A stretch of DNA of 64,000 bases from positions 67,001 to 131,000 of the forward strand of contig NZ_LT629945.1 of assembly GCF_900104675.1 (NCBI RefSeq), written 5' to 3'. This document shows positions 1 to 64,000 of this stretch, piece by piece. Position 1 is the first letter of the stretch. Each line of letters opens with the position of its first letter. The notes beneath the pieces are model-generated. The model saw only the letters and a program-made list of their open reading frames with translations. It was not told the origin of the DNA and made no database searches. Both the position numbers and the translations under genes were made by a program. The stretch comes from Angelakisella massiliensis (GTDB lineage: Bacteria > Bacillota > Clostridia > Oscillospirales > Ruminococcaceae).

Positions 1-335
1 TCTGCCATACCATGGGATATTGGCTGTCGGAAGAGCGGGAGATCCCTCACGGCTTTGCCTGCGCCGTATTCCTGCCGGACTTCATCCAGTACACAGTGCC
101 CCTGGCTCCGGAAAAAGCCATGAAGCTGTTCAGCGCCCTGGGAATGTACGCTCAGGAACTTTGTGATACCATCATCATGCTCACTGACGCTGAATATGAA
201 CCTGCCACAGACGAGGAACTGGAAGGACTGCTGGATCGTTGGGAAAATTCCCCCAATATGAAGCGGACCCCTGGCAGTTTTGACCGCCAGCAGCAGCGCC
301 GGATCGCTGAGAAAGTGCTGCAAAAGAAGGGCTGA
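1..335 (+). CDS. Iron-containing alcohol dehydrogenase, C-terminal fragment (cut by window edge)
   Basis: The frame is open from the first bases and reads CHTMGY before the first internal ATG at 12, so the gene starts upstream of the window. The two histidines in CHTMG and IPHG lie 14 residues apart, the spacing of the last two metal ligands of group III Fe-dependent alcohol dehydrogenases. These are NAD(P)-linked cytosolic oxidoreductases acting on alcohols or aldehydes. The remaining ~110 residues correspond to the all-helical C-terminal domain and end normally with KKG-stop. The substrate cannot be told from this piece; glycerol or 1,3-propanediol dehydrogenase-like members are possible. 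No clear terminator follows. Confidence 0.85.
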   Translation, partial: CHTMGYWLSEEREIPHGFACAVFLPDFIQYTVPLAPEKAMKLFSALGMYAQELCDTIIMLTDAEYEPATDEELEGLLDRWENSPNMKRTPGSFDRQQQRRIAEKVLQKKG

Positions 336-661
336 CGCAGCAAAGCCTGCGAAACTCCCATATGCGGGAAGGGACGCAAGAAGCTGTGGCAAAGGAAATC
401 TTTTCTTCGAAGCAGCATTAGTTGTGGGCCAAAATCTGATGTACCCTCAAACGTACCTGCTGTAGTTTCAAGTGATATTTCCGGGGTTCAGGGAAAACCT
501 GCCGCAGAGCTTTTTAACCGCCTGGAAATTGGCTGAAATCTGCCGCTATTGGTCCGGGATATCGGGTCAAAGCCGCTGTTTTTCCCAAAAGAGGCTTTCC
601 TTCACCAGACGGATTTATTACCAGGCTGATAATTTTTCCCTTTCTCCAAAAGATCTCCCCC
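336..661. other. Intergenic stretch without a recognisable gene
   Basis: About 325 bases between the dehydrogenase stop and the ppa promoter. Short open frames occur on both strands but none has a convincing ribosome binding site or recognisable protein. I see no strong hairpin with a T-run here. Confidence 0.5.
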
Positions 662-691
662 TTGACCAGGGGCAGGCGAATACGTTATCAT
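662..691 (+). promoter_or_regulatory. Probable sigma-A promoter of ppa
   Basis: TTGACC at 662-667 and TATCAT at 686-691 are separated by 18 bases and lie 36 bases upstream of the chosen ppa start. Confidence 0.55.
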
Positions 692-727
692 AAGAAAGAA
701 ATAAAGACAGAAAGTGAGAATGATTCC

Positions 728-1261
728 ATGAACGTATGGCATGACGTCAATCCCAAACGTATTTCCCCGGAAGATTTTCTTGCCGTCGTGGAAATCCCCA
801 AGGGCAGCAAGAAGAAATATGAACTGGACAAGGAGACCGGCCTGATCATTCTGGACCGCATCCTGTATACCTCTACCCACTACCCCGCCAACTACGGCTT
901 TATTCCCCGTACCTACGGCGATGACCGGGACCCCCTGGATGTATTGGTACTCTGCTCTGAGCCTCTGGAGCCCCTGACGCTGGTACGCTGCTATCCCATC
1001 GGCATGATTTCCATGATCGACAGCGGACGCAACGATGAAAAGATTATCGCCATCCCCTTTGGCGATCCCACCTACAGCGACTATACCGATATTGATCAGC
1101 TGCCTCAGCATATCTTTAATGAGATGTCCCACTTCTTCCGGGTCTACAAAGCTCTGGAAAACAAGGAGACTGCCGTCAACGAGGTAAGCGGACGGGAAAA
1201 CGCGGTACAAACTGTCCGGGCTGCCATTGACAGTTATGTGGAGAAATTTTGTAAAGCCTGA
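728..1261 (+). CDS. ppa: Inorganic pyrophosphatase (family I)
   Basis: Soluble family I pyrophosphatase, hydrolysing diphosphate to two phosphates and so pulling biosynthetic reactions forward. The signature segment [20 protein letters not shown] (residues ~46-65) carries the DxxDPxD metal-binding aspartates, and the 177-aa length fits the bacterial family. The ATG at 728 is preferred over an upstream in-frame start because the protein then begins MNVWHDV and sits just downstream of a promoter. The ribosome binding site is weak (AAAGTGAG). The gene stands alone between its own promoter and a strong terminator. Confidence 0.95.
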
Positions 1262-1317
1262 GGCTGTTTCAAATCAGACAGCCATCGTAGAATAAGCAGG
1301 CGACTTTATAAAACACC

Positions 1318-1362
1318 AGAGAGCTTGGAAGCAAAGATGGTTTCCAAGCTCTCTGTTTTTTT
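1318..1362 (+). terminator. Intrinsic terminator after ppa
   Basis: A perfect 13-bp stem (AGAGAGCTTGGAA at 1318-1330 with its complement at 1342-1354) is followed by G and a run of seven T. Confidence 0.9.
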
Positions 1363-1402
1363 AGGGAAAGATATGTTCAAAAAAGGGGAATTTTTCCGCC
1401 TC

Positions 1403-1903
1403 TCATTCCTCAGCGGAACAATGCCGAACACCCTGAATCTGGAGGCAGCACACCTTGGGCGCAACATAAGCGCTCAGGGGCATCTGGCATACATCCCGGC
1501 TGTGGCCGGAAACCAGCAGTCCCCGTTTGTCCCGGCCGGTTACCACCAAAGTATGATAGCTTATCCCTTCCTCATTTTGCAGCTGGATCAGATCTCCTGG
1601 CTGCGCCTCTGACAGAGGCACCACTGAGGCAAAAGGCCCGGAGCCATTGTTGCTGGTAAGAAACCGATGTAAAAAGCGGGCTCCCGTCCAGGAAGCGGTC
1701 CTCTCCCAACTGGTGATATAGTACCAGCCAAAGACTGCGGTTATATTCATCACGCCCCCTCCCGCCAGCAAACACTGGGAAGCAAAATTGGTGCAGTCTC
1801 CTCCCAGTTCTTCAAAATCCAGATACGCGGGGTTACGGCTCATAGCCCATTCCAGGGCATATGCCACTGCTTTTCCCCGGTTATAGGGACAAATTTTGGT
1901 CAT
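1403..1903 (-). CDS. Putative amidase-domain protein (Amidase_6-like)
   Basis: 166-aa protein with GGDCTNFASQCLLAGG near residue 34 and SYHTLVVTG near residue 116. These supply the conserved Cys and His of the NlpC/P60-like putative amidase domain (Amidase_6) found in clostridial and bacillar proteins. That family is thought to cleave amide or peptide bonds, possibly in cell wall material, but the substrate is unknown. There is no signal peptide, so the protein is probably cytosolic. The start at 1903 has an excellent AAAGGAGG site. The gene is convergent with ppa and shares no operon with its neighbours. Confidence 0.75.
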   Translation of the reverse strand: MTKICPYNRGKAVAYALEWAMSRNPAYLDFEELGGDCTNFASQCLLAGGGVMNITAVFGWYYITSWERTASWTGARFLHRFLTSNNGSGPFASVVPLSEAQPGDLIQLQNEEGISYHTLVVTGRDKRGLLVSGHSRDVCQMPLSAYVAPKVCCLQIQGVRHCSAEE

Positions 1904-2212
1904 AAATTCAGTCCTCCTTTCTTATCATAGCCATTCTATGGGGAAGGAGGCTTTTTGGTGCCGCTGCATATGAATCCATGGATGAAAGAGAAAAACGAAG
2001 ACCGGCCAGGAGCCAATGGAAAATATTCAGGTTTCAGGCGGTTTCCGGTGGGTTTTCGCTCATTGGCGCCGGTTGTTTCGGCCCCCTGAAGGATGGTATA
2101 CTGGAATTGTCAGAAAACAGTCCGCTCCCAACTTATAACAGAACAGGAGTGGAATTATGACCTAGCCATTCTCGCCTTGACCCCTATTCAAAGAACATCT
2201 GATGAAACGAGC
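1904..2212. other. Divergent intergenic region with a possible promoter for the GNAT gene
   Basis: TATACT at about 2097-2102 preceded 18 bases upstream by TTGTTT may form a rightward promoter. Further on, AGGAGTGG is followed by a two-codon frame ATG ACC TAG at 2157-2165. A 60-codon open frame across 1978-2160 has no ribosome binding site and is not accepted as a gene. Confidence 0.4.
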
Positions 2213-2230
2213 TAAAAGGTGAGTGAAAAC

Positions 2231-2869
2231 GTGCTGAATACCGGATTATATCGATTGAGCCAGAAAGAACGCCGGGCGGCGGCGGAGTTGTTTGGGGAAT
2301 CCTTCCAGCAGGACCCCCTGTACCTTCAGCTGATCCCCCAGGCAGAACTGAGAGCAAAAATCCTGCCGGAGCTGTTTGACTGTTATCTGACCATGTATCG
2401 CAGCTGTTTTGAGCTGTATGCCGACAGCCAGGATCTCAACGGCGTCATTGCCATTATTGATGGCACCCAGCCCCATTGTCACTGGGCAAGTCTGTTTCAA
2501 AGCGCCGCGGGAGGTTTGCGGACCTTGTGGATGCTGGTAAAAATGGACCCCAGTCTGGCCACACTGAGGAATTTTATTCGTGGCCGTGCTTTCCTCTCAT
2601 CCAGCTGGGAGGGAGAAACAAAGGAACTGGAAAACCCTCAGGAAATCGTTCGGATCGACCTGCTGGCAGTGCGGGCGGAAAAGCGGGGTTCCGGCATCGC
2701 CGGACAACTGATGCGTCAGGTATTGGCCTATGCCGATGACCACGACTGCTACGCCACACTGGAGACCCACAACCGGAAAAATGTGGATCTGTATCGTCGC
2801 TTTGGATTCCACACTATACGGGTGTTGGATGGCAACAGTACCCTGCGGCAATACTGCATGGTCCGCTAA
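2231..2869 (+). CDS. GNAT-family N-acetyltransferase
   Basis: 212-aa protein whose C-terminal half has the acetyl-CoA-binding core of GNAT enzymes: LLAVRAEKRGSGIAGQLMRQ (R/Q-x-x-G-x-G/A-like loop) and the later strand-helix THNRKNVDLYRRFGF. It transfers an acetyl group from acetyl-CoA to an unknown amine. The GTG at 2231 is preferred over GTG at 2219, because AAAAGGTGAG then sits at normal distance, whereas it would abut the earlier codon. The gene is monocistronic with its own terminator. Confidence 0.8.
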   Translation: MLNTGLYRLSQKERRAAAELFGESFQQDPLYLQLIPQAELRAKILPELFDCYLTMYRSCFELYADSQDLNGVIAIIDGTQPHCHWASLFQSAAGGLRTLWMLVKMDPSLATLRNFIRGRAFLSSSWEGETKELENPQEIVRIDLLAVRAEKRGSGIAGQLMRQVLAYADDHDCYATLETHNRKNVDLYRRFGFHTIRVLDGNSTLRQYCMVR

Positions 2870-2970
2870 AAGGTATGGACCGGGACGCAGCCGTGGTAGC
2901 TTTTGTACACCTGCTCCTGGTAAAAGCTGAAAATCGGATATCAGGGAAAAACTTGTTCCCATCTGTTTTC

Positions 2971-2999
2971 TACAGGCTCCTTGTGGGGCCTGTATTTTT
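2971..2999 (+). terminator. Intrinsic terminator after the GNAT gene
   Basis: ACAGGCTCC and GGGGCCTGT pair around TTGT and are followed by ATTTTTG. The remaining bases to 3167 are AT-rich and hold nothing recognisable. Confidence 0.75.
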
Positions 3000-3167
3000 G
3001 TATTGTGATCCCATCATATCCGGCTTGCTATGTTCTGAGCCGAAGCCATCGGCACGGATGCGCCATATTCTTAAAACAGTGTGTTTGAAAACGTGTTTTT
3101 ACTGTACGTTTTATAGGACAAGTGTATTTCCGGGCGTATGAGTACCGACCAATTTATTTAAGACTGA

Positions 3168-3425
3168 TCACTCAGCAGTGGAATGTGCCTTGGTTCCAGT
3201 TTGTATATATCTCTCCAGCTCCGTCAGCGTTTCCTGGTCTGTCAGAATATCCTCCAGCCTGCATCCCAAAGCGTTGCATAATTTCAGCAAAGTGCTCAGC
3301 TTCGCCCCGTTGATGTCTCTGACCCCTTGTTCGTAAAATTGCAGAATCCGCACATTGATACCGGAATGCTCCGCACATTCACGCTGAGAAAGATTTCTTT
3401 GCTTCCTAACCTCCTGCAAGCTCAT
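3168..3425 (-). CDS. XRE-family transcriptional regulator (HTH_3)
   Basis: 85-aa protein with a Cro/CI-type helix-turn-helix over residues ~5-60 (LSQRECAEHSGINVRILQFY, then GAKLSTLLKLCNALGCRLED). Nothing follows the DNA-binding domain except a short tail, so it is probably a dimeric repressor without a sensor domain. Its ATG overlaps the stop codon of the preceding 34-codon gene (ATGA), so the two are translationally coupled. A perfect 19-bp palindrome and a promoter upstream of the pair suggest autoregulation. Confidence 0.85.
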   Translation of the reverse strand: MSLQEVRKQRNLSQRECAEHSGINVRILQFYEQGVRDINGAKLSTLLKLCNALGCRLEDILTDQETLTELERYIQTGTKAHSTAE

Positions 3426-3526
3426 ACATCATCACCCTCCCTGCGGCGCAGATAAAGGGCATACATGATCTTTCCCAATCCCAATGCGATCAAGGCGATT
3501 CCCGCACTGAATACGAACAATCTCAT
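3422..3526 (-). CDS. Tiny single-span membrane protein (34 aa) coupled to the XRE regulator
   Basis: A 34-codon frame begins at ATG 3526 behind an AAGGAGGA site with 6-base spacing. It encodes a hydrophobic segment (LFVFSAGIALIALGLGKIMY), then positively charged RRRE and an acidic end, giving one transmembrane helix with a positive cytosolic flank. Its stop overlaps the start of the XRE gene, which is strong evidence that it is translated. The function is unknown; it could sense the membrane or modulate the regulator. It is too short for routine gene finders. Confidence 0.75.
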   Translation of the reverse strand: MRLFVFSAGIALIALGLGKIMYALYLRRREGDDV

Positions 3527-3643
3527 GATGATTCCTCCTTGAAATTTTACTGATTTTATAAATCAAGCAAGGAGATAAAATGGAAAACCTGTCCCTGCTT
3601 TTCCACAGTTTCTTTCTTATCATCTTGAATCTTTTCTCTGCTG

Positions 3644-3671
3644 CTTATAGCATACCTTGTTTGATATTCAA
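3644..3671 (-). promoter_or_regulatory. Probable promoter of the small-protein/XRE operon
   Basis: On the minus strand TTGAAT (3671-3666) and TATAAG (3649-3644) are 16 bases apart, with a TG extension one base before the -10. Confidence 0.5.
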
Positions 3672-3680
3672 TAGCAACAT

Positions 3681-3699
3681 TTGCCTTGAATCAAGGCAA
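3681..3699. promoter_or_regulatory. Perfect 19-bp palindrome, candidate operator
   Basis: TTGCCTTGAATCAAGGCAA has 9-bp arms around one central base and lies 9 bases upstream of the -35 box of the XRE operon. It has no T-run, so it is not a terminator. An XRE dimer binding site is the natural guess. Confidence 0.5.
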
Positions 3700-3790
3700 T
3701 TTTATAAGAAAGGACATTTTCTTCAAAAACAGTACAACGTCTATGCAGATCGTTATTCTCACCTGGATAGGGAAAGACTTCCCAGCTCTC

Positions 3791-4000
3791 CCTATCCAGC
3801 GGCAAAAAATCGCCCCACCAACCTGCGGCTGGTCGACTTATCGGCAACCTCGTTCTTTCTGCAAATCCAGACTGTGACGGGATTCTACCCGCGGCCTAAA
3901 CAACAGTCCACCGGACTGTTGTCCCCCCTCTGCGGAGGGGACGGCCTGTTCGATTCTCCCATCCAGCGACAAAAAACACCCCACCAACCTACGGCTGGTG
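3791..4000. repeat. Direct duplication of the tRNA-Pro terminator flank, bracketing a structured insert
   Basis: About 42 bases at 3791-3833 (from CTATCCAGCGGCAAAAAATC through CTGCGGCTGGT) recur with a few changes at 3959-4000, 168 bases further on. The right copy forms the working terminator of tRNA-Pro and the left copy is degraded. Between them lie hairpins CAACAGTCC/GGACTGTTG (3901-3921) and CCCCTC/GAGGGG (about 3925-3940), and a stretch at 3875-3897 resembling the T-arm of tRNA-Pro. Confidence 0.65.
3875..3897 (-). pseudogene. tRNA-Pro T-arm-like remnant
   Basis: TGACGGGATTCTACCCGCGG matches the 3' part of the neighbouring tRNA-Pro gene (TGACGGGATTCGAACCCACG) with few differences. No acceptor or anticodon arm partner survives. 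It may be a leftover of tandem duplication, or a mimic carried by the inserted element. Confidence 0.4.
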
Positions 4001-4012
4001 GGGTGTTTTTTT
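3969..4012 (-). terminator. Terminator after tRNA-Pro (bidirectional)
   Basis: ACACCCCACCAACC and GGCTGGTGGGGTGT form a strong GC-rich stem with T-runs on both sides, just 3' of the tRNA-Pro gene on the minus strand. Confidence 0.85.
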
Positions 4013-4014
4013 GG

Positions 4015-4088
4015 TCGGGATGACGGGATTCGAACCCACGGCCTCTGCGTCCCGAACGCAGCGCTCTACCAAACTGAGCCACATCCCG
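4015..4088 (-). tRNA. tRNA-Pro (anticodon CGG)
   Basis: Full cloverleaf of 74 bases: acceptor CGGGATG/CATCCCG, D-arm GCTC..GAGC, anticodon stem CTGCG/CGCAG with loop TTCGGGA, T-arm GTGGG-TTCGAAT-CCCGT, discriminator A. CCA is not encoded. It lies downstream of tRNA-Gln on the same strand. Confidence 0.95.
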
Positions 4089-4097
4089 AAAGATAAT

Positions 4098-4139
4098 GAA
4101 ATGGCTGCTGGTAATCCATATCAAATTACCAGCAGCCAC
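4098..4139 (-). terminator. 14-bp hairpin between the two tRNA genes
   Basis: TGGCTGCTGGTAAT at 4102-4115 pairs perfectly with 4125-4138 around a 9-base loop. On the minus strand it follows tRNA-Gln and is trailed by a moderately T-rich stretch, so it may terminate partially or act as a processing spacer. Confidence 0.5.
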
Positions 4140-4150
4140 TTCTTCTTTGG

Positions 4151-4221
4151 TTGCCCGAAAAGGATTCGAACCCTTACAAACAGAGTCAGAGTCTGTCGTG
4201 CTACCTTTACACAATCGGGCA
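4151..4221 (-). tRNA. tRNA-Gln (anticodon CTG)
   Basis: 71-base cloverleaf: acceptor TGCCCGA/TCGGGCA, anticodon stem ACAGA/TCTGT with loop CTCTGAC, T-arm AAGGG-TTCGAAT-CCTTT, discriminator A. It is preceded by a consensus promoter. Confidence 0.95.
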
Positions 4222-4254
4222 GTAAAGACGCTGCTTCTCTCAAACAGCTTTATC

Positions 4255-4283
4255 ATTATATTCTATATTGTCTTGTTTGTCAA
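4255..4283 (-). promoter_or_regulatory. Consensus sigma-A promoter of the tRNA-Gln/tRNA-Pro unit
   Basis: Perfect TTGACA (4283-4278) and TATAAT (4260-4255) with a 17-base spacer, about 34 bases upstream of the mature tRNA-Gln. Confidence 0.9.
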
Positions 4284-4369
4284 TAGGTTTTTTATTTTTA
4301 TTTTCTCTTTTTTCTCTTTATCTGATACCCGTATTTTTTCCTTTTCCATACAAAAGATAACAACAGTGT

Positions 4370-4963
4370 TTGCCCCACCATTTCCATCACACAGATGGAT
4401 CACAGAAAGGATGGCCAGCCTTGTTTCATCTTTTGATCCCATGCGACAGTAACCATGTCTTAACCAGGAGATTGCTCCCGCTTTTTTCCCATTATGGTCC
4501 GGTCGCCGCATTGCAGGGCTCCTCTCTTCTCGCACCTCAAAGAGATTGTTTTCTCTTTTTATGGAGCTGCCCCACCCATGCCCGAATCCACGTTCCACAG
4601 CCGGTCATCCTTTTTGGGGAAGACCCTCTGCCCTGCTCTCTCTCGGTACCTGAGGACGCTGTAATGGTACTGGGCAAAGACCATCCCCACGCCCGAACCT
4701 TCGCGGCAGAACACAAGCTGCGCCTGGTGGATTGCAGCACCTCTCCCCAGGCCAGCCTTACCTTATCCAGCTTGGAACGGGACCGGGCTGTCCTTGCTCT
4801 CCAGCGGTCTTTGACCGATCTCAGCGGAAATATATTGGAGCCCCAGGAGTTTTCCGTTGAAGGGTTTGGGGACCTGAATGCCCAGGACCTGCTGTGCGGC
4901 TGCGGCGTACTGCTGTTATGCGGAAAACTCCCTCTCACCTTTCGGGATGAAGGAAAAATATAA
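4370..4963 (+). CDS. Hypothetical protein
   Basis: An open frame of up to 197 codons with no domain I recognise. The C-terminal half (after VMVLGKDHPHARTFAAEHKL) has the composition of a folded soluble protein, including SPQASLTLSSLERDRAVLAL and a short hydrophobic LLCGCGVLLLCG. The TTG at 4370 has no ribosome binding site. An ATG at 4664 has GAGGA seven bases upstream and would give a 99-aa protein, so the N-terminal part is uncertain. A shorter antisense frame over the same region looks less protein-like. It is convergent with the DUF624 gene. Confidence 0.5.
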   Translation: MPHHFHHTDGSQKGWPALFHLLIPCDSNHVLTRRLLPLFSHYGPVAALQGSSLLAPQRDCFLFLWSCPTHARIHVPQPVILFGEDPLPCSLSVPEDAVMVLGKDHPHARTFAAEHKLRLVDCSTSPQASLTLSSLERDRAVLALQRSLTDLSGNILEPQEFSVEGFGDLNAQDLLCGCGVLLLCGKLPLTFRDEGKI

Positions 4964-5005
4964 TGCCTTCAACTCAAGCCCCACTGTGTTCCACAGCGAA
5001 AAACC

Positions 5006-5716
5006 TTATGTGTCGCTCTCCTGAGGCTGCTCCGGCTGTGCTTGCGCTTCCTGGATCACATACTTTTGGATTACCGGCCAAACCATAAAACTGCTGAACA
5101 AGGTGGGGAAAGCAAAGCCCAGCAATAGTGATGCCGGAAAAGACAGGGGCCAATACAGCAGCATTGCCATATTCACTGCATAAATCACCAGCGCTGCGGC
5201 AAGGGTACGGATCTTTCCCAGTACCATTAGGAAAACCGCGTCTTTTAAAAGAGGCCATGCAGGCAGCGCCACATTGGAAATCAGGGCAAACACATAACAG
5301 AACACACTCAAGCCTATCATGGTCCAGACCGCCGCTACCAGCAGCAAGCTCCCCACCCCTTGAATGAGCCCCATCAGGTTCATCCAAACCGCCGCCAGCA
5401 AAAACAGCACAAAGGGGATTCCAAATATCAGCCCTTGCTTCCAGTTGCTTTTGAACGCTTCCCAAAAATCCTTCCAGGCATAGACGTTTTTATCCCGCAC
5501 CATCGTCACCGTTACACGATACAGTGCGGCGGTAGCCGGACCGATGGTGATGATGGGCAGGCAGAACAGAACATAAATGACATTCACCAGCAGCAGCGCC
5601 CAAAATTCCCGTCCAAGGATATCCAGAAAAAGAGCTACTCCTTTTTTGGGAGGGGCGTTTTTATCGATCCCCGGCCCCGGACGGCTGTAAGAGCTGGGAT
5701 AATTGAACAGTCCCAT
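5006..5716 (-). CDS. DUF624 (YesL-like) integral membrane protein
   Basis: 236-aa protein with about five to six hydrophobic spans and the family hallmark LPIITIGPATAALYRVTVTM after the first span, followed by WKDFWEAFKSNWKQG. YesL-type proteins usually sit next to carbohydrate transport or glycosidase genes, and their role is unknown. Here there is no such neighbour except glpK, which is divergent. The ATG at 5716 is preferred to a TTG one codon earlier because of GTGGAG about 10 bases upstream. Confidence 0.8.
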   Translation of the reverse strand: MGLFNYPSSYSRPGPGIDKNAPPKKGVALFLDILGREFWALLLVNVIYVLFCLPIITIGPATAALYRVTVTMVRDKNVYAWKDFWEAFKSNWKQGLIFGIPFVLFLLAAVWMNLMGLIQGVGSLLLVAAVWTMIGLSVFCYVFALISNVALPAWPLLKDAVFLMVLGKIRTLAAALVIYAVNMAMLLYWPLSFPASLLLGFAFPTLFSSFMVWPVIQKYVIQEAQAQPEQPQESDT

Positions 5717-5767
5717 CAATCGTCATCTCCACTTCCCTGCGGGTTGATGGCCCACAATATTTTTTTG

Positions 5768-5796
5768 ATTATAGCATGTTTGTCCTTCCTATACAA
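5768..5796 (-). promoter_or_regulatory. Probable promoter of the DUF624 gene
   Basis: Minus-strand TTGTAT (5796-5791) and TATAAT (5773-5768) with a 17-base spacer and a TG extension of the -10. The stretch 5797-5946 holds nothing else recognisable. Confidence 0.65.
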
Positions 5797-5946
5797 GCGC
5801 CGCATTTTGTTCTGGAGTTTAAAGCCCAATTAATCTCTCAGGGGGCCGATGCCAAAGACCTTCTTCCGGCACTCCACACTTTAAACAACTTGCCGCAAGA
5901 ATTTTTAAGCAAAAAATATATTTTTCTTCCACTATTCCGTTTATTC

Positions 5947-5975
5947 TTGACCCTTTAATCAAGAACCGCTATACT
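5947..5975 (+). promoter_or_regulatory. Sigma-A promoter of glpK
   Basis: TTGACC (5947-5952) and TATACT (5970-5975) with a 17-base spacer. The transcript would start near 5982, ahead of the leader hairpin. Confidence 0.8.
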
Positions 5976-5995
5976 AAAACCCAGAGACGTATTTG

Positions 5996-6052
5996 AGAGA
6001 GTAACAATTCGGGACAACGCCGCAGGCGCCCGTTTTGTTACGCTCTTTTTTA
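5996..6052 (+). promoter_or_regulatory. Leader terminator upstream of glpK (candidate antitermination site)
   Basis: AGAGAGTAACAA (5996-6007) pairs with TTGTTACGCTCT (6035-6046) with one mismatch, enclosing a GC-rich inner stem, and runs into six T. It lies inside the transcribed leader and ends 18 bases before the glpK start. In bacilli glycerol genes are controlled by GlpP antitermination at such leader terminators; that this applies here is inference. Confidence 0.7.
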
Positions 6053-6069
6053 TGGAAAGGGGTAGTTTT

Positions 6070-7563
6070 GTGAAGAACTATATCATTTCATTGGACCAAG
6101 GCACCACCAGCTCCCGGGCCATTATTTTCGACCGGCAGCAAAATATCGTGGAGATCGCGCAAAAAGAATTTACCCAGCTTTATCCCAAGCCAGGATATGT
6201 GGAGCATGATCCTATGGAGATTTATGCCTCCCAGTACGGCGTCATGATTGAGGTCTTGGCCAAAAGCGGCATTTCTCCTGCGGAAGTGGCGGCTATTGGC
6301 ATCACCAATCAGCGTGAAACCACTATTCTTTGGGAAAAATCCACTGGCCGCCCCATCTATAACGCCATTGTCTGGCAGTGCCGCCGTACAGCCAAGCTGT
6401 GTGAAGAGCTGAAAGAAAATCAGGAGCTGACCCAATATATCAAGGATCATACCGGCTTATTGGTAGACGCTTATTTCTCCGGCACCAAAATCAAATGGAT
6501 GCTGGATAACGTCCCTGGGGCCCGGGAAAAGGCGGAGGCCGGAGAACTGCTTTTCGGTACAGTGGACAGCTGGCTGATCTGGAAGCTGACCGGCGGGGCG
6601 GCCCATGTAACCGACTATACCAACGCCAGCCGCACGATGCTTTACAACATTAAGGATCTGTGCTGGGATGAGAAGATTTGCAAGGCTCTGGATATTCCCA
6701 TGTCCATCCTGCCCAAGGTGTGCAGCTGCAGTGAGGTATATGGTACAGTCAATGTCCAGGGAGTGGAAATCCCCATCGCCGGATGTGCCGGTGATCAGCA
6801 GGCTGCCCTTTTTGGCCAGACCTGCTTTGAAAAGGGAGACGCCAAAAACACTTATGGCACCGGCTGCTTCTTACTGATGAATACCGGTGAGGAAATGATC
6901 CAGAGCCGCCATGGTTTGGTCACCACCATCGCCATGGGACGGGAAGGAAAAGTGCAGTACGCTTTGGAAGGAAGCGTTTTTGTCGGCGGCGCTGTCATTC
7001 AGTGGATTCGGGATGAAATGCGCTTTGTTACCGATGCCAAAGACACGGAATACTTTGCCAACAAAGTGGATGACAATGGCGGAGTGTACATCGTGCCCGC
7101 CTTCACCGGTCTGGGCGCTCCTCACTGGGATATGTATGCCAGAGGAACTATTGTGGGTCTGACCCGGGGCAGCAACCGCAACCATATCATCCGTGCCGCG
7201 CTGGAGTCCATCGCCTATCAAACCCACGATGTGCTGGAGGCCATGATTCAGGATACCGGCCTGCAGCTGCGTGAGCTGCGGGTGGACGGCGGCGCTTCCG
7301 CCAACAATTTCCTCATGCAGTTCCAGTCGGACATCAATCACCAGACCATCCGCCGTCCCATGATTCGTGAGACCACCGCTCTGGGCGCCGCTTACCTGGC
7401 GGGGCTGGCTGTGGGGCTGTGGAAGGACCTGGACGATATTCGCAGCCAATGGACTCTGGATAAGCTTTACGAACCTAAAATGCCGGAGGATCTCCGTCAA
7501 AAATACCTGCGCGGCTGGAAAAAAGCTGTCTCCCGTGCCAAGGATTGGGAAGAGGAAGAATAA
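6070..7563 (+). CDS. glpK: Glycerol kinase
   Basis: ATP-dependent phosphorylation of glycerol to sn-glycerol 3-phosphate in the cytosol. The 497-aa protein begins with the phosphate-binding loop [15 protein letters not shown] and contains [35 protein letters not shown] and the second-domain motif [17 protein letters not shown], all diagnostic of FGGY-family glycerol kinases. The GTG at 6070 is chosen over an ATG at 6052 because GAAAGGGG lies at normal distance and [10 protein letters not shown] matches the family N-terminus. It stands alone: no glpF or glpD is adjacent. Control is probably through the leader terminator. Confidence 0.97.
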
Positions 7564-7610
7564 AGTTCCTGTTCCAAAGCCAAAGTCGATCTGTAAATGT
7601 AATACCTTTA

Positions 7611-7650
7611 CCGGGAAGCCTGCTTGTATGACAGGTTTCCCGGTTTTCTT
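7611..7650 (+). terminator. Intrinsic terminator after glpK
   Basis: CCGGGAAGCCTG and CAGGTTTCCCGG pair over 12 bases with one wobble and are followed by TTTTCTT. Confidence 0.85.
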
Positions 7651-7728
7651 CTGCCTGCCGCTTTCTTTTTTTCCTCAGCATGTTATAATAGCTGGTGACT
7701 GTTATCAACCAAAAGGAGTTTCCTTACC

Positions 7729-8775
7729 ATGATCACCTATGCCATTCTTCTCCACCCCGGCCATAACCGGGTCTACTTTTCCGCCTCCAAAACCCTTTCT
7801 CTCCACGAGCTTACCATCGCTTTGCGGAGCTTTCAGGGCTCTTTCGGGCCTGCGGAGCTGCGGGAGCTGGCGGGGGTGCCCTATATCACCTTTACCTCCC
7901 AGACCCCTCTTTCTCCCCAGCAGCTGACCGATCTGGGACGGCTTTCTCCTGTCTACGCCTTGTTCCGCTTGAAAGAAAACGCTGACGGTCCCATCCTTTC
8001 CCCCTTGGCGCTGCCGGAAAGCCGCTATATGGATTCCTCTGTCAGCAGTATCCTTAAATACACCGGCAAAACCAACGAACTGTTTACCAGAATGATGTTG
8101 AGCGTGGCCTATCATTCCCTCCCCACTCCTCCCCGGGAACCGGTGCGGGTATTGGACCCCATTGCCGGAAAGGGTACTACTTTGGCGGAATGCCTCATCC
8201 GGGGCTGGGATGCTTATGGCGTTGAAATTGGGGACAAAGCTGCGGGTGAGGCCTTCACCTATATGAAAAAATATCTGGAAACTGAAAAATACAAGCATGA
8301 GGCACAGAACCAACGCATCAGCGGTCCCAACCGCTCTTTCACCGCCCGCCGGTATCAAATCACCCTGGCACACAATAAGGATGAATTCAAGCACAGTCCC
8401 CGGCAGTGGGAAATGGTCGCCGGGGATTCCCAATACTGCGACCATTACTTCCGTCACGGCTTTTTCCATTTGATCGTGGGGGATCTGCCTTATGGGGTGC
8501 AGCACGGAAATGTTACAGGCCAGAGTCAAGGATCTCTCACCAGAAATCCCTGTCAGCTGGTGGAAAAGTGCTGCCCGGCCTGGCATAAGGTGCTGATGAA
8601 AAATGGGATCCTGGCCCTCTCCTGGAACAGTTTTGTTCTTTCCTGGGAAGACCTGGCCGCTGTACTGGAGCGTCATGGTTTTCAGGTGTTTCGGGAGGAG
8701 CCCTATCATTCCTTTGAGCACCGGGTAGATCAGGCGATCCGGCGGGATCTGATCGTAGCTGAGAAAGCAGAGTAA
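7729..8775 (+). CDS. TRM11/UPF0020-type SAM-dependent RNA methyltransferase
   Basis: 348-aa protein. The C-terminal half is a class I methyltransferase with the SAM motif VLDPIAGKGTTLAECLIRGW (residues ~140-160) and a catalytic-loop sequence VGDLPYGVQHG near residue 245, as in Trm11/Trm14-like guanosine-N2 methyltransferases. The N-terminal ~110 residues probably recognise the RNA. The exact tRNA or rRNA target is unknown. The AAGGAG site and ATG at 7729 are clear. It is flanked by the glpK terminator and its own terminator. Confidence 0.8.
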   Translation: MITYAILLHPGHNRVYFSASKTLSLHELTIALRSFQGSFGPAELRELAGVPYITFTSQTPLSPQQLTDLGRLSPVYALFRLKENADGPILSPLALPESRYMDSSVSSILKYTGKTNELFTRMMLSVAYHSLPTPPREPVRVLDPIAGKGTTLAECLIRGWDAYGVEIGDKAAGEAFTYMKKYLETEKYKHEAQNQRISGPNRSFTARRYQITLAHNKDEFKHSPRQWEMVAGDSQYCDHYFRHGFFHLIVGDLPYGVQHGNVTGQSQGSLTRNPCQLVEKCCPAWHKVLMKNGILALSWNSFVLSWEDLAAVLERHGFQVFREEPYHSFEHRVDQAIRRDLIVAEKAE

Positions 8776-8836
8776 TCATTCTTTGCTTTTCCACAGATAG
8801 TCTTTTTCCTCTTACCAGACATCACTGTGAACCTCG

Positions 8837-8876
8837 CATCCCAAAACCTTTCCAGTGGGTTTTGGGATGTCGCTTT
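8837..8876 (+). terminator. Terminator between convergent methyltransferase genes
   Basis: CATCCCAAAACC and GGTTTTGGGATG form a 12-bp stem followed by TCGCTTTT. Confidence 0.75.
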
Positions 8877-8899
8877 TATGCTCTGTCTGCAATCAGCCC

Positions 8900-9535
8900 T
8901 TACTGCGCTGTCTCCTTTTTTGCCATCATGCACAGCCAGTGCCTCCTCTGATCGCAGGCAACCATTATTTCCTTAAAACCAGCTTTTTGGAGGAAATCTT
9001 TCAGCTGATCCTTATGATAAATTTGCAGACCGTCAATCATGCTCATCCATTTCCTGTCCTCTTTTCCGGTGCCGTCTGCTTCGTTTACGATCAAAAACAT
9101 ACCTCCCGGTTTCAGCACCCGCCACACTTCCCGGAAGCTTTCAACCGGGCCCGGCCAAAAATATACGGTTTCAAAAGCTGTAATCAGGTCAAAAACCTCT
9201 GCCTGAAAGGGAAGATGGGATACATTCCCCCAAATGACCTGAAGTCTGCCTGCTTGAATTGCCTGTCGGCCAATATGTTTTGTTTTTTCAACTGCTGTCT
9301 GGGAATAATCCAAAGCTGTCACCTTCGCCTTGGGAAATTTCTTTAACAGCTGTACCGTGTTTCTTCCTCCGCCGCATCCCAATTCTGCAATCCGGTCAGG
9401 AGAAATACCCCAGAGATGCCCCATACCCCAGTCGGAAACTGATGCATGAGCCCTGTTCATTGCCTCCATCATCAATTTTCCCCATATGCCCTCCGGCTTT
9501 CGCACATGTTTGAAGTATCCTTTGATCATTCCCAT
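8900..9535 (-). CDS. Class I SAM-dependent methyltransferase
   Basis: 211-aa cytosolic protein with the SAM-binding motif RIAELGCGGGRNTVQLLKKF (residues ~50-70), an acidic residue after strand 2 (VTALDYS), GNVSHLPFQAEVFDLI, and WRVLKPGGMFLIV, as in the Methyltransf_11 family. The substrate is unknown. Two starts are possible: ATG 9556, and ATG 9535, which has GAGG eight bases upstream and yields MGMIKGYFKHVRKPEG. I chose the latter. The preceding 76-aa membrane protein gene lies downstream on the same strand, so the two may be co-transcribed. Confidence 0.85.
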   Translation of the reverse strand: MGMIKGYFKHVRKPEGIWGKLMMEAMNRAHASVSDWGMGHLWGISPDRIAELGCGGGRNTVQLLKKFPKAKVTALDYSQTAVEKTKHIGRQAIQAGRLQVIWGNVSHLPFQAEVFDLITAFETVYFWPGPVESFREVWRVLKPGGMFLIVNEADGTGKEDRKWMSMIDGLQIYHKDQLKDFLQKAGFKEIMVACDQRRHWLCMMAKKETAQ

Positions 9536-9612
9536 TTTTATATCCTCAACTGACATACCCGCCTGTATGATTGATGCCCGGCGGGTATTTTCTTTTAACT
9601 CAAAGCCTAAAC

Positions 9613-9843
9613 TCAGTTCTCCTTTTTAAAATATTCCTTTGCTAAAATAATGAAACCTCCCACAAGCAAAAGCAAAGAAATCAATAGCGGAAAAGCGGTT
9701 CCATTCTGGAGCACCGTGCAAACAAACCTTCCTGGAGGAGTTACCCATCCATCTGCCGGAACAATTCCCGCGACAGCAACAAGAATCGCAGTGCCGATCA
9801 TTCCGCCTATAAATAAAATGCCGCCTATAAATACTTTTCTCAT
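9613..9843 (-). CDS. Small two-span membrane protein
   Basis: 76 aa with two hydrophobic helices (GGILFIGGMIGTAILVAVAG and FPLLISLLLLVGGFIILA) joined by a ~20-residue loop, and a lysine-rich C-terminus (KEYFKKEN). No family is recognised. A strong GGGAGGTAAC site precedes ATG 9843. It lies just upstream of the methyltransferase gene, with an inverted repeat in its promoter region. Confidence 0.6.
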   Translation of the reverse strand: MRKVFIGGILFIGGMIGTAILVAVAGIVPADGWVTPPGRFVCTVLQNGTAFPLLISLLLLVGGFIILAKEYFKKEN

Positions 9844-9878
9844 CTGTTACCTCCCTGCAAGTCCATTTGATGGTTTTG

Positions 9879-9894
9879 GTTAGTTTATGCTAAC
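9879..9894. promoter_or_regulatory. Inverted repeat, possible TetR-type operator
   Basis: GTTAG-TTTATG-CTAAC, with further pairing outside (TT/AA), lies 36 bases upstream of the small membrane protein gene. No regulator gene is adjacent. The stretch from here to 10189 has no recognisable gene. Confidence 0.35.
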
Positions 9895-10189
9895 TAAAGC
9901 ATACCACAGTCTTTGTCCAGAAAAAGAAATAAATTGTAAACTTGGAGAAGAAAGCGCATTCAACGCAGAAGATGTTACAAAATGCTCTTATAAAATGAAG
10001 AAACCGCACTCTGCTGATGTATTCCATTGCTGCCAAATATAACGCTGCATCCGTTTGTGGGCTTGAAATTGTTCCTGTTCATAGCTGTTTGCGGTATGTC
10101 CGCTCTGCTTCAAATGATATCCTTGAGGCTGCTTTTCAGTTTTCTCCTTCATCCGGGCTCTCTGTGGAGCTATCTCTAAAAGGTCAAAT

Positions 10190-10245
10190 AAAAATGAACC
10201 GAGCCCACCGGTGAAATTACACCTTTGCGCTCGGTTCATTTCTTA
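10190..10245. terminator. Bidirectional terminator
   Basis: AAATGAACCGAGC pairs perfectly (13 bp) with GCTCGGTTCATTT and is T-rich on both sides. On the minus strand it directly follows the stop of the 53-codon gene downstream of ybaK. Confidence 0.8.
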
Positions 10246-10404
10246 ATCGCTATTGCGAAATGTTCTTTCAGGGGGAAAGCTTTCTGCCTTTACATTTCCT
10301 TTGGTATGCTGTACGGTACCGTTTCCCTTTTCTTCTTCGCCAAAATCATCCGTCCAAGGCAGAAATGCAGGCAGCACTCCAGTTTTCCTCTGTTTGTTGC
10401 CCAA
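10243..10404 (-). CDS. Possible small protein (53 aa) downstream of ybaK
   Basis: The ybaK stop codon TAA runs into AAGGAGGAG, a full ribosome binding site, followed by TTG at 10404 and 53 codons ending exactly at a strong terminator. The predicted protein is polar and slightly charged with no recognised domain (LPAFLPWTDDFGEEEKGNG in the middle). Tight spacing after ybaK and the terminator at its end argue for a gene. The TTG start and unremarkable sequence argue for caution. Confidence 0.4.
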   Translation of the reverse strand: MGNKQRKTGVLPAFLPWTDDFGEEEKGNGTVQHTKGNVKAESFPPERTFRNSD

Positions 10405-10413
10405 TTCTCCTCC

Positions 10414-10893
10414 TTATTCCACTGTCAAGTCTGCTGTTTTACCCCGTACCAGCTTCAAAAGAGCGTCAGGAGCCACCTCTACCTGAAAGCCGATTTTTCC
10501 TCCGCTGACTATAACGGTTGGTATATCCAGCACCCGCTGGTCAAAAACAGTGGGAAACAGTTTTTTCATTCCCACTGGTGAACATCCACCCCGGATATAG
10601 CCGGTGAGCTTGTTGATTTCATCCACATGGATCATCGCAATGGATTTTTCCCCTACCGCTTTGGCGGCCTTTTTCAAATCCAGCTCCGCAGCCACGGGGA
10701 TGACAAAAACATAGGGCTGTCCTGAGCCGGATTTTGTAACCAGTGTCTTATACACCTGGTCCGGGTTCTGTCCAAGCTTGGTCGCTACACTGACGCCGTC
10801 GATCTTTCCATCCTCATGGTCATAAGTATAACTGTGATAGGCAATACCGGCTTTATCCAGCATTCTCATCACATTGGTTTTTGTTTCTGCCAT
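10414..10893 (-). CDS. ybaK: Cys-tRNA(Pro)/aminoacyl-tRNA deacylase YbaK/EbsC family
   Basis: 159-aa protein of the YbaK/ProX editing-domain family, which hydrolyses misacylated Cys-tRNA(Pro) in trans and so guards translation fidelity. Visible family features are the N-terminal SYTYDHEDGKIDGVSVATKLG, VYKTLVTKSGS with the catalytic-site lysine, AELDLKKAAKAVGEKSIAM, and GYIRGGCSPVGMKK near residue 100. The length matches stand-alone YbaK. The ribosome binding site AAAGGATGAG precedes ATG 10893. Confidence 0.92.
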   Translation of the reverse strand: MAETKTNVMRMLDKAGIAYHSYTYDHEDGKIDGVSVATKLGQNPDQVYKTLVTKSGSGQPYVFVIPVAAELDLKKAAKAVGEKSIAMIHVDEINKLTGYIRGGCSPVGMKKLFPTVFDQRVLDIPTVIVSGGKIGFQVEVAPDALLKLVRGKTADLTVE

Positions 10894-10965
10894 ATATGCT
10901 CATCCTTTCCTGTTCCTCAGGATTATACTACCGGCAGCTTTGGAAATCAACTGTTTTTGCTGTCT

Positions 10966-11006
10966 GAGAAAAGGGATCTGGCAAGCACAACCAGATCCCT
11001 TTTCTC
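10966..11006. terminator. Strong hairpin between citX and ybaK
   Basis: GAGAAAAGGGATCTGG pairs perfectly over 16 bp with CCAGATCCCTTTTCTC. T-rich sequence follows mainly on the plus side. Confidence 0.6.
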
Positions 11007-11026
11007 AGGTAGATTTTTCCCTTTAT

Positions 11027-11064
11027 TGAAAAACGCCCCTCCTCATCCGTAAAAGGATGGCGTA
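11027..11064 (-). terminator. Terminator of the citrate operon after citX
   Basis: Just 3' of the citX stop on the minus strand, ACGCCATCC and GGATGAGGAGGGGCGT form an interrupted stem followed by five T. Confidence 0.6.
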
Positions 11065-11066
11065 TC

Positions 11067-11588
11067 TCAACCAAAGTATTTTTTGGCTTCCGACAGAAGA
11101 AACTCCGCCTTGCGGGAGACATCTTCGGGCTTGTGGATTTTGCGGGAAACGCATACCGCAGCCGGCTGATCACAGACAAAACATCCTCTGGGTGGAAGCC
11201 CCAACGCTTCCCGTCCCACCGGAACGCCTTCACTGTCCATCAAATCAATGTCCAGCATTCTCCCGCCGGGAATTTGCTGCTCCGCCTCTACAGAAAACAT
11301 CTTTACCTTTCTGGGATCCTCCTGCACCGCAATAAAACAGGCCGGACCATCCTCACCAGTTATAAAGCCCTCATGCCTCCAGGCCCATCCCTGATGGTCA
11401 AGCATTTTGGTATATTCCTCACACATAGAGCGAAACAGCGGCTCATAGACCGGATCTGCCCGATAAGCTACCGGCAGACAAACAGTGATGGTCACCAAAG
11501 AGGCAAAACCGCCTTTTGCCGCCAGCTCCTGCCTTTTGTTCCACCTTTTTTCCCGATCCTCCAATACCCGAAGCAGACGCTCGTCCAT
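11067..11588 (-). CDS. citX: Apo-citrate lyase phosphoribosyl-dephospho-CoA transferase
   Basis: CitX attaches the 2'-(5''-triphosphoribosyl)-3'-dephospho-CoA group to the serine of the acyl-carrier subunit CitD (EC 2.7.7.61). The 173-aa protein has the N-terminal LEDREKRWNKRQELA and the family motif PGGRMLDIDLMDSEG (residues ~100-114), followed by REALGLPPRGCFVCDQPA. It is the last gene of the leftward citDEF-tctCBA-citG-citX operon, 12 bases after citG. CitX and CitG are separate here rather than fused as in some lactobacilli. Confidence 0.92.
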   Translation of the reverse strand: MDERLLRVLEDREKRWNKRQELAAKGGFASLVTITVCLPVAYRADPVYEPLFRSMCEEYTKMLDHQGWAWRHEGFITGEDGPACFIAVQEDPRKVKMFSVEAEQQIPGGRMLDIDLMDSEGVPVGREALGLPPRGCFVCDQPAAVCVSRKIHKPEDVSRKAEFLLSEAKKYFG

Positions 11589-11600
11589 TTTTTCCTCCTG

Positions 11601-12461
11601 TCAACTCAGTCTCATGCGGGATAACCGATACAGGACGATGGCAACGGACAGCAGGTCCGCGCATCCTCCCGGACTGAGATTCTTTTCAATATAGATCCGG
11701 TCCATTTCCGACAAAGCCGTCATACCGGATGGAGTCAGCGCTCCTCCCTGTTCCAACAGCTCCCGGGCTGAAGCACGGAGAAAAGCAAGTCCCTCCATGC
11801 CGCAGCGGGCCAGAACATTGGTATCCTCCACCTGCGCCATTAAATGGAGCAGGGTTTGGAGGTAAATTTCATTTTCATGATATTGGCCGGAAGAAAACAA
11901 TTCCTCCAGCACAGGCAAAGCATAACGGCGAACCGATTCAAAACCGGAGGCTGCCTCACCCCGGATTCCCCGGATGCCATATCGGTCATACAACTTGCGC
12001 CCCTGAGTCAATTTGTCCTCCTGGCGCAGGAAGTCCCTTTGGGCAGGCTGGGCAATCACACTGGCTGCGGTACAAACCCGACGGACCCCCAGATCCTTCA
12101 GCTGTATGCCGCAATAACCTGCTGCCGCGGCAATAATTCCAAGGGAGAAAATCGCTCCCTTATGAGTATTGACACCCTTTGTAGCCGCGAACATCTTTTT
12201 TTCACACTCCACCCCCAGTGGGCGAAGCTGATCCAGACTGCATCCGTCCAATTGCTCCAGTTCAGCTCCCACCCGGGCGCATTGTTCAAAATAGGGAGCA
12301 ATCGCAGTAATGCTGGTCAAAAAAGTATAAAAATCCATATCCCGATGGGCACCGCTGCTATAGCGATCCACCAAACCGGGTTTTGGAGAGGCCGAGACCT
12401 CCGCCAACAGCGCACCGGCACAGCAGCAGCGGATTTGATAATACAGTTCTGCCGGTTCCAA
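11601..12461 (-). CDS. citG: Triphosphoribosyl-dephospho-CoA synthase
   Basis: CitG makes the citrate lyase prosthetic-group precursor from ATP and dephospho-CoA (EC 2.4.2.52). The 286-aa protein has LLAEVSASPKPGLVDRYSSG near residue 20 and GVNTHKGAIFSLGII near residue 100, both hallmarks of the CitG/MdcB family. The start is TTG at 12461 behind AAGGAGG with 8-base spacing. Its place among citDEF and citX points to citrate lyase rather than malonate decarboxylase. A hairpin lies just upstream, between it and tctA. Confidence 0.92.
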   Translation of the reverse strand: MEPAELYYQIRCCCAGALLAEVSASPKPGLVDRYSSGAHRDMDFYTFLTSITAIAPYFEQCARVGAELEQLDGCSLDQLRPLGVECEKKMFAATKGVNTHKGAIFSLGIIAAAAGYCGIQLKDLGVRRVCTAASVIAQPAQRDFLRQEDKLTQGRKLYDRYGIRGIRGEAASGFESVRRYALPVLEELFSSGQYHENEIYLQTLLHLMAQVEDTNVLARCGMEGLAFLRASARELLEQGGALTPSGMTALSEMDRIYIEKNLSPGGCADLLSVAIVLYRLSRMRLS

Positions 12462-12481
12462 GGGCCTCTCCTCCTTAAGAT

Positions 12482-12519
12482 AGCCCCATCATCCGCTGTT
12501 TCCAGTGAATGATGGGGCT
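12482..12519 (-). other. Intercistronic hairpin between tctA and citG
   Basis: AGCCCCATCAT pairs with ATGATGGGGCT (11 bp) a few bases ahead of the citG ribosome binding site. Only a weak T-run follows, so it may partly terminate the transcript or shield the message rather than stop it fully. Confidence 0.5.
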
Positions 12520-12590
12520 GTTTTCGACGCGTAAAACCATTGGCTTTACCAGCCGATGCGTAAAACGTTATGAAAAGAGAACTGAATCAA

Positions 12591-14117
12591 TCAAGCTGCG
12601 GTCTTGTTCTTCTTCTTGCTGAACAGAGGCTTGATCACAGGCAGCAGCAGCATGATAACGCAAACCAGCATGATGATACCGGTGATGGGTCTCTTCAGCA
12701 GGTAAATGAACTCAGCCATCAGAGTATCGCCGTTGGCAATGGTAACAGCACGGCGCAGGTTGGACTCGCACAGAGTACCAAGCACCAGGCCCAGGATCAG
12801 AGCAGCGGAGTTGAACTTGCAGATGGCGAAGACAAAGCCGATGATACCGGCAATAGCCATCAACTGAACGTCCACGATGGCGCTCTTGGTGGCATAGGAA
12901 CCGATAGTGGCCAGCATGATGATGGTGGGTCCGAGGATGCTGTAGGGGATGGACAGAATCTTGGCAAACACCTTGGCAACAGCGATGGAAACGAATACCA
13001 TCAGGATGTTGGCGATAGCCATGGAAGCGAAGGTGGCAGCCAGATAGTCAGGCTGGTTGACCAGCAGCAGGGGGCCCATCTGGACGCCCTTCAGGGTCAG
13101 AGCAGACATCATGATAGCGGCAGCGTTACCGCCGGGGATACCCAGGGAGAGCAGAGGAACCATGGCGCCGCCGGTAGCAGCGTTGTTGGCAGTCTCGGAA
13201 GCAGCGATACCGCCGATGTAGCCGGTACCAAAGCGCTCAGGATGCTTAGCCATCTTAACTTCCATGGAGTAGCACAGGAAGGAAGCGATGGTGGCGCCGG
13301 CGCCGGGAAGAATACCAACGATGGTACCAACGATGGCGCAGCGGAGGATGATCCACTTGATCTCCCACCACTCTTTGAAGGTGGGCAGGCTGGTGTTGAC
13401 GGAACCATTGCCGGCGCCGTCGGTAGCTTTCAGGGTCTTGGGCTTCTGGGTCTGCTTGAGAACCTCAGTAACAGCGAAGATACCGATCATGACAGGGATC
13501 ATCTCGATACCGGAGGTGAGCAGGGAGGAACCGAAGGTCAGACGGGGCACGCCCAGCAGGGGGTCGATACCGAAGCAAGCCAGGAAGATACCCAGCAGGC
13601 CGGAGATGATGGTCCGGCAGATGTTGTCGCTGTCCAGGCAGGTGAGGATGGACAGACCCATGAAGGTGATGGCGAACAGCTCGGAAGGACCGAAGCTCAG
13701 AGCAGCCTGGGTCAGCTGGGGGCTGAGCAGGAACATGCACAGAGCAGCAAACATACCGCCGATGGCGGAGCAAACCAGAGAAACACCCAGGGCTTTACCC
13801 GCCTGGCCCTGCTGAGCCATGGGATAGCCGTCGAAGGTGGTGGGCGCCGAAGACGGAACGCCGGGGATCTTAAAGAGGATAGCGGTGATACCACCACCGG
13901 TGATGGAGGCGCAGTAGATGGCCACCAGGAACGCGATGCCCTCAACAGCGGGCATGCTGTAGGTAAAGGGAACACCCAGAGCAACAGCCATGGTAGCGGA
14001 AACGCCGGGGAGGGCGCCGAAGATAACACCCAGAATAATGGCAGCCAGCATCATGACCAGCATCTTGGGAGTGCAGACGATGGAGAAGCCGGAAACTAAC
14101 AGTTGACCCAAATCCAT
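12591..14117 (-). CDS. tctA: Tripartite tricarboxylate transporter, large membrane subunit TctA
   Basis: 508-aa polytopic protein with about 10-12 hydrophobic segments. It carries the duplicated TctA motif near the start, GALPGVSATMAVALGVPF, and a second related segment GILPGAGATIASFLCYSMEV, then GGIAASETANNAATGGAMVP and SLGIPGGNAAAIM. TctA is the main permease subunit of cation-coupled, binding-protein-dependent citrate/tricarboxylate uptake. It follows tctB by 20 bases with an AGGAGG site. Lying inside the citrate lyase operon makes citrate or a related tricarboxylate the likely cargo. Confidence 0.95.
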   Translation of the reverse strand: MDLGQLLVSGFSIVCTPKMLVMMLAAIILGVIFGALPGVSATMAVALGVPFTYSMPAVEGIAFLVAIYCASITGGGITAILFKIPGVPSSAPTTFDGYPMAQQGQAGKALGVSLVCSAIGGMFAALCMFLLSPQLTQAALSFGPSELFAITFMGLSILTCLDSDNICRTIISGLLGIFLACFGIDPLLGVPRLTFGSSLLTSGIEMIPVMIGIFAVTEVLKQTQKPKTLKATDGAGNGSVNTSLPTFKEWWEIKWIILRCAIVGTIVGILPGAGATIASFLCYSMEVKMAKHPERFGTGYIGGIAASETANNAATGGAMVPLLSLGIPGGNAAAIMMSALTLKGVQMGPLLLVNQPDYLAATFASMAIANILMVFVSIAVAKVFAKILSIPYSILGPTIIMLATIGSYATKSAIVDVQLMAIAGIIGFVFAICKFNSAALILGLVLGTLCESNLRRAVTIANGDTLMAEFIYLLKRPITGIIMLVCVIMLLLPVIKPLFSKKKNKTAA

Positions 14118-14137
14118 AATTTTCTACTCCTCCTATC

Positions 14138-14665
14138 TTAGAATGTAGGGATAATGCCTTCCACAGCCAGAGCGATGGTACGGAAGATGCCATAGCCTCT
14201 GGGAAGCATAACGCCCAGGAAGACAGAGAATCCGATGTACAGAATCAGGGTGATGACCAGAGCGGACAGCACCAGTACAGGAATACGGCGCTCACCCAGC
14301 AGCAGACCATAAGCAACCATGAACAGGAAGCAGGTGAACAGGAAGCCAAGATACTCCAGCACCAGAGCCATCACCATAACGATGACCATAGCCACAAAGA
14401 GCTTGGACTTAAAGAAGGCCGCAGTCTCCTTGGCAATGCCGCCAAAGCCGAAGGAAATACCATTGGCACGATTAGTCTTGATAATACGGAAGATGTTGTA
14501 GGCCAAAGCCAGGAACATCAGGAACAGGACCGCCTGGGGCCACTGCTCAGCACCCAGCTCCAACGGATCGGAAGCGGGCATTGTTGCGCCGACGTAGAAG
14601 AAGCAGAAGATACCGAACGCCAGCAGCAATACATTAACTATCAGTTCCAGTGTCAAGTGACTCAT
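14138..14665 (-). CDS. tctB: Tripartite tricarboxylate transporter, small membrane subunit TctB
   Basis: 175-aa protein with four hydrophobic segments (e.g. LIVNVLLLAFGIFCFFYVGA and LFVAMVIVMVMALVLEYLGF), the usual size and topology of the TctB family. It partners TctA in the membrane. Sequence identity in this family is low, so the call rests on topology and its position between tctC and tctA. The ribosome binding site is poor (AAAGTGAG directly before ATG). Confidence 0.85.
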   Translation of the reverse strand: MSHLTLELIVNVLLLAFGIFCFFYVGATMPASDPLELGAEQWPQAVLFLMFLALAYNIFRIIKTNRANGISFGFGGIAKETAAFFKSKLFVAMVIVMVMALVLEYLGFLFTCFLFMVAYGLLLGERRIPVLVLSALVITLILYIGFSVFLGVMLPRGYGIFRTIALAVEGIIPTF

Positions 14666-14736
14666 CTCACTTTCTCATTGATCTCATACAATCTCATACA
14701 CACTCATACAAACAATGGGAAGCCATATGCTTCCCC

Positions 14737-14773
14737 CTTGGTCCGCACCGGCCTAAAACCGGTGCGGACCAAG
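14737..14773 (-). other. 15-bp hairpin between tctC and tctB
   Basis: CTTGGTCCGCACCGG pairs perfectly with CCGGTGCGGACCAAG. It has no T-run on the minus strand, and a smaller stem (GGAAGC/GCTTCC) follows. Such a structure commonly protects the 3' end of an upstream cistron from exonucleases or reduces read-through, letting the binding protein exceed the permease. Confidence 0.6.
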
Positions 14774-14853
14774 GCAAGAATTCTTAGAGAAAATATCGCC
14801 TTTGCAGTTTTCTCAACCTTCAAAAACTGCAGAAAAGACCATTAAGGGTTCAA

Positions 14854-15876
14854 TTAGGCAGCGGTGTAGTCTCTAACCAGCAGGCCCTGATCTCTCAGGT
14901 ACTCGGTAAAGGTGGCATACTCTTCATCCATCAGAGCCTGAGTGTCGGCAGCGTTGGCATAGCCTTCACGCTCGTCATAAGCACCCTGCTCCAAGAAGGA
15001 CTGCCAGGTGGGATCCTGGACGCACTCGGCAATGGCAGCTTCCATCGCGTCGATAGCGGCTTGAGGAGTACCCTTGCGGCACATAACAGCTCTCCAGGTA
15101 CCGATGTAAGAATCGATGCCCAGCTCGCCGGTGCACTCCATGTCGGGATATCTCTTCATTCTGTTCTCGCTCAGAGCAACGATAGGAATGATATCGCCGG
15201 AAGCGATCAGACCCTGGATCTCATCAGTACCAGTGATCATCAGGTGGAGGTGACCGCCAGCGATAGCAGCGTTCATCTCAGAACCGGAACCATAAGCAAC
15301 TTCCTTGACAGGGAGACCTTCCAGAGTCTGACGGAGAGAGGCAGCGTCAGCACCGGTAGCAGACAGCATACCAACGGAAATCTCGTTGGGATGAGCGTTG
15401 ATGTAGTCAAGCAGCTCAGAGAAGTTGGTGTACTTGCCCTCAGCAGCCTTCTTGGAAGCAGCGATGATGCTGATGGAGTGTACCAGCTTGGCAACAGGAA
15501 CGAACTCATCCTTGAAGTTCATGGTGGGGATACCCTGGAGGTCCGCCATGATCAGGGACTGAGTACCCAGCATATAGGTGTAGCCGTCAGCGGGCTGCTT
15601 GTAAACATACTCCACACCGTTGACACCGCCGGCGCCTTCGATGTTGTTGACCTGAACCTGGACGCCCAGCTTCTTGGTCAGCAGGTCAGCCATGGGACGG
15701 ATGGTAGCGTCAGCGCCGCCGCCAACACCCCAGGGGCAGACGATTTCAACTTTTCTCTCCCAGACCCAGTTGCCGTCAGCATCAACGGTTCCCTCGGAAG
15801 AACCGGCGCCGCTGCAGCCGGCAACCATCATCAGAGCGAGTACCGCGCTGACCAGCGCAAACAATCTCTTCTTCAT
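14854..15876 (-). CDS. tctC: Tripartite tricarboxylate transporter substrate-binding lipoprotein TctC (Bug family)
   Basis: 340-aa extracellular solute-binding protein. Residues 1-20 form a signal peptide ending in the lipobox MVAGC with Cys21 as the lipid anchor. The mature part has the Bug-fold hallmarks VEIVCPWGVGGGADATIRPM, NIEGAGGVNGVEYVYK and YTYMLGTQSLIMADL. It would bind citrate or another carboxylate at the membrane surface and deliver it to TctAB. Stem-loops flank the gene on both sides (15908-15932 and 14737-14773). Confidence 0.94.
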   Translation of the reverse strand: MKKRLFALVSAVLALMMVAGCSGAGSSEGTVDADGNWVWERKVEIVCPWGVGGGADATIRPMADLLTKKLGVQVQVNNIEGAGGVNGVEYVYKQPADGYTYMLGTQSLIMADLQGIPTMNFKDEFVPVAKLVHSISIIAASKKAAEGKYTNFSELLDYINAHPNEISVGMLSATGADAASLRQTLEGLPVKEVAYGSGSEMNAAIAGGHLHLMITGTDEIQGLIASGDIIPIVALSENRMKRYPDMECTGELGIDSYIGTWRAVMCRKGTPQAAIDAMEAAIAECVQDPTWQSFLEQGAYDEREGYANAADTQALMDEEYATFTEYLRDQGLLVRDYTAA

Positions 15877-15907
15877 GATTCAATCTCCTCATACTTTTTT
15901 ATCTTCC

Positions 15908-15932
15908 CGCCGGGGGCCGAATGTCCCCGGCG
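15908..15932 (-). other. Hairpin between citF and tctC
   Basis: CGCCGGGG and CCCCGGCG pair around a 9-base loop in the citF-tctC gap. It is not followed by a good T-run and probably partly separates expression of the lyase and transporter segments. Confidence 0.5.
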
Positions 15933-15959
15933 ACAAAACCGAAACCATGTTTTGCAAAA

Positions 15960-17507
15960 TCAGTTGTTTTTCACCTTGCGGATGACATCGATGACTTTGC
16001 TGTCACGATAGTAAACCAGACCCACGATCTTATCCTCATACTCGATGGGATCGGGCTTGCCCACGATCGCCTCAGCCATAGCCTGAAGCTCCTTGATGGT
16101 CTTGAGTTCAATGCCGGCAGCAGTCAGACGCTCAATGAGGTCGGTGCGTGCAGGATTGACAGCCACACCATACTCAGTAACCAGCACATCCACGGTGCTG
16201 CCGGGAGTAACAATGGTGTTGACCCGGTCCAGAATGGTGGGGATACGGCCTCTGATCAGGGGAGCCACGATGATGGTCATCTTCGCGCCGCTGGCAGTAT
16301 CAGGATGTCCGCCAATAGCGCCGCGGATCACACCGTCAGAACCGGTGAGAACGTTGACGTTGAAGTCGGTATCGATTTCCAGAGCGGAAAGAACGACCAT
16401 ATCCAGCTGGTCCACAGCGGAACCCTCAGTGCCGGGGCCGGCATAATGATGACCGCTGACAACACAGTGGAAGGGATTCTCACGGACAGAGCGGACAGCA
16501 TCCAGATCGAAATCCTGAACATCCAGCAGCTTCTTGATCAGTCCTTTTTCATGGAGCTTGACCATAGCGCCGGTGATACCGCCCAAAGCAAAGTTGGCCT
16601 TGATCCCCTTTGCAACCATCTTTTCCTCCAGGAAGCGGGTAACAGCCAGGGAAGCGCCGCCGGTACCGGTCTGGAAGGAGAAGCCATCCTCAAAGTAACC
16701 GGAATTCTCCATGACCTTGGCAGCGGTCTGAGCGATCTTCAGCTCACGGGGATTGGTGGTAAAGCGGGTAGCGCCGCTGGCAATGCCCTTGGGATTGCCG
16801 ATCTCGTCGATGGTGACGATGTAATCCACATGAACCTCGGGGATAGCCGCCGGAGTATTGGGATAAGGAACAATATGGTTGGTCAGAATGATGGTCTTGT
16901 CAGCAAACTGGGCATCGGGCATAGCATAACCCAGGGAGCCGCAGTCATAGGAGGTATCGCCGTCACGGTTAAAGCCGTTGGCGTTACCGGCGCAGTCACA
17001 GGAAGGAGCGCCCAGGAAGGCCACATCGATGTGCAGCTCGCCAGTGGCAACGGCACGGGCCCGTCCGCCGTGGGAACGGAAGATCACCGGGATATCCATC
17101 AGGCCATTGGAAACCTCGTTGGCCAGCTCACCGCGGAGGCCGGAGGTCTCGATGCGCTTGATGACGCCATTCTTGATGTGCTCGATAAGGGGAGCATGGC
17201 AATCGGTCAGAGAGCTGGCGGCCAGCACCAGATCCTTGTAGCCCATCTTGGCCAGGGTATCCACCACCAGGTTGACGATGTAATCGCCGTTACGGAAGTG
17301 ATGATGGAAGGAAATGGTCATGCCATCCTTCAGACCGGACAGTTCGATGGCCTTCTCCAGAGACTCCACCATCTTGTTGGTGCGGCCCTGGGGAGCCTTG
17401 AGGCCCTCCTCAAAGGGGGTACCGGTATGACGCTTGCCGTCAAAAGCTTTCAAATCGCCGATCCCGTCAATATGATCCGGGAACTCAACGCCTAAAATAT
17501 TCTTCAT
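15960..17507 (-). CDS. citF: Citrate lyase alpha subunit (citrate:acetyl-ACP transferase)
   Basis: The alpha subunit swaps citrate for the acetyl group on CitD-bound CoA, giving citryl-ACP and acetate. The 515-aa protein shows CitF features: FHHHFRNGDYIVNLVVD near residue 67, SFQTGTGGASLAVTRFLEEK, NPFHCVVSGHHYAGPGTEGS, and the signature GGHPDTASGAKM near residue 407. Length matches the family (~510 aa). It sits 14 bases after citE in the order D-E-F typical of citrate lyase operons. Confidence 0.97.
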   Translation of the reverse strand: MKNILGVEFPDHIDGIGDLKAFDGKRHTGTPFEEGLKAPQGRTNKMVESLEKAIELSGLKDGMTISFHHHFRNGDYIVNLVVDTLAKMGYKDLVLAASSLTDCHAPLIEHIKNGVIKRIETSGLRGELANEVSNGLMDIPVIFRSHGGRARAVATGELHIDVAFLGAPSCDCAGNANGFNRDGDTSYDCGSLGYAMPDAQFADKTIILTNHIVPYPNTPAAIPEVHVDYIVTIDEIGNPKGIASGATRFTTNPRELKIAQTAAKVMENSGYFEDGFSFQTGTGGASLAVTRFLEEKMVAKGIKANFALGGITGAMVKLHEKGLIKKLLDVQDFDLDAVRSVRENPFHCVVSGHHYAGPGTEGSAVDQLDMVVLSALEIDTDFNVNVLTGSDGVIRGAIGGHPDTASGAKMTIIVAPLIRGRIPTILDRVNTIVTPGSTVDVLVTEYGVAVNPARTDLIERLTAAGIELKTIKELQAMAEAIVGKPDPIEYEDKIVGLVYYRDSKVIDVIRKVKNN

Positions 17508-17521
17508 CTTGTCTCTCCCCC

Positions 17522-18418
17522 TTACGCTCTTTTGTAGACGCCGGCGGCCTCAGCCAGCTCCAACATACGCTGGGCGCGGAGCACCACGGGCTTGTCGATC
17601 ATCTTACCGTTGAGGCTCACGACGCCCAGACCTTTCGTCTCAGCTTCCTTGAGGGCCTCAATGATCCGCTCAGACTTCTCAATATCCTTGGCGGAGGGGG
17701 TGAAGATTTCCACGACAGGAGCGATCTGACGAGGATTGATGACAGACTTGCCGTCAAAGCCCATATCCTTGATGAGCTGAACTTCCTTGCGGAAGCCTTC
17801 CTCGTTATTGACGTCGGAATAAACAGTATCCAAAGCGGCAATGCCGGCGGAACGGGCAGCAATGAGCAGCTGAGCCCGGGCGGCAAACAACTCCACACCG
17901 CTGGTGGTGCGGGTGGTCTTCAGATCGGTAACATAGTCCTCAGCACCGATGGCAATACCAATCAGGCGGTCGCTGGCATGAGCGATCTCCTTGGCATTGA
18001 GAATGCCCAGTGCACTCTCGATAGCAGCCATCATACCGGTGGAACCCACGGGGATGCCGTGCTTTTTCTCACATTCGGTGATGTAGTTATCCACATCAAT
18101 GATGTCCTGTGCGGTCTCGCTCTTGGGCAGACGGATGATATTGACGCCGGCGCAGACCATCGCCTCGATATCAGCCTTACCGTGATCGGTATCCAGGGGA
18201 TTGACCCGAACTACCAACTCAGTATTGCCGTAGTTGATGGTTTTGAGCGCGTTGTACACCAGGAAGCGGGCGGTGTCCTTCTCGGCCAGCTTGACCGAAT
18301 CCTCCAGGTCGAACATCAGGGAGTCCGCTCCATAGAGGTGGGCATCCCGCATCATGCCGGGATTGTTGCCCGGAATAAACATCATGGTTCTTCTCAGTCT
18401 AACCTTCTGATAAGCCAT
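17522..18418 (-). CDS. citE: Citrate lyase beta subunit (citryl-ACP lyase)
   Basis: CitE cleaves citryl-ACP into oxaloacetate and acetyl-ACP, using Mg2+. The 298-aa TIM-barrel protein has the CitE/HpcH motif RRTMMFIPGNNPGMMRDA at the N-terminus, DSLMFDLEDSVKLAEKD with the acid residues, RLPKSETAQDI, and IGAEDYVTDLKTTRT. It starts 3 bases after citD, so the two are tightly coupled. Confidence 0.97.
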   Translation of the reverse strand: MAYQKVRLRRTMMFIPGNNPGMMRDAHLYGADSLMFDLEDSVKLAEKDTARFLVYNALKTINYGNTELVVRVNPLDTDHGKADIEAMVCAGVNIIRLPKSETAQDIIDVDNYITECEKKHGIPVGSTGMMAAIESALGILNAKEIAHASDRLIGIAIGAEDYVTDLKTTRTTSGVELFAARAQLLIAARSAGIAALDTVYSDVNNEEGFRKEVQLIKDMGFDGKSVINPRQIAPVVEIFTPSAKDIEKSERIIEALKEAETKGLGVVSLNGKMIDKPVVLRAQRMLELAEAAGVYKRA

Positions 18419-18421
18419 TTT

Positions 18422-18709
18422 TTATTCCCCCCACTTGTAATCGGTAGACTCGGCGGCACGATAGAAAGCAGCGCACACCCGGGCCTTGATGGTGCAGTCC
18501 AGTGCACCTCTGTCGTTGGCTACGACCTTAACGCCGTCAGCCCCCAAACTCTCCAGGGTCTCGGTGATGACCTTTCTGATCTGTTTGCCGTACTGCTTTT
18601 CCACTGTACTGGTCAAATCGATCTCGATCCCCTTCGCGCCCTTTTCCAGTGTAACCATAATGTCACTGGACTCCAGCGTTCCGGCAGAGGCGGTCTTTTT
18701 GATTTCCAT
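18422..18709 (-). CDS. citD: Citrate lyase acyl carrier protein (gamma subunit)
   Basis: 95-aa carrier that holds the modified dephospho-CoA arm. The sequence KKTASAGTLESSDIMVTLEK contains the serine (Ser14, in GTLESSD) modified by CitX in known citrate lyases. It is the first gene of the leftward operon, about 80 bases downstream of a good promoter. Confidence 0.95.
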   Translation of the reverse strand: MEIKKTASAGTLESSDIMVTLEKGAKGIEIDLTSTVEKQYGKQIRKVITETLESLGADGVKVVANDRGALDCTIKARVCAAFYRAAESTDYKWGE

Positions 18710-18796
18710 GTCCCAACACTACCTTTCTTTGCTGAACCCTGATTTGTAATGTTCCATTTTCTGTTCAGAATTTGGAAACACCTTATTTACAGATAC

Positions 18797-18825
18797 ACTA
18801 TAAAACATTTGCCTTTAAAATTCAA
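18797..18825 (-). promoter_or_regulatory. Sigma-A promoter of the citDEF-tctCBA-citGX operon
   Basis: Minus-strand TTGAAT (18825-18820) and TATAGT (18802-18797) with a 17-base spacer, in an AT-rich intergenic region. Confidence 0.7.
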
Positions 18826-18836
18826 ATACGAAAAAG

Positions 18837-18851
18837 GTATACGCAATATGC
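18837..18851. promoter_or_regulatory. Imperfect dyad upstream of the cit promoter, possible LysR-type site
   Basis: GTATACGCAATATGC has ATA-N5-TAT symmetry and lies 12 bases upstream of the -35 box, the usual place for a LysR-family recognition site. The LysR gene is 2.8 kb away beyond the hydratase gene. This is inference. Confidence 0.3.
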
Positions 18852-19120
18852 AAAATGAACTATATCAAACCATCTTAAAAAAAGCTGGGGGAAGATGAAT
18901 TGTTTTTGTGTGTACAATTAGCATAAAAAAATCGCTTCATCTTCGTCTTATATGACGAAATATTTTTTTGTCTTTCCGATGAATTTTGCTCTTGAGCACT
19001 TGTACAATTCTGTTTTGGCTCTTGTATTATCGCATATTATTTATTAAAAATCAACATTTTGTTGATACTTTTTGTTTTTAGTGCTGTGTTTTACTGTTGC
19101 TTTTACCCTGTAAACGGATA
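18852..19120. other. AT-rich intergenic region between the hydratase gene and citD
   Basis: No gene is seen. It contains GAAGATGAA (18891-18899) with its complement TTCATCTTC near 18936-18944, two copies of GTACAATT (about 18912 and 19002), and a small stem TCAACA/TGTTGA at 19051-19065. These may be regulator sites. Confidence 0.4.
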
Positions 19121-19122
19121 AA

Positions 19123-19155
19123 GGAGACCGCATTCCATAAATGAATACGGTCTCC
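19123..19155 (-). terminator. Terminator after the hydratase gene
   Basis: GGAGACCGCATTC and GAATACGGTCTCC form a 13-bp stem with one wobble pair, 48 bases beyond the stop codon on the minus strand. The T-run is short. Confidence 0.6.
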
Positions 19156-19203
19156 CAAAAAACAAAATATTTGTAATACTTGGAGGCGATTTTTCTTTAT
19201 TGA

Positions 19204-21489
19204 TCAGCCACGATAGTAGTTGATCAGGCAGCCGTCCAGGATGATCTGACGTTCATCATCGGTCAGAGTACCCAGAGAAACGGTGATCTCCCGAACCTCA
19301 TTACCAATGACATAGCCCTTGATCGCATCGCTCTTTTCCACAATGGCCTTGCGGATACCGGGGAAGAAAATGTAATCATCCAGCTGGAAGGCTTCAGGAT
19401 CCTCCACCAGGAAGGGGATCATGCCCCAGTTGATCAGGTTGGAGCGATACCGCTTGGTGGCATACTCCTTGGCCAGGTTGGCCCAGGCGCCCAACACTCT
19501 CTGGCAGGAGGCAGCCTGCTCACGGGCGGAACCGTCACCGGGCTTGTTGGCAAAGATGGTGCTGCCAATGCCGATCTGACGGGGATGAACATCAGCAAAA
19601 CCGGGGATGGTCTTGATCTTGTCGTATACCGCAGTCAGCTCGGTTTCCTTAGCGGGGCAGGAACCGGATTCCCGGATCAGCTCCAGCTCATGGACAGCTT
19701 TGGCCTTGCCCACATAAGCAGGATCTTTCCGGCTCAGGGCAAACTCCGCCAGACGGAGAGGATTGGAGCGGTAAGAAGAGGTCTCACCGGAGGGGATCAG
19801 CTCGTCAGTAGTGGTAACAGGGTCGGTGATGTAGCTGACCACCTTCACCAGCAGATCCTCGGTGAGAGCGGGAATCTCCGGCCAGTCTTTGATGTTGGGG
19901 CCAAACTTCAGCTCTGCGTCGGGCTGCGCCTTGCCAAAGCCGTCATACACTCTCTTGTCATAGACGCTCTTGTCAAAGTAGTACTTGGGATTGGTGTAAT
20001 TCACATCCAGATCGGTGGCTGCGGTCAGGCGGCCTCCGTTGATGGCGGTGGCGGCGATGGAACGGGCATCCATCAGCGCTACGCCGGACATCTGGCCCTC
20101 GCCGGGCTTGGAGCCTTCCCGGTTGGGGAAGTTGCGGGTGGTATGGCGGATGGAGAACTCACCGTTGGCAGGAGTGTCGCCTGCACCGAAGCAGGGACCG
20201 CAGAAGCACTCGCGGATGATGGCGCCGGCGCCGGCGATCTTGGCAATGGAGCCATTCTTGATCAGCTCCAGATAGGCGGGCATGGAGCCGGGATAAACGC
20301 TCATCTTAAAGGTGCCGTTGCCGCAGGACTTGCCGTCCAGGATATCGGCTACCGCGCAGACATTGTCAAAGGTACCGCCGGAGCAGCCGGCCACAATGCC
20401 CTGGTCCACATAGATTTCACCGTCAGCATGGAGCTTGCTCATCAGGTCCATATGAGCGGTTTTGGCGATCTGGCTGTTGGCCCGATCCTCCACCATCTTC
20501 AGGATGTCCTTGGCATTCTCTTTCAGCTCACGGATGGTGTAGGTGTAGCTGGGATGCATGGGCATAGCGATGGTGCACTCCACCTTGGAAAGATCCACAT
20601 ACACGCAGCCGTCATAGTAAGCCACATCAGAGGGATTGAGCTCTTTATAAGCCTCGGGACGGCCATGGATGGTGAAGTAATCCTTCACTTTCTCATCGGT
20701 GACCCAGATGGAGGACCAGCAGGTGGTCTCGGTGGTCATAACATCGATGCCGTTGCGGAACTCTACAGGCAGGTTCTTGACGCCGGGGCCCACAAACTCC
20801 ATCACCTTGTTCTTGACATAACCATTGGCGTAAACCTTGCCAATGATGGACAGCGCCACGTCCTGAGGACCTACGCCTGCAGCGGGAGCGCCTTCCAGGT
20901 AGATGGCGATCACACCGGGACGGGGCATATCATAGGTGCGCTTGAGCAGCTGCTTGGCCAGCTCACCGCCGCCTTCGCCCACAGCCATGGTGCCCAGAGC
21001 GCCGTAGCGGGTGTGGCTGTCGGAGCCCAGGATCATGCGGCCGCAGCCGGACATCATCTCACGGTTGTAGGAGTGGATGACCGCCATATTGGTGGGAACA
21101 TAGATGCCGCCGTATTTCTTGGCAGCGGACAGGGCAAACATGTGGTCGTCCTCATTGATGGTGCCGCCTACAGCGCACAGACTGTTGTGGCAGTTGGTCA
21201 GGACATAGGGAATGGGGAACTCTGTCATACCACTGGCGCGGGCAGTCTGAATAATACCTACATAAGTAATATCATGGGAGGTCAGGGAGTCAAACTTGAT
21301 CCGCAGGTTCTCCTCTGTACCGCTGTTATGAGCAGCGATGATGCCGGCGGCCATTGTACCGCGGCGAGCCTCCTCCTTGCTGGGGACTGTACCCTTGGCC
21401 TGCTTGAGGGCCGCCTGGGCATTGTTGTCGTCAGGGATAATCTGACATCCATCCACCAGATAAACACCGGTGTCATACAACTTAACCAT
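19204..21489 (-). CDS. Aconitase-family hydratase
   Basis: 761-aa [4Fe-4S] hydratase of the aconitase superfamily, resembling the YbhJ-type branch. Cluster cysteines are visible in [13 protein letters not shown] and [13 protein letters not shown]; substrate and active-site motifs include [20 protein letters not shown] and [17 protein letters not shown]. It probably interconverts citrate and isocitrate or dehydrates a related acid. The ATG at 21489 (MVKLYDTG, behind AAAGGAAGA) is preferred over an earlier in-frame start. Position between citD and a divergent LysR gene ties it to tricarboxylate metabolism. Confidence 0.88.
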
Positions 21490-21569
21490 TCTGCATCTTC
21501 CTTTCGCTGTTCTGTCAGGCTGTTTGTTTTTCACAGCATCTCAGCCGTGCTTGTCTTTTTTCTGATTAC

Positions 21570-21598
21570 ATTATATAATATCGGTAGTTCATAGGCAA
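21570..21598 (-). promoter_or_regulatory. Promoter of the hydratase gene
   Basis: Minus-strand TTGCCT (21598-21593) and TATAAT (21575-21570) with a 17-base spacer, in the 160-base divergent region shared with the LysR gene. Confidence 0.7.
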
Positions 21599-21650
21599 AT
21601 ATTTAATTTCAAATACCCCCTATAAATTTTATCAATAGGAGCAAGGATGA

Positions 21651-22646
21651 ATGACTGACAAAGAACTGCTGTATATCCGCGCTGTGGCAGAGGAACGGAG
21701 CATTTCCAAAGCCGCCCAAAAGCTGTTCATCACCCAGCCCTCTCTGAGCCAGTGCATCCAGCGGATCGAAAACACCTTGGGCACCCGTCTGTTCACCCGC
21801 ACCAGCAGCGGTTTGACTCTCACTTACGCCGGAGAACGATACTGCCAGATCGCCGGGCAGATCCTGCGTATCTACAACGACTTTGAGCTGGAAGTCAGTG
21901 ACATCAACAACCTGAAAAAGGGCAGGGTCACCATCGGCATCACCACCTATATGTCTACCTACTTTCTTCCTTCCATCCTCCCCGCTTTCCATCGCCTTTA
22001 TCCCAACATCGAAGTTTATGTGCTGGAGGAGACCTCCACACAGCTGGAACGGGATCTAGGCTCCGGACGGCTGGATTTTGCCCTGTCCCACCTCTCCCCA
22101 CCTCCGGAAAATGTACCGGCGGACAATGTGGAGTTTCGCCCGCTGCATCAGGATCCTTTTGTTCTCACCGTTCCGCCGGGCCATCCCCTTTGCCGGGATG
22201 CCGTTCAGTATCCGGGGGAGGAATTTCCCAGGATCGACCTGCTCCGCTTCGCCCAGGAGCCTTTTGTTATGGTCACCCGGGGACAGCGCATCCGAAAAAT
22301 TTCCGATATGATTCTGGGCAGAGCACAGATAAACCCGCCCATCGTCCTCTCCACCAAAAGCTTTGAAACAGCCAGACGTCTAGCCGCCCAGGGAATGGGG
22401 GTCACCTTTACTCCCCGGCAGTATCTGGATATTTTTCCAGGGCATTATCCTGGCGAATATTATTGCATCGATCCCCTTTATCATCCCTACTGGACCCTGG
22501 GTATCGGAGTACTGAAAAGCGGTTACCTGTCACGGGCCGCTCAAAGTCTCATTGAAATGATCTGCGGGATGTTTGCCGACAAATCCCAGCAGAATCATGA
22601 TCATGAGGAAATGGAAGAAAACCTTTTTCCCCAATCAAGTTCTTAA
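21651..22646 (+). CDS. LysR-family transcriptional regulator
   Basis: 331-aa LysR-type regulator: N-terminal winged helix-turn-helix (residues 1-60, with SISKAAQKLFITQPSLSQCI and LGTRLFTRTSSGLTLTYAGE), then a two-lobed effector domain (KKGRVTIGITTYMSTYFLPS, FVMVTRGQRIR, ARRLAAQGMGVTFTPRQ). It is divergent from the hydratase gene, the classic layout for a LysR regulator controlling its neighbour, and may also govern the cit operon with a tricarboxylate as inducer (inference). AGGAG precedes ATG 21651. Confidence 0.92.
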   Translation: MTDKELLYIRAVAEERSISKAAQKLFITQPSLSQCIQRIENTLGTRLFTRTSSGLTLTYAGERYCQIAGQILRIYNDFELEVSDINNLKKGRVTIGITTYMSTYFLPSILPAFHRLYPNIEVYVLEETSTQLERDLGSGRLDFALSHLSPPPENVPADNVEFRPLHQDPFVLTVPPGHPLCRDAVQYPGEEFPRIDLLRFAQEPFVMVTRGQRIRKISDMILGRAQINPPIVLSTKSFETARRLAAQGMGVTFTPRQYLDIFPGHYPGEYYCIDPLYHPYWTLGIGVLKSGYLSRAAQSLIEMICGMFADKSQQNHDHEEMEENLFPQSSS

Positions 22647-22838
22647 CGGAAATCAAACCAAGAGCGTAAAAACCCTTTGTCATCCATTCCTCTCAAATCT
22701 GAAAAGCATGAACTTGAATCACACCGTATCTTTGGTTGTATAAGCCACATCCCCATAGCGGAAGTGAGTAACGCCCAAAGCGAGGCGTTCCCGTTACAGC
22801 CTTTCAGCAGCATCTCCCTGCTTATACAAACTTTTAAG

Positions 22839-22882
22839 CAAAGAGAGGCCCCGCCGTAAATCACAGCGGGGCCTCTCTTTTA
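22839..22882. terminator. Bidirectional terminator between lysR and thrS
   Basis: AAAGAGAGGCCCCGC pairs perfectly (15 bp) with GCGGGGCCTCTCTTT. It serves thrS on the minus strand and probably the LysR gene on the plus strand. Confidence 0.9.
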
Positions 22883-22902
22883 TTTGAATGGTTTGCTTTC
22901 TT

Positions 22903-24807
22903 TTACAGAGCTCTGGTAAGGACTTCCTGCTCCGCAGCTGCAATAAAATCGCTGAGAGCCACAGCGCCCTTGTCTCCATCCTTCCGGGAGCGGACAGAAA
23001 CAGTTCCCTCTGCTTCCTCCTTCTCACCCACAATGAGCATATAGGGGATCTTTTGCAGCTGTGCCTGACGAATCTTGTAGCCGATCTTCTCAGGACGGAA
23101 ATCCTTCTCCACCCGCAGACCAGCCTCATCCAGTGCGGCAGCCACTTTAGCGGCATAATCATTGTATTTCTCAGAAACAGGAATCACTTCCACCTGCACG
23201 GGGGCCAGCCACATGGGGAAAGCACCAGCAAAGTGCTCGGTGATAACGCCGATGAACCGCTCAATGGATCCCAGCACCACGCGATGGATCATCACAGGAC
23301 GGTGCTTCTCATTGTCCGCGCCGGTATACTCCAGCTCAAAGCGCTCAGGCAGCTGCATATCCAGCTGGATGGTGCCGCACTGCCAGGTACGTCCCAGAGA
23401 GTCCGCCAGATGGAAGTCCAGCTTGGGACCATAGAAAGCGCCGTCTCCCTCATTGATGATATAATCCTTACCCATCTCTGTTACAGCAGCCTTCAGGGTC
23501 TCAGTAGCAAAGTCCCAATCCTTCACATCGCCCATATGATCCTCGGGCATGGTGGAAACCTCGATCTGATAGGTCAGACCAAACACAGAGTAAACCTCGT
23601 CAAACAGGCGGACCACATTCTTGATCTCATCCTTCATCTGCTCCCAGGTCATGAAGATATGGGCATCATCCTGAGTAAAGCAGCGGACACGGAACAGACC
23701 GTGGAGGGCGCCGGACAGCTCATGACGATGAACCAGACCCAGCTCGCCCACACGGAGCGGCAGATCACGGTAGGAATGGGGCTCACTCTTGTACACCAGC
23801 ATACCGCCGGGACAGTTCATGGGTTTGATGGCAAAGTCCACATCGTCAATGACGGTGGTGTACATATTTTCCTTATAATGATCCCAGTGTCCGGAACGCT
23901 CCCACAAAGAGCGGTTGAGCATCATGGGAGTGGAAATCTCCACATATCCATAGCGCTTGTGTACCTGGCGCCAATAGTCGATCAGGGTATTGCGCAGCAC
24001 CATGCCCTTGGGCAGGAAGAAGGGGAAACCAGGGCCCTCATCCATCAGTGTGAACAGACCCAGTTCCTTGCCCAGTTTCCGGTGATCCCGGCGTTTGGCT
24101 TCCTCCAGCCGCTCCAGGTATTCCTCCAGCTGGCTCTTCTTGGGGAATGCTGTACCATAAATACGGCAGAGCATCTTGTTCTTCTCGCTGCCTCTCCAGT
24201 AAGCGCCGGTGGAAGAGGTGAGCTTGACCGCCTTGACCGGGGCGGTGGTCATCAGGTGAGGACCAGCGCACAGATCGGTAAAGTCCCCCTGCTTGTAAAA
24301 GCTGATTTTCTCGCCCTTACCGGCGTGCTCCTCAATCAGTTCCACCTTGTAGGGCTGATCCTTCATCAGCTCCAAAGCCTCCTGGGGATCCAGCTCAAAG
24401 CGCTCAATGGGCAGAGCCTGTTTGACAATGGCCGCCATTTCCTTCTCGATCTTCTCCAGATCCTCAGGGGTAAAGGCAGGCTCCACATCGAAGTCATAAT
24501 AAAAGCCGTTGTCAATGGCAGGGCCAATGGCAAACTTGGCATTGGGGAACAGATGCATCACCGCTTGGGCCAGAATATGGGAAGCGGAGTGATTGAAGGC
24601 CCACTGACCGTCCTTGTCATCAAAAGTAAGAATTTCCAGCTGGCAATCATGATCCAGCACTGTCCGCAGATCCTTGAGCTCACCGTCAATCCGGGCGGCG
24701 CAGGCGGCCTTATACAGACCCATTCCCAGTTCCTTGGCCACATCGGCGGCAGTGACCGGATGATCAAAGGATTTAACCACGCCGTCCTTCAGTGTTACAT
24801 TGACCAT
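22903..24807 (-). CDS. thrS: Threonyl-tRNA synthetase
   Basis: Charges tRNA-Thr. The 634-aa class II synthetase has an N-terminal TGS domain (MVNVTLKDGVVKSFDHPVTA), the editing domain (NHSASHILAQAVMHLFPNAK, FTDLCAGPHL with zinc/editing His and Cys residues), catalytic motif 2 (RCFTQDDAHIFMTWEQ), GEGAFYGPK-type segment NEGDGAFYGPKLDFHLAD, and a C-terminal anticodon-binding domain. The ATG at 24807 behind GGAGG is the true start; the upstream open frame is the T-box leader read through. Expression is controlled by the T-box. Confidence 0.98.
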   Translation of the reverse strand: MVNVTLKDGVVKSFDHPVTAADVAKELGMGLYKAACAARIDGELKDLRTVLDHDCQLEILTFDDKDGQWAFNHSASHILAQAVMHLFPNAKFAIGPAIDNGFYYDFDVEPAFTPEDLEKIEKEMAAIVKQALPIERFELDPQEALELMKDQPYKVELIEEHAGKGEKISFYKQGDFTDLCAGPHLMTTAPVKAVKLTSSTGAYWRGSEKNKMLCRIYGTAFPKKSQLEEYLERLEEAKRRDHRKLGKELGLFTLMDEGPGFPFFLPKGMVLRNTLIDYWRQVHKRYGYVEISTPMMLNRSLWERSGHWDHYKENMYTTVIDDVDFAIKPMNCPGGMLVYKSEPHSYRDLPLRVGELGLVHRHELSGALHGLFRVRCFTQDDAHIFMTWEQMKDEIKNVVRLFDEVYSVFGLTYQIEVSTMPEDHMGDVKDWDFATETLKAAVTEMGKDYIINEGDGAFYGPKLDFHLADSLGRTWQCGTIQLDMQLPERFELEYTGADNEKHRPVMIHRVVLGSIERFIGVITEHFAGAFPMWLAPVQVEVIPVSEKYNDYAAKVAAALDEAGLRVEKDFRPEKIGYKIRQAQLQKIPYMLIVGEKEEAEGTVSVRSRKDGDKGAVALSDFIAAAEQEVLTRAL

Positions 24808-24854
24808 TGTTTTGATACCTCCAAGTTCTATTTTGAATCCAGCTGCAGGGAGGG

Positions 24855-25105
24855 AGAAACAAAAAAAGCCGCCCTGCACAGCACAGGGCGGGTATCTTGA
24901 CCCACGGTTCCACCTGAATGACAGAGCTCCTTTGGCTCCGCCTCTCATTAGGGATGATAACGCTGTCCCAGCGGCGGTGTTCAGCCTTCTGCCTGCACCG
25001 CTCTCAGGAGTGGTACCCTGTCCTGCAACATCCACCCACGATCTCAGCAGTTTCATGGATTCTCTGTCAGGATGCTTGACGCAGTAGGGGCGTCTCCGTC
25101 AACGA
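24855..25105 (-). promoter_or_regulatory. T-box riboswitch (threonine) upstream of thrS
   Basis: The minus strand carries the T-box sequence AGGTGGAACCGTGGGTCAA, then a terminator (CCCGCCCTG / CAGGGCGG followed by seven T, 24859-24893). Upstream is a long structured stem I whose base pairs TTGACG with CGTCAA. A plausible specifier triplet ACC (Thr) is at 25014-25012 in GGGTACCACTCC. Uncharged tRNA-Thr would pair with the specifier and T-box and prevent termination. Confidence 0.93.
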
Positions 25106-25129
25106 ATTTTCTTTGTTTCAACTGCTTCT

Positions 25130-25158
25130 AATTTAGCACCCCATGAGACAAAAGTCAA
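25130..25158 (-). promoter_or_regulatory. Promoter of the thrS leader
   Basis: Minus-strand TTGACT (25158-25153) and TAAATT (25135-25130) with a 17-base spacer, about 25 bases before stem I. Confidence 0.7.
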
Positions 25159-25462
25159 GGGCTAAAGAAAGGATTGGCGCTGTTTTTTGCCAGGTTTGCT
25201 CTTTAAAAGCAGCCAGCGCGCACGCCCTGTGTTTTTTGTGGCGATACCATAGCCAAAAGCAGGTGCAGGAGTTCATTTTACATCTGTGGCAGCCTTCAAA
25301 AACCGTACTCCAAATAAGTTTTGAGGCAGGCGGAAAACCTGCCTCCACCCCCTTGTGTCCGGTTTTCAGAGAGCTGTTTTTTTGGATATGAAACAGGTGT
25401 TTACCGCAGTAAAAACTTGTCGTTTTTGTGACGAAGTTGTTGCATCATGTGTTACAAATTCC
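25159..25462. other. Divergent intergenic region between thrS and rny
   Basis: No gene is recognised. A GC-rich stem GAGGCAGG/CCTGCCTC at about 25322-25344 has no T-run. Confidence 0.5.
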
Positions 25463-25491
25463 TTGACATTCATAAGAAGAAGTTATACAAT
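25463..25491 (+). promoter_or_regulatory. Promoter of rny
   Basis: TTGACA (25463-25468) and TACAAT (25486-25491) with a 17-base spacer. The leader is about 105 bases. Confidence 0.8.
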
Positions 25492-25605
25492 AATAGGGGT
25501 ATTTGTATAACTTTTTTACAGATACTCCCTGCTATTTTTGTTACACTTTCCATAATCCCCAGCAAGTCAAAAAATCAAAAGAAAAGGAGGAAAAGGCACA
25601 GAATT

Positions 25606-27165
25606 ATGACAACCCAAACATTGAGCATGATCGTGTGCGGACTGATTTCATTTGTCGTCGGCGCGGTATTGGCCTTCTTTGCCGGCGTTAAGTATAGAAT
25701 GAAAGTAGCCGAAGCCGAGCTGGGCTCAGCAGAAGAAGAAGCCAAACGTCTGGTAAGCGACGCCATCAGAGCAGCTGAAACCAAGAAAAAGGAAGCTCTG
25801 CTGGAAGCCAAGGATGAGATCTACAAGATCAAAAACGACTCCGAAAAGGAGATCAAGGAACGGCGCAGCGAGGTGCAGCGTCAGGAGCGGCGCCTTCAGC
25901 AGCGGGAGGAAAATCTGGACCGCAAGACGGAAAACATGGAGAAGAAGGAAGAAGCTCTTCAGCAGAAACTGAAGGATGCCGACCAGAGGCTCCAGGAAGC
26001 GGAGCAGGTAAAGGCCAGCCAACTGGAAATGCTGGAACGGATCTCGGGGTATTCCGAGGAACAGGCAAAAGCCTATCTGCTGTCCACCCTCAGCGATGAG
26101 CTGACCCATGAAAAAGCGCTGAAGATCCAACAGTTTGAACAGCGCTACAAGGAGGAAGCGGACCAGAAGGCACGGGAGATCATTTCCCAGGCTATTCAGC
26201 GCTGTGCCGCTGACCATGTGGCTGAGGTTACTGTTTCGGCAGTTCCCCTGCCCAGCGATGAGATGAAAGGCCGGATCATTGGCCGTGAAGGACGCAATAT
26301 CCGTACCCTGGAAACCCTGACAGGTGTAGACCTGATCATCGACGACACCCCTGAGGCCATCACCCTCTCCAGCCATGACCCGGTCAAGAGAGAGGTGGCG
26401 CGGATCGCCCTGGAGAAGCTGATCCAGGATGGCCGTATCCATCCCGCCCGTATTGAGGAAGCGGTGGAAAAAGCAGCCCGAGAAGTGGAACAGAAAATCA
26501 AGCAGGACGGCGAGCGCGCCGTCATTGAAACCGGAGTTCATGGTGTCCATCCTGAACTGATGCGGCTGCTGGGACGTATGCGCTATCGTACCAGCTATGG
26601 ACAGAACGTACTGGATCACTCCATTGAAGTGGCTCAGATCGCGGGTATTATGGCTTCTGAGCTGGGATTGGAGCCCACACAGGCCAAGCGTGCCGGCCTT
26701 CTCCATGATATCGGCAAGGCTCTCACCCATGAGATCGAAGGCTCCCATGTGGCTATTGGTGTGGATCTGGCCCGGAAGTACCGTGAGAATCCAGACATTA
26801 TCCACGCCATTGAGGCACATCACAATGATGTGGAGCCCAAGACCATTGTGGCATGTCTGGTTCAGGCTGCCGATGCTATCTCCGCCGCCCGTCCCGGCGC
26901 CCGGAGAGAAAATCTGGAAAATTACATCAAGCGTTTGGAAAAGCTGGAAAGCATCGCTAACTCCTTTGAGGGAGTGGACAAGTGTTTTGCTATCCAGGCT
27001 GGCCGTGAGATTCGCATTATGCTCAAACCCGACATCATCAGTGATGATCAGATGATTATCACCGCTCGGGAAATTGCCAAGCGGATCGAGGATGAAATGG
27101 AATATCCGGGCCAGATCAAGGTCAATGTCATTCGGGAAACCCGTGCGATTGAATACGCAAAATAA
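25606..27165 (+). CDS. rny: Ribonuclease Y
   Basis: Membrane-anchored endoribonuclease that initiates mRNA decay in Firmicutes. The 519-aa protein has an N-terminal transmembrane helix (residues ~5-28), a long charged coiled coil (~35-200), a KH RNA-binding domain ([18 protein letters not shown]) and an HD phosphodiesterase domain with [15 protein letters not shown] and [11 protein letters not shown]. The ATG at 25606 follows AAAAGGAGGAAAAGG; an earlier in-frame ATG would add a non-family extension. The gene is monocistronic and ends at a terminator carrying a repeat insertion. Confidence 0.97.
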
Positions 27166-27184
27166 ACTGAACCTGCAACCAAAG

Positions 27185-27443
27185 GGGACCGCTTCGGCGG
27201 TCCCTTGAGCGTGTCGAAAAAGTTCGACACGCTCAAGGGGGTATGGGATACCCCCTGGATACGCCGCTTGGTTCCTGACGAAACCAGCGGCGATACCCCC
27301 GGTTTCGCGCCCCGGTGGGCGCGGGTCGTGGTATAAAAATCAGGCGCATGTCCTGATTTTTATGGGGATTTTGAATTTTATTTGCTCTTTCAAACAGGCT
27401 TTTTCTACAGTCTGAAGGGACCGCTTCGGCGGTCCCTTTTTTT
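27185..27443. repeat. Structured intergenic repeat, copy A, bracketed by duplicated rny terminator stems
   Basis: GGGACCGCTTCGGCGGTCCC occurs at 27185-27204 without a T-run and again at 27417-27436 with seven T. Between them is the ~210-base repeat (plus orientation here is the reverse of copies B and D): stem GTGTCGAA/TTCGACAC, a GGGGGTAT/ATACCCCC stem, a long stem around GGTTCCTGACGAAACC, a CGCGCCCC/GGGCGCG stem, and the ATAAAAATCAGG/CCTGATTTTTAT hairpin. The right-hand hairpin is the effective terminator of rny. Confidence 0.85.
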
Positions 27444-27919
27444 ATATGTGCAATCAAAGACAAAAGCTCAAAACAGAAGGTACTGCATCTGATGAAACTG
27501 GTTCTTTTGAATTCATTGATTTTGTTGATACCAGTGAAAAATTTTTGTTTTGGAGACGAAGATTGCTGGGTATTATGGGATTCCATTTAAGCTGCAAAAA
27601 GTACTATCATGTCGAAAATATACAAATAGTAATCTGCTAATACCTGCTTTGGACAATTCAGCAGCTGTGCACCCAACCTTGTATCCTTTCCATTGGACCG
27701 TACTGTTTCAAAATGATGCTTCTTTTCATCAGCTTTGCCTGTGAAGTATCTTTTCTCCTCCTTACTGCTGGGATTGATAACACAAGTGATGATTTAGGGC
27801 TGTCGCAATTGAATTTTATAAAAGCTGAAATTTGTAGTATTTTGCATCAAATATACTATAAGTATTACATATTTTAGAAGATGACCTCCGCTTGTATCAA
27901 AAATCTTTATATAAGGCTA
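27444..27919. other. Long AT-rich intergenic region upstream of the padR operon
   Basis: About 475 bases with only short weak open frames (for example 27446-27640, lacking a ribosome binding site). Nothing recognisable. Confidence 0.45.
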
Positions 27920-27949
27920 TTGACAAAATAATATTATATATCATATAAT
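27920..27949 (+). promoter_or_regulatory. Promoter of the PadR-DUF1700-DUF4097 operon
   Basis: TTGACA (27920-27925) and TATAAT (27944-27949) with an 18-base AT-only spacer, about 120 bases upstream of the first gene. Confidence 0.75.
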
Positions 27950-27951
27950 AT
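27931..27951. promoter_or_regulatory. 21-bp palindrome over the promoter, candidate PadR operator
   Basis: Arms ATATTATAT and ATATAATAT flank ATC; the palindrome covers the spacer and -10 box. PadR repressors bind AT-rich dyads over their own promoters, so autorepression is likely. Confidence 0.55.
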
Positions 27952-28077
27952 CGCTGTAAAAACAATATTGTTTCCAGCATATCTATTGTCATCTTTTATC
28001 CTGGGTTATCAAAGTACCTTCACTTTTGTACAGAAGATGATATAAAGCTTTGCTGTCCCACCAGAAAGGAGGCGCCT

Positions 28078-28419
28078 ATGGCTCTACCCATCAGCTCCGG
28101 ATTAATGGATGCCATCGTTTTGGCGGTAGTTGCCCGGGAAGGAACCTATGGCTACAAAATCACCCAAGATATCCGACAGGTGGTGGAAATCTCAGAATCC
28201 ACTCTATATCCGGTTCTGAGAAGACTTCAGAAAGACCACTGTTTGGAAACCTATGATTTGGAATTTCAAGGGCGTAACCGACGGTATTACCGCATCACCC
28301 CCATTGGGCAGGCCCGTTTATCTTCGTACCTGAAAGAGTGGCAGGAACATAAGGAACGGATCGACCAAATTCTTTTCGATGATGGCAGCGCACAAAAGGA
28401 GGAGCCTATCCATGAATAA
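28078..28419 (+). CDS. PadR-family transcriptional regulator
   Basis: 113-aa winged-helix protein typical of small PadR repressors: GLMDAIVLAVVAREGTYGYK, then ESTLYPVLRRLQKDHCLETY and NRRYYRITPIGQARL, with a C-terminal helix for dimerisation. A strong AAAGGAGG site precedes ATG 28078. It overlaps the next gene by 8 bases. The trio PadR-DUF1700-DUF4097 is a recurrent Firmicutes arrangement linked to envelope homeostasis, though its signal is not defined. Confidence 0.92.
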   Translation: MALPISSGLMDAIVLAVVAREGTYGYKITQDIRQVVEISESTLYPVLRRLQKDHCLETYDLEFQGRNRRYYRITPIGQARLSSYLKEWQEHKERIDQILFDDGSAQKEEPIHE

Positions 28420-29065
28420 AAAAGAGTTTTTGTCCCGCCTCAGGATTGCTCTTTGCAGTCTGCCGGAGGAAGAACGGGAAAACGCAGTAAAATATTATCA
28501 GGAATATTTTGATGAAGCCGGGCCGGAACGGGAACGGGAAATCATTGAGGAACTGGGTTCTCCCGAAGCAGTCGCTCAAGGTATTTTGCAGGATTATGCC
28601 GACAACAATCCTCAATGGGCCTCTATTCACTACCACACTCCTTCCCCTGCTGTTGAGGAAGCGAAAAAGCGGAAAATGCCTGTATGGGCCATTGTGCTGG
28701 TGTGCCTTTTGCTTTCTCCCCTGCTGCTGCCTTTGGGATTGATTGTGTTGACCATTATTTTAGGGGCATTTGGTGTTGTCTTCGGTCTGTTCATCGGCTG
28801 CATTGGCCTGATGGCCGCTTTTGCCGTAACTGCTCTTGTGGTTTTGGCTGCCGGACTGCTGTTGGCCTTTGCCGGCCTTGGCTCACTTCTGGCTTCTCCT
28901 GCTGCGGCACTGCTGTGTATGGGAGTGGGACTGCTGCTGATAGGGTTTAGTATCCTGGGGATCGTCGCTGCAGTCTGGCTGATCGTCACCTGCATCCCCA
29001 CCGTTGTTCGCTGGATCGGCAATCTTTGCCGTCTGCCTTTCCGGAAAGGGGGCGCACAGTCATGA
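28412..29065 (+). CDS. DUF1700 (HAAS-domain) membrane protein
   Basis: 217-aa protein. The N-terminal ~75 residues form the helical HAAS/DUF1700 domain (MNKKEFLSRLRIALCSLPEE, NAVKYYQEYFDEAGPERERE, IEELGSPEAVAQGIL), followed by four to five hydrophobic spans rich in Gly, Ala and Leu. Probably an integral membrane partner of the DUF4097 protein encoded next. The start at 28412 (AAAAGGAGGAGCC upstream) lies inside the end of padR, and its stop overlaps the next start (ATGA), so all three genes are translationally coupled. Confidence 0.88.
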   Translation: MNKKEFLSRLRIALCSLPEEERENAVKYYQEYFDEAGPEREREIIEELGSPEAVAQGILQDYADNNPQWASIHYHTPSPAVEEAKKRKMPVWAIVLVCLLLSPLLLPLGLIVLTIILGAFGVVFGLFIGCIGLMAAFAVTALVVLAAGLLLAFAGLGSLLASPAAALLCMGVGLLLIGFSILGIVAAVWLIVTCIPTVVRWIGNLCRLPFRKGGAQS

Positions 29066-29817
29066 AGAAATTTTACCGTACTGCTTTAGCTCTGGCCGGA
29101 GGGTTGGTAATCCTGGGAATTCTGCTGACAGTATTGGGGTTGGTATTGGGCGCCCCCCTCAGCAGCCTTTCCATCAAAATGCCGCTGAATATACGCATCT
29201 TTCCCCATCTTTCTTACTCCTCTTCGTTCCAGGAAAAAAATCCAGACTTTTTCGCCCTTTATGAAGGGGTACGTTCACTGGAAATCGAAGGAACGGAAGC
29301 GGCCATCACCATTAAAAATGGAGATGATTTTTCCATTGAAGCAAAGCATCCTGCATCCAACTTTTCCTCTGAACTCCATGGCAGCCGGTGGGTAATCCAT
29401 TCCGGCGAGTTAAGATCCCATCAATGGCCGGTGGATCAGGCGCCGGAAATCACCATTACTCTTCCCAGAGATTTCGTGGCAGAGGAATTGAATGTGGAAC
29501 TGGGGGTTGGTTCTCTTACCTCTGCTCCATTGGCTGCCCAAAAAGCAGAACTGGAGGTTGGTATTGGAGAGATGACAATAGAAACCCTGGATTGTCCCAA
29601 TCTGTCTTTGGAGGTGGAAATGGGGTCTGTAAACATGACGTTGGCAGGCCGCGAGGAAGATGTGGCGTTTTCTCTGGAAAACAACATGGGCAGTGTATCC
29701 ATTGGTTCCCGAACTTGGGCGGGATTCGACCAGGAAGAGCGTTGGAACCCAGACGCTCCAAGAAAAGCTGAAATTTCCTGCTCTATGGGCGAAGTCTTTA
29801 TTGACTGGGCAAAGTAA
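29062..29817 (+). CDS. DUF4097-family exported beta-repeat protein
   Basis: 251-aa protein with an N-terminal membrane anchor or signal segment (residues ~8-30) and a C-terminal repetitive beta-strand region such as LNVELGVGSLTSAP, AELEVGIGEMTIET and LSLEVEMGSVNMTL, the right-handed beta-solenoid pattern of DUF4097 proteins. It is probably displayed outside the membrane. ATG at 29062 overlaps the DUF1700 stop. The biochemical role is unknown. Confidence 0.85.
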   Translation: MKKFYRTALALAGGLVILGILLTVLGLVLGAPLSSLSIKMPLNIRIFPHLSYSSSFQEKNPDFFALYEGVRSLEIEGTEAAITIKNGDDFSIEAKHPASNFSSELHGSRWVIHSGELRSHQWPVDQAPEITITLPRDFVAEELNVELGVGSLTSAPLAAQKAELEVGIGEMTIETLDCPNLSLEVEMGSVNMTLAGREEDVAFSLENNMGSVSIGSRTWAGFDQEERWNPDAPRKAEISCSMGEVFIDWAK

Positions 29818-30000
29818 AGCTGCATTATAAAAGATCTTTGAACAGGTGGAACACAATGTTCCTCAATCCATAACGCTTCATTTTACCGTTTTTAAAAAGT
29901 TTGGTCCCCGGCATAGTTCTAAATTGTACAGCGTTTAGCGCTCTATCCCCACTTTTGCCGCCCAACAGCGGCCTCCATGCAATACTGATATTTTTACAGC

Positions 30001-30038
30001 AAAAAAGAGACGGCCAAAAACTCTGCCGTCTCTTTTTT
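30001..30038. terminator. Bidirectional terminator
   Basis: AAAAAAGAGACGGC and GCCGTCTCTTTTTT pair perfectly over 14 bp around a 10-base loop, between the convergent DUF4097 and dehydrogenase genes. The bases 29818-30000 hold nothing else recognisable. Confidence 0.9.
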
Positions 30039-30158
30039 GTATGAACAAAATCATTCTCAGCTTGGCCGCTATAGCCGCTCTGTATGTAATAGAAAGCTCT
30101 TCCCAGAAGATTCTCCTCTGTACTTTTCCCAAAGAAAAACTTCCTGAAAGGGCTCAGA

Positions 30159-31025
30159 TCATTCCTGATAATATTTAATCAGGGCCTGACTGCCATCATT
30201 CTCATAGCCTTTTTGGGCCATGCCTTCGTAAAGACGGAGCACAGCCTCCAGCATTTCCAGCTGGACACCACGGCTTCTGCTTTCTTCATCTACAATTTTC
30301 ATATCTTTGATGAAGTGCTTGATAAAGAATCCCGGTGCCAAATCTCCTTTTAACACCCGGGGCGCCATGTTGTTGATCTGCCAGCTGCCAGCCGCTCCCC
30401 CACTGATGGCTGCCAGCATTTTTTCAGGGTCCAGCCCCACTTTTTCCGCATAAACCAACGCTTCCGTATAAGCCGCAGTGGCTCCTGCCACACAAATCTG
30501 ATTGCAGGCCTTGGTATGCTGGCCACATCCCGCAGGCCCCATCAGGTTGATGCTCTTACCCATGCACTGGAAGAGCGGCATTACGTCCTCAAGATCCTTT
30601 TCGTCTCCACCTACCATAATGGACAAAGAGGCTGCTTTGGCACCGCTGTCTCCACCAGAAACTGGCGCATCCATTACCCGAATACCTTTTTTCTTTCCCT
30701 CTTCATATAAGCGCTGCGCCAGTGCCGGAGAGGAAGTCGTCATATCAACTGCCAGAGCGCCCGTTTTTGCACAAGCAAAAATACCTTCTTCACCCAAAAA
30801 GACCTCTTCCACGTCTTTGGGATAACCTACCATAGAAAAAATATAGTCCGCATCCTGTACCGCTTCCCGGACACTTCCTACGCAATGAAAGCCATATTCC
30901 TCTTCCAGTTGTTTTCTCTTCTCCTCACGGCGGACATAAGCAGTAACGGCATATCCCTTTTTCACCAGATGACCCGCCATAGGCGCTCCCATTACGCCGG
31001 CACCTATCCAAGCTACCTTTTTCAT
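30159..31025 (-). CDS. NAD(P)-dependent 3-hydroxyisobutyrate dehydrogenase-family oxidoreductase
   Basis: 288-aa beta-hydroxyacid dehydrogenase: Rossmann motif VAWIGAGVMGAPMAGHLVKK, substrate-binding DAPVSGGDSGAKAASLSIMV, and the catalytic-lysine segment GCGQHTKACNQICVAG (residues ~165-180). Members include tartronate semialdehyde reductase, 3-hydroxyisobutyrate dehydrogenase and succinic semialdehyde reductases; the substrate is not resolved here. ATG 31025 behind AGAGGAG is preferred to an earlier in-frame start. The gene is alone with its own promoter. Confidence 0.9.
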   Translation of the reverse strand: MKKVAWIGAGVMGAPMAGHLVKKGYAVTAYVRREEKRKQLEEEYGFHCVGSVREAVQDADYIFSMVGYPKDVEEVFLGEEGIFACAKTGALAVDMTTSSPALAQRLYEEGKKKGIRVMDAPVSGGDSGAKAASLSIMVGGDEKDLEDVMPLFQCMGKSINLMGPAGCGQHTKACNQICVAGATAAYTEALVYAEKVGLDPEKMLAAISGGAAGSWQINNMAPRVLKGDLAPGFFIKHFIKDMKIVDEESRSRGVQLEMLEAVLRLYEGMAQKGYENDGSQALIKYYQE

Positions 31026-31090
31026 ATTGGCCAACTCCTCTTTTGATAGTGAAATGTTCCGCAATCACCGTTGCGGCGGAATCCTTTTTG

Positions 31091-31120
31091 AGTATAGCCT
31101 ATCTGCTGCTGAAAAGTCAA
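31091..31120 (-). promoter_or_regulatory. Promoter of the dehydrogenase gene
   Basis: Minus-strand TTGACT (31120-31115) and TATACT (31096-31091) with an 18-base spacer. A small stem CCGCAA/TTGCGG (31058-31075) lies in the leader. The region 31121-31426 has no recognisable gene. Confidence 0.7.
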
Positions 31121-31426
31121 CCATGACAGGAGATTCACCTATGGTCACTCCAAAAGACGCCTCGTTGTTGCCTCAATAGGTATCATCGGTTGAACTAACA
31201 ATTTTTAAAAATCTTCAAAATGGTCTGAAAAAGATCTGTTATCGCTATGTGCCCTCTGTGTACTGAATTTTGCTTTGCTTGCACCACTTATCCCTCCGCC
31301 CGCAAACATATTGCTCTCCAGAAAGCTTTTTATTACCGGCGATTGGCTGGTCACTGTTTACTTTCCTCAATATCTGAAGATGCAGTTTTACAGGACGCTT
31401 CACCAGCAAAACCAAAGACTTTCATT

Positions 31427-31467
31427 TAACAACAAAAGGGCGCGGTCAAATGACCGCGCCCTCTCAT
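31427..31467 (-). terminator. Terminator after tuf
   Basis: AGGGCGCGGTCA and TGACCGCGCCCT pair perfectly around two bases; on the minus strand TTTTGTTGTT follows. Confidence 0.9.
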
Positions 31468-31484
31468 TAAGGCGAAACTAAAAT

Positions 31485-32687
31485 TTAGGAGTTGATCTTG
31501 GTAACAACACCGGAACCGACGGTACGGCCGCCCTCACGGATAGCGAAGCGGAGGCCTTCCTCGATAGCGATGGGGGTGATCAGCTCAACATCCATCTCGA
31601 CGTTATCGCCGGGCATGCACATCTCGGTGCCCTCAGGCAGGGAGATAACACCGGTAACGTCGGTGGTTCTGAAATAGAACTGAGGTCTGTAGTTGTTGAA
31701 GAAGGGGGTATGACGGCCGCCCTCAGACTGCTTCAGAACATACACCTGGCCACGGAACTTGGTGTGGGGGTGAATGCTGCCGGGCTTGCACAGAACCTGA
31801 CCACGCTCGATCTCGGTTCTCTGAATACCACGGAGCAGAGCGCCGATGTTGTCGCCGGCCTCAGCATAATCCAGGGTCTTGCGGAACATCTCAACGCCGG
31901 TAACGACGGTCTTCTTTCTCTCCTCGGTCAGACCGATGATCTCGACCTCGTCGCTGGTCTTGACCTGTCCACGCTCAACTCTACCGGTGGCAACAGTACC
32001 ACGGCCGGTGATGGTGAACACGTCCTCAACAGGCATCAGGAAGGGCAGGTCAGCCTTACGCTCAGGAGTGGGGATATAATCATCAACAGCATCCATCAGA
32101 GCCAGGATGGGAGCATACTCAGGAGCGGAAGGATCCTTGCTGTCGCTCTCCAGAGCCTTCAGAGCGGAACCCTTGATGATCGGGATGTCGTCGCCGGGGA
32201 ACTCGTAGCTGGACAGCAGCTCACGGATCTCCATCTCAACCAGCTCCAGCAGCTCCTCGTCGTCCACTTGGTCAACCTTGTTCATGAACACAACGATATA
32301 GGGCACGCCAACCTGACGAGCCAGCAGGATGTGCTCACGGGTCTGAGGCATGGGGCCATCAGCGGAAGAAACAACCAGGATAGCGCCGTCCATCTGAGCA
32401 GCACCGGTGATCATGTTCTTAACATAGTCAGCATGTCCGGGGCAGTCAACGTGAGCATAGTGACGCTTGTCGGTCTCATACTCAACGTGAGCGGTGTTGA
32501 TGGTGATACCACGCTCTCTCTCTTCGGGAGCCTTATCGATCATATCATAGGCCTCGAACTGAGCCTGGCCCTTCAGAGCCAGAACCTTGGTGATAGCAGC
32601 GGTCAGGGTGGTCTTGCCGTGGTCGACGTGACCAATGGTACCAATGTTTACATGGGGTTTGGTTCTTTCGAACTTCTGCTTTGCCAT
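31485..32687 (-). CDS. tuf: Elongation factor Tu
   Basis: GTPase that brings aminoacyl-tRNA to the ribosome. The 400-aa protein has all G motifs: G1 [11 protein letters not shown]2 [15 protein letters not shown]3 [13 protein letters not shown]4 [10 protein letters not shown]5 GSALKAL, followed by the two beta-barrel domains ([27 protein letters not shown]). Last gene of the leftward rpsL-rpsG-fusA-tuf unit, with an extra internal promoter in the fusA-tuf gap. GGGAGG precedes ATG 32687. Confidence 0.99.
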
Positions 32688-32748
32688 TGTAATTTCCTCC
32701 CTTTAACTAGGATTCTAAAAATTTTCCGCCTATACGGTTACAACTTGT

Positions 32749-32777
32749 ATTGTATCAAGTTATGCGCCCAATTTCAA
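32749..32777 (-). promoter_or_regulatory. Internal promoter for tuf
   Basis: Minus-strand TTGAAA (32777-32772) and TACAAT (32754-32749) with a 17-base spacer, sharing the block TTGATACAAT with the rpsL promoter. Confidence 0.6.
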
Positions 32778-32793
32778 GGGCTTATACAGGCTT

Positions 32794-34917
32794 TTATTCC
32801 CCTTTGGTGCGAACGCTGATAATTTTATCGGCAATGCTCTTGGGAACCTCCACATAGTGGCTGGGCTCCATGGTATACTGGCCACGGCCCTGGGTCTTGG
32901 AACGCAGGTCGGTAGCGTAACCGAACATTTCGGAAAGGGGCACAAAAGCGTTGATCTGGTTGGCGCCATGACGGGACTCCATGCCCTGGATCTGACCACG
33001 GCGGGAGTTGAGGTCGCCGATGACGTCGCCCATATAATCCTCGGGGGTGATGACGGAAACCTTCATGATAGGCTCCAGGATGACGGGATCAGCCTTCCGC
33101 ATACCTTCCTTGAAGGCCATGGAGGCGCAGATCTTAAACGCCATTTCAGAGGAGTCTACTTCATGGTAAGAACCATCATACAGAGTGACCTTGACATCCA
33201 CAACGGGATAGCCGGCCAAAACACCGGACTGCATCGCGCCCTGGATACCCTGGTCGATAGGTCCGATATACTCCTTGGGGATCGCGCCGCCCACGATGGC
33301 GTTGATAAACTCATAGCCCTTGCCGGATTCGTTAGGCTCAATCTTGATCTTGACATGACCATACTGACCCTTACCACCGGACTGCTTGGCATACTTGTTG
33401 TCCACGTCGGCAGGCTTGCGGATGGTTTCCTTGTAAGCAACCTGGGGCTTGCCCACGTTTGCTTCCACCTTGAACTCACGGAGCAGACGGTCCACGATGA
33501 TCTCCAGATGGAGCTCACCCATACCGGCGATGATGGTCTGGCCGGTCTCCTGATCGGTGTAGGTCTTGAAGGTGGGATCTTCCTCAGCCAGCTTGGCAAG
33601 GCCGATGCCCATCTTTTCCTGACCAGCCTTGGTCTTGGGTTCGATGGCGACCCGGATAACGGGATCGGGGAACTCCATAGACTCCAGGATGATGGGATGC
33701 TTCTCGTCGCAGAGAGTGTCACCGGTGGTGGTGTTCTTCAGACCAACAGCGGCAGCGATATCGCCGGCATAAACCTGCTCGATATCGGTCCGGTTATTGG
33801 CGTGCATCATCAGGATGCGGCCCAGACGTTCATTGCTGTCCTTGTTGGCATTGTACACAGTGGAGCCTGCGGTGCAGGTACCGGAGTATACGCGGAAGAA
33901 GGCCAGCTTACCCACATAGGGGTCGGTCATGATCTTGAAGGCCAGAGCGGCGAAAGGCTCGTCATCAGAGGAAGGTCTCTCTTCCTCTTCCTCGGTCTCG
34001 GGATTGATACCCTTGATGTGAGGAACGTCCACAGGAGAGGGCATATAGTCCACAATGGCATCCAGCAGCTTCTGAACGCCCTTGTTCTTATAGCTGGTAC
34101 CGCAGACCACAGGAACCATATGGTTGTCCAGGGTCGCCTGACGGATGACGCGCTTGATGTCCGCTACGGCGAGTTCCTCACCGTCCAGATATTTCATCAT
34201 CAGCTCTTCATCCAGCTCAGCCACAGACTCCAGGAGCTTGGCACGATACTCTTCGGCCTGCTCCTTCATGTCCTCGGGAATTTCCTCCACCCGGATGTCC
34301 TTGCCCAGATCGTCATAGTAGACGTCAGCCTTCATCTCCACCAGATCGATGATACCCTTAAAGGTATCCTCACTGCCGATGGGCAGCTGGAGGGGAACCG
34401 CGTTGCACTTCAGACGGTCGCGGACCATGTCCAGAACGTTGTAGAAATCGGCGCCCATAATGTCCATCTTGTTGACATAGATCATTCTGGGTACCTTGTA
34501 CTTGTCGGCCTGACGCCACACAGTCTCGGACTGAGGCTCAACGCCGCCCTTGGCGCACAGAACGGTAACGGAGCCGTCCAGCACACGCAGGGAACGCTCG
34601 ACCTCAACGGTGAAGTCCACGTGACCGGGGGTATCAATGATGTTGATGCGATGGCGGTTTTTCTTCGCCAGCGCGGGATCATTCTGATATTCGGTGTGGC
34701 TCCAATAGCAGGTAGTAGCAGCGGAGGTAATGGTGATACCTCTCTCCTGCTCCTGTGCCATCCAGTCCATCTGTGCGGTACCATCGTGAGTTTCACCGAT
34801 CTTGTGGGTCTTGCCGGTGTAGTAGAGGATACGTTCTGTAGTTGTGGTTTTACCCGCATCGATGTGAGCCATAATGCCGATATTACGAGTCATCTCGAGA
34901 GATACTTCTCTTGGCAT
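32794..34917 (-). CDS. fusA: Elongation factor G
   Basis: 707-aa translocation GTPase with [20 protein letters not shown] (G1), [11 protein letters not shown] (G2), [20 protein letters not shown] (G3) and [12 protein letters not shown] (G4), followed by domains II-V ([35 protein letters not shown]). Length and motifs are standard for bacterial EF-G1. It lies between rpsG and tuf, with GGAGG before ATG 34917. Confidence 0.99.
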
Positions 34918-35005
34918 ATTGCCCTCCTAACCTGATTTGACCGTCCCTCTGCCACAGCACAGGGATTGCATCCAAATGTTTGAAAAAAAGATTTTACAGA
35001 CAGGA

Positions 35006-35476
35006 TTACCATCTGTAGTGAGCAAAAGCCTTGTTGGCCTCTGCCATCTTGTGGGTGTCGTCCCGCTTCTTGCAGGCGCCGCCCTGGTTGTTGAGAGCAT
35101 CGAGGATCTCAGCAGCCAGACGCTCCTTCATGGTCTTCTCGGAACGAGCTCTGGAGTAGCTGGTCAGCCAGCGCAGGCCCAGGGTCTGCCGTCTCTCGGG
35201 ACGGACTTCCATGGGGACCTGATAGGTGGCGCCGCCCACGCGGCGAGCCTTTACTTCCAGAACGGGCATGATGTTCTCCATGGCCTGCTCAAAGCACTCC
35301 AGGGCATCCTTGCCAGTCTTTTCCTTGACAATGTCGAACGCGCCGTACACGATCTTCTGAGCCACACCCTTCTTGCCGTCCAGCATCACGCTGTTGACCA
35401 GACGAGTGACCAGCTTGGAATTGTAAAGCGGATCCGGCAAAACATCACGTTTTGCGATATTACCTCTTCTTGGCAC
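35006..35476 (-). CDS. rpsG: 30S ribosomal protein S7
   Basis: Primary 16S rRNA 3'-domain binding protein. The 156-aa sequence begins [20 protein letters not shown] and ends with [13 protein letters not shown], standard for S7. The start is GTG at 35476 with AAGGAGG eight bases upstream; the earlier ATG at 35494 overlaps that site and is rejected. Second gene of the str operon. Confidence 0.98.
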
Positions 35477-35606
35477 TTCGCTTCCCTCCTTCATAATAGG
35501 ATGAATTCATCGGTACTCGAAAGTCAGAACTCCCGTTGGGCCAATCGGAGACTTGTCTATAAACAAAGCCGCCAAATTGGCAGATTTTTTCAAATCAAGG
35601 GGTTTC

Positions 35607-36035
35607 TTACTTTGCGGCACCAGCCTTCTTAGGCCGTTTTGCACCGTACTTGGATCTGGCCTGCATTCTCTTGGCAACACCCTGGGCATCCAGAGTACCA
35701 CGAATGATGTGATAACGCACACCGGGCAGGTCCTTGACACGGCCGCCGCGAATAAGCACAACGCTGTGCTCCTGCAGATTGTGTCCGATACCGGGAATGT
35801 AAGAAGTTACTTCCAGGCCATTGGACAGCCGGACTCTGGCAACTTTACGAAGCGCGGAGTTAGGCTTCTTAGGGGTGGATGTTCTGATTGCAGTACAAAC
35901 ACCTCTCTTTTGGGGAGAATTCTGCTCGATAGCGGTACGCTTCTTGGAGTTCCATCCACGAAGCAGCGCAGGAGCGGTAGATTTCTTCTCCAGGGACTCT
36001 CTGCCTTTGCGGACAAGCTGGTTAAAGGTTGGCAT
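35607..36035 (-). CDS. rpsL: 30S ribosomal protein S12
   Basis: 142-aa decoding-site protein with [17 protein letters not shown] and [15 protein letters not shown]. The lysines at the two positions usually changed in streptomycin resistance (in PKKPNSA and GRVKDLPG) are both present, so the protein is of sensitive type by sequence. First gene of rpsL-rpsG-fusA-tuf, behind AGGAGGAGG. Confidence 0.98.
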
Positions 36036-36096
36036 TTATTGCACCTCCTCCTGAAAAATTTCGGCTCCGCCGTTGTGACGGCGCCTTGATGATCTA

Positions 36097-36136
36097 TGAA
36101 AAACGGGGGTCTCTTGTTGGAAAGGACCCCCGTTTT
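36097..36136 (-). terminator. Intrinsic terminator inside the rpsL leader
   Basis: AAAACGGGGGTC and GACCCCCGTTTT form a perfect 12-bp stem followed by T5 on the minus strand. It lies downstream of the rpsL promoter, so it would attenuate the str operon rather than only end rpoC. Confidence 0.75.
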
Positions 36137-36169
36137 CACCACAAGCTTTTGAGGTCTCACCAAGATACA

Positions 36170-36199
36170 ATTGTATCAAATGCCTCTCCAACTTGTCAA
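36170..36199 (-). promoter_or_regulatory. Promoter of the str operon
   Basis: Minus-strand TTGACA (36199-36194) and TACAAT (36175-36170), 18-base spacer. The -10 is embedded in the perfect palindrome GATACAATTGTATC. Confidence 0.75.
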
Positions 36200-36278
36200 G
36201 AACGAAATTTGGATATTACCGCGATTTTTCTGGTTTTTTTCTGTCCACTCTGCACAGATTCACCGGGTCGAATGAGCA

Positions 36279-39911
<3,633 letters not shown>

Positions 39912-39928
39912 TGTGCTACCCCTCTTCC

Positions 39929-42900
39929 TTATTCATCCATGGAAAAATCGTCGTCAACGTCCAGCAGGGAGTCGTCGGAGAGCACCGCGTCCTCGTCGTC
40001 CTCATCGGGATTCTCGATGGCGAAGCTGTCCTCCAGCTCGGAGCCTACCTCCACGTTGTCTTCCTCAAACACAGGAGCGTCGGCAGGAGCCAGACCCATG
40101 TTGTCGTCCTCGTCGAAGTTCTGCTTGAGGTCGATTTCGTTGTTATCCTTATCCAATACCCGCACATCCAGCGCCAGGCTCTGCAGTTCCTTAATGAGCA
40201 CCTTGAAGGACTCGGGGATACCGGGCGTGGGCACGTTGAGGCCCTTGACGATGGACTCGAAGGTCTTGACACGGCCCACCACGTCGTCGGACTTGACGGT
40301 GAGGATCTCCTGCAGGGTGTAGGCGGCGCCGTAAGCCTCCAGAGCCCACACCTCCATCTCACCGAAACGCTGGCCGCCGAACTGGGCTTTACCACCCAGA
40401 GGCTGCTGAGTCACCAGGCTGTAAGGACCGGTGGAACGGGCGTGGATCTTATCATCAACCAGATGATGGAGCTTGAGGTAATACATATAACCGACGGTGA
40501 CCCGGTTGTCGAAGGGCTCGCCGGTACGTCCGTCGTACAGAACGGTCTTGCCGTCCTCAGGCAGACCGGCTTCCCGCAGGCAGGCACGGATGTCTTCCTC
40601 ACGGGCGCCATCGAAGACGGGGGTCATCACCTTCCAGCCCAGCTCCATGGCGGCCCGGCCCAGATGAACCTCCAGCACCTGTCCGATGTTCATACGGGAA
40701 GGCACGCCCAGAGGATTGAGCACGATGTCCAGAGGACGTCCGTCAGGCAGATAAGGCATATCCTCCTGAGGCAGCACACGGGAAACAACACCCTTGTTGC
40801 CGTGGCGTCCGGCCATCTTGTCGCCCACGCTGATCTTACGCTTCTGGGCGATGTAGCAGCGGACCACCATATTGACACCGGGAGACAGCTCGTCGCAGTT
40901 GTCGGGGGTGAACACCTTCACATCCACGATGGTGCCGTACTCGCCGTGGGGCACCTTCAGGGAGGTGTCACGGACCTCACGGGCCTTCTCACCGAAGATG
41001 GCCCGGAGCAGCCGCTCCTCGGCGTTCAGCTCAGTTTCGCCCTTGGGGGTGACCTTACCCACCAGGATATCGCCGGCATGGACCTCAGCGCCCACCCGGA
41101 TGATACCCCGCTCATCCAGCTCCTTGAGCATATCGTCGCCCACGTTGGGGATATCCCGGGTGATCTCTTCCGGTCCCAGCTTGGTGTCACGGGCTTCGAT
41201 CTCATACTCCTCGATGTGGATGGAGGTGTAAACGTCGTTGCGGACCATCTTCTCGTTGAGGAGAACGGCGTCCTCGTAGTTATAACCTTCCCAGGTCATA
41301 AAGCCGATGAGGGCGTTCTTGCCCAGAGCGATCTCACCGTTGCAGGTGGCGGGACCGTCAGCGATTACCTGGCCCACAGTGACCCGCTCGCCCTTGTCCA
41401 CGATGGGACGCTGGTTGATGCAGGTACCCTGGTTGGAACGGAGGAACTTGATGATGGGATAGGAGACCAGCTCGCCCTCGTCGGTGCGCAGCAGCACCTC
41501 ATCGGCGCAGACCCGCTCCACGATACCGTTGTGCTTGGAGAGCACCACTGTACCGGAGTCCACAGCGGCCTTATATTCCATACCGGTGCCCACGACGGGG
41601 GACTCGGTCTTAATGAGCGGAACAGCCTGACGCTGCATATTGGCGCCCATCAGCGCACGGTTGGCGTCATCGTTTTCCAGGAAGGGGATCATAGCGGTAG
41701 CCACGGACACCACCATCTTGGGGGAGACGTCCATGTAGTCCACCTTTTCCCGCTCCACTTCCTGTACGGTATCGCGGTAACGGACGCTGACACGCTTGTT
41801 GACAAAGCGGTTTTCCTCATCCAGAGGGGCGTTTGCCTGGGCGACGATGTACTCGTCCTCCACGTCGGCGGTCATGTAGTCCACTTCATCCAGTACCCGG
41901 CCGGTTTCCTTATCCACCCGGCGATAGGGGGCCTCCACGAAGCCGTACTCATTGATCCGGGCGAAGGTTGCCAGATAGGAGATCAGACCGATGTTGGGAC
42001 CTTCAGGGGTCTCAATGGGGCACATGCGGCCATAATGGCTGTAGTGAACGTCGCGGACCTCGAATCCGGCGCGGTCACGGGACAGACCGCCGGGGCCCAG
42101 GGCGGACAGACGGCGCTTGTGGGTCAGCTCCGCCAGAGGGTTGGTCTGGTCCATGAACTGGCTCAGGGGAGAGGAGCCGAAGAACTCCTTGATTGCCGCC
42201 ACCACAGGACGAATGTTAATCAGGGCCTGGGGGGTGATGGATTCCTGATCCTGAGCCTGAGTGGTCATACGCTCCCGGATAACACGCTCCATACGGCTGA
42301 AACCGATGCGGAACTGGTTCTGGAGCAGCTCACCCACGCTGCGGATACGGCGGTTGCCCAGATGGTCGATGTCGTCGGTGGTGCCGATGTCATGACCCAG
42401 GCAGCACATATAGTTGATGGTAGCGAAGATATCGTACTTGCGGATATACTTGGGGATCAGCTCATCAATCCGGGCACGGATGGCGTCCTTCTTCTCCTCC
42501 TCGGTCTCGCAGCTCTCCAGGATCTCCTTGAGCACGGAGAAGCGGACCTTCTCATTGACGCCCAGCTCGATGCAATCGAAGTCCACAAACTTCTTGATGT
42601 CCACCATGCCGTTGGAGAGGATCTTCAGCTCTCCGCCGTCCACCTTGACCCAAGCGGTATCCACGCCCAGATCCTCAATGAAATGAGCCTTCTCGCGGGA
42701 GATGACTTCGTCCACATCCGCCACGATCTCACCGGTCATGGGATCGGCGATGGGACGGGAAAGGGTGCGGCCATTGAGGCGGTTAGCGATCCCCAGCTTC
42801 TTGTTGTATTTGTAGCGGCCTACACGGGACAGATCATACCGGCGGGCATCAAAGAGCAGCTGCACCAGATGCTTGACGGCGCTGTCCAACGTGGGGGGCT

Positions 42901-43726
42901 CGCCGGGACGCAGCTTGCGGTACACTTCCAGCAGGGCCTCATCGCCGGTCATCTCACTGTCCTTGGCGGCGATGGTCTTGGCAAGGTAGCTGTCCTCACC
43001 GAACACCTCAAAGATCTCGTCGTTGCTGCCCACATTGACAGTGAGGGCGTTTGCCAGATCGGCGTTGATCTCCTCGATGGTCACATCGTCCCGCACCCGC
43101 AGCAGAGCCCGGATGAAGGTGGTGATGGGCAGCTTGCGGTTTTTATCGATACGGACGCTGAAGACATCGGAGGAATCGGTGTCATACTCCAGCCATGCGC
43201 CGCGGTTGGGGATGACGGTGGATTCAAACAATTTTTTACCGGCGGCGTCATACTTGCTGTCATAGTAGACACCGGGGCTTCTGACCAACTGGGAAACGAT
43301 GACGCGCTCGGCGCCGTTGATGATGAAGGTGCCGGCCTCGGTCATCAGGGGGAAGTCCCCCATGAAGATGTCCTGTTCCTTGACTTCTCCGGTCTCTTTG
43401 TTCAGCAGACTTACCCGTACACGCATGGGAGCGGCATAGGTGGTGTCCCGCTCCTTGCACTCGGCGATGGTGTACTTGGGTTTATCGTCCAGCCTGTAGT
43501 CGATGAAGTCCAGCACCAGGTTTCCCTGATAGTCGGTGATTGATGACATATCCTTGAAGACCGCTTTCAGGCCTTCGTCCAGGAACCACTTGTATGAGTT
43601 CTTCTGTACTTCAATGAGGTTGGGCATTTCCAACACTTCATTGATCCGGGCGAAGCTCATCCGGGTGTTTTTGCCCAGCTGAACCGGCTTGACGTTTACC
43701 ATTCGCTCACTCACGCTCCATTTCAT
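39929..43726 (-). CDS. rpoB: RNA polymerase beta subunit
   Basis: 1265-aa subunit. The rifampicin region [20 protein letters not shown]...[14 protein letters not shown] keeps the residues found in sensitive strains. Other motifs: [57 protein letters not shown]. The C-terminus is acidic ([19 protein letters not shown]). ATG 43726 (AGGTGA upstream) is used; ATG 43702 with GGAG nine bases upstream is an alternative. No rplJL upstream; the gene has its own consensus promoter. Confidence 0.99.
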
Positions 43727-43864
43727 CTTTTCACCTATAAAGACGGGCTTCCATCATACCGCGAACTTTGTCTGAATCTGACAAAAATACGAGAGTATTA
43801 TCGTAAATTTTTCATCCTTGACAAGGACTTCTAGGTATAACTAGCCATTATGATACAGTATTAT

Positions 43865-43893
43865 ATTATACGGTCAACCCTCCCCCGTGTCAA
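43865..43893 (-). promoter_or_regulatory. Consensus promoter of rpoBC
   Basis: Perfect TTGACA (43893-43888) and TATAAT (43870-43865) with a 17-base spacer, giving a ~130-base leader before rpoB. Confidence 0.9.
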
Positions 43894-43985
43894 GAACAAT
43901 TTTCTAATAGGCGAAATTTTTTCTTTTTACCCTGCTTTTATAGTCTTTGCTCCTGTTTTCTCCGCCGGACGTATGCGGCTGTCAT

Positions 43986-44014
43986 TTGACCCGCAAATGG
44001 ATTCATGATATAGT
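43986..44014 (+). promoter_or_regulatory. Promoter of the S1-domain gene
   Basis: TTGACC (43986-43991) and TATAGT (44009-44014) with a 17-base spacer, divergent from the rpoB promoter. Confidence 0.75.
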
Positions 44015-44059
44015 TATTAACCGCGCTGACACGCTGGAAATGATTATTTGCGGATAAAC

Positions 44060-44109
44060 AGACTGCCGGAACTTCCTTTTAGACCAGGAATTCCAGCGGT
44101 CTTTTTTTA
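44060..44109 (+). terminator. Leader terminator upstream of the S1-domain gene
   Basis: An imperfect ~16-bp stem (44060-44076 with 44087-44102) runs into seven T. It lies about 40 bases after the expected transcription start and 130 bases before the ATG, so it may attenuate the gene or end a short leader RNA. Confidence 0.7.
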
Positions 44110-44238
44110 TTTCACAAGGGCCGTTTTCCTCTTTTCTTTGGGCATACCCTGTACTGTACTCGAATATATATCAGACAGGCTGCTCTCCATGACAGCCGGG
44201 AGCGCCGCTATTGTCAAAACATCGAGGAGGGGAAGTAA

Positions 44239-45207
44239 ATGACGTCTTTTCTGCCGGAAGGAAGTCTGCTGGGTACAGAGGAAAATGACCGCTTTTTTCG
44301 CGGGCCCGCCGCTCTGGAGGAAGCCAGAGCAAGCCAAAGGATCCTGGAGGCCCGGGCTGTGGTGTGCGATCCCGATCATAATCTGATCGTGGATTTGGGC
44401 TTTACCCGGGGGCTGATCCCCCGCTGCGAGGGGGCGGCGGGCATCAGTGATGGTTCCACCCGGGATATCGCCATTATCTCCAGAGTAGGCAAGCCGGTCT
44501 GCTTTGTTGTCACCGGCCTGAGCCGCAGCTGCTCCGGACGGATGCTGCCGCTCCTCTCCCGCCGGCAGGCACAGCAGCGGTGCCGGGAGGAGTACTTATC
44601 ACGGCTTGTGCCTGGAGATGTTATTCCCGGGAGGGTCACCCACCTGGAAAATTTCGGAGCCTTTGTGGATATGGGCTGCGGTCTGCCTTCACTGATTCCA
44701 ATCGACCATATTTCCGTTTCCCGCATCGCCCATCCCCGGGACCGGTTCCGGCCGGGGGATTCCATCCTGGCGGTGGTCAAAAGTCTGGAGCCGGATGGAC
44801 GGATCTGTCTGAGCCACAAGGAACTGCTGGGCACCTGGGAGGAGAATGCCGCTCTGTTCCAGCCGGGAGAAACGGTGGCGGGGGTGGTGCGTTCTGTGGA
44901 AAATTATGGTGTTTTTGTGGAGCTTACCCCCAATCTGGCGGGATTGGCGGAACCCTTTGGGGAGGTCCGTCCGGGGCAGCACGCAAGCGTCTACATTAAA
45001 AGCATCCTACCGGACAAAATGAAAATCAAACTGATCCTGGTGGATGCCTTTGACGCCGCCTACATCAGACCGGAGCTGCGGTATTTTGTCACCGGGGGCC
45101 ATATGGACCGATGGGTCTATTCCACCTCCAGCTCTCCCCGAAAGATGGAGACCATCTTTTCCCCTGCCGCTGCTGAAAGCGAAAAAAATGAAGAAGCTTC
45201 CCTGTAG
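44239..45207 (+). CDS. S1 RNA-binding domain protein (ribosomal protein S1-like)
   Basis: 322-aa protein with at least two OB-fold S1 domains: PGDVIPGRVTHLENFGAFVD (~127-200) and PGETVAGVVRSVENYGVFVE (~212-270), and a degenerate N-terminal one (ARAVVCDPDHNLIVDLGFTR). It resembles the short S1 homologues of clostridia rather than six-domain S1. Likely binds mRNA or ribosomes in the cytosol. GAGGAGGGG precedes ATG 44239. Divergent from rpoBC, with its own promoter and leader terminator. Confidence 0.88.
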   Translation: MTSFLPEGSLLGTEENDRFFRGPAALEEARASQRILEARAVVCDPDHNLIVDLGFTRGLIPRCEGAAGISDGSTRDIAIISRVGKPVCFVVTGLSRSCSGRMLPLLSRRQAQQRCREEYLSRLVPGDVIPGRVTHLENFGAFVDMGCGLPSLIPIDHISVSRIAHPRDRFRPGDSILAVVKSLEPDGRICLSHKELLGTWEENAALFQPGETVAGVVRSVENYGVFVELTPNLAGLAEPFGEVRPGQHASVYIKSILPDKMKIKLILVDAFDAAYIRPELRYFVTGGHMDRWVYSTSSSPRKMETIFSPAAAESEKNEEASL

Positions 45208-45244
45208 GCAATCAGCCAAAAGATGTACATTGCATATGCAAAAA

Positions 45245-45521
45245 GGGCGGTACCGCAAACAAATACCCGGTGCCGCCCTCAGGCTGTAAAAAAGCCTGTT
45301 TGAAAGAGCAAACAAAATTCAAAATCATAAAAATCAGGACATGCGCCTGATTTTTATACCACGCCCCGCGCCCACCAGGGCGCGAAACCGGGGGTATCGC
45401 CGCTGGTTTCGTCAGGAACCAAGCGGCGTATCCAGAGGGACTGGGTCCCCCTGGAAGTGTGCCGAACCCCTTCGGCACACTCAGAGCGGTATCGCAGACA
45501 AATACGCGATGCCGCCCTTTT
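45245..45521. repeat. Structured intergenic repeat, copy B, bracketed by duplicated hairpins
   Basis: The left hairpin (45245-45278, GGGCGGTACCG...CGGTGCCGCCC) and right hairpin (45484-45517, GAGCGGTATCG...CGATGCCGCCC plus TTTT) agree at 29 of 34 positions and include a compensatory C-G to T-A change. Between them is the ~205-base repeat: ATAAAAATCAGG/CCTGATTTTTAT, CGCGCCC/GGGCGCG, a long stem around GGTTTCGTCAGGAACC, GGGGGACC-type stem and GTGCCGAA/TTCGGCAC. Confidence 0.85.
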
Positions 45522-45765
45522 GAGCGTATCTTAAGTCTGCACAGAAAGTTATGTCCGCCCTGGGAAAGGGGCTTGAGGCTGACAGAGACAATCAATGATA
45601 TTCTGGGATTACAGACAGCTTTTATTCTCCCAAAAGTTCTGACGTGAAAACAATTCCGGACGTCCCTGCTGCATTGGCCTGCACCGGGATATAAAGAGAG
45701 CGGAAACCGTACGGAAGATGATCTGTTTGTCGGCCCCCACCGGCCAGCAGATTCTGTTTATATAT

Positions 45766-45806
45766 AAAAAAAGAGGCCCTCCGAAATGCTCAGAATGACC
45801 TCTTTT
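45766..45806 (-). terminator. Terminator after clpB
   Basis: AAAGAGG and CCTCTTT arms enclose an interrupted stem; seven T follow on the minus strand, 25 bases past the clpB stop. The bases 45522-45765 hold nothing recognisable. Confidence 0.7.
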
Positions 45807-45830
45807 GATCTGAGAATCAGATTTTTTGTT

Positions 45831-48446
45831 TTATTGCTTCTGCACCGATATGGTCAGACCATCTCCCTGCCGGTCCACCACCAGCGTGTCTCCTTCGTCC
45901 AGATCACCTTTAATGATAATCCGGGCCAGGAGGGTTTCCACCTTGCTCTGGATGAATCTCTTGAGGGGACGGGCGCCATAGACGGGATCATAGCCCTGGT
46001 CCACAATGTACTCCCGGGCGGAATCGGTGAGGGACAGCTTCAGCTGTTTGTCTGCCAGACGCTTGCTCAGGTCGGCCATCAGCAGATCCACAATGCCGGA
46101 AATCTCGTTCTTGGTCAGGGGTTTATAGAATACGATCTCATCCAGACGGTTGAGGAACTCGGGACGGAACTGGCTCTTGAGCAGCTGGCTCACCTGCTGG
46201 CGGGCCTCCGGACGAATCTCACAGTTTTCATCGATACCATCCAAAATGATGTCGGAACCCAGATTGGAGGTAAGGATGATGATGGTGTTCTTGAAGTCCA
46301 CCGTCCGGCCCTGGCTGTCGGTGATCCGGCCGTCATCCAGCACCTGGAGCAGCACATTGAAGACATCGGGATGGGCTTTTTCCACCTCATCGAACAGCAC
46401 CACCGAGTAGGGATGGCGGCGCACCGCCTCGGTCAGCTGACCGCCTTCCTCATAGCCCACATATCCGGGAGGCGCTCCGATGAGGCGGCTGACGGAGTAT
46501 TTCTCCATATATTCGGTCATATCGATCCGCACCATGTTCTTCTCATCGTCAAACAGAGCGGCTGCCAGAGCTTTGGCCAGCTCGGTCTTGCCCACACCGG
46601 TGGGGCCCAGGAACAGGAAGGAACCGATGGGACGGTTGGGGTCCTGGATGCCGGCACGGGAACGGAGAATGGCCTCGGTGACCTTTTCCACCGCCTCATT
46701 CTGGCCGATGACCCGCTGATGGAGGATCTCATCCAGACGGAGCAGCTTCTCCCGCTCCCCTTCCATCAGCTTGGACACAGGGATGGAGGTCCACCGGGAA
46801 ATGATCTTGGCGATCTCCTCCTCGGTCACCTTATCCCGCAGCAGCCGGTCGGACCGGGAGCCCTGGGTCTGTTCCGCCTTCCGCTCCTCTTCCTCCAGCT
46901 GTTTCTGCAGCTGAGGCAGCCGGCCATATTTCAACTCGGCGGCTTTGTTCAGATCATAGTTCCGTTCCGCCTTCTCGATTTCAGCTCCCACCTGCTCCAG
47001 CTCTTCCCGAAGCTTCTGAACGGTGGAAATGGCGTTTTTCTCGTTCTCCCAGCGGGCTTTCATTTCTTTAAAGGTGGTGCGCATCTCCGCCAGCTCCTTC
47101 TGGATCTCCTCCAGATGCTCCTTGGAGAGCTTATCGGTCTCCTTCTTCAGGGCCGCCTCCTCGATCTCGTGCTGCATGATCTTCCGGGAAATCTCATCCA
47201 GCTCAGTAGGCATGGAATCCATCTCGGTGCGGACCATGGCGCAGGCCTCATCCACCAGGTCGATGGCCTTATCCGGCAGGAACCGGTCGCTGATATAACG
47301 GTTGGAAAGTGTGGCGGCGGCGATGAGAGCCTGGTCCTGAATCTTGACGCCGTGGTAAACCTCATACCGCTCCTTGAGGCCACGGAGGATGGAAATGGTG
47401 TCCTCCACTGTGGGCTCCTCCACCATTACAGGCTGGAACCGACGCTCCAGAGCAGCATCCTTTTCAATATACTGCCGGTACTCGTTGAGGGTAGTGGCGC
47501 CGATGCAGTGCAGCTCACCACGGGCCAGCATAGGCTTCAGCAGGTTGCCGGCATCCATGGAGCCTTCGGTTTTACCAGCGCCCACAATGGTATGGAGCTC
47601 ATCAATAAAGAGGATGATCTTGCCTTCGCTGCGGCGGACCTCCTCCAGCACCGCTTTCAGCCGCTCCTCAAACTCGCCCCGGTACTTGGCGCCGGCAATG
47701 AGGGCGCCCATATCCAGGGAGAAAATCTTCCGCTCTTTCAGATTGGAAGGAACATCCCCCCGGACGATCCGCTGGGCCAGACCTTCCGCAATGGCGGTTT
47801 TACCTACACCAGGCTCACCGATGAGGACAGGGTTGTTCTTGGTTTTACGGGAAAGAATGCGGATAACGTTACGGATCTCACTGTCACGGCCGATGACCGG
47901 GTCCAGCTTGTGGTTCCGGGCCCGCTCCACCAGGTCCTGACCGTATTTTGCCAGAACGTCATAGGTATCCTCGGGGTTCTCGTTGGTCACCCGGGCGCTG
48001 CCCCGAACGGTGGAAAGGGCGGTGAGGAATCGGTTCTGATCGATACTGTACAAGCTCAGCAGCTTCTTGACGCCGCTGTTGGGGTTTGCCATCAGAGCCA
48101 GGAAAATATGCTCCACCGAAACATAGTCGTCCTTCATCCGGGCAGCCTGGTTTTCCGCATCGTTAAGGACCCGGTCCACATCCTGGGCCACATAGATCTT
48201 GCCGCTTTCACGGCCGGGGCCGGACACCGATGGAATACGGCCAATGGCCTGGTCCAGCTCCTGGTCAAAAGCCTGAGGGTCCACCCCCATTTTTACAAAC
48301 AACTGCGGGATCAAGCCGTTTTCCTGCCGCAGCAGCGCCGCCAGCAGATGCTCCTGCTCGATCTGCATACTACCTTTGGAAAGAGCCAGATCCTGCGCCT
48401 GCTGGATGGATTCCAGGGATTTTTGGGTAAATTTCTGAGGATTCAT
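45831..48446 (-). CDS. clpB: ATP-dependent disaggregase ClpB
   Basis: 871-aa Hsp100 chaperone that, with DnaK, extracts polypeptides from aggregates. N-terminal Clp_N repeats (residues ~1-145), first AAA+ module (Walker [14 protein letters not shown], Walker [16 protein letters not shown]), coiled-coil middle domain (~400-520), second AAA+ module ([38 protein letters not shown]). The middle domain identifies ClpB rather than ClpC. GAAGGAGG precedes ATG 48446. Heat-shock control is evident from the CIRCE element. Confidence 0.98.
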
Positions 48447-48560
48447 GCTTCATTCCTCCTTCTTCATGTCAGAAACCGCCGGACCTTACGTCCAGCGGTG
48501 AAGCGTCGTGTTCCACGGGAAATCATTGTTTCCAGCGGGGGATTTTTCATCCACGATGCT

Positions 48561-48589
48561 ATCTTATCACGAATATTAGCACTCGTCAA
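48561..48589 (-). promoter_or_regulatory. Promoter of clpB
   Basis: Minus-strand TTGACG (48589-48584) and TAAGAT (48566-48561) with a 17-base spacer; the -35 lies inside the CIRCE element. Confidence 0.75.
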
Positions 48590-48602
48590 TATAGAGTGCT
48601 AA
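48576..48602. promoter_or_regulatory. CIRCE operator (HrcA binding site)
   Basis: Perfect arms TTAGCACTC and GAGTGCTAA separated by nine bases (GTCAATATA), the canonical CIRCE. HrcA repression of clpB is expected; hrcA is not in this window. Confidence 0.97.
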
Positions 48603-48720
48603 TTATTCAAAAAAGGTTCACATTTCTCCTTGCCGCCTGAAAAATTCTCTTTGAAATAAGGCAGAAACCGCTTCCCTTGCCCTGAATAAAATGTGCCGTT
48701 TCCTTCTCCTGTATCAAAAA

Positions 48721-48986
48721 CCCCCAGCCTGAACACAGACTGCGGGGCTTTGCGTGTGCCGAAGGGGTTCGGCACACTTCCAGGGGGACCCAGTCCCCCT
48801 GGATACGCCGCTGGTTCCTGACGAAACCACCGGCGATACCCCTGGTTTCGCGCCCCAGTGGGCGCGGGTCGTGGTATAAAAATCAGGCGCATGTCCTGAT
48901 TTTTATGATTTGAAATTTTCTTTATTTTTTGAAATGGTTTTTTGCAGTCTGAAAACCCCGCAGCCTGAACACAGACTGCGGGGCTT
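48721..48986. repeat. Structured intergenic repeat, copy C, bracketed by duplicated hairpins
   Basis: Hairpins CCCCCAGCCTG...TGCGGGGCTT (48721-48750) and CCCCGCAGCCTG...TGCGGGGCTT (48956-48986) differ by one base indel. They lie downstream of the larA-like gene on the minus strand. Between them is the repeat, in the same orientation relative to transcription as copies B and D, including GTGCCGAA/TTCGGCAC, GGGGGACC-type, the long GAAACC/GGTTCC-centred stem, GGGCGCG and ATAAAAATCAGG hairpins. Confidence 0.85.
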
Positions 48987-49024
48987 TCATTATAATTATG
49001 TACCGGTATTTTTCCGGCATTTGG

Positions 49025-50296
49025 TTACTCGCTGACTCTGGGGATAACGGTAGAACCGTTTTCGATGACATAGGTCAGTTTACCGGTCAAATCCACCTGA
49101 GCCATCAGCTGGCCAATGTCTGAAAATGCCTCAATACCCATGGCAGCCAGCTGATTGGGGTCCGCAGAGGTGAGCATCAGAATACGATATCTTTCCGCCT
49201 GTTCGCAATTGAGATAGAAAATATATCCGGGGATGGTGAAGTTTTCCCGCAAATCCTTGTCCAGAGTTCCCCTCTGGAGCGGGCCGATCCAGTCAAAATA
49301 CTCCGCCGGACCTCCGCCGTCCCGGCACTCTGCCAGCAGCACCAGCGTACCGCCTGGTTTGAGGCCGGATTCAACGTTATCAATGGTTTTGGTACCCTGA
49401 TACAGGGACATATCCTTGGGATATCCGCCGCAGCCCGCAATGATCACATCCGCCTTCCGGGGGATGGGGGTACGGTAGATGGCGTCCGCAGCTTCGCAGC
49501 CCTCCAGCCAGGAATCCAGCCAGTGCCCTGCGATGATCCGGGACAGCTTCATCTCAGCGTTCATGATCAGATTGATGACATACAGCTGCGGTACCATGGC
49601 GGCGGCTTCGCACATATCCTCATGGAGAGGATTTCCTTCCAGCACACCATTGCCGATGGCGGGATTGGAACGGGGAGCATTGGGGTCCAGGGACAGGGCA
49701 TGATTGCGGCGGACCGTTTCCAGAGAACTGATGCCGGGAAGGATGCTCTTGCGTCCCCCGCCGAAACCGGCCATCACATGATGGGCCACCGCTCCCAGAG
49801 CGATCACTTTCCGCCCCATCGCCAGGGGGTTGATTTCCACCGGCGTACCCCTGCTGGTGGTTCCCAGCCGCACCAGATCCGGCGCTTTGCAATCATGGTT
49901 GACCACCTGGATCTTCTCAAAGACATCCTTGGTCACCAGGGTCTCCAGGTCCTCCCTGCTGCCGCCCTCATGGGTGCCGTTGGCCACCAGGATCACCAGA
50001 TCTTCCGGCCGGATGCCGCAGCGCTGCTCCATATAATCCACCAGAGGAGGGATCACCAGATCCTGCCGCATCCAGAAGCGGCTCATATCGCTGATAATCA
50101 GCGTCACCAGATCACCGGGCTGCAGCCACTGGTTCAGGGGCAGCTGATGCACCGGATGCTCCAGCGCCTGAGCCAGCGTTTTGGGAATGTCCTCCACCGA
50201 AGGCTCCCAATGGCCCTTCAATTCCACAATCTGTTCCGAATCCGGCAGCTCCAGCTCCACCTGGGTACTGCCGTAGGCAAAGTGATACCCTTTCAT
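49025..50296 (-). CDS. LarA-family protein (nickel-pincer lactate racemase-like)
   Basis: 423-aa protein with both LarA signatures: ILVANGTHEGGSRED (catalytic His) and LGAVAHHVMAGFGGGRKSILPG with the second His and the lysine that binds the nickel-pincer cofactor. LarA racemises lactate; relatives racemise or epimerise other 2-hydroxy acids, so the substrate is open. No larB, larC or larE is in the window. ATG 50296 is preferred over a GTG three codons earlier because GAGGAG then has 8-base spacing. Divergent from the ModE-like gene. Confidence 0.88.
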   Translation of the reverse strand: MKGYHFAYGSTQVELELPDSEQIVELKGHWEPSVEDIPKTLAQALEHPVHQLPLNQWLQPGDLVTLIISDMSRFWMRQDLVIPPLVDYMEQRCGIRPEDLVILVANGTHEGGSREDLETLVTKDVFEKIQVVNHDCKAPDLVRLGTTSRGTPVEINPLAMGRKVIALGAVAHHVMAGFGGGRKSILPGISSLETVRRNHALSLDPNAPRSNPAIGNGVLEGNPLHEDMCEAAAMVPQLYVINLIMNAEMKLSRIIAGHWLDSWLEGCEAADAIYRTPIPRKADVIIAGCGGYPKDMSLYQGTKTIDNVESGLKPGGTLVLLAECRDGGGPAEYFDWIGPLQRGTLDKDLRENFTIPGYIFYLNCEQAERYRILMLTSADPNQLAAMGIEAFSDIGQLMAQVDLTGKLTYVIENGSTVIPRVSE

Positions 50297-50351
50297 CCTC
50301 TTCACTCCTCAAACCGTTTTTCCGCTTTATTGTGGAAAAAATTTTCTTTTT

Positions 50352-50357
50352 ATTATA
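50352..50357 (-). promoter_or_regulatory. Extended -10 element for the larA-like gene
   Basis: TGC-TATAAT on the minus strand, about 50 bases before the start codon; the -35 match is poor. Confidence 0.5.
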
Positions 50358-50488
50358 GCAGAAACCGAAGGAGCGGAAAAGAGAAAACACATCAGTCTTT
50401 CATCTTTTTGCCGCAATCAGAAAGCAGCGGAAATGAGGTGGAATTTTTTCAATTGGAAACAAGCTTTTCTGGTCTTTTTGCCGCCTCT

Positions 50489-50498
50489 GTGCTATAAT
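50489..50498 (+). promoter_or_regulatory. Extended -10 element for the ModE-like gene
   Basis: TGC-TATAAT on the plus strand (GTGCTATAAT) with no good -35. It gives a leader of about 155 bases before the preferred start. Confidence 0.5.
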
Positions 50499-50658
50499 AA
50501 AATAATAGGATAAGGCTGGAGTGTTTCCAAGAATCGCAATGACAGGGGGAGTTATGATGGGTGGAAAAAAGGGAAAAAGCAGTAAATGTGAAAATCAGAA
50601 TGATATTTTGGCCAGCTATCATGACGGACCGATCTCTGTGCTGGAGGGAGAAACACCT

Positions 50659-51093
50659 ATGCAGGTGCAACTTCGGATCTGTCTGTGCGATGAAGAGGGG
50701 GACCGCTTTTTCGGCGAGGGGCCTTATCGGCTGCTGAAAGGAATCCAGGACAAAGGGAGCCTGCGGGCGGCAGCTATGGAGATGGGAATGGCCTATTCCA
50801 AAGCCTTCGGTATTCTTCATTCTGCGGAAGAGCGGCTCGGCCTTCCGCTGACACAGCGAAAAATTGGCGGCACAGGCGGCGGCGGCAGTGTGCTGACCCC
50901 TGGCGCGGAGGATTTGATGACCCGTTACGAAGCATATAAGGTGGCCTGCCGGGAAGCGGCTGAAAGCTTATACTACCGTTACTTCGCCACCTTTCATCCG
51001 GAGGAATATGCGGCAAAAAGAGATACCGAATCCGCCCTTTCCCCAGAACATGCAGATACTTCCCCCAAAAACGATTCCGCCTCTTCCAACTGA
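50659..51093 (+). CDS. ModE N-terminal-domain-like regulator (LysR-type winged helix)
   Basis: 144-aa protein consisting mainly of the ModE-type winged helix: FFGEGPYRLLKGIQDKGSLR, AAAMEMGMAYSKAFGILHSA, then GTGGGGSVLTPGAEDLM. It lacks the molybdate-binding C-terminal domain of true ModE, so the ligand is unknown. ATG 50659 with GGAGGGAG eight bases upstream is preferred; in-frame starts at 50521, 50554 and 50557 would add up to 46 residues of low-complexity sequence. Possible regulator of the divergent larA-like gene, or of molybdenum-related genes elsewhere. Confidence 0.8.
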   Translation: MQVQLRICLCDEEGDRFFGEGPYRLLKGIQDKGSLRAAAMEMGMAYSKAFGILHSAEERLGLPLTQRKIGGTGGGGSVLTPGAEDLMTRYEAYKVACREAAESLYYRYFATFHPEEYAAKRDTESALSPEHADTSPKNDSASSN

Positions 51094-51140
51094 CGCTCCA
51101 CGTTTTTGATAGTTTTCAAAACCTGATTGCCATCATTTCT

Positions 51141-51410
51141 GCGCTCCCCTCTGGCCTCAGCCAGAGGGGAGCGCAGACTATAGAAAAACCTGGTTTAAGG
51201 GACAAATGAAATTCAAAATCATAAAAATCAGGACATGCGCCTGATTTTTATACCACGACCCGCGCCCACCGGGGCGCGAAACCGGGGGTATCGCCGCTGG
51301 TTTCATCAGGAACCAAGCGGCGTATCCAGGGGGTATTGGATACCCCCTGGAAGCGTGTCGAACTTTTTCGACACGCTCCGATCCCCTCTGGCCTCAGCCA
51401 GAGGGGATCG
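51141..51410. repeat. Structured intergenic repeat, copy D, bracketed by duplicated hairpins
   Basis: Hairpins at 51141-51174 and 51379-51410 share 26 identical bases (TCCCCTCTGGCCTCAGCCAG plus the following AGGGGA); their outer arms differ but still pair (GCGC versus CGAT arms). Between them is the repeat: ATAAAAATCAGG, CGCGCCC/GGGCGCG, the long stem around GGTTTCATCAGGAACC, CCAGGGGGTA/TACCCCCTGG, and GTGTCGAA/TTCGACAC hairpins. It follows the ModE-like gene. Confidence 0.85.
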
Positions 51411-51836
51411 ATCTATGATAAAGGCGCGGTATTGCGGAAAAAGGCTGTTCACGGGTCCTCAGACCACCCTTTCCCTCCCCCGCCGGATTATGACCTTCTC
51501 CAGAACCGGTCATCGACAGCCGCCTTCTGACCATGAGCATAAGCCACTGGAACATCCTATGCGCGGACGAAAAAAGGGGCTCCCGCCATCATTGAAACCA
51601 AAAAGGCAAACCGCCTGTGAGGGAAAACGGAGAGAAACTTTTGACCCCAAAAACAAGCCCGAACAGAGATGAAAAAAAGATTGTGCCACTGCTGGAATGT
51701 TCACCTGCAACGAGGAATGTCTCAAAACCCCATCAGCATTTAAACCAGTTATTGGAAGAAAGCTGCGCAGTCTGCGCCCCAGCACAGGTGCAGTTTCTGG
51801 TATTTTTTCTCCCTCAAACTTTTGATATAAACCAAA
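51411..51836. other. Intergenic stretch without a recognisable gene
   Basis: About 425 bases between repeat copy D and the glgP terminator. Open frames here (e.g. 51617 onward) lack ribosome binding sites and protein-like sequence. Confidence 0.45.
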
Positions 51837-51874
51837 CAGAGCACCCGGCCCCTTTTCAGGGGCCGGGTGCTCTG
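51837..51874 (-). terminator. Terminator after glgP
   Basis: CAGAGCACCCGGCCCC and GGGGCCGGGTGCTCTG pair perfectly over 16 bp around TTTTCA. T-rich sequence follows on the minus strand. Confidence 0.85.
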
Positions 51875-51908
51875 TCTCATAACATCAGTTTTTTCAGGCA
51901 ATCAGTGA

Positions 51909-54245
51909 TCAAAGTCCCCAAATTTCCTTGGCATACTGAAGGATGGTGCGGTCACTGGAAAAAGGTCCGGCATGAGCCACGTTTACCAAGCACTTATGGG
52001 CAAACTCTCCCCTGTCCTGGTAATCACGGTTGGCCCGCAGCCGGGCGTCACAGTAGGACTGAAAATCCAGCAGCAGATCGTACTGGTCCGGCTTATGCCA
52101 GCTTGCTCCCTTCATCAGGGAATCATACAGCTCCCGGAACATTCCCGTGCCGCCGTCATCAAAGGTTCCATCCACCAAAGATTCCACCACACGCCGCAGC
52201 CGGGGCTGGGCCTCGCAGAGATGCTCCGGCGTATCGGTGCGGCCAGGGTCCTGAATCTGTTCCACCGTGGCGCCGAAAATATAATTGTTTTCCGCTCCCG
52301 CCTGCTCCACAATCTCGATATTGGCCCCGTCCAGGGTTCCCAGGGTGACGGCGCCGTTGAGCATGAATTTCATGTTGCTGGTGCCGCTGGCTTCGGTGCC
52401 GGCGGTGGAGATCTGCTCCGATACATCGGCGGAGGGAATCAGTTTTTCGGCGTAGGAAACATCGTAGTTCTGGACAAAAAGCACCTGCATCAGGTCCTTC
52501 ATCTCCGGGTCACTGTTGATGAGCCGGGCCACCTCACCAATATATTTGATGATCCCCTTGGCCCGGTAATAGCCGGGGGCCGCCTTGGCGCCAAAGAGAT
52601 AGGCAGTGGGCTGGAAACCGGTGATCCGTCCCTCTTTCAGGCCCCAGTAGGTGTCCAGGATGGCGAAAGCATTGAGAAGCTGCCGTTTGTACTCATGAAG
52701 GCGCTTGATCTGCACGTCAAAGAGGAAATCTTCCCGCAGCTCAAAGCCCTCCCGCTTTGCTACATAATCCCGCAGCTGCCGTTTCTTTTCCTCCTTCACC
52801 TGCTGGAACCGGGCCACCACCGCTCCATCCTCCAGCACGGGAACCAGCTGCTCCAGCTGATCAAGATCAGTGAGCCAGCCGTCTCCGATCTCATCGGTGA
52901 TAAGGGCCGACAACTCCGGGTTGCAGAGGGCCAGCCACCGCCGCTGGGTGATACCGTTGGTTTTGTTGCTGAACCGCTCCGGCCACAGGGCATACCACTC
53001 CTTCAGGGCACGCTCCTTGAGGATATCCGTATGGATACGGGCCACACCATTGGTGGAATGGGTGGCATAGATGGCCATCCGGGCCATATGGACCCGGGTC
53101 CCATCCAGAATGAAATAGGGCTCTGCTTCTTTGCCGGTGATGCCCCGGTCCCGCAGCTCCCGCCGCAGCCGGTTGTGAAGAAGCACAATATAGGGGTAGA
53201 CCTGAGGGATCACCGACAGCAGCAGTTCCACATCCCATTTCTCCAGGGCCTCGGCCATGATGGTGTGATTGGTGTAGGCGAACACTCCCTGAACCAGAGG
53301 AAAGGCCTCCTCAAAGGAAAGAAGGTGTTCCTCCATCAGCAGCCGCAGCAGCTCAGGGATAGATACAGTGGGGTGGGTGTCGTTGAGCTGGATGGCCACA
53401 TCCTCCGGCAGATGGGTAAAATCTTCTCCCCTGCGGGTGATATACCCCCGAAGGATGCTCTGGAGGGAGGCGCTGGAGAAGAAATACTGCTGTTTGAGGC
53501 GCAGACGCTTTCCCTCCTGGGTATCATCGTTGGGGTAAAGGACAGCGGAAAGAGCCTCCGCCCGATTCCGGTTCCGGTAAGCGGCGTCATAATCCTGGTT
53601 ATTGAAAGCAGTGAGATCCAGTTCCTCCACCGGCTCCGCCTGCCACAGCCTCAGGGTATTCACCACTCCCTTTTCTCCGTAGCCGATGACCGGCATATCA
53701 TAGGGTACCGCCCGCACCTGCTGATCCCGGAAGGAAATGACAACGCTCTCCTCCTCCCGGCGCACACTCCAGGGGTCCCCAAAACGGAGCCAGTCATCGG
53801 GGTATTCCCGCTGAAAGCCGTTCTCGATTTTTTGGCGGAACAGGCCATACCGATAGCGGATGCCGTAGCCATCCAGCGGCACTCCCTGGGTGGCGGCAGA
53901 ATCCAGAAAACAGGCGGCCAGCCGTCCCAGTCCGCCATTGCCCAAAGCATCGTCCTCGATCTCCTCCAAAACATCCGGATGAAGGTGATGCTGCCGCAGC
54001 CAGTCGTTCCACTCCTCCAAAAGGCCCAGATTCAGCAGGTTGGCGGAAACCACCCGCCCCAAAAGAAATTCAGCGGAAAAGTAGCAGGCCCGCTTTCCCG
54101 CCGCTTTTTCTTTCCATCGGGGCATCAGCAGTTCCATGGCCGCCTGGGAAACAGCGGTATACAGTTCCTTGGGGCCGGCTGTTTCCGGGGATACGCCCAG
54201 CCGTGCCAGCTCCCGGTCTATTTCTTTGGAAAAGGTTTTGTCCAT
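51909..54245 (-). CDS. glgP: Glycogen/starch/maltodextrin phosphorylase
   Basis: Phosphorolyses alpha-1,4-glucans to glucose 1-phosphate using PLP. The 778-aa protein has ACYFSAEFLLGR, LGNGGLGRLAACFLDSAATQ, and the PLP-lysine signature EASGTSNMKFMLNGAVTLGT (residues ~645-665). The ATG directly follows the malQ stop codon (TAAATG), with AAGGAGG inside malQ, so the two are coupled. Last gene of the bcp-yihY-nitrilase-malQ-glgP run, ending at a strong terminator. Whether it prefers glycogen or maltodextrin cannot be read from the sequence. Confidence 0.97.
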   Translation of the reverse strand: MDKTFSKEIDRELARLGVSPETAGPKELYTAVSQAAMELLMPRWKEKAAGKRACYFSAEFLLGRVVSANLLNLGLLEEWNDWLRQHHLHPDVLEEIEDDALGNGGLGRLAACFLDSAATQGVPLDGYGIRYRYGLFRQKIENGFQREYPDDWLRFGDPWSVRREEESVVISFRDQQVRAVPYDMPVIGYGEKGVVNTLRLWQAEPVEELDLTAFNNQDYDAAYRNRNRAEALSAVLYPNDDTQEGKRLRLKQQYFFSSASLQSILRGYITRRGEDFTHLPEDVAIQLNDTHPTVSIPELLRLLMEEHLLSFEEAFPLVQGVFAYTNHTIMAEALEKWDVELLLSVIPQVYPYIVLLHNRLRRELRDRGITGKEAEPYFILDGTRVHMARMAIYATHSTNGVARIHTDILKERALKEWYALWPERFSNKTNGITQRRWLALCNPELSALITDEIGDGWLTDLDQLEQLVPVLEDGAVVARFQQVKEEKKRQLRDYVAKREGFELREDFLFDVQIKRLHEYKRQLLNAFAILDTYWGLKEGRITGFQPTAYLFGAKAAPGYYRAKGIIKYIGEVARLINSDPEMKDLMQVLFVQNYDVSYAEKLIPSADVSEQISTAGTEASGTSNMKFMLNGAVTLGTLDGANIEIVEQAGAENNYIFGATVEQIQDPGRTDTPEHLCEAQPRLRRVVESLVDGTFDDGGTGMFRELYDSLMKGASWHKPDQYDLLLDFQSYCDARLRANRDYQDRGEFAHKCLVNVAHAGPFSSDRTILQYAKEIWGL

Positions 54246-55775
54246 TTATGGTTCCTCCTTCTGTTCCTCTTCTGGGGCCAAACGGCCATAGAGCAGTGCC
54301 AGATGCTTCATCTCGGCGGCCAGGTCCTTTGTCAGTTGTCCCGGCAGCAGTCTCCACATCCAGTTTTCACCCAGCGTGGAGGGAGTGTTGGTGCGGGCGG
54401 TATCATCCAGCTCCAGCCAATCCTGCATCTGAATGACGGCGGTATCAGCCACACTTGCCATGGCACAGCGGATGACTGCCCGGGGCAGCTGTTTGTTGGT
54501 ACGGACATTCAGGTAATCCCGGGCGAAAGCCAAAGCTTTACGGGGCATCCGTCCAAAAAGCCCCACCAGCGTCTGGTTATCATGGGTACCGGCGTAGACC
54601 ACCGAATTTTTTTCATAGCAGTGGGGCAGATAGGGGTTGCCGCTGCCGCTGTCAAAGGCGAAAGACAGCACCTTCATCCCGGGGTACCCGCTGCGCTGCT
54701 GCAAACGGCGCACCGGAGCCGTCACCACACCCAGATCCTCGGCAATGATCCGCTGCTCCCCCAAGGATTCATGGATGGCCGCCAGCAGTTTGTCCCCGGG
54801 ACCGGGCATCCATTTGCCCCCGATGGCTGTTTCATTGCCGGCGGGGATGGAATAATAGTTGACGATACCGATAAAGTGATCGATGCGGATGATGTCGTAC
54901 AGCTCCCCCTGAGCAGCCATCCGGGCCTTCCACCAGGAAAAGCCGTCCGCCTCCATCACATCCCAGCGGTAGAGAGGATTGCCCCACAGCTGCCCTGTGG
55001 CGGAAAAAAGGTCTGGCGGTACTCCCGCCACATGGGTGGGACGCCGGTCCTCATCCAGCTGGAACTGCTCTCCATGGACCCACACATCGGCGCTGTCCAT
55101 GGCCACATAAATGGGGATGTCTCCAATGACAGCAATGCCGCGGCTGTTGGCGTATTCCTTGATCCGGCGCCACTGGCGGAAAAAGTGATACTGGCAGAAG
55201 GCCCAGAAGGCCATCTCCTCCTCCAGCTCCTTTTGCGCTTGGGCCAGCGCTTTTGGCTGACGCAGCCGCAAAGGATCGGGCCACTGCTGCCAGGAACGTC
55301 CCCCATACCGCTCCTTGAGGGCCATATAGAGGCAGTAGTCCTCCAGCCAGACTTTCCGGGCGTCAATAAATTCCATCAGCTCCGGGTCCCCCCGGTTACT
55401 GCGGGAAAAGGCCAGCCGCAGCAGATGGAACCGGTTCTGGTAGATAACGGCATAATCCACCCGGGCAGGGTCCTTTCCCCAGTCCCATCCTTCTGCCTCT
55501 CCAGGCAGCAGCAGCCCTTCTTCCTCCAGCACTCCGGGATCGATAAAGTAGGGGTTGCCGGCAAAGGCGGAAAAGCTTTGATAAGGACTGTCTCCATAGC
55601 TGGTGGGTCCCAAAGGCAGCACCTGCCAGCAGGTTTGTCCTGCCGAGGCCAAAAAGTCCACAAATTCTCTGGCCGCACGCCCCAGGGAACCGATGCCCCA
55701 GGGAGAGGGAAGGCTGGCCACCGGCAGCAGCACACCACAGCGCCGGGGAAGAGGAGGTTGTTTTTTCAGTTTCAT
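54246..55775 (-). CDS. malQ: 4-alpha-glucanotransferase (amylomaltase)
   Basis: 509-aa GH77 enzyme that transfers maltooligosyl units and so supplies chains for GlgP. Typical features: RRCGVLLPVASLPSPWGIGS at the N-terminus, SYGDSPYQSFSAFAGNPYFI, the nucleophile region DIIRIDHFIGIVNYYSIPAG, IIAEDLGVVTAPVR with the acid/base Glu, and VYAGTHDNQTLVGLFGRMP. Its ATG overlaps the stop of the nitrilase-like gene (ATGA). Confidence 0.97.
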   Translation of the reverse strand: MKLKKQPPLPRRCGVLLPVASLPSPWGIGSLGRAAREFVDFLASAGQTCWQVLPLGPTSYGDSPYQSFSAFAGNPYFIDPGVLEEEGLLLPGEAEGWDWGKDPARVDYAVIYQNRFHLLRLAFSRSNRGDPELMEFIDARKVWLEDYCLYMALKERYGGRSWQQWPDPLRLRQPKALAQAQKELEEEMAFWAFCQYHFFRQWRRIKEYANSRGIAVIGDIPIYVAMDSADVWVHGEQFQLDEDRRPTHVAGVPPDLFSATGQLWGNPLYRWDVMEADGFSWWKARMAAQGELYDIIRIDHFIGIVNYYSIPAGNETAIGGKWMPGPGDKLLAAIHESLGEQRIIAEDLGVVTAPVRRLQQRSGYPGMKVLSFAFDSGSGNPYLPHCYEKNSVVYAGTHDNQTLVGLFGRMPRKALAFARDYLNVRTNKQLPRAVIRCAMASVADTAVIQMQDWLELDDTARTNTPSTLGENWMWRLLPGQLTKDLAAEMKHLALLYGRLAPEEEQKEEP

Positions 55776-56566
55776 GTTGTTTTGTCACCAACCTTGTTTG
55801 TATGGATGGGCTCGTGGCGGCGCACCTCCGCCAACAAATCCCGGCAGATCACATTGCCCCGAACAGGCGGAAAGGAAAGCTCTGCCCCCACGGCCAGGAA
55901 TCCTGTGGCTTCGGGGGTAAGCCGCTGACCGAAGGAGGAAAAAACTCCGCTTTCTCCTCGGAAATCTGCCTGTATGTTTTCCATCCGCTCCGTTCCTGTG
56001 CGGTTGCAAAGCACCAGGGGAGCGGCGTTTTCCATCGCCCTGACCGCAGCAACGGACAGGGTCTGTGGTCCGCCGAAATTGGCGGGGCAGCAAAACAGCT
56101 GCGCCCCCATCCTCGTCTGTTCCCGGTATACCTCCGGGAACCACAGGTCAAAGCAAATGGAGACTCCCACCGTCACCCCACGGATGGTAAAAACTCTGTT
56201 TTTCTCTCCCGGCGTGAAAAGCTTTTTCTCCAAATCGGAAAGATGCAGCTTGTCATAAAAGCCCAGACAGCAGCCGGCATCCACCACGGCGGCAGAATTG
56301 TAAACGCGCTTCCCTTCCTGTCTGGGCAGTCCTGCAATGATGGCGCAATCATACTGCCGGGAGAGGGCTTCCAGCGCTTCCAGAAAGAGGGGCGCCTCCC
56401 GGGCTGCCTGGGCAAGGTGGGCTGCATCCTGAAAAAGATAGCCGGACAGGCACATTTCCGGCAGCACAGCTACATCAAGAGCTGTTGTTTGCAAACCATG
56501 CTCCACCTGATGGAGATTTTCCTCCATCCGGCGCTGTACATCCCACTGGATGATTCCCCAACGCAA
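55772..56566 (-). CDS. Carbon-nitrogen hydrolase (nitrilase superfamily)
   Basis: 264-aa protein with the complete Glu-Lys-Cys triad of the superfamily: VAVLPEMCLSGYLF (Glu), GFYDKLHLSDLEKK (Lys) and VGVSICFDLWFPEVYR (Cys). Substrate unknown; omega-amidase, carbamoyl-compound and amide hydrolases are possible. The start is TTG at 56566 behind AAAAGGGGGA, giving MRWGIIQWDV, the usual family N-terminus. A longer open frame upstream overlaps yihY and is rejected. Translationally coupled to malQ, although a link to glucan metabolism is not known. Confidence 0.85.
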   Translation of the reverse strand: MRWGIIQWDVQRRMEENLHQVEHGLQTTALDVAVLPEMCLSGYLFQDAAHLAQAAREAPLFLEALEALSRQYDCAIIAGLPRQEGKRVYNSAAVVDAGCCLGFYDKLHLSDLEKKLFTPGEKNRVFTIRGVTVGVSICFDLWFPEVYREQTRMGAQLFCCPANFGGPQTLSVAAVRAMENAAPLVLCNRTGTERMENIQADFRGESGVFSSFGQRLTPEATGFLAVGAELSFPPVRGNVICRDLLAEVRRHEPIHTNKVGDKTT

Positions 56567-56679
56567 GGCTGCTTCCCCCTTTTCACAAAAGTCAGCGCCC
56601 CTGGAGGTTCCATGAAAAAGGTCAGGCCGCTGCTGTTTTTGTTCTTCAGAAAAGTTTGCCTGCCGGCGGCAAAGAACAT

Positions 56680-57540
56680 TCACTTTTCTCCCGAACCTGT
56701 TTTTCCCCGCAGCTCTGCCAGAGCGCCATTGAGCTCCGAACCCATGATCAGCACCACCGACAGGGCGTACAGCCACATCAGCAGCACAATGATACCACCG
56801 ATGGAGCCGTAAAGAAGGGAATACCGGGCGATATTTTCCACATAGAAGGAAAACGCCGCCGAAAAAGCCAGCCAACAAACCAGGGTGGCGATGGTACCGG
56901 GAATGACATCCGCCGGACGCATGGGCTTGTTAGGAGCCAACAGATACAAAAGGGAAATCAGCACCAGCATCACCGTACCCAGCAGGAAAAAGCGGAGCAG
57001 ATCCCAGATCCGGATGGTATCCAAGGGGATATGAATGAATCTGGCCAAAAAGGTCAGCAGCCAACTGCCTGCCATGGTCAGCACCAGAGACAGGACAATG
57101 GTCAGCAGCACTCCTACCGTCATCGCCAGCACCACCAGCTGCCGGGCGATGGGGCTGCGGCGGCGGGTGATGTGCCAGGCCTTATTGATATCATCCATCA
57201 GAGAGGATACGGCCCGCATGGGAAACCAGATGGAGAACACCAGTCCGAAAATCAGCAGCGCCTGGCTCTGGTTTTCGGAGACGTATTCCAGATACATATT
57301 CACCAGATTGAGCACATCATCGGGGATGATGGCCCGCAGCTCCTCCACCGGCAGAGGGTTGAGGTTCAATCGTCCCAAAAGGCTGCTGAGGAAGATCAGA
57401 AACGGAAAAAAGGAAAAGATAAAATAATAGGTCAAAGCGGCGGCGGATTTTCCCACATCATGGTTGAAATAACGCCGCACCAAGGCTTCCGCCAGGCGGA
57501 AGAATTTATTTTTAGGTTTTTTGAAGGGGATGGGACGCAT
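56680..57540 (-). CDS. YihY/UPF0761 family inner membrane protein
   Basis: 286-aa protein with six hydrophobic spans. Family motifs: KSAAALTYYFIFSFFPFLIF in the first span, IFGLVFSIWFPMRAVSSLMD with NKAW following, and LLYGSIGGIIVLLMWLYALS near the C-terminus. Once annotated as ribonuclease BN, the family is now regarded as of unknown, possibly transport, function. ATG 57540 behind AAAGGAGG is preferred over an upstream in-frame start. Confidence 0.9.
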   Translation of the reverse strand: MRPIPFKKPKNKFFRLAEALVRRYFNHDVGKSAAALTYYFIFSFFPFLIFLSSLLGRLNLNPLPVEELRAIIPDDVLNLVNMYLEYVSENQSQALLIFGLVFSIWFPMRAVSSLMDDINKAWHITRRRSPIARQLVVLAMTVGVLLTIVLSLVLTMAGSWLLTFLARFIHIPLDTIRIWDLLRFFLLGTVMLVLISLLYLLAPNKPMRPADVIPGTIATLVCWLAFSAAFSFYVENIARYSLLYGSIGGIIVLLMWLYALSVVLIMGSELNGALAELRGKTGSGEK

Positions 57541-57626
57541 CAGGGGCTTTCCTCCTTTCAGGTCCGCTGTGGAAAAAGAAGGCATTTCACTTATTTTATG
57601 CCGGAAAGGAAGAAAAAAACAGTCTG

Positions 57627-58091
57627 TTACTCTTCTTTCCGCAGCCACTCCAGAATCTCACCGGCATTCTGTTCCGGCTTGACCTTGGGCCACACTTTTT
57701 CGATCAAGCCTTCCTCACTGATCAGATAGGTGCTTCTCACCACTCCCATGGACACTTTTCCATACAGCTTCTTCTCCTGCCAGACGCCGTAGGCATTGAG
57801 CACCGTCAGCTCCGGATCGGACAGAAGGATAAAGGGAAGCTGATACTTCTCCGCAAATTTCTGATGGCTGGCCACACTGTCCTTGCTCACCCCCAGCACC
57901 GGCACACCCAGCTGCTGGAATTGCTCCCAGACAGAGGCAAACGCACAAGCCTGCTTGGTACAGCCTGGGGTGTTGTCTCTGGGATAAAAATACAGAACCA
58001 CTTTCTGTCCCCGGAAATCAGATAAGGAAACGCTCTGTCCCTGCTGATCCATCAGGGTAAAATCAGGAGCCTTGGTCCCCTGTTCCAACAT
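57627..58091 (-). CDS. bcp: Thiol peroxidase of the Bcp/PrxQ peroxiredoxin type
   Basis: Reduces hydrogen peroxide and organic peroxides using a peroxidatic cysteine. The 154-aa protein has YFYPRDNTPGCTKQACAF with the peroxidatic Cys in the PxxxTxxC context and the resolving Cys five residues later, as in bacterioferritin comigratory proteins. ATG 58091 behind GGAAGGAG is the start; the open frame continues upstream through a structured leader that is probably non-coding. First gene of a five-gene leftward run. Confidence 0.94.
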   Translation of the reverse strand: MLEQGTKAPDFTLMDQQGQSVSLSDFRGQKVVLYFYPRDNTPGCTKQACAFASVWEQFQQLGVPVLGVSKDSVASHQKFAEKYQLPFILLSDPELTVLNAYGVWQEKKLYGKVSMGVVRSTYLISEEGLIEKVWPKVKPEQNAGEILEWLRKEE

Positions 58092-58278
58092 AAAAAACAC
58101 TCCTTCCAGTTGATCCTCATCACAGGTAAGGATTCCCCATTTGCTCCTTTGTTCCCAAAGCCCGCAGCATTTTGATCCAGCGCACAGGTACCCGGTGACG
58201 CACCGGGTTTCCTCCGCTATCCGCCGCCCGCTTTCAAACGGGGAAAAAGGCCGCAAGGGGTAATCCGCATGATATTCT
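58092..58278 (-). promoter_or_regulatory. Long structured leader of bcp
   Basis: About 180 bases separate the promoter from the bcp start. The leader contains a perfect CCCGGTG-CGT-CACCGGG hairpin and further GC-rich pairing (e.g. CCCCGTTTG with CAAACGGGG-like sequences), but no riboswitch class I can name. It could be a cis-acting RNA or simply a long leader. Confidence 0.4.
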
Positions 58279-58307
58279 ATTGTACCGTTTGCACAGACAA
58301 ATAACAA
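58279..58307 (-). promoter_or_regulatory. Promoter of the bcp operon
   Basis: Minus-strand TTGTTA (58307-58302) and TACAAT (58284-58279) with a 17-base spacer. Confidence 0.6.
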
Positions 58308-58335
58308 GACTTCCCCGAAAAAATGCCGAAAACAT

Positions 58336-58386
58336 GAAAAGGGTCCCTCCAACGGCTCTGGTCCGTCTCTGAAGGGGCCCTCTTTC
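58336..58386 (-). terminator. Probable terminator after proC
   Basis: On the minus strand AAAGAGGGCCCC pairs with GGGACCCTTTT, allowing G-T pairs, and ends in TTTTC, 45 bases past the proC stop. Confidence 0.6.
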
Positions 58387-58431
58387 TGCGCCGGAGGATT
58401 TAGCCATTGCCGGCGGCTCTATGGCAAAAAT

Positions 58432-59232
58432 TCATTTTTTGTTCTGTATCGCGTCCACAGCATCGATGACAGCGGAGCGAAGGCCCTTTCTTTCCAAAGC
58501 GGCCACCCCCACGATGGTGGTTCCCGCTGGAGAGCAGACAGCATCCTTCATCGCGCCGGGATGGTCTCCCCGCTCCACCAGCAGCTTTCCGGTGCCTGCC
58601 ACCATCTGTCCTGCCAGCCGATAAGCGGTAGCCCGGGGCAGTCCATGCATCACTCCCGCGTCTCCCAGCGCCTCCATAAACATGCTGACAAAGGCGGGGC
58701 CACAGCCGCTGACCGTGCCGGCAATACCCATCAGGTGGGTTTCCACCGGCTGCATCAGCCCCAAAGGCGCAAACAGCTTTTCCACCAAACCATATTCCTC
58801 CGCTGTCAGGGAATGCTTCTGTTCACAGATAATAATCCCTTCTCCCACTGAAACGGGGGTATTGGGCACTGTACTGAGATGATGGGTACCAGGAAGAAGA
58901 TCCTGCTCCAGCCGGTCAAAAGGGTATCCTGCCGCCAGGGAAATCACGATCTTTCCCGCCAGAAGTTCCCCAATAGGCCGGACCACATCGCTGATCTGAT
59001 AGGGCTTGACCGCCAGGACCACCACATCCGCCTGCTGCACCAGCTCATCAGCGGTATGTACCGGAATCATCCCAAAGGGCTGGGTGTTGCGGCAGAGTTT
59101 ATCCCAATCCCGGGCGCAGGCAAAAATTTGCCCCGCGGGGGTTTGCCCACCCCGCAAAAGTCCCGCCGCCATGGCCTGAGCCATATTGCCAAAGCCGATA
59201 AAGCCGATTTTTATTTCATGGATATCGCTCAT
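58432..59232 (-). CDS. proC: Pyrroline-5-carboxylate reductase
   Basis: Last step of proline synthesis: NAD(P)H reduction of pyrroline-5-carboxylate. The 266-aa protein has the Rossmann motif IGFIGFGNMAQAMAAGLLRG, VVLAVKPYQISDVV, and the P5CR signature region near the C-terminus (GQMVAGTGKLLVERGDHPGA, then CSPAGTTIVGVAALERKGLR). AAAGGAAG precedes ATG 59232. Last gene of a probable five-gene leftward operon. Confidence 0.97.
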   Translation of the reverse strand: MSDIHEIKIGFIGFGNMAQAMAAGLLRGGQTPAGQIFACARDWDKLCRNTQPFGMIPVHTADELVQQADVVVLAVKPYQISDVVRPIGELLAGKIVISLAAGYPFDRLEQDLLPGTHHLSTVPNTPVSVGEGIIICEQKHSLTAEEYGLVEKLFAPLGLMQPVETHLMGIAGTVSGCGPAFVSMFMEALGDAGVMHGLPRATAYRLAGQMVAGTGKLLVERGDHPGAMKDAVCSPAGTTIVGVAALERKGLRSAVIDAVDAIQNKK

Positions 59233-59248
59233 CTCTTGTCTTCCTTTC

Positions 59249-59896
59249 TTATTGCCTGGGAATCAATGATTCCATTCTGTCCAGTTCCTGCTGAAGCTCA
59301 GAGAGAAACCGGCTCAAATGAAAGCCGTCGCAAACACTGTGATGGACCTGCGCCGCCAGCGGCAGCAGCCACCGGTCTCCCCTCTGGCTCAGTTTTCCCA
59401 TGGTGAAAATAGGGGGCAGGTAATCATAGCCCTTTTGCAGGTTGAGGTTGAACGCAGTAAAGGAGGCCCAGGGGATCATGGAAACTGGAAAAGTATTTTC
59501 AGGTACGTTTTCTTTGGCTGTCATGCCACGATTTTCCCCATACAGTCGCTTGTCCTCTTCATACCGTTTCAAAAAGACCTGCCAATCCGGGTCATAGAGG
59601 GTCCATATGTTGGAGAAAGTCTCGTCTTCGGGGTGAAAAATGGTGTAGCAGGGATGCATTTCACTATACACGCCGGGTTTCCCATCGGGACCTATGGCCA
59701 TGCGGAACTCCTCATGGCGATTGACCACCATAGCCAAAAGATGGAGCATCGCTGGATACAGCCGCCGCTGAGCCTTTCGGACAGCGGTCACGTCCAGCTC
59801 CACCGTCATACTGTAGGTACAGGGGACCTGATAAAAATAGTGGTCAAAATATTCCTGCCGCTTCCAATTCTGCCCAGGAACAGGTGTAAAGGTCAT
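59249..59896 (-). CDS. Chloramphenicol acetyltransferase-like protein (type A CAT family)
   Basis: 215-aa protein matching CatA length and order: WKRQEYFDHYFYQVPCTYSM near residue 11, EEFRMAIGPDGKPGVY, WASFTAFNLNLQKGYDYLPP, and the catalytic-His motif QVHHSVCDGFHLSRF near residue 185. Classical members O-acetylate chloramphenicol with acetyl-CoA; some chromosomal homologues have other or unproven activity. GGAGGGG precedes ATG 59896. It sits in an operon with housekeeping genes, with no mobile element nearby, so it looks native. Confidence 0.85.
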   Translation of the reverse strand: MTFTPVPGQNWKRQEYFDHYFYQVPCTYSMTVELDVTAVRKAQRRLYPAMLHLLAMVVNRHEEFRMAIGPDGKPGVYSEMHPCYTIFHPEDETFSNIWTLYDPDWQVFLKRYEEDKRLYGENRGMTAKENVPENTFPVSMIPWASFTAFNLNLQKGYDYLPPIFTMGKLSQRGDRWLLPLAAQVHHSVCDGFHLSRFLSELQQELDRMESLIPRQ

Positions 59897-59915
59897 CTTT
59901 TCCCCTCCATTTTAT

Positions 59916-60263
59916 TTAAAAACACTTTTCCAGCACCACTGTCACTTTGTTTTCTTCCACCCGGATATCCGCCTTGTCGATCATCTGACCTACCAAATAC
60001 AGCTCACTGTCCCGGCCGCTTTCCCGTTCTCCCGCCAGCTCCCAGTAATATTCCAAAATGGATTCATCCTTGGGGCCATTGAGATATCGGTCCAAATGCT
60101 CCAGGTCCTCCCGGCTGGCCGGATCATAATCACTTTCCATAGCGATGCGGTATCCCACATCCAGATGTTCATAATCAATATGAATTTTCTGGCCGCCTAC
60201 AGAAAAGAAGAACAGCATCATTTCATCAATAATTTTGGAAATACGTTTGCGGATATGCTTCAT
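59916..60263 (-). CDS. Conserved-looking hypothetical protein next to DUF1576 gene
   Basis: 115-aa soluble protein, beginning MKHIRKRISKIIDEMMLFFF and containing DVGYRIAMESDYDPASREDL, with many charged residues and a C-terminal strand pattern (KADIRVEENKVTVVLEKCF). No domain recognised. It starts four bases after the DUF1576 stop, so it is probably translated with it and may be its cytosolic partner. ATG 60263 behind AAAGGAA is preferred over an earlier in-frame start. Confidence 0.7.
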   Translation of the reverse strand: MKHIRKRISKIIDEMMLFFFSVGGQKIHIDYEHLDVGYRIAMESDYDPASREDLEHLDRYLNGPKDESILEYYWELAGERESGRDSELYLVGQMIDKADIRVEENKVTVVLEKCF

Positions 60264-60267
60264 TGGT

Positions 60268-61539
60268 TCAGATTCCTTTCTCCTTCTGGAACACTTCAAT
60301 CAGTGGAATCAAAATAATGCAGACCAGTCCGGCAGAAAAACCGTTGTTATAAAGGTTCAGTCCTCCGTGAAGGGCTCCCACGCACAGCACTACCGAAGAA
60401 TGGATCAGCCCCGCCGCCAGGCCCCATATAAAGCCATACTCTCCGGCAATGGGCGCCAGCGCGGTGCAGAACAGCGCCGCAATCTGCACTGACGGCGTGG
60501 TCATAGTCCACACCTTGAAAAAGGAGCCCAGCACCACTCCCAGCATAACGGGCGTAATGTTCTTTAAATGCTTTCCAAAGGCTCCAAAGCCCATTACCGT
60601 GAAAATGCCTCCCAAAGTGGGACCATTGAGATCTCCTCCGATAGCCAGCATATAGGCAGTGGAAAACAATCCCACCAAGCCCATATTCATCAAAGTAACT
60701 GCAAATCCATCCATGGCCACAAAGTCCGCCACCGAGCGTCCGGAATGGCGGGTGATACGCCACAATCCCCGCAATTTGTGTCCATTACAGAGAAAACCCA
60801 CTGCCAGCATTGTGCCGAATACCACTGTCAGATATATTGCCATCGGTACATTATACCCCGTTGCCCAAAGCAGCGGAGTATTGGGTGCATAGCCGATGGA
60901 TTTGCTCAAAGACATCACCATCAGCCCCACAATTCCGGCAGCAAAACCTATATTATAAAGATTGTAGCCCTGATGAATCCGCAGGGTATAGGAGGCGATG
61001 GGGGGCAGGATAAATCCGATAAACAGTCCAGCCCCCACAGCGCCGATCAACCGCAGAGGCAGCGGCAGAGGAGCATAAACCGCAAATTCGCTGACCACCG
61101 GCCCCAGGCAGGTACCAAAAAGAGCGATATAAATATATCGGCTCATTTTTTCCCTCTGATAGCGGGCATAGAGCCATACCCCCGCCAGAATGGGGAGGAT
61201 ATTGAGCGCGTTTTTGCCGAACAGGGCAAAGCCTGCCATCAGGCTGAGACTGGCCACAGTACCGCCTGTGTAGCGGAGGCGCAGCACCAGGGTCAGCAAA
61301 AAGCCCACCAGCATCACACAACCGGCATTGAAGAAAGCTGCTCCCGGCCCTGCCAAAGCCATATAATCGGTAATCAGACCGCAAGGGGCAAGCTGGATGG
61401 TCCAAAAGCCCGCAAGCACCTTTTCCGGGGCTTCCAGTAAAAAAGCGGCTATAAACAGACTGAGGTTGAGCGCTGCCATCACCGTACGCATCGGGTCCCC
61501 CGTCAGATGTTTCTTGAAGGCGGAAAGCGATGCCGTCAT
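60268..61539 (-). CDS. DUF1576 family integral membrane protein
   Basis: 423-aa polytopic protein with about 11-12 hydrophobic segments. The two halves look related: YNLYNIGFAAGIVGLMVMSL in the first and LNLYNNGFSAGLVCIILIPL in the second each carry an LYN-x-GF-x-AG motif, suggesting an internal duplication as in transporters. Function unknown. The ATG at 61539 has AAGGGGG six bases upstream; ATG 61545 is two codons earlier but abuts that site. Confidence 0.85.
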   Translation of the reverse strand: MTASLSAFKKHLTGDPMRTVMAALNLSLFIAAFLLEAPEKVLAGFWTIQLAPCGLITDYMALAGPGAAFFNAGCVMLVGFLLTLVLRLRYTGGTVASLSLMAGFALFGKNALNILPILAGVWLYARYQREKMSRYIYIALFGTCLGPVVSEFAVYAPLPLPLRLIGAVGAGLFIGFILPPIASYTLRIHQGYNLYNIGFAAGIVGLMVMSLSKSIGYAPNTPLLWATGYNVPMAIYLTVVFGTMLAVGFLCNGHKLRGLWRITRHSGRSVADFVAMDGFAVTLMNMGLVGLFSTAYMLAIGGDLNGPTLGGIFTVMGFGAFGKHLKNITPVMLGVVLGSFFKVWTMTTPSVQIAALFCTALAPIAGEYGFIWGLAAGLIHSSVVLCVGALHGGLNLYNNGFSAGLVCIILIPLIEVFQKEKGI

Positions 61540-61568
61540 ATACATCCCCCTTTTTCTCTGTACTGTGT

Positions 61569-62195
61569 TTACGGACGGATGAAGTTTGTGCGGCTGTCCC
61601 TGCGCAGCTGAGGCAAAGACAAACCGCTGTCCCGGCCCGCCTGGATGCACCGCAGCAGCCATGCCATATTCCGGGCCAGATTTTCCATGGTTTGCAGCCC
61701 CTCCGCGTCCTGCAAAACTTCCTCGGGGGTATTTCCATGGACCATATTCCAGTAGCTGGAGGAGACCACCGGCATATTGCAAATGGTGAAATATTTGTTC
61801 ATTACATCAATGGAGGCGGTAGTTCCTGCCCGGCGTGCCGAAGCCACAGAAGCCCCCGGTTTGAAGGCAAAGGCTTTTCCTCCAGCGTAAAAGACCCGGT
61901 CCAGAATGGACAGGACCCGTCCGCTGGGATGGGCATAGTAAACGGGGGTACCAAAGACAAAACCATCCGCCTGACGGGCTTTTTCAATGATATCGTTTAC
62001 CGGATCATCACGGAAAATACACCCGCCGCCCTCTTTACATTTTCCACAGGCGATGCAGTCCCTCACCGGACCGTTTCCCAGCTGAACCAGCTCCCATTCC
62101 AGACCCTCCCGCTCCAATTGGGCCGCCACGGCCATCAGTGCCGTGTAGGTACATCCTTTTGCTCTGGGGCTGCCATTGATCAGTAATACCTTCAT
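61569..62195 (-). CDS. Flavodoxin-fold NAD(P)H-dependent FMN reductase-like protein
   Basis: 208-aa protein with the FMN-phosphate loop LLINGSPRAKGCTYTALMAV, the iron-sulfur-type cysteine motif RDCIACGKCKEGGGCIF (residues ~44-62), and DGFVFGTPVYYAHPSGRVLS for flavin stacking, as in iron-sulfur flavoproteins and multimeric flavodoxin reductases. The substrate is unknown. First gene of the leftward run with DUF1576, CAT-like and proC genes. Confidence 0.88.
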   Translation of the reverse strand: MKVLLINGSPRAKGCTYTALMAVAAQLEREGLEWELVQLGNGPVRDCIACGKCKEGGGCIFRDDPVNDIIEKARQADGFVFGTPVYYAHPSGRVLSILDRVFYAGGKAFAFKPGASVASARRAGTTASIDVMNKYFTICNMPVVSSSYWNMVHGNTPEEVLQDAEGLQTMENLARNMAWLLRCIQAGRDSGLSLPQLRRDSRTNFIRP

Positions 62196-62475
62196 CCTTC
62201 TTCCTCCTCACTAGCCCTCTGGATTTGTTCCGGAAAGGGCGATTTTAATCATTTTTATCATACCATATCATCCGCGGCCTTGACAATGCGCCTTTTCTTT
62301 CTCACCGCCAAATGTCACCCGTGGAAAAAAACCAAAAGCAATCTCCGGCCGAATTGAAGAAAGCTCTGCCGGCAGGGCATTCTGCGTCCAAAGGCCAAGC
62401 TTCCCGGCATCTTTTTCCCGCAGCCATCTTCCGGCAAGTTCCAAGTAATCAAAAGACAGAACCTTTCTCCCGCAG

Positions 62476-62626
62476 TAAACAGCGAGCGGCTTTGTCCGGC
62501 TTTACCCGGGCAAATAGCGAGCGGGCGGTACCACCTCTTTCAGAATAAGAACAGAAACCATTCCTCACATCCGTTCCCCTTAGCACTAAAAGGTACCGGC
62601 CAAAACAGTGGCAGGTACCTTCCCTT
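62476..62626. repeat. Second repeat family, unit 1
   Basis: Segment beginning CAGCGAGCGGCTTTGTCCGG and ending near a GGTACC/GGTACC stem (62590-62621). It aligns along its whole ~150 bases with 62930-63077. Shared blocks include TTGTCCGGCTTTACCCGG, GCGAGCGG and CTAAAAGGTAC. The preceding bases 62196-62475 hold no recognisable gene. Confidence 0.7.
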
Positions 62627-62656
62627 TTTTCCTTATGAAATGAAAATCACTCCCGC

Positions 62657-62880
62657 CCCCAAAAGGTTGATAGCGCAGCGAAGGCGTTGTGAGGGCGCTT
62701 GTTACCCCTAAAGGGTACAGGCAACCGAGCAGCCGAAGCAAGCGGGACCTTTTGGGGAGAAGGAGCGGTGACGGAGCGGTCGAGGAATGCCCAATTCTCA
62801 ATTGGGTGTTCCGAGAGTAGCGCAGTCCACCGCGACGCGGGTTTCCAAAGGGACAAGTCCCTTTGGGTGTAACCCCCGTC
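62657..62880. repeat. Palindromic GC-rich insert between the two repeat units
   Basis: Arms CCCCAAAAGGT and ACCTTTTGGGG (62657-62667 with 62747-62757), a CCCAATT/AATTGGG hairpin (about 62790-62806), and the palindrome CCAAAGGGAC-AA-GTCCCTTTGG at 62845-62866. It encodes only spurious frames. Confidence 0.6.
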
Positions 62881-62929
62881 ACCAACTTTTACCCAACAGG
62901 CATCCTGGATAAAGGAGCAATCCCCGTCC

Positions 62930-63077
62930 AAAAGCAGCGAGTGGATTGTCCGGCTTTACCCGGACAACCGGCGAGCGGACGGTTCTGCCTCTGCCATGAC
63001 AGGAGCAGAAACTATCCCTCCTGCCCGTTCCTTTAAAACTAAAAGGTACAGTCCAAAACATCGGCAGGCACTTTCCC
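62930..63077. repeat. Second repeat family, unit 2
   Basis: Diverged copy of 62476-62626, about 454 bases downstream, same orientation. Its terminal stem is degraded relative to unit 1. Confidence 0.7.
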
Positions 63078-63095
63078 GGACTAACCCACCCGCTG

Positions 63096-63260
63096 CAGCC
63101 ACAACAATGGGTTTCCAAAGGGACAAGTCCCTTTGGGCGCATCCCTTGGCACAATCCTTTGATTAAACTTCAGCCAGATAAGAGGCACCATCTCTGCCAG
63201 GCATGTGGAATGGACTTCAACCCAGCAAAAGTCCCTTTGGGCGTAACCCCCTCCCCAAAA
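63096..63260. repeat. Further copies of the CCAAAGGGAC palindrome
   Basis: The 22-base palindrome of 62845-62866 recurs exactly at 63115-63136 with the same GGGTTT prefix, and its right half (AAAGTCCCTTTGGGCG) recurs near 63228-63243. Confidence 0.65.
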
Positions 63261-63325
63261 CTTCCGATCTATCCACTCCCAATCACAGGCCAGCACCCTG
63301 CACCCGCACCTTGTCAGACACACCA

Positions 63326-63352
63326 AAGCCCCCGGGAAATATCCCAGGGGCC
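63326..63352 (-). terminator. Terminator after the glutamate synthase-type gene
   Basis: GCCCCCGGGA and TCCCAGGGGC pair across TATT, 40 bases past the stop on the minus strand; only a short T-run follows. Confidence 0.65.
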
Positions 63353-63389
63353 TGCATTTTTAATTTAAATCATCAGATCAGAACGTTTC

Positions 63390-64000
63390 TCAGCCCTGCT
63401 CTTTACCCTTGATATACCGGTCAATGGCGGCAGCGGCATTCTTGCCGGCTCCCATAGCCAGAATGACAGTGGCGGCGCCGGTGACGGCGTCTCCTCCGGC
63501 GTAAACGCCCTCTCTGGTGGTGAGGCCATCATCGCCGTTGGTGACAATGCAGCCGTGGCGGTTGGTCTCCAGTCCGGGAGTGGTGCTGCGGATCAGGGGA
63601 TTGGGGCTGGTGCCGATGGACATGATCATACAGTCCACATCCAGCGTAAAGGTGCATCCTTCCTTGGGGACAGGACGGCGGCGCCCGGAAGCGTCCGGCT
63701 CACCCAGCTCCATCTCCTGGCAGACAATACCTTTGACCATGCCTTTTTCGTCCCCCAACACTTCGATGGGGTTGGAGAGGGTCTTGAAGATGATCCCCTC
63801 CTCCACAGCGTGCTCTATTTCCTCGGCCCGGGCAGGCAGTTCCTCCATGCCCCGGCGGTAAACGATATACACTTCTTCCGCTCCCAGGCGTTTGGCGCAC
63901 CGGGCCGCGTCCATGGCAACGTTGCCGCCGCCCACTACCGCCACCCGTTTGGCGTGCTGCACCGGGGTCTTGCTGTCTGGGCGGTAGGCTTTCATCAGAT
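63390..64000 (-). CDS. Glutamate synthase small subunit-type FAD/NAD(P)-binding oxidoreductase (cut by window edge)
   Basis: C-terminal ~200 residues; the frame continues leftwards through LMKAYRPDSKTPV to the window edge, so the gene starts beyond 64000. VAVVGGGNVAMDAARCAKRL is the NADPH Rossmann motif, VYIVYRRGMEELPARAEEIE follows as in GltD, and EGVYAGGDAVTGAATVILAM is the C-terminal FAD motif. The family transfers electrons from NADPH to glutamate synthase or ferredoxin-type partners (GltD, NfnB-like). Which one cannot be told from this piece. Confidence 0.92.
   Translation of the reverse strand, partial: LMKAYRPDSKTPVQHAKRVAVVGGGNVAMDAARCAKRLGAEEVYIVYRRGMEELPARAEEIEHAVEEGIIFKTLSNPIEVLGDEKGMVKGIVCQEMELGEPDASGRRRPVPKEGCTFTLDVDCMIMSIGTSPNPLIRSTTPGLETNRHGCIVTNGDDGLTTREGVYAGGDAVTGAATVILAMGAGKNAAAAIDRYIKGKEQG

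Follow-up and report, generated by a model that had tools for sequence, protein, structure and literature searches.

Four short repeats in the window, a 64,000-nucleotide stretch of the Angelakisella massiliensis genome (contig NZ_LT629945.1, positions 67,001–131,000), each lie between two copies of a hairpin that belongs to that locus. We conclude with considerable confidence that the repeat is a MITE-like element with the ends of an IS1182 clade, and that the whole palindrome at its target becomes the target-site duplication. The duplication of the whole hairpin by insertion is almost certain, and the responsible transposase is very probably of the IS1182 type. The initial annotation had proposed that insertion at a terminator-like hairpin duplicates the hairpin. 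This is borne out by the flanks of copies across the genome, by elements with other interiors, by autonomous IS1182 elements and by a set of filled and empty sites in Enterococcus faecium.

Four elements in the window and their flanking hairpins

Direct reading and a repeat search reveal, at all four loci, an element of 200–208 bp with locus-specific hairpin copies adjoining both of its ends (Table 1). The hairpin pairs are where the initial annotation had placed them, with spacings of 232, 239, 236 and 237 bp. Within a pair, 31 of 36 positions are identical at 45 kb and 30 of 32 at 51 kb, and the copies at 48.7 kb differ by one indel. The predicted RNA fold energies of the window hairpins range from -13.9 to -31.0 kcal/mol. 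A compensatory pair change in one copy had been reported; it is seen at 45 kb (T-A versus C-G), and a second paired stem change between copies occurs at 51 kb (A-T versus C-G). The duplicated unit, previously described as about 20–34 bp and palindromic, is indeed palindromic, but the full palindrome includes the outer A-T pairs and extends slightly beyond the quoted cores.

When the hairpins were searched against the window with up to four mismatches, each matched its own pair and nothing else, apart from self-complementary readings and one reverse-strand match of the 20-mer, with four mismatches, at 20194. The claim that the hairpins are unique within the window holds at this limit with one exception. 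The two 45-kb copies differ at five positions and thus miss each other in this search. As for the neighbouring genes, rny, the S1-domain gene and the larA-type gene fit Pfam models, whereas the gene named modE matches only HTH_1, just below the cut-off.

Table 1. Elements, hairpin copies and adjacent genes in the window.
Feature	Position	Strand	Remarks
Left hairpin copy, 3' of rny	27182-27206	.	one extra G
IS1182-type MITE-like element, 208 bp	27207-27414	+	left end GAGCGTGTCGAAAAAG, right end (reverse complement) CAGACTGTAGAAAAAGCC
Right hairpin copy, then T-run	27415-27438	.	24-bp palindrome
Hairpin copy, element right end, 3' of S1-domain gene	45244-45279	.	
IS1182-type MITE-like element, 203 bp	45280-45482	-	left end of GTGTGCCG type
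Hairpin copy, element left end	45483-45518	.	compensatory T-A/C-G difference
Left hairpin copy, one base shorter	48717-48751	.	
IS1182-type MITE-like element, 200 bp	48752-48951	+	convergent 3' ends: 938-aa ORF / larA-type gene
Right hairpin copy	48952-48987	.	
Hairpin copy, element right end	51142-51173	.	
IS1182-type MITE-like element, 205 bp	51174-51378	-	
Hairpin copy, element left end	51379-51410	.	compensatory A-T/C-G difference
rny (RNase Y), 3' hairpin is the target	25447-27165	+	RNase_Y_N 2.7e-62
S1-domain gene upstream of the 45 kb site	44239-45207	+	S1 1.8e-19
larA-type gene converging on the 48.7 kb site	49025-50305	-	Lar_N 3e-52

Most copies in the genome are flanked by a duplicated palindrome

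Searches of the window's genome (G000; 4.04 Mb, six contigs) gave at least 107 and at least 101 matches, each from the best 40 of about 120 candidates. The fetched loci were merged into 63 rows, each a copy or an array; further copies exist. Blast matches below 70 bits, pieces shorter than 100 nt and rows with a repeated 25-nt left flank were left out of the flank count. The last rule removed the array at C5:786556, whose flank is that of the window's 51 kb copy, and one place (L005) contributes two rows. From a genome of the same genus (G005), 13 copies were fetched, of which four have a flank cut by a contig end and nine have both flanks.

The 60 nt to the left of each element were locally aligned with the 60 nt to the right, and 600 mismatched left/right flank pairs served as the control. 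The median score of the 63 rows is 24.8, compared with 6.4 for the control (95th percentile 9.4, maximum 21.6); 51 rows lie above the control 95th percentile and 39 above the control maximum. With a clear duplicate defined as a score of at least 18, the hairpin is duplicated around 46 of the 63 rows and 7 of the 9 same-genus copies, 53 of 72 together, so that tabulating the flanks, as the initial annotation had proposed, upholds the pattern. Copies without duplicated flanks had been held to speak against insertion. The majority are duplicated, but 17 of the 63 rows (five of them still above the 95th percentile) and two of the nine same-genus copies have no clear duplicate.

The 53 duplicates are 21–43 bp long (median 29), lie no more than 2 nt from both element ends in 47 cases and are palindromic beyond the 99th percentile of their own shuffles in 51, which indicates that the duplicated unit is the palindrome itself, foot to foot. 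A T-run follows the right copy in 36 of these pairs, an A-run precedes the left copy in 31, and 44 have either; the T-run ascribed to the targets is thus common but lacking at others. Among 32 comparable pairs (40 of the 72 are not comparable), the duplicates are direct in 29 and inverted in three, and a predominance of the direct orientation is what target duplication predicts. An Rfam search of eight loci with E up to 1 gave no match to the element and one weak hit outside it.

The two hairpin copies are identical in 23 of the 53 pairs. By a looser rule, two-sided stem changes are present at six loci and one-sided changes at 23, with five gapped pairs unclassified. Four strict Watson-Crick swaps were found, compared with 1.6 expected from random double hits (P = 0.064), an excess of compensatory changes that is no more than suggestive. 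A flipped loop in one copy marks 3 of the 32 comparable pairs of the two genomes (L004, L049 and L065) and, by eye, also L228 and L230; it is the trace of an inversion within the palindrome. Template switching within the palindrome would give both the flips and the paired changes; the other reading is selection for a working hairpin.

Element ends, interior and tandem arrays

The MITE-like element and the elements of the IS1182 clade have the end motif xAGnnTGTnGAAAAA in common. In the window's genome, the left end is GAGCGTGTCGAAAAAG and the right end (reverse complement) is CAGACTGTAGAAAAA, and the same-genus copies mostly have the end CAGGCTGTCGAAAAA. The left end folds as a hairpin itself (GAGCGTGTCGAAAAAGTTCGACACGC), and the two ends of the element match each other at only 11–12 of 15 positions. 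Ends of the GAGCGTGTCGAAAAAG and CAGACTGTAGAAAAACCTG types match, imperfectly, the insertion sequence ends CAGCCTGTCGAAAAAGG and CAGCTTGTAGAAAAACCTG of a same-family genome (G034), and G017 is similar.

The interior forms a chain of predicted hairpins, both in the window copies and in 63 aligned units of the window's genome and the same-genus genome. In the third stem, both sides are swapped between copies (GCCGC/GCGGC, GATTC/GAATC and GAAGC/GCTTC; covariation judged by eye), as would be expected of a selected structure.

At least 19 of the 63 rows are tandem arrays, in which 2–10 units of about 150 bp lie within one flank pair, for example L027 (C5:80538-82092), L026 (C5:786556-788114) and L037 (C6:908899-909849). 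Inner units end in CATGTCCCTCT and start with GAGTGTGCCG; the tail is present only on the last unit, and the GAGCGTGTCG type is often retained in the first. The junction contains TCTGA, which is similar to the right end, as would be seen in a tandem dimer. Junction matches number 60 in the window's genome, with none in the same-genus genome or in the four genomes of family f14 described below, and weak matches at G000:C6:1027790 and C6:1303872 suggest additional degenerate arrays. The region G000:C5:785200-789700 (L072) contains an N and a 249-base stretch identical to window positions 51231-51479, which may reflect misassembly at the repeat during scaffolding or gap filling.

Elements with other interiors have the same kind of flanks

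A search of 295 genomes of the order for the 26-mer left end GAGCGTGTCGAAAAAGTTCGACACGC, one mismatch being allowed, located it in five: the window's genome and four genomes of another family (f14), which hold 33 matches. The f14 elements with both ends found are 234–268 bp long; their interiors differ, their left end is shared and their right end is like TTTTTTGACAGTCTG. The same hairpin is present on both sides at 15 of the 23 f14 loci read, and three of the other eight are cut by contig ends; one locus (L097, the same as L206) without a matching right hairpin was counted as a miss. The flanks of the f14 loci share no sites. That these elements agree in their ends and in the nature of their flanks while their interiors are unrelated suggests that several MITE families are moved by a single type of transposase.

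Most autonomous IS1182 copies with such ends lie between duplicated palindromes

Of 297 genomes of the order, 25 contain elements detected by the NCBIfam model NF033551 (IS1182) at E up to 1e-60. In these genomes, 31 loci of 35 listed places were examined, and 12 have two ends of the CAGnnTGTnGAAAAA type or a near variant. Relatives are present in 329 plasmid and 13 phage records; 11 of the 12 elements read there have two such ends. Among the 23 autonomous copies with both ends located, 16 carry the same palindrome of 18–47 bp on both sides with zero gap, a result for the clade that is not independent of the ends, since the 23 copies were picked by the end motif. The 16 comprise eight copies from genomes of the order, five from Sutcliffiella and Enterococcus plasmids and three from Streptococcus phage records. 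The MITE and the autonomous element, whose ends match imperfectly, thus agree in their target and in the type of duplication that they leave.

The other seven copies have no matching pair. Five lie between two different hairpins (L260, L265, L236, L283 and the Thermocaproicibacter melissae plasmid copy, NZ_CP101828.1), and nearly the same pair of differing hairpins is found in L283 and in the T. melissae plasmid. Two, of the ISEfa7 type (L323 and L330), have no clear pair. As a guess, the non-matching pairs arose by recombination between copies.

The transposases score over the NF033551 cut-off (270 bits; up to 469), although some of the copies used fall below it, such as L236 (238 bits). They contain DUF772 and DDE domains; L263 and L268 match PF05598, PF13751 and PF01609. 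In a tree of 34 rows, the 16 duplicating transposases are all located on one 23-row branch with support of 100/100. The tree carries a long-branch warning among 12 rows classed as other, which may duplicate hairpins too. L280, the only one of them on the duplicating branch, adjoins a hairpin with its left end and is cut short before its right end. Eight of 42 proteins were left out of the tree: L283, which is identical to another, and L231, L275, L277, L278, L279, L282 and L074, which have fewer than 300 aligned residues.

A MITE usually has an autonomous partner, which can be lost. The profile search of the window's genome gave no IS1182 transposase over the cut-off; the element is therefore termed MITE-like, and we infer its mobility in trans from its ends. 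The same-genus genome retains, at a contig end, the last 32 aa of a transposase that is 97% identical to that of G034, and this remnant adjoins the insertion sequence end CAGCTTGTAGAAAAACCTG and a hairpin. A 329-aa insertion sequence present at eight places in the window's genome, with weak matches to NF033551 and PF13751, was rejected as the partner: it has GGGCAATACCGCA ends, and short, AT-rich sequences rather than hairpins make up the flanks that were read. Its nearly identical copies of about 1140 bp occupy the eight places on G000:C6 (L074-L081, L087-L091), with three pairs 1387–1388 bases apart and a spacer of about 247 bp.

Filled and empty sites

On the E. faecium plasmid NZ_LR134109.1, a 1516-bp IS1182 element lies between two identical copies of the 22-bp palindrome AATAGAGCTTTTCAGCTCTATT. 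With the whole locus as the query, 14 of the best 60 of 356 records have both flanks without the insertion sequence. Two of these plasmids were read; each holds one copy of the palindrome, and the outer anchors are 78 and 77 bases apart, compared with 78 expected for a single copy. This filled/empty set shows that one 22-bp hairpin becomes two on insertion of an autonomous relative. The single hairpin predicted where the element is absent is thereby found at a site of this relative rather than of a window copy.

For the window copies, the initial annotation had predicted a single hairpin at the corresponding 3' regions of relatives. The 2,500 bases 3' of rny were analyzed in 80 named relatives; the closest to the window's RNase Y is Marasmitruncus massiliensis, with 79%. 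A hairpin without a near-copy is present in 59, as predicted, but 18 have no hairpin by the rule used; two regions are too short, and the one flagged (L149) reads as a GC-rich chance repeat. The script flags the rny pair of the window and misses its imperfect S1 pair, so its sensitivity is limited. A looser rule flags an uncultured Oscillospiraceae (L161), in which a long hairpin 3' of rny recurs as a near-copy with an inverted loop 670 bases away; the DNA between the two is unrelated and has no IS1182 ends. This case counts against the preferred reading; the DNA may be a further element that inserts in a similar way. In Pseudoflavonifractor sp. An184, an IS1182-type end (CAGCTTGTCAAAAAA, L144:2063) adjoins the rny hairpin of another genus, and another such end adjoins a hairpin at L144:109; a partner end was found for neither, nor a second hairpin at the rny site.

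By eye, five of seven same-genus genomes have one terminator-like hairpin 3' of S1 and no element in 350 bases, as predicted, but two have no clear hairpin. The larA and 51-kb sites of G005 likewise show one hairpin each (by eye), although these are unlike the window's, and remains of the element, in degraded form, follow the larA hairpin at a distance of a few hundred bases. A sequence-orthologous empty site for a window copy was not found among the relatives, and the same-genus hairpins are unlike the window's. As far as such sequence comparisons go, the rny, S1, larA and 51-kb regions are consistent with insertion, but weakly so.

A proposed insertion mechanism and its alternatives

In transposition by a DDE enzyme, each 3' end of the element is linked to one strand of the target, and the duplication corresponds to the distance between the points of attack (PMC5678879). 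In the mechanism that we propose, the transposase would pick a palindrome, usually a terminator-like hairpin, by structure rather than sequence, and the palindrome would extrude as a cruciform. The two 3' ends of the element would then attack the two 5' feet of the cruciform arms, which adjoin at the four-way junction yet lie one full palindrome apart along the duplex. Gap repair would copy the whole arm, and the duplication would be exactly the palindrome, of any length, with a complete hairpin left on each side of the element. Attack at the 5' feet would thus make the length of the duplication follow the target (18–47 bp) instead of being fixed. We consider a cruciform target attacked at its 5' feet to be reasonably probable, and the proposition that the borders and the length are set by the shape of the extruded target, not by the geometry of the transposase, to have a slightly better than even chance. 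An insertion of this kind would allow the host gene to retain its terminator. If this mechanism is true, the transposase would be a junction-reading integrase that keeps the host terminator hairpin on both sides, and its MITEs could spread to about 60 sites within a single genome while doing little harm.

In conventional DDE insertion sequences, the target duplication is short and of constant length. The present duplications are not constant but follow the palindrome (21–43 bp for the MITEs and 18–47 bp for the insertion sequences), and the element was not assigned to this class. The contrast drawn earlier with conventional insertion sequences, which make much shorter duplications, is valid for the lengths found here, but the family is known, and direct repeats of 2–60 bp are recorded for IS1182 (PMC7335449, as far as the accessible text goes). 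The same record favors staggered cutting with a very long, variable stagger and a preference for palindromes but no extruded hairpin, and the present data hold no sign of extrusion. The duplication ends at the ends of the palindrome across 18–47 bp, which a protein-fixed stagger would not produce, and we regard long staggered cutting as unlikely, though a serious contender. The hairpins might instead belong to the element and only look locus-specific because the two ends of a pair change together by gene conversion; the two-sided stem differences at six loci and the flipped loops (3 of 32) do show exchange within the hairpins. However, the hairpin sequence differs from locus to locus, elements with unrelated interiors and autonomous insertion sequences behave alike, and the empty E. 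faecium sites hold the hairpin without the insertion sequence, which makes this origin very improbable.

Group IIC introns insert at hairpins, and palindromes are prone to replication slippage. Both processes would be drawn on if the element inserted after the hairpin, as these introns do, and a fold-back slip of replication then placed a second hairpin on its other side, but the element has transposon-type inverted ends common to IS1182, and the duplication is present in most of the copies examined, mainly in direct orientation; this course of events is scarcely credible. Replacement or cutting of the stem-loop, as by IS1272, with the second hairpin arising later, would suit an element of the same family with the same target preference (PMC4923244 and PMC5678879, both from partial texts). 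The hairpins nevertheless adjoin both ends (within 2 nt) in 47 of 53 pairs, and the filled and empty sites show the gain of one copy, not a loss, so that we judge it highly improbable. In the IS1272 class, the stem-loop is deleted without duplication; the present element was not placed there, the hairpin being present twice. Whole-hairpin duplication upon insertion remains our preferred reading.

Significance and comparison with known systems

A target-site duplication is normally a fixed fingerprint of the transposase. In the present case, it consists of an entire hairpin from a gene end and takes its length from the target. This may account for the odd direct repeats of 2–60 bp of IS1182, and it suggests how an element inserts at a gene end with the stop signal kept. 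For annotators, the signature is one terminator in paired copies around a short gap.

The IS1182 family, its targeting of hairpins and its 2–60 bp direct repeats are already known. Within the literature searched, we found no precedent for the scale, for the MITEs, for the clade or for the filled/empty set. That search, which had most subscription journals outside its scope, so that prior notice may exist, gave no report of a duplication that spans the whole palindrome, nor of such MITEs.

In REP/BIME sequences, the palindrome is the element, whereas in the present system the palindrome serves as the target and is a different one at each locus. REP/BIME sequences resemble the present system as transposase-linked intergenic palindromes, associated with RAYT transposases (PMC2817692, available in part). 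Within the IS1182 family, the transposases act with or without target duplication or deletion and are guided by sequence or structure (PMC12056078), and IS1182 is over-represented between convergent genes (PMC9208149), according to the accessible sections of both papers. With one exception, ISCbo5 (formerly ISBma2) is inserted at hairpins that lie at the ends of genes and probably stop transcription (PMC3098183). These are targets as here; the available portion of that text mentions a "surrounding hairpin" and, within that portion, neither a duplication or its length nor MITEs. IS1272 and TnSha1 target stem-loops including terminators with no sequence preference and, in the excerpts available, delete or replace the stem-loop with no target duplication (PMC4923244, PMC5678879), whereas the present element duplicates it whole.

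In the partial text of Wan 2017 (PMC5678879), pathway a of Fig. 13, proposed for IS1272, places the attack at the 3' feet, and the stem-loop is lost; pathway b, duplication of the whole stem-loop, is drawn as a hypothetical route with no example. The present sequence data agree with pathway b in this IS1182 clade, and the 72 MITE flank pairs, 23 insertion sequence flank pairs and one filled/empty set are a natural dataset for the route drawn in 2017. ISEfa7 and other Enterococcus IS1182 elements, with ends CAGACTGTAGACAAA, are located on the same tree branch. Their non-ISEfa7 copies (L321, L322, L328 and L329) duplicate whole palindromes, as here, whereas the ISEfa7-type copies L323 and L330 differ in having no matching pair. 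The BrickBuilt MITE of Porphyromonas gingivalis also has an internal tandem array with a distinct leader and tail; its unit is 23 bp, compared with about 150 bp here, and the available part of its description does not mention hairpin duplication (PMC4596501).
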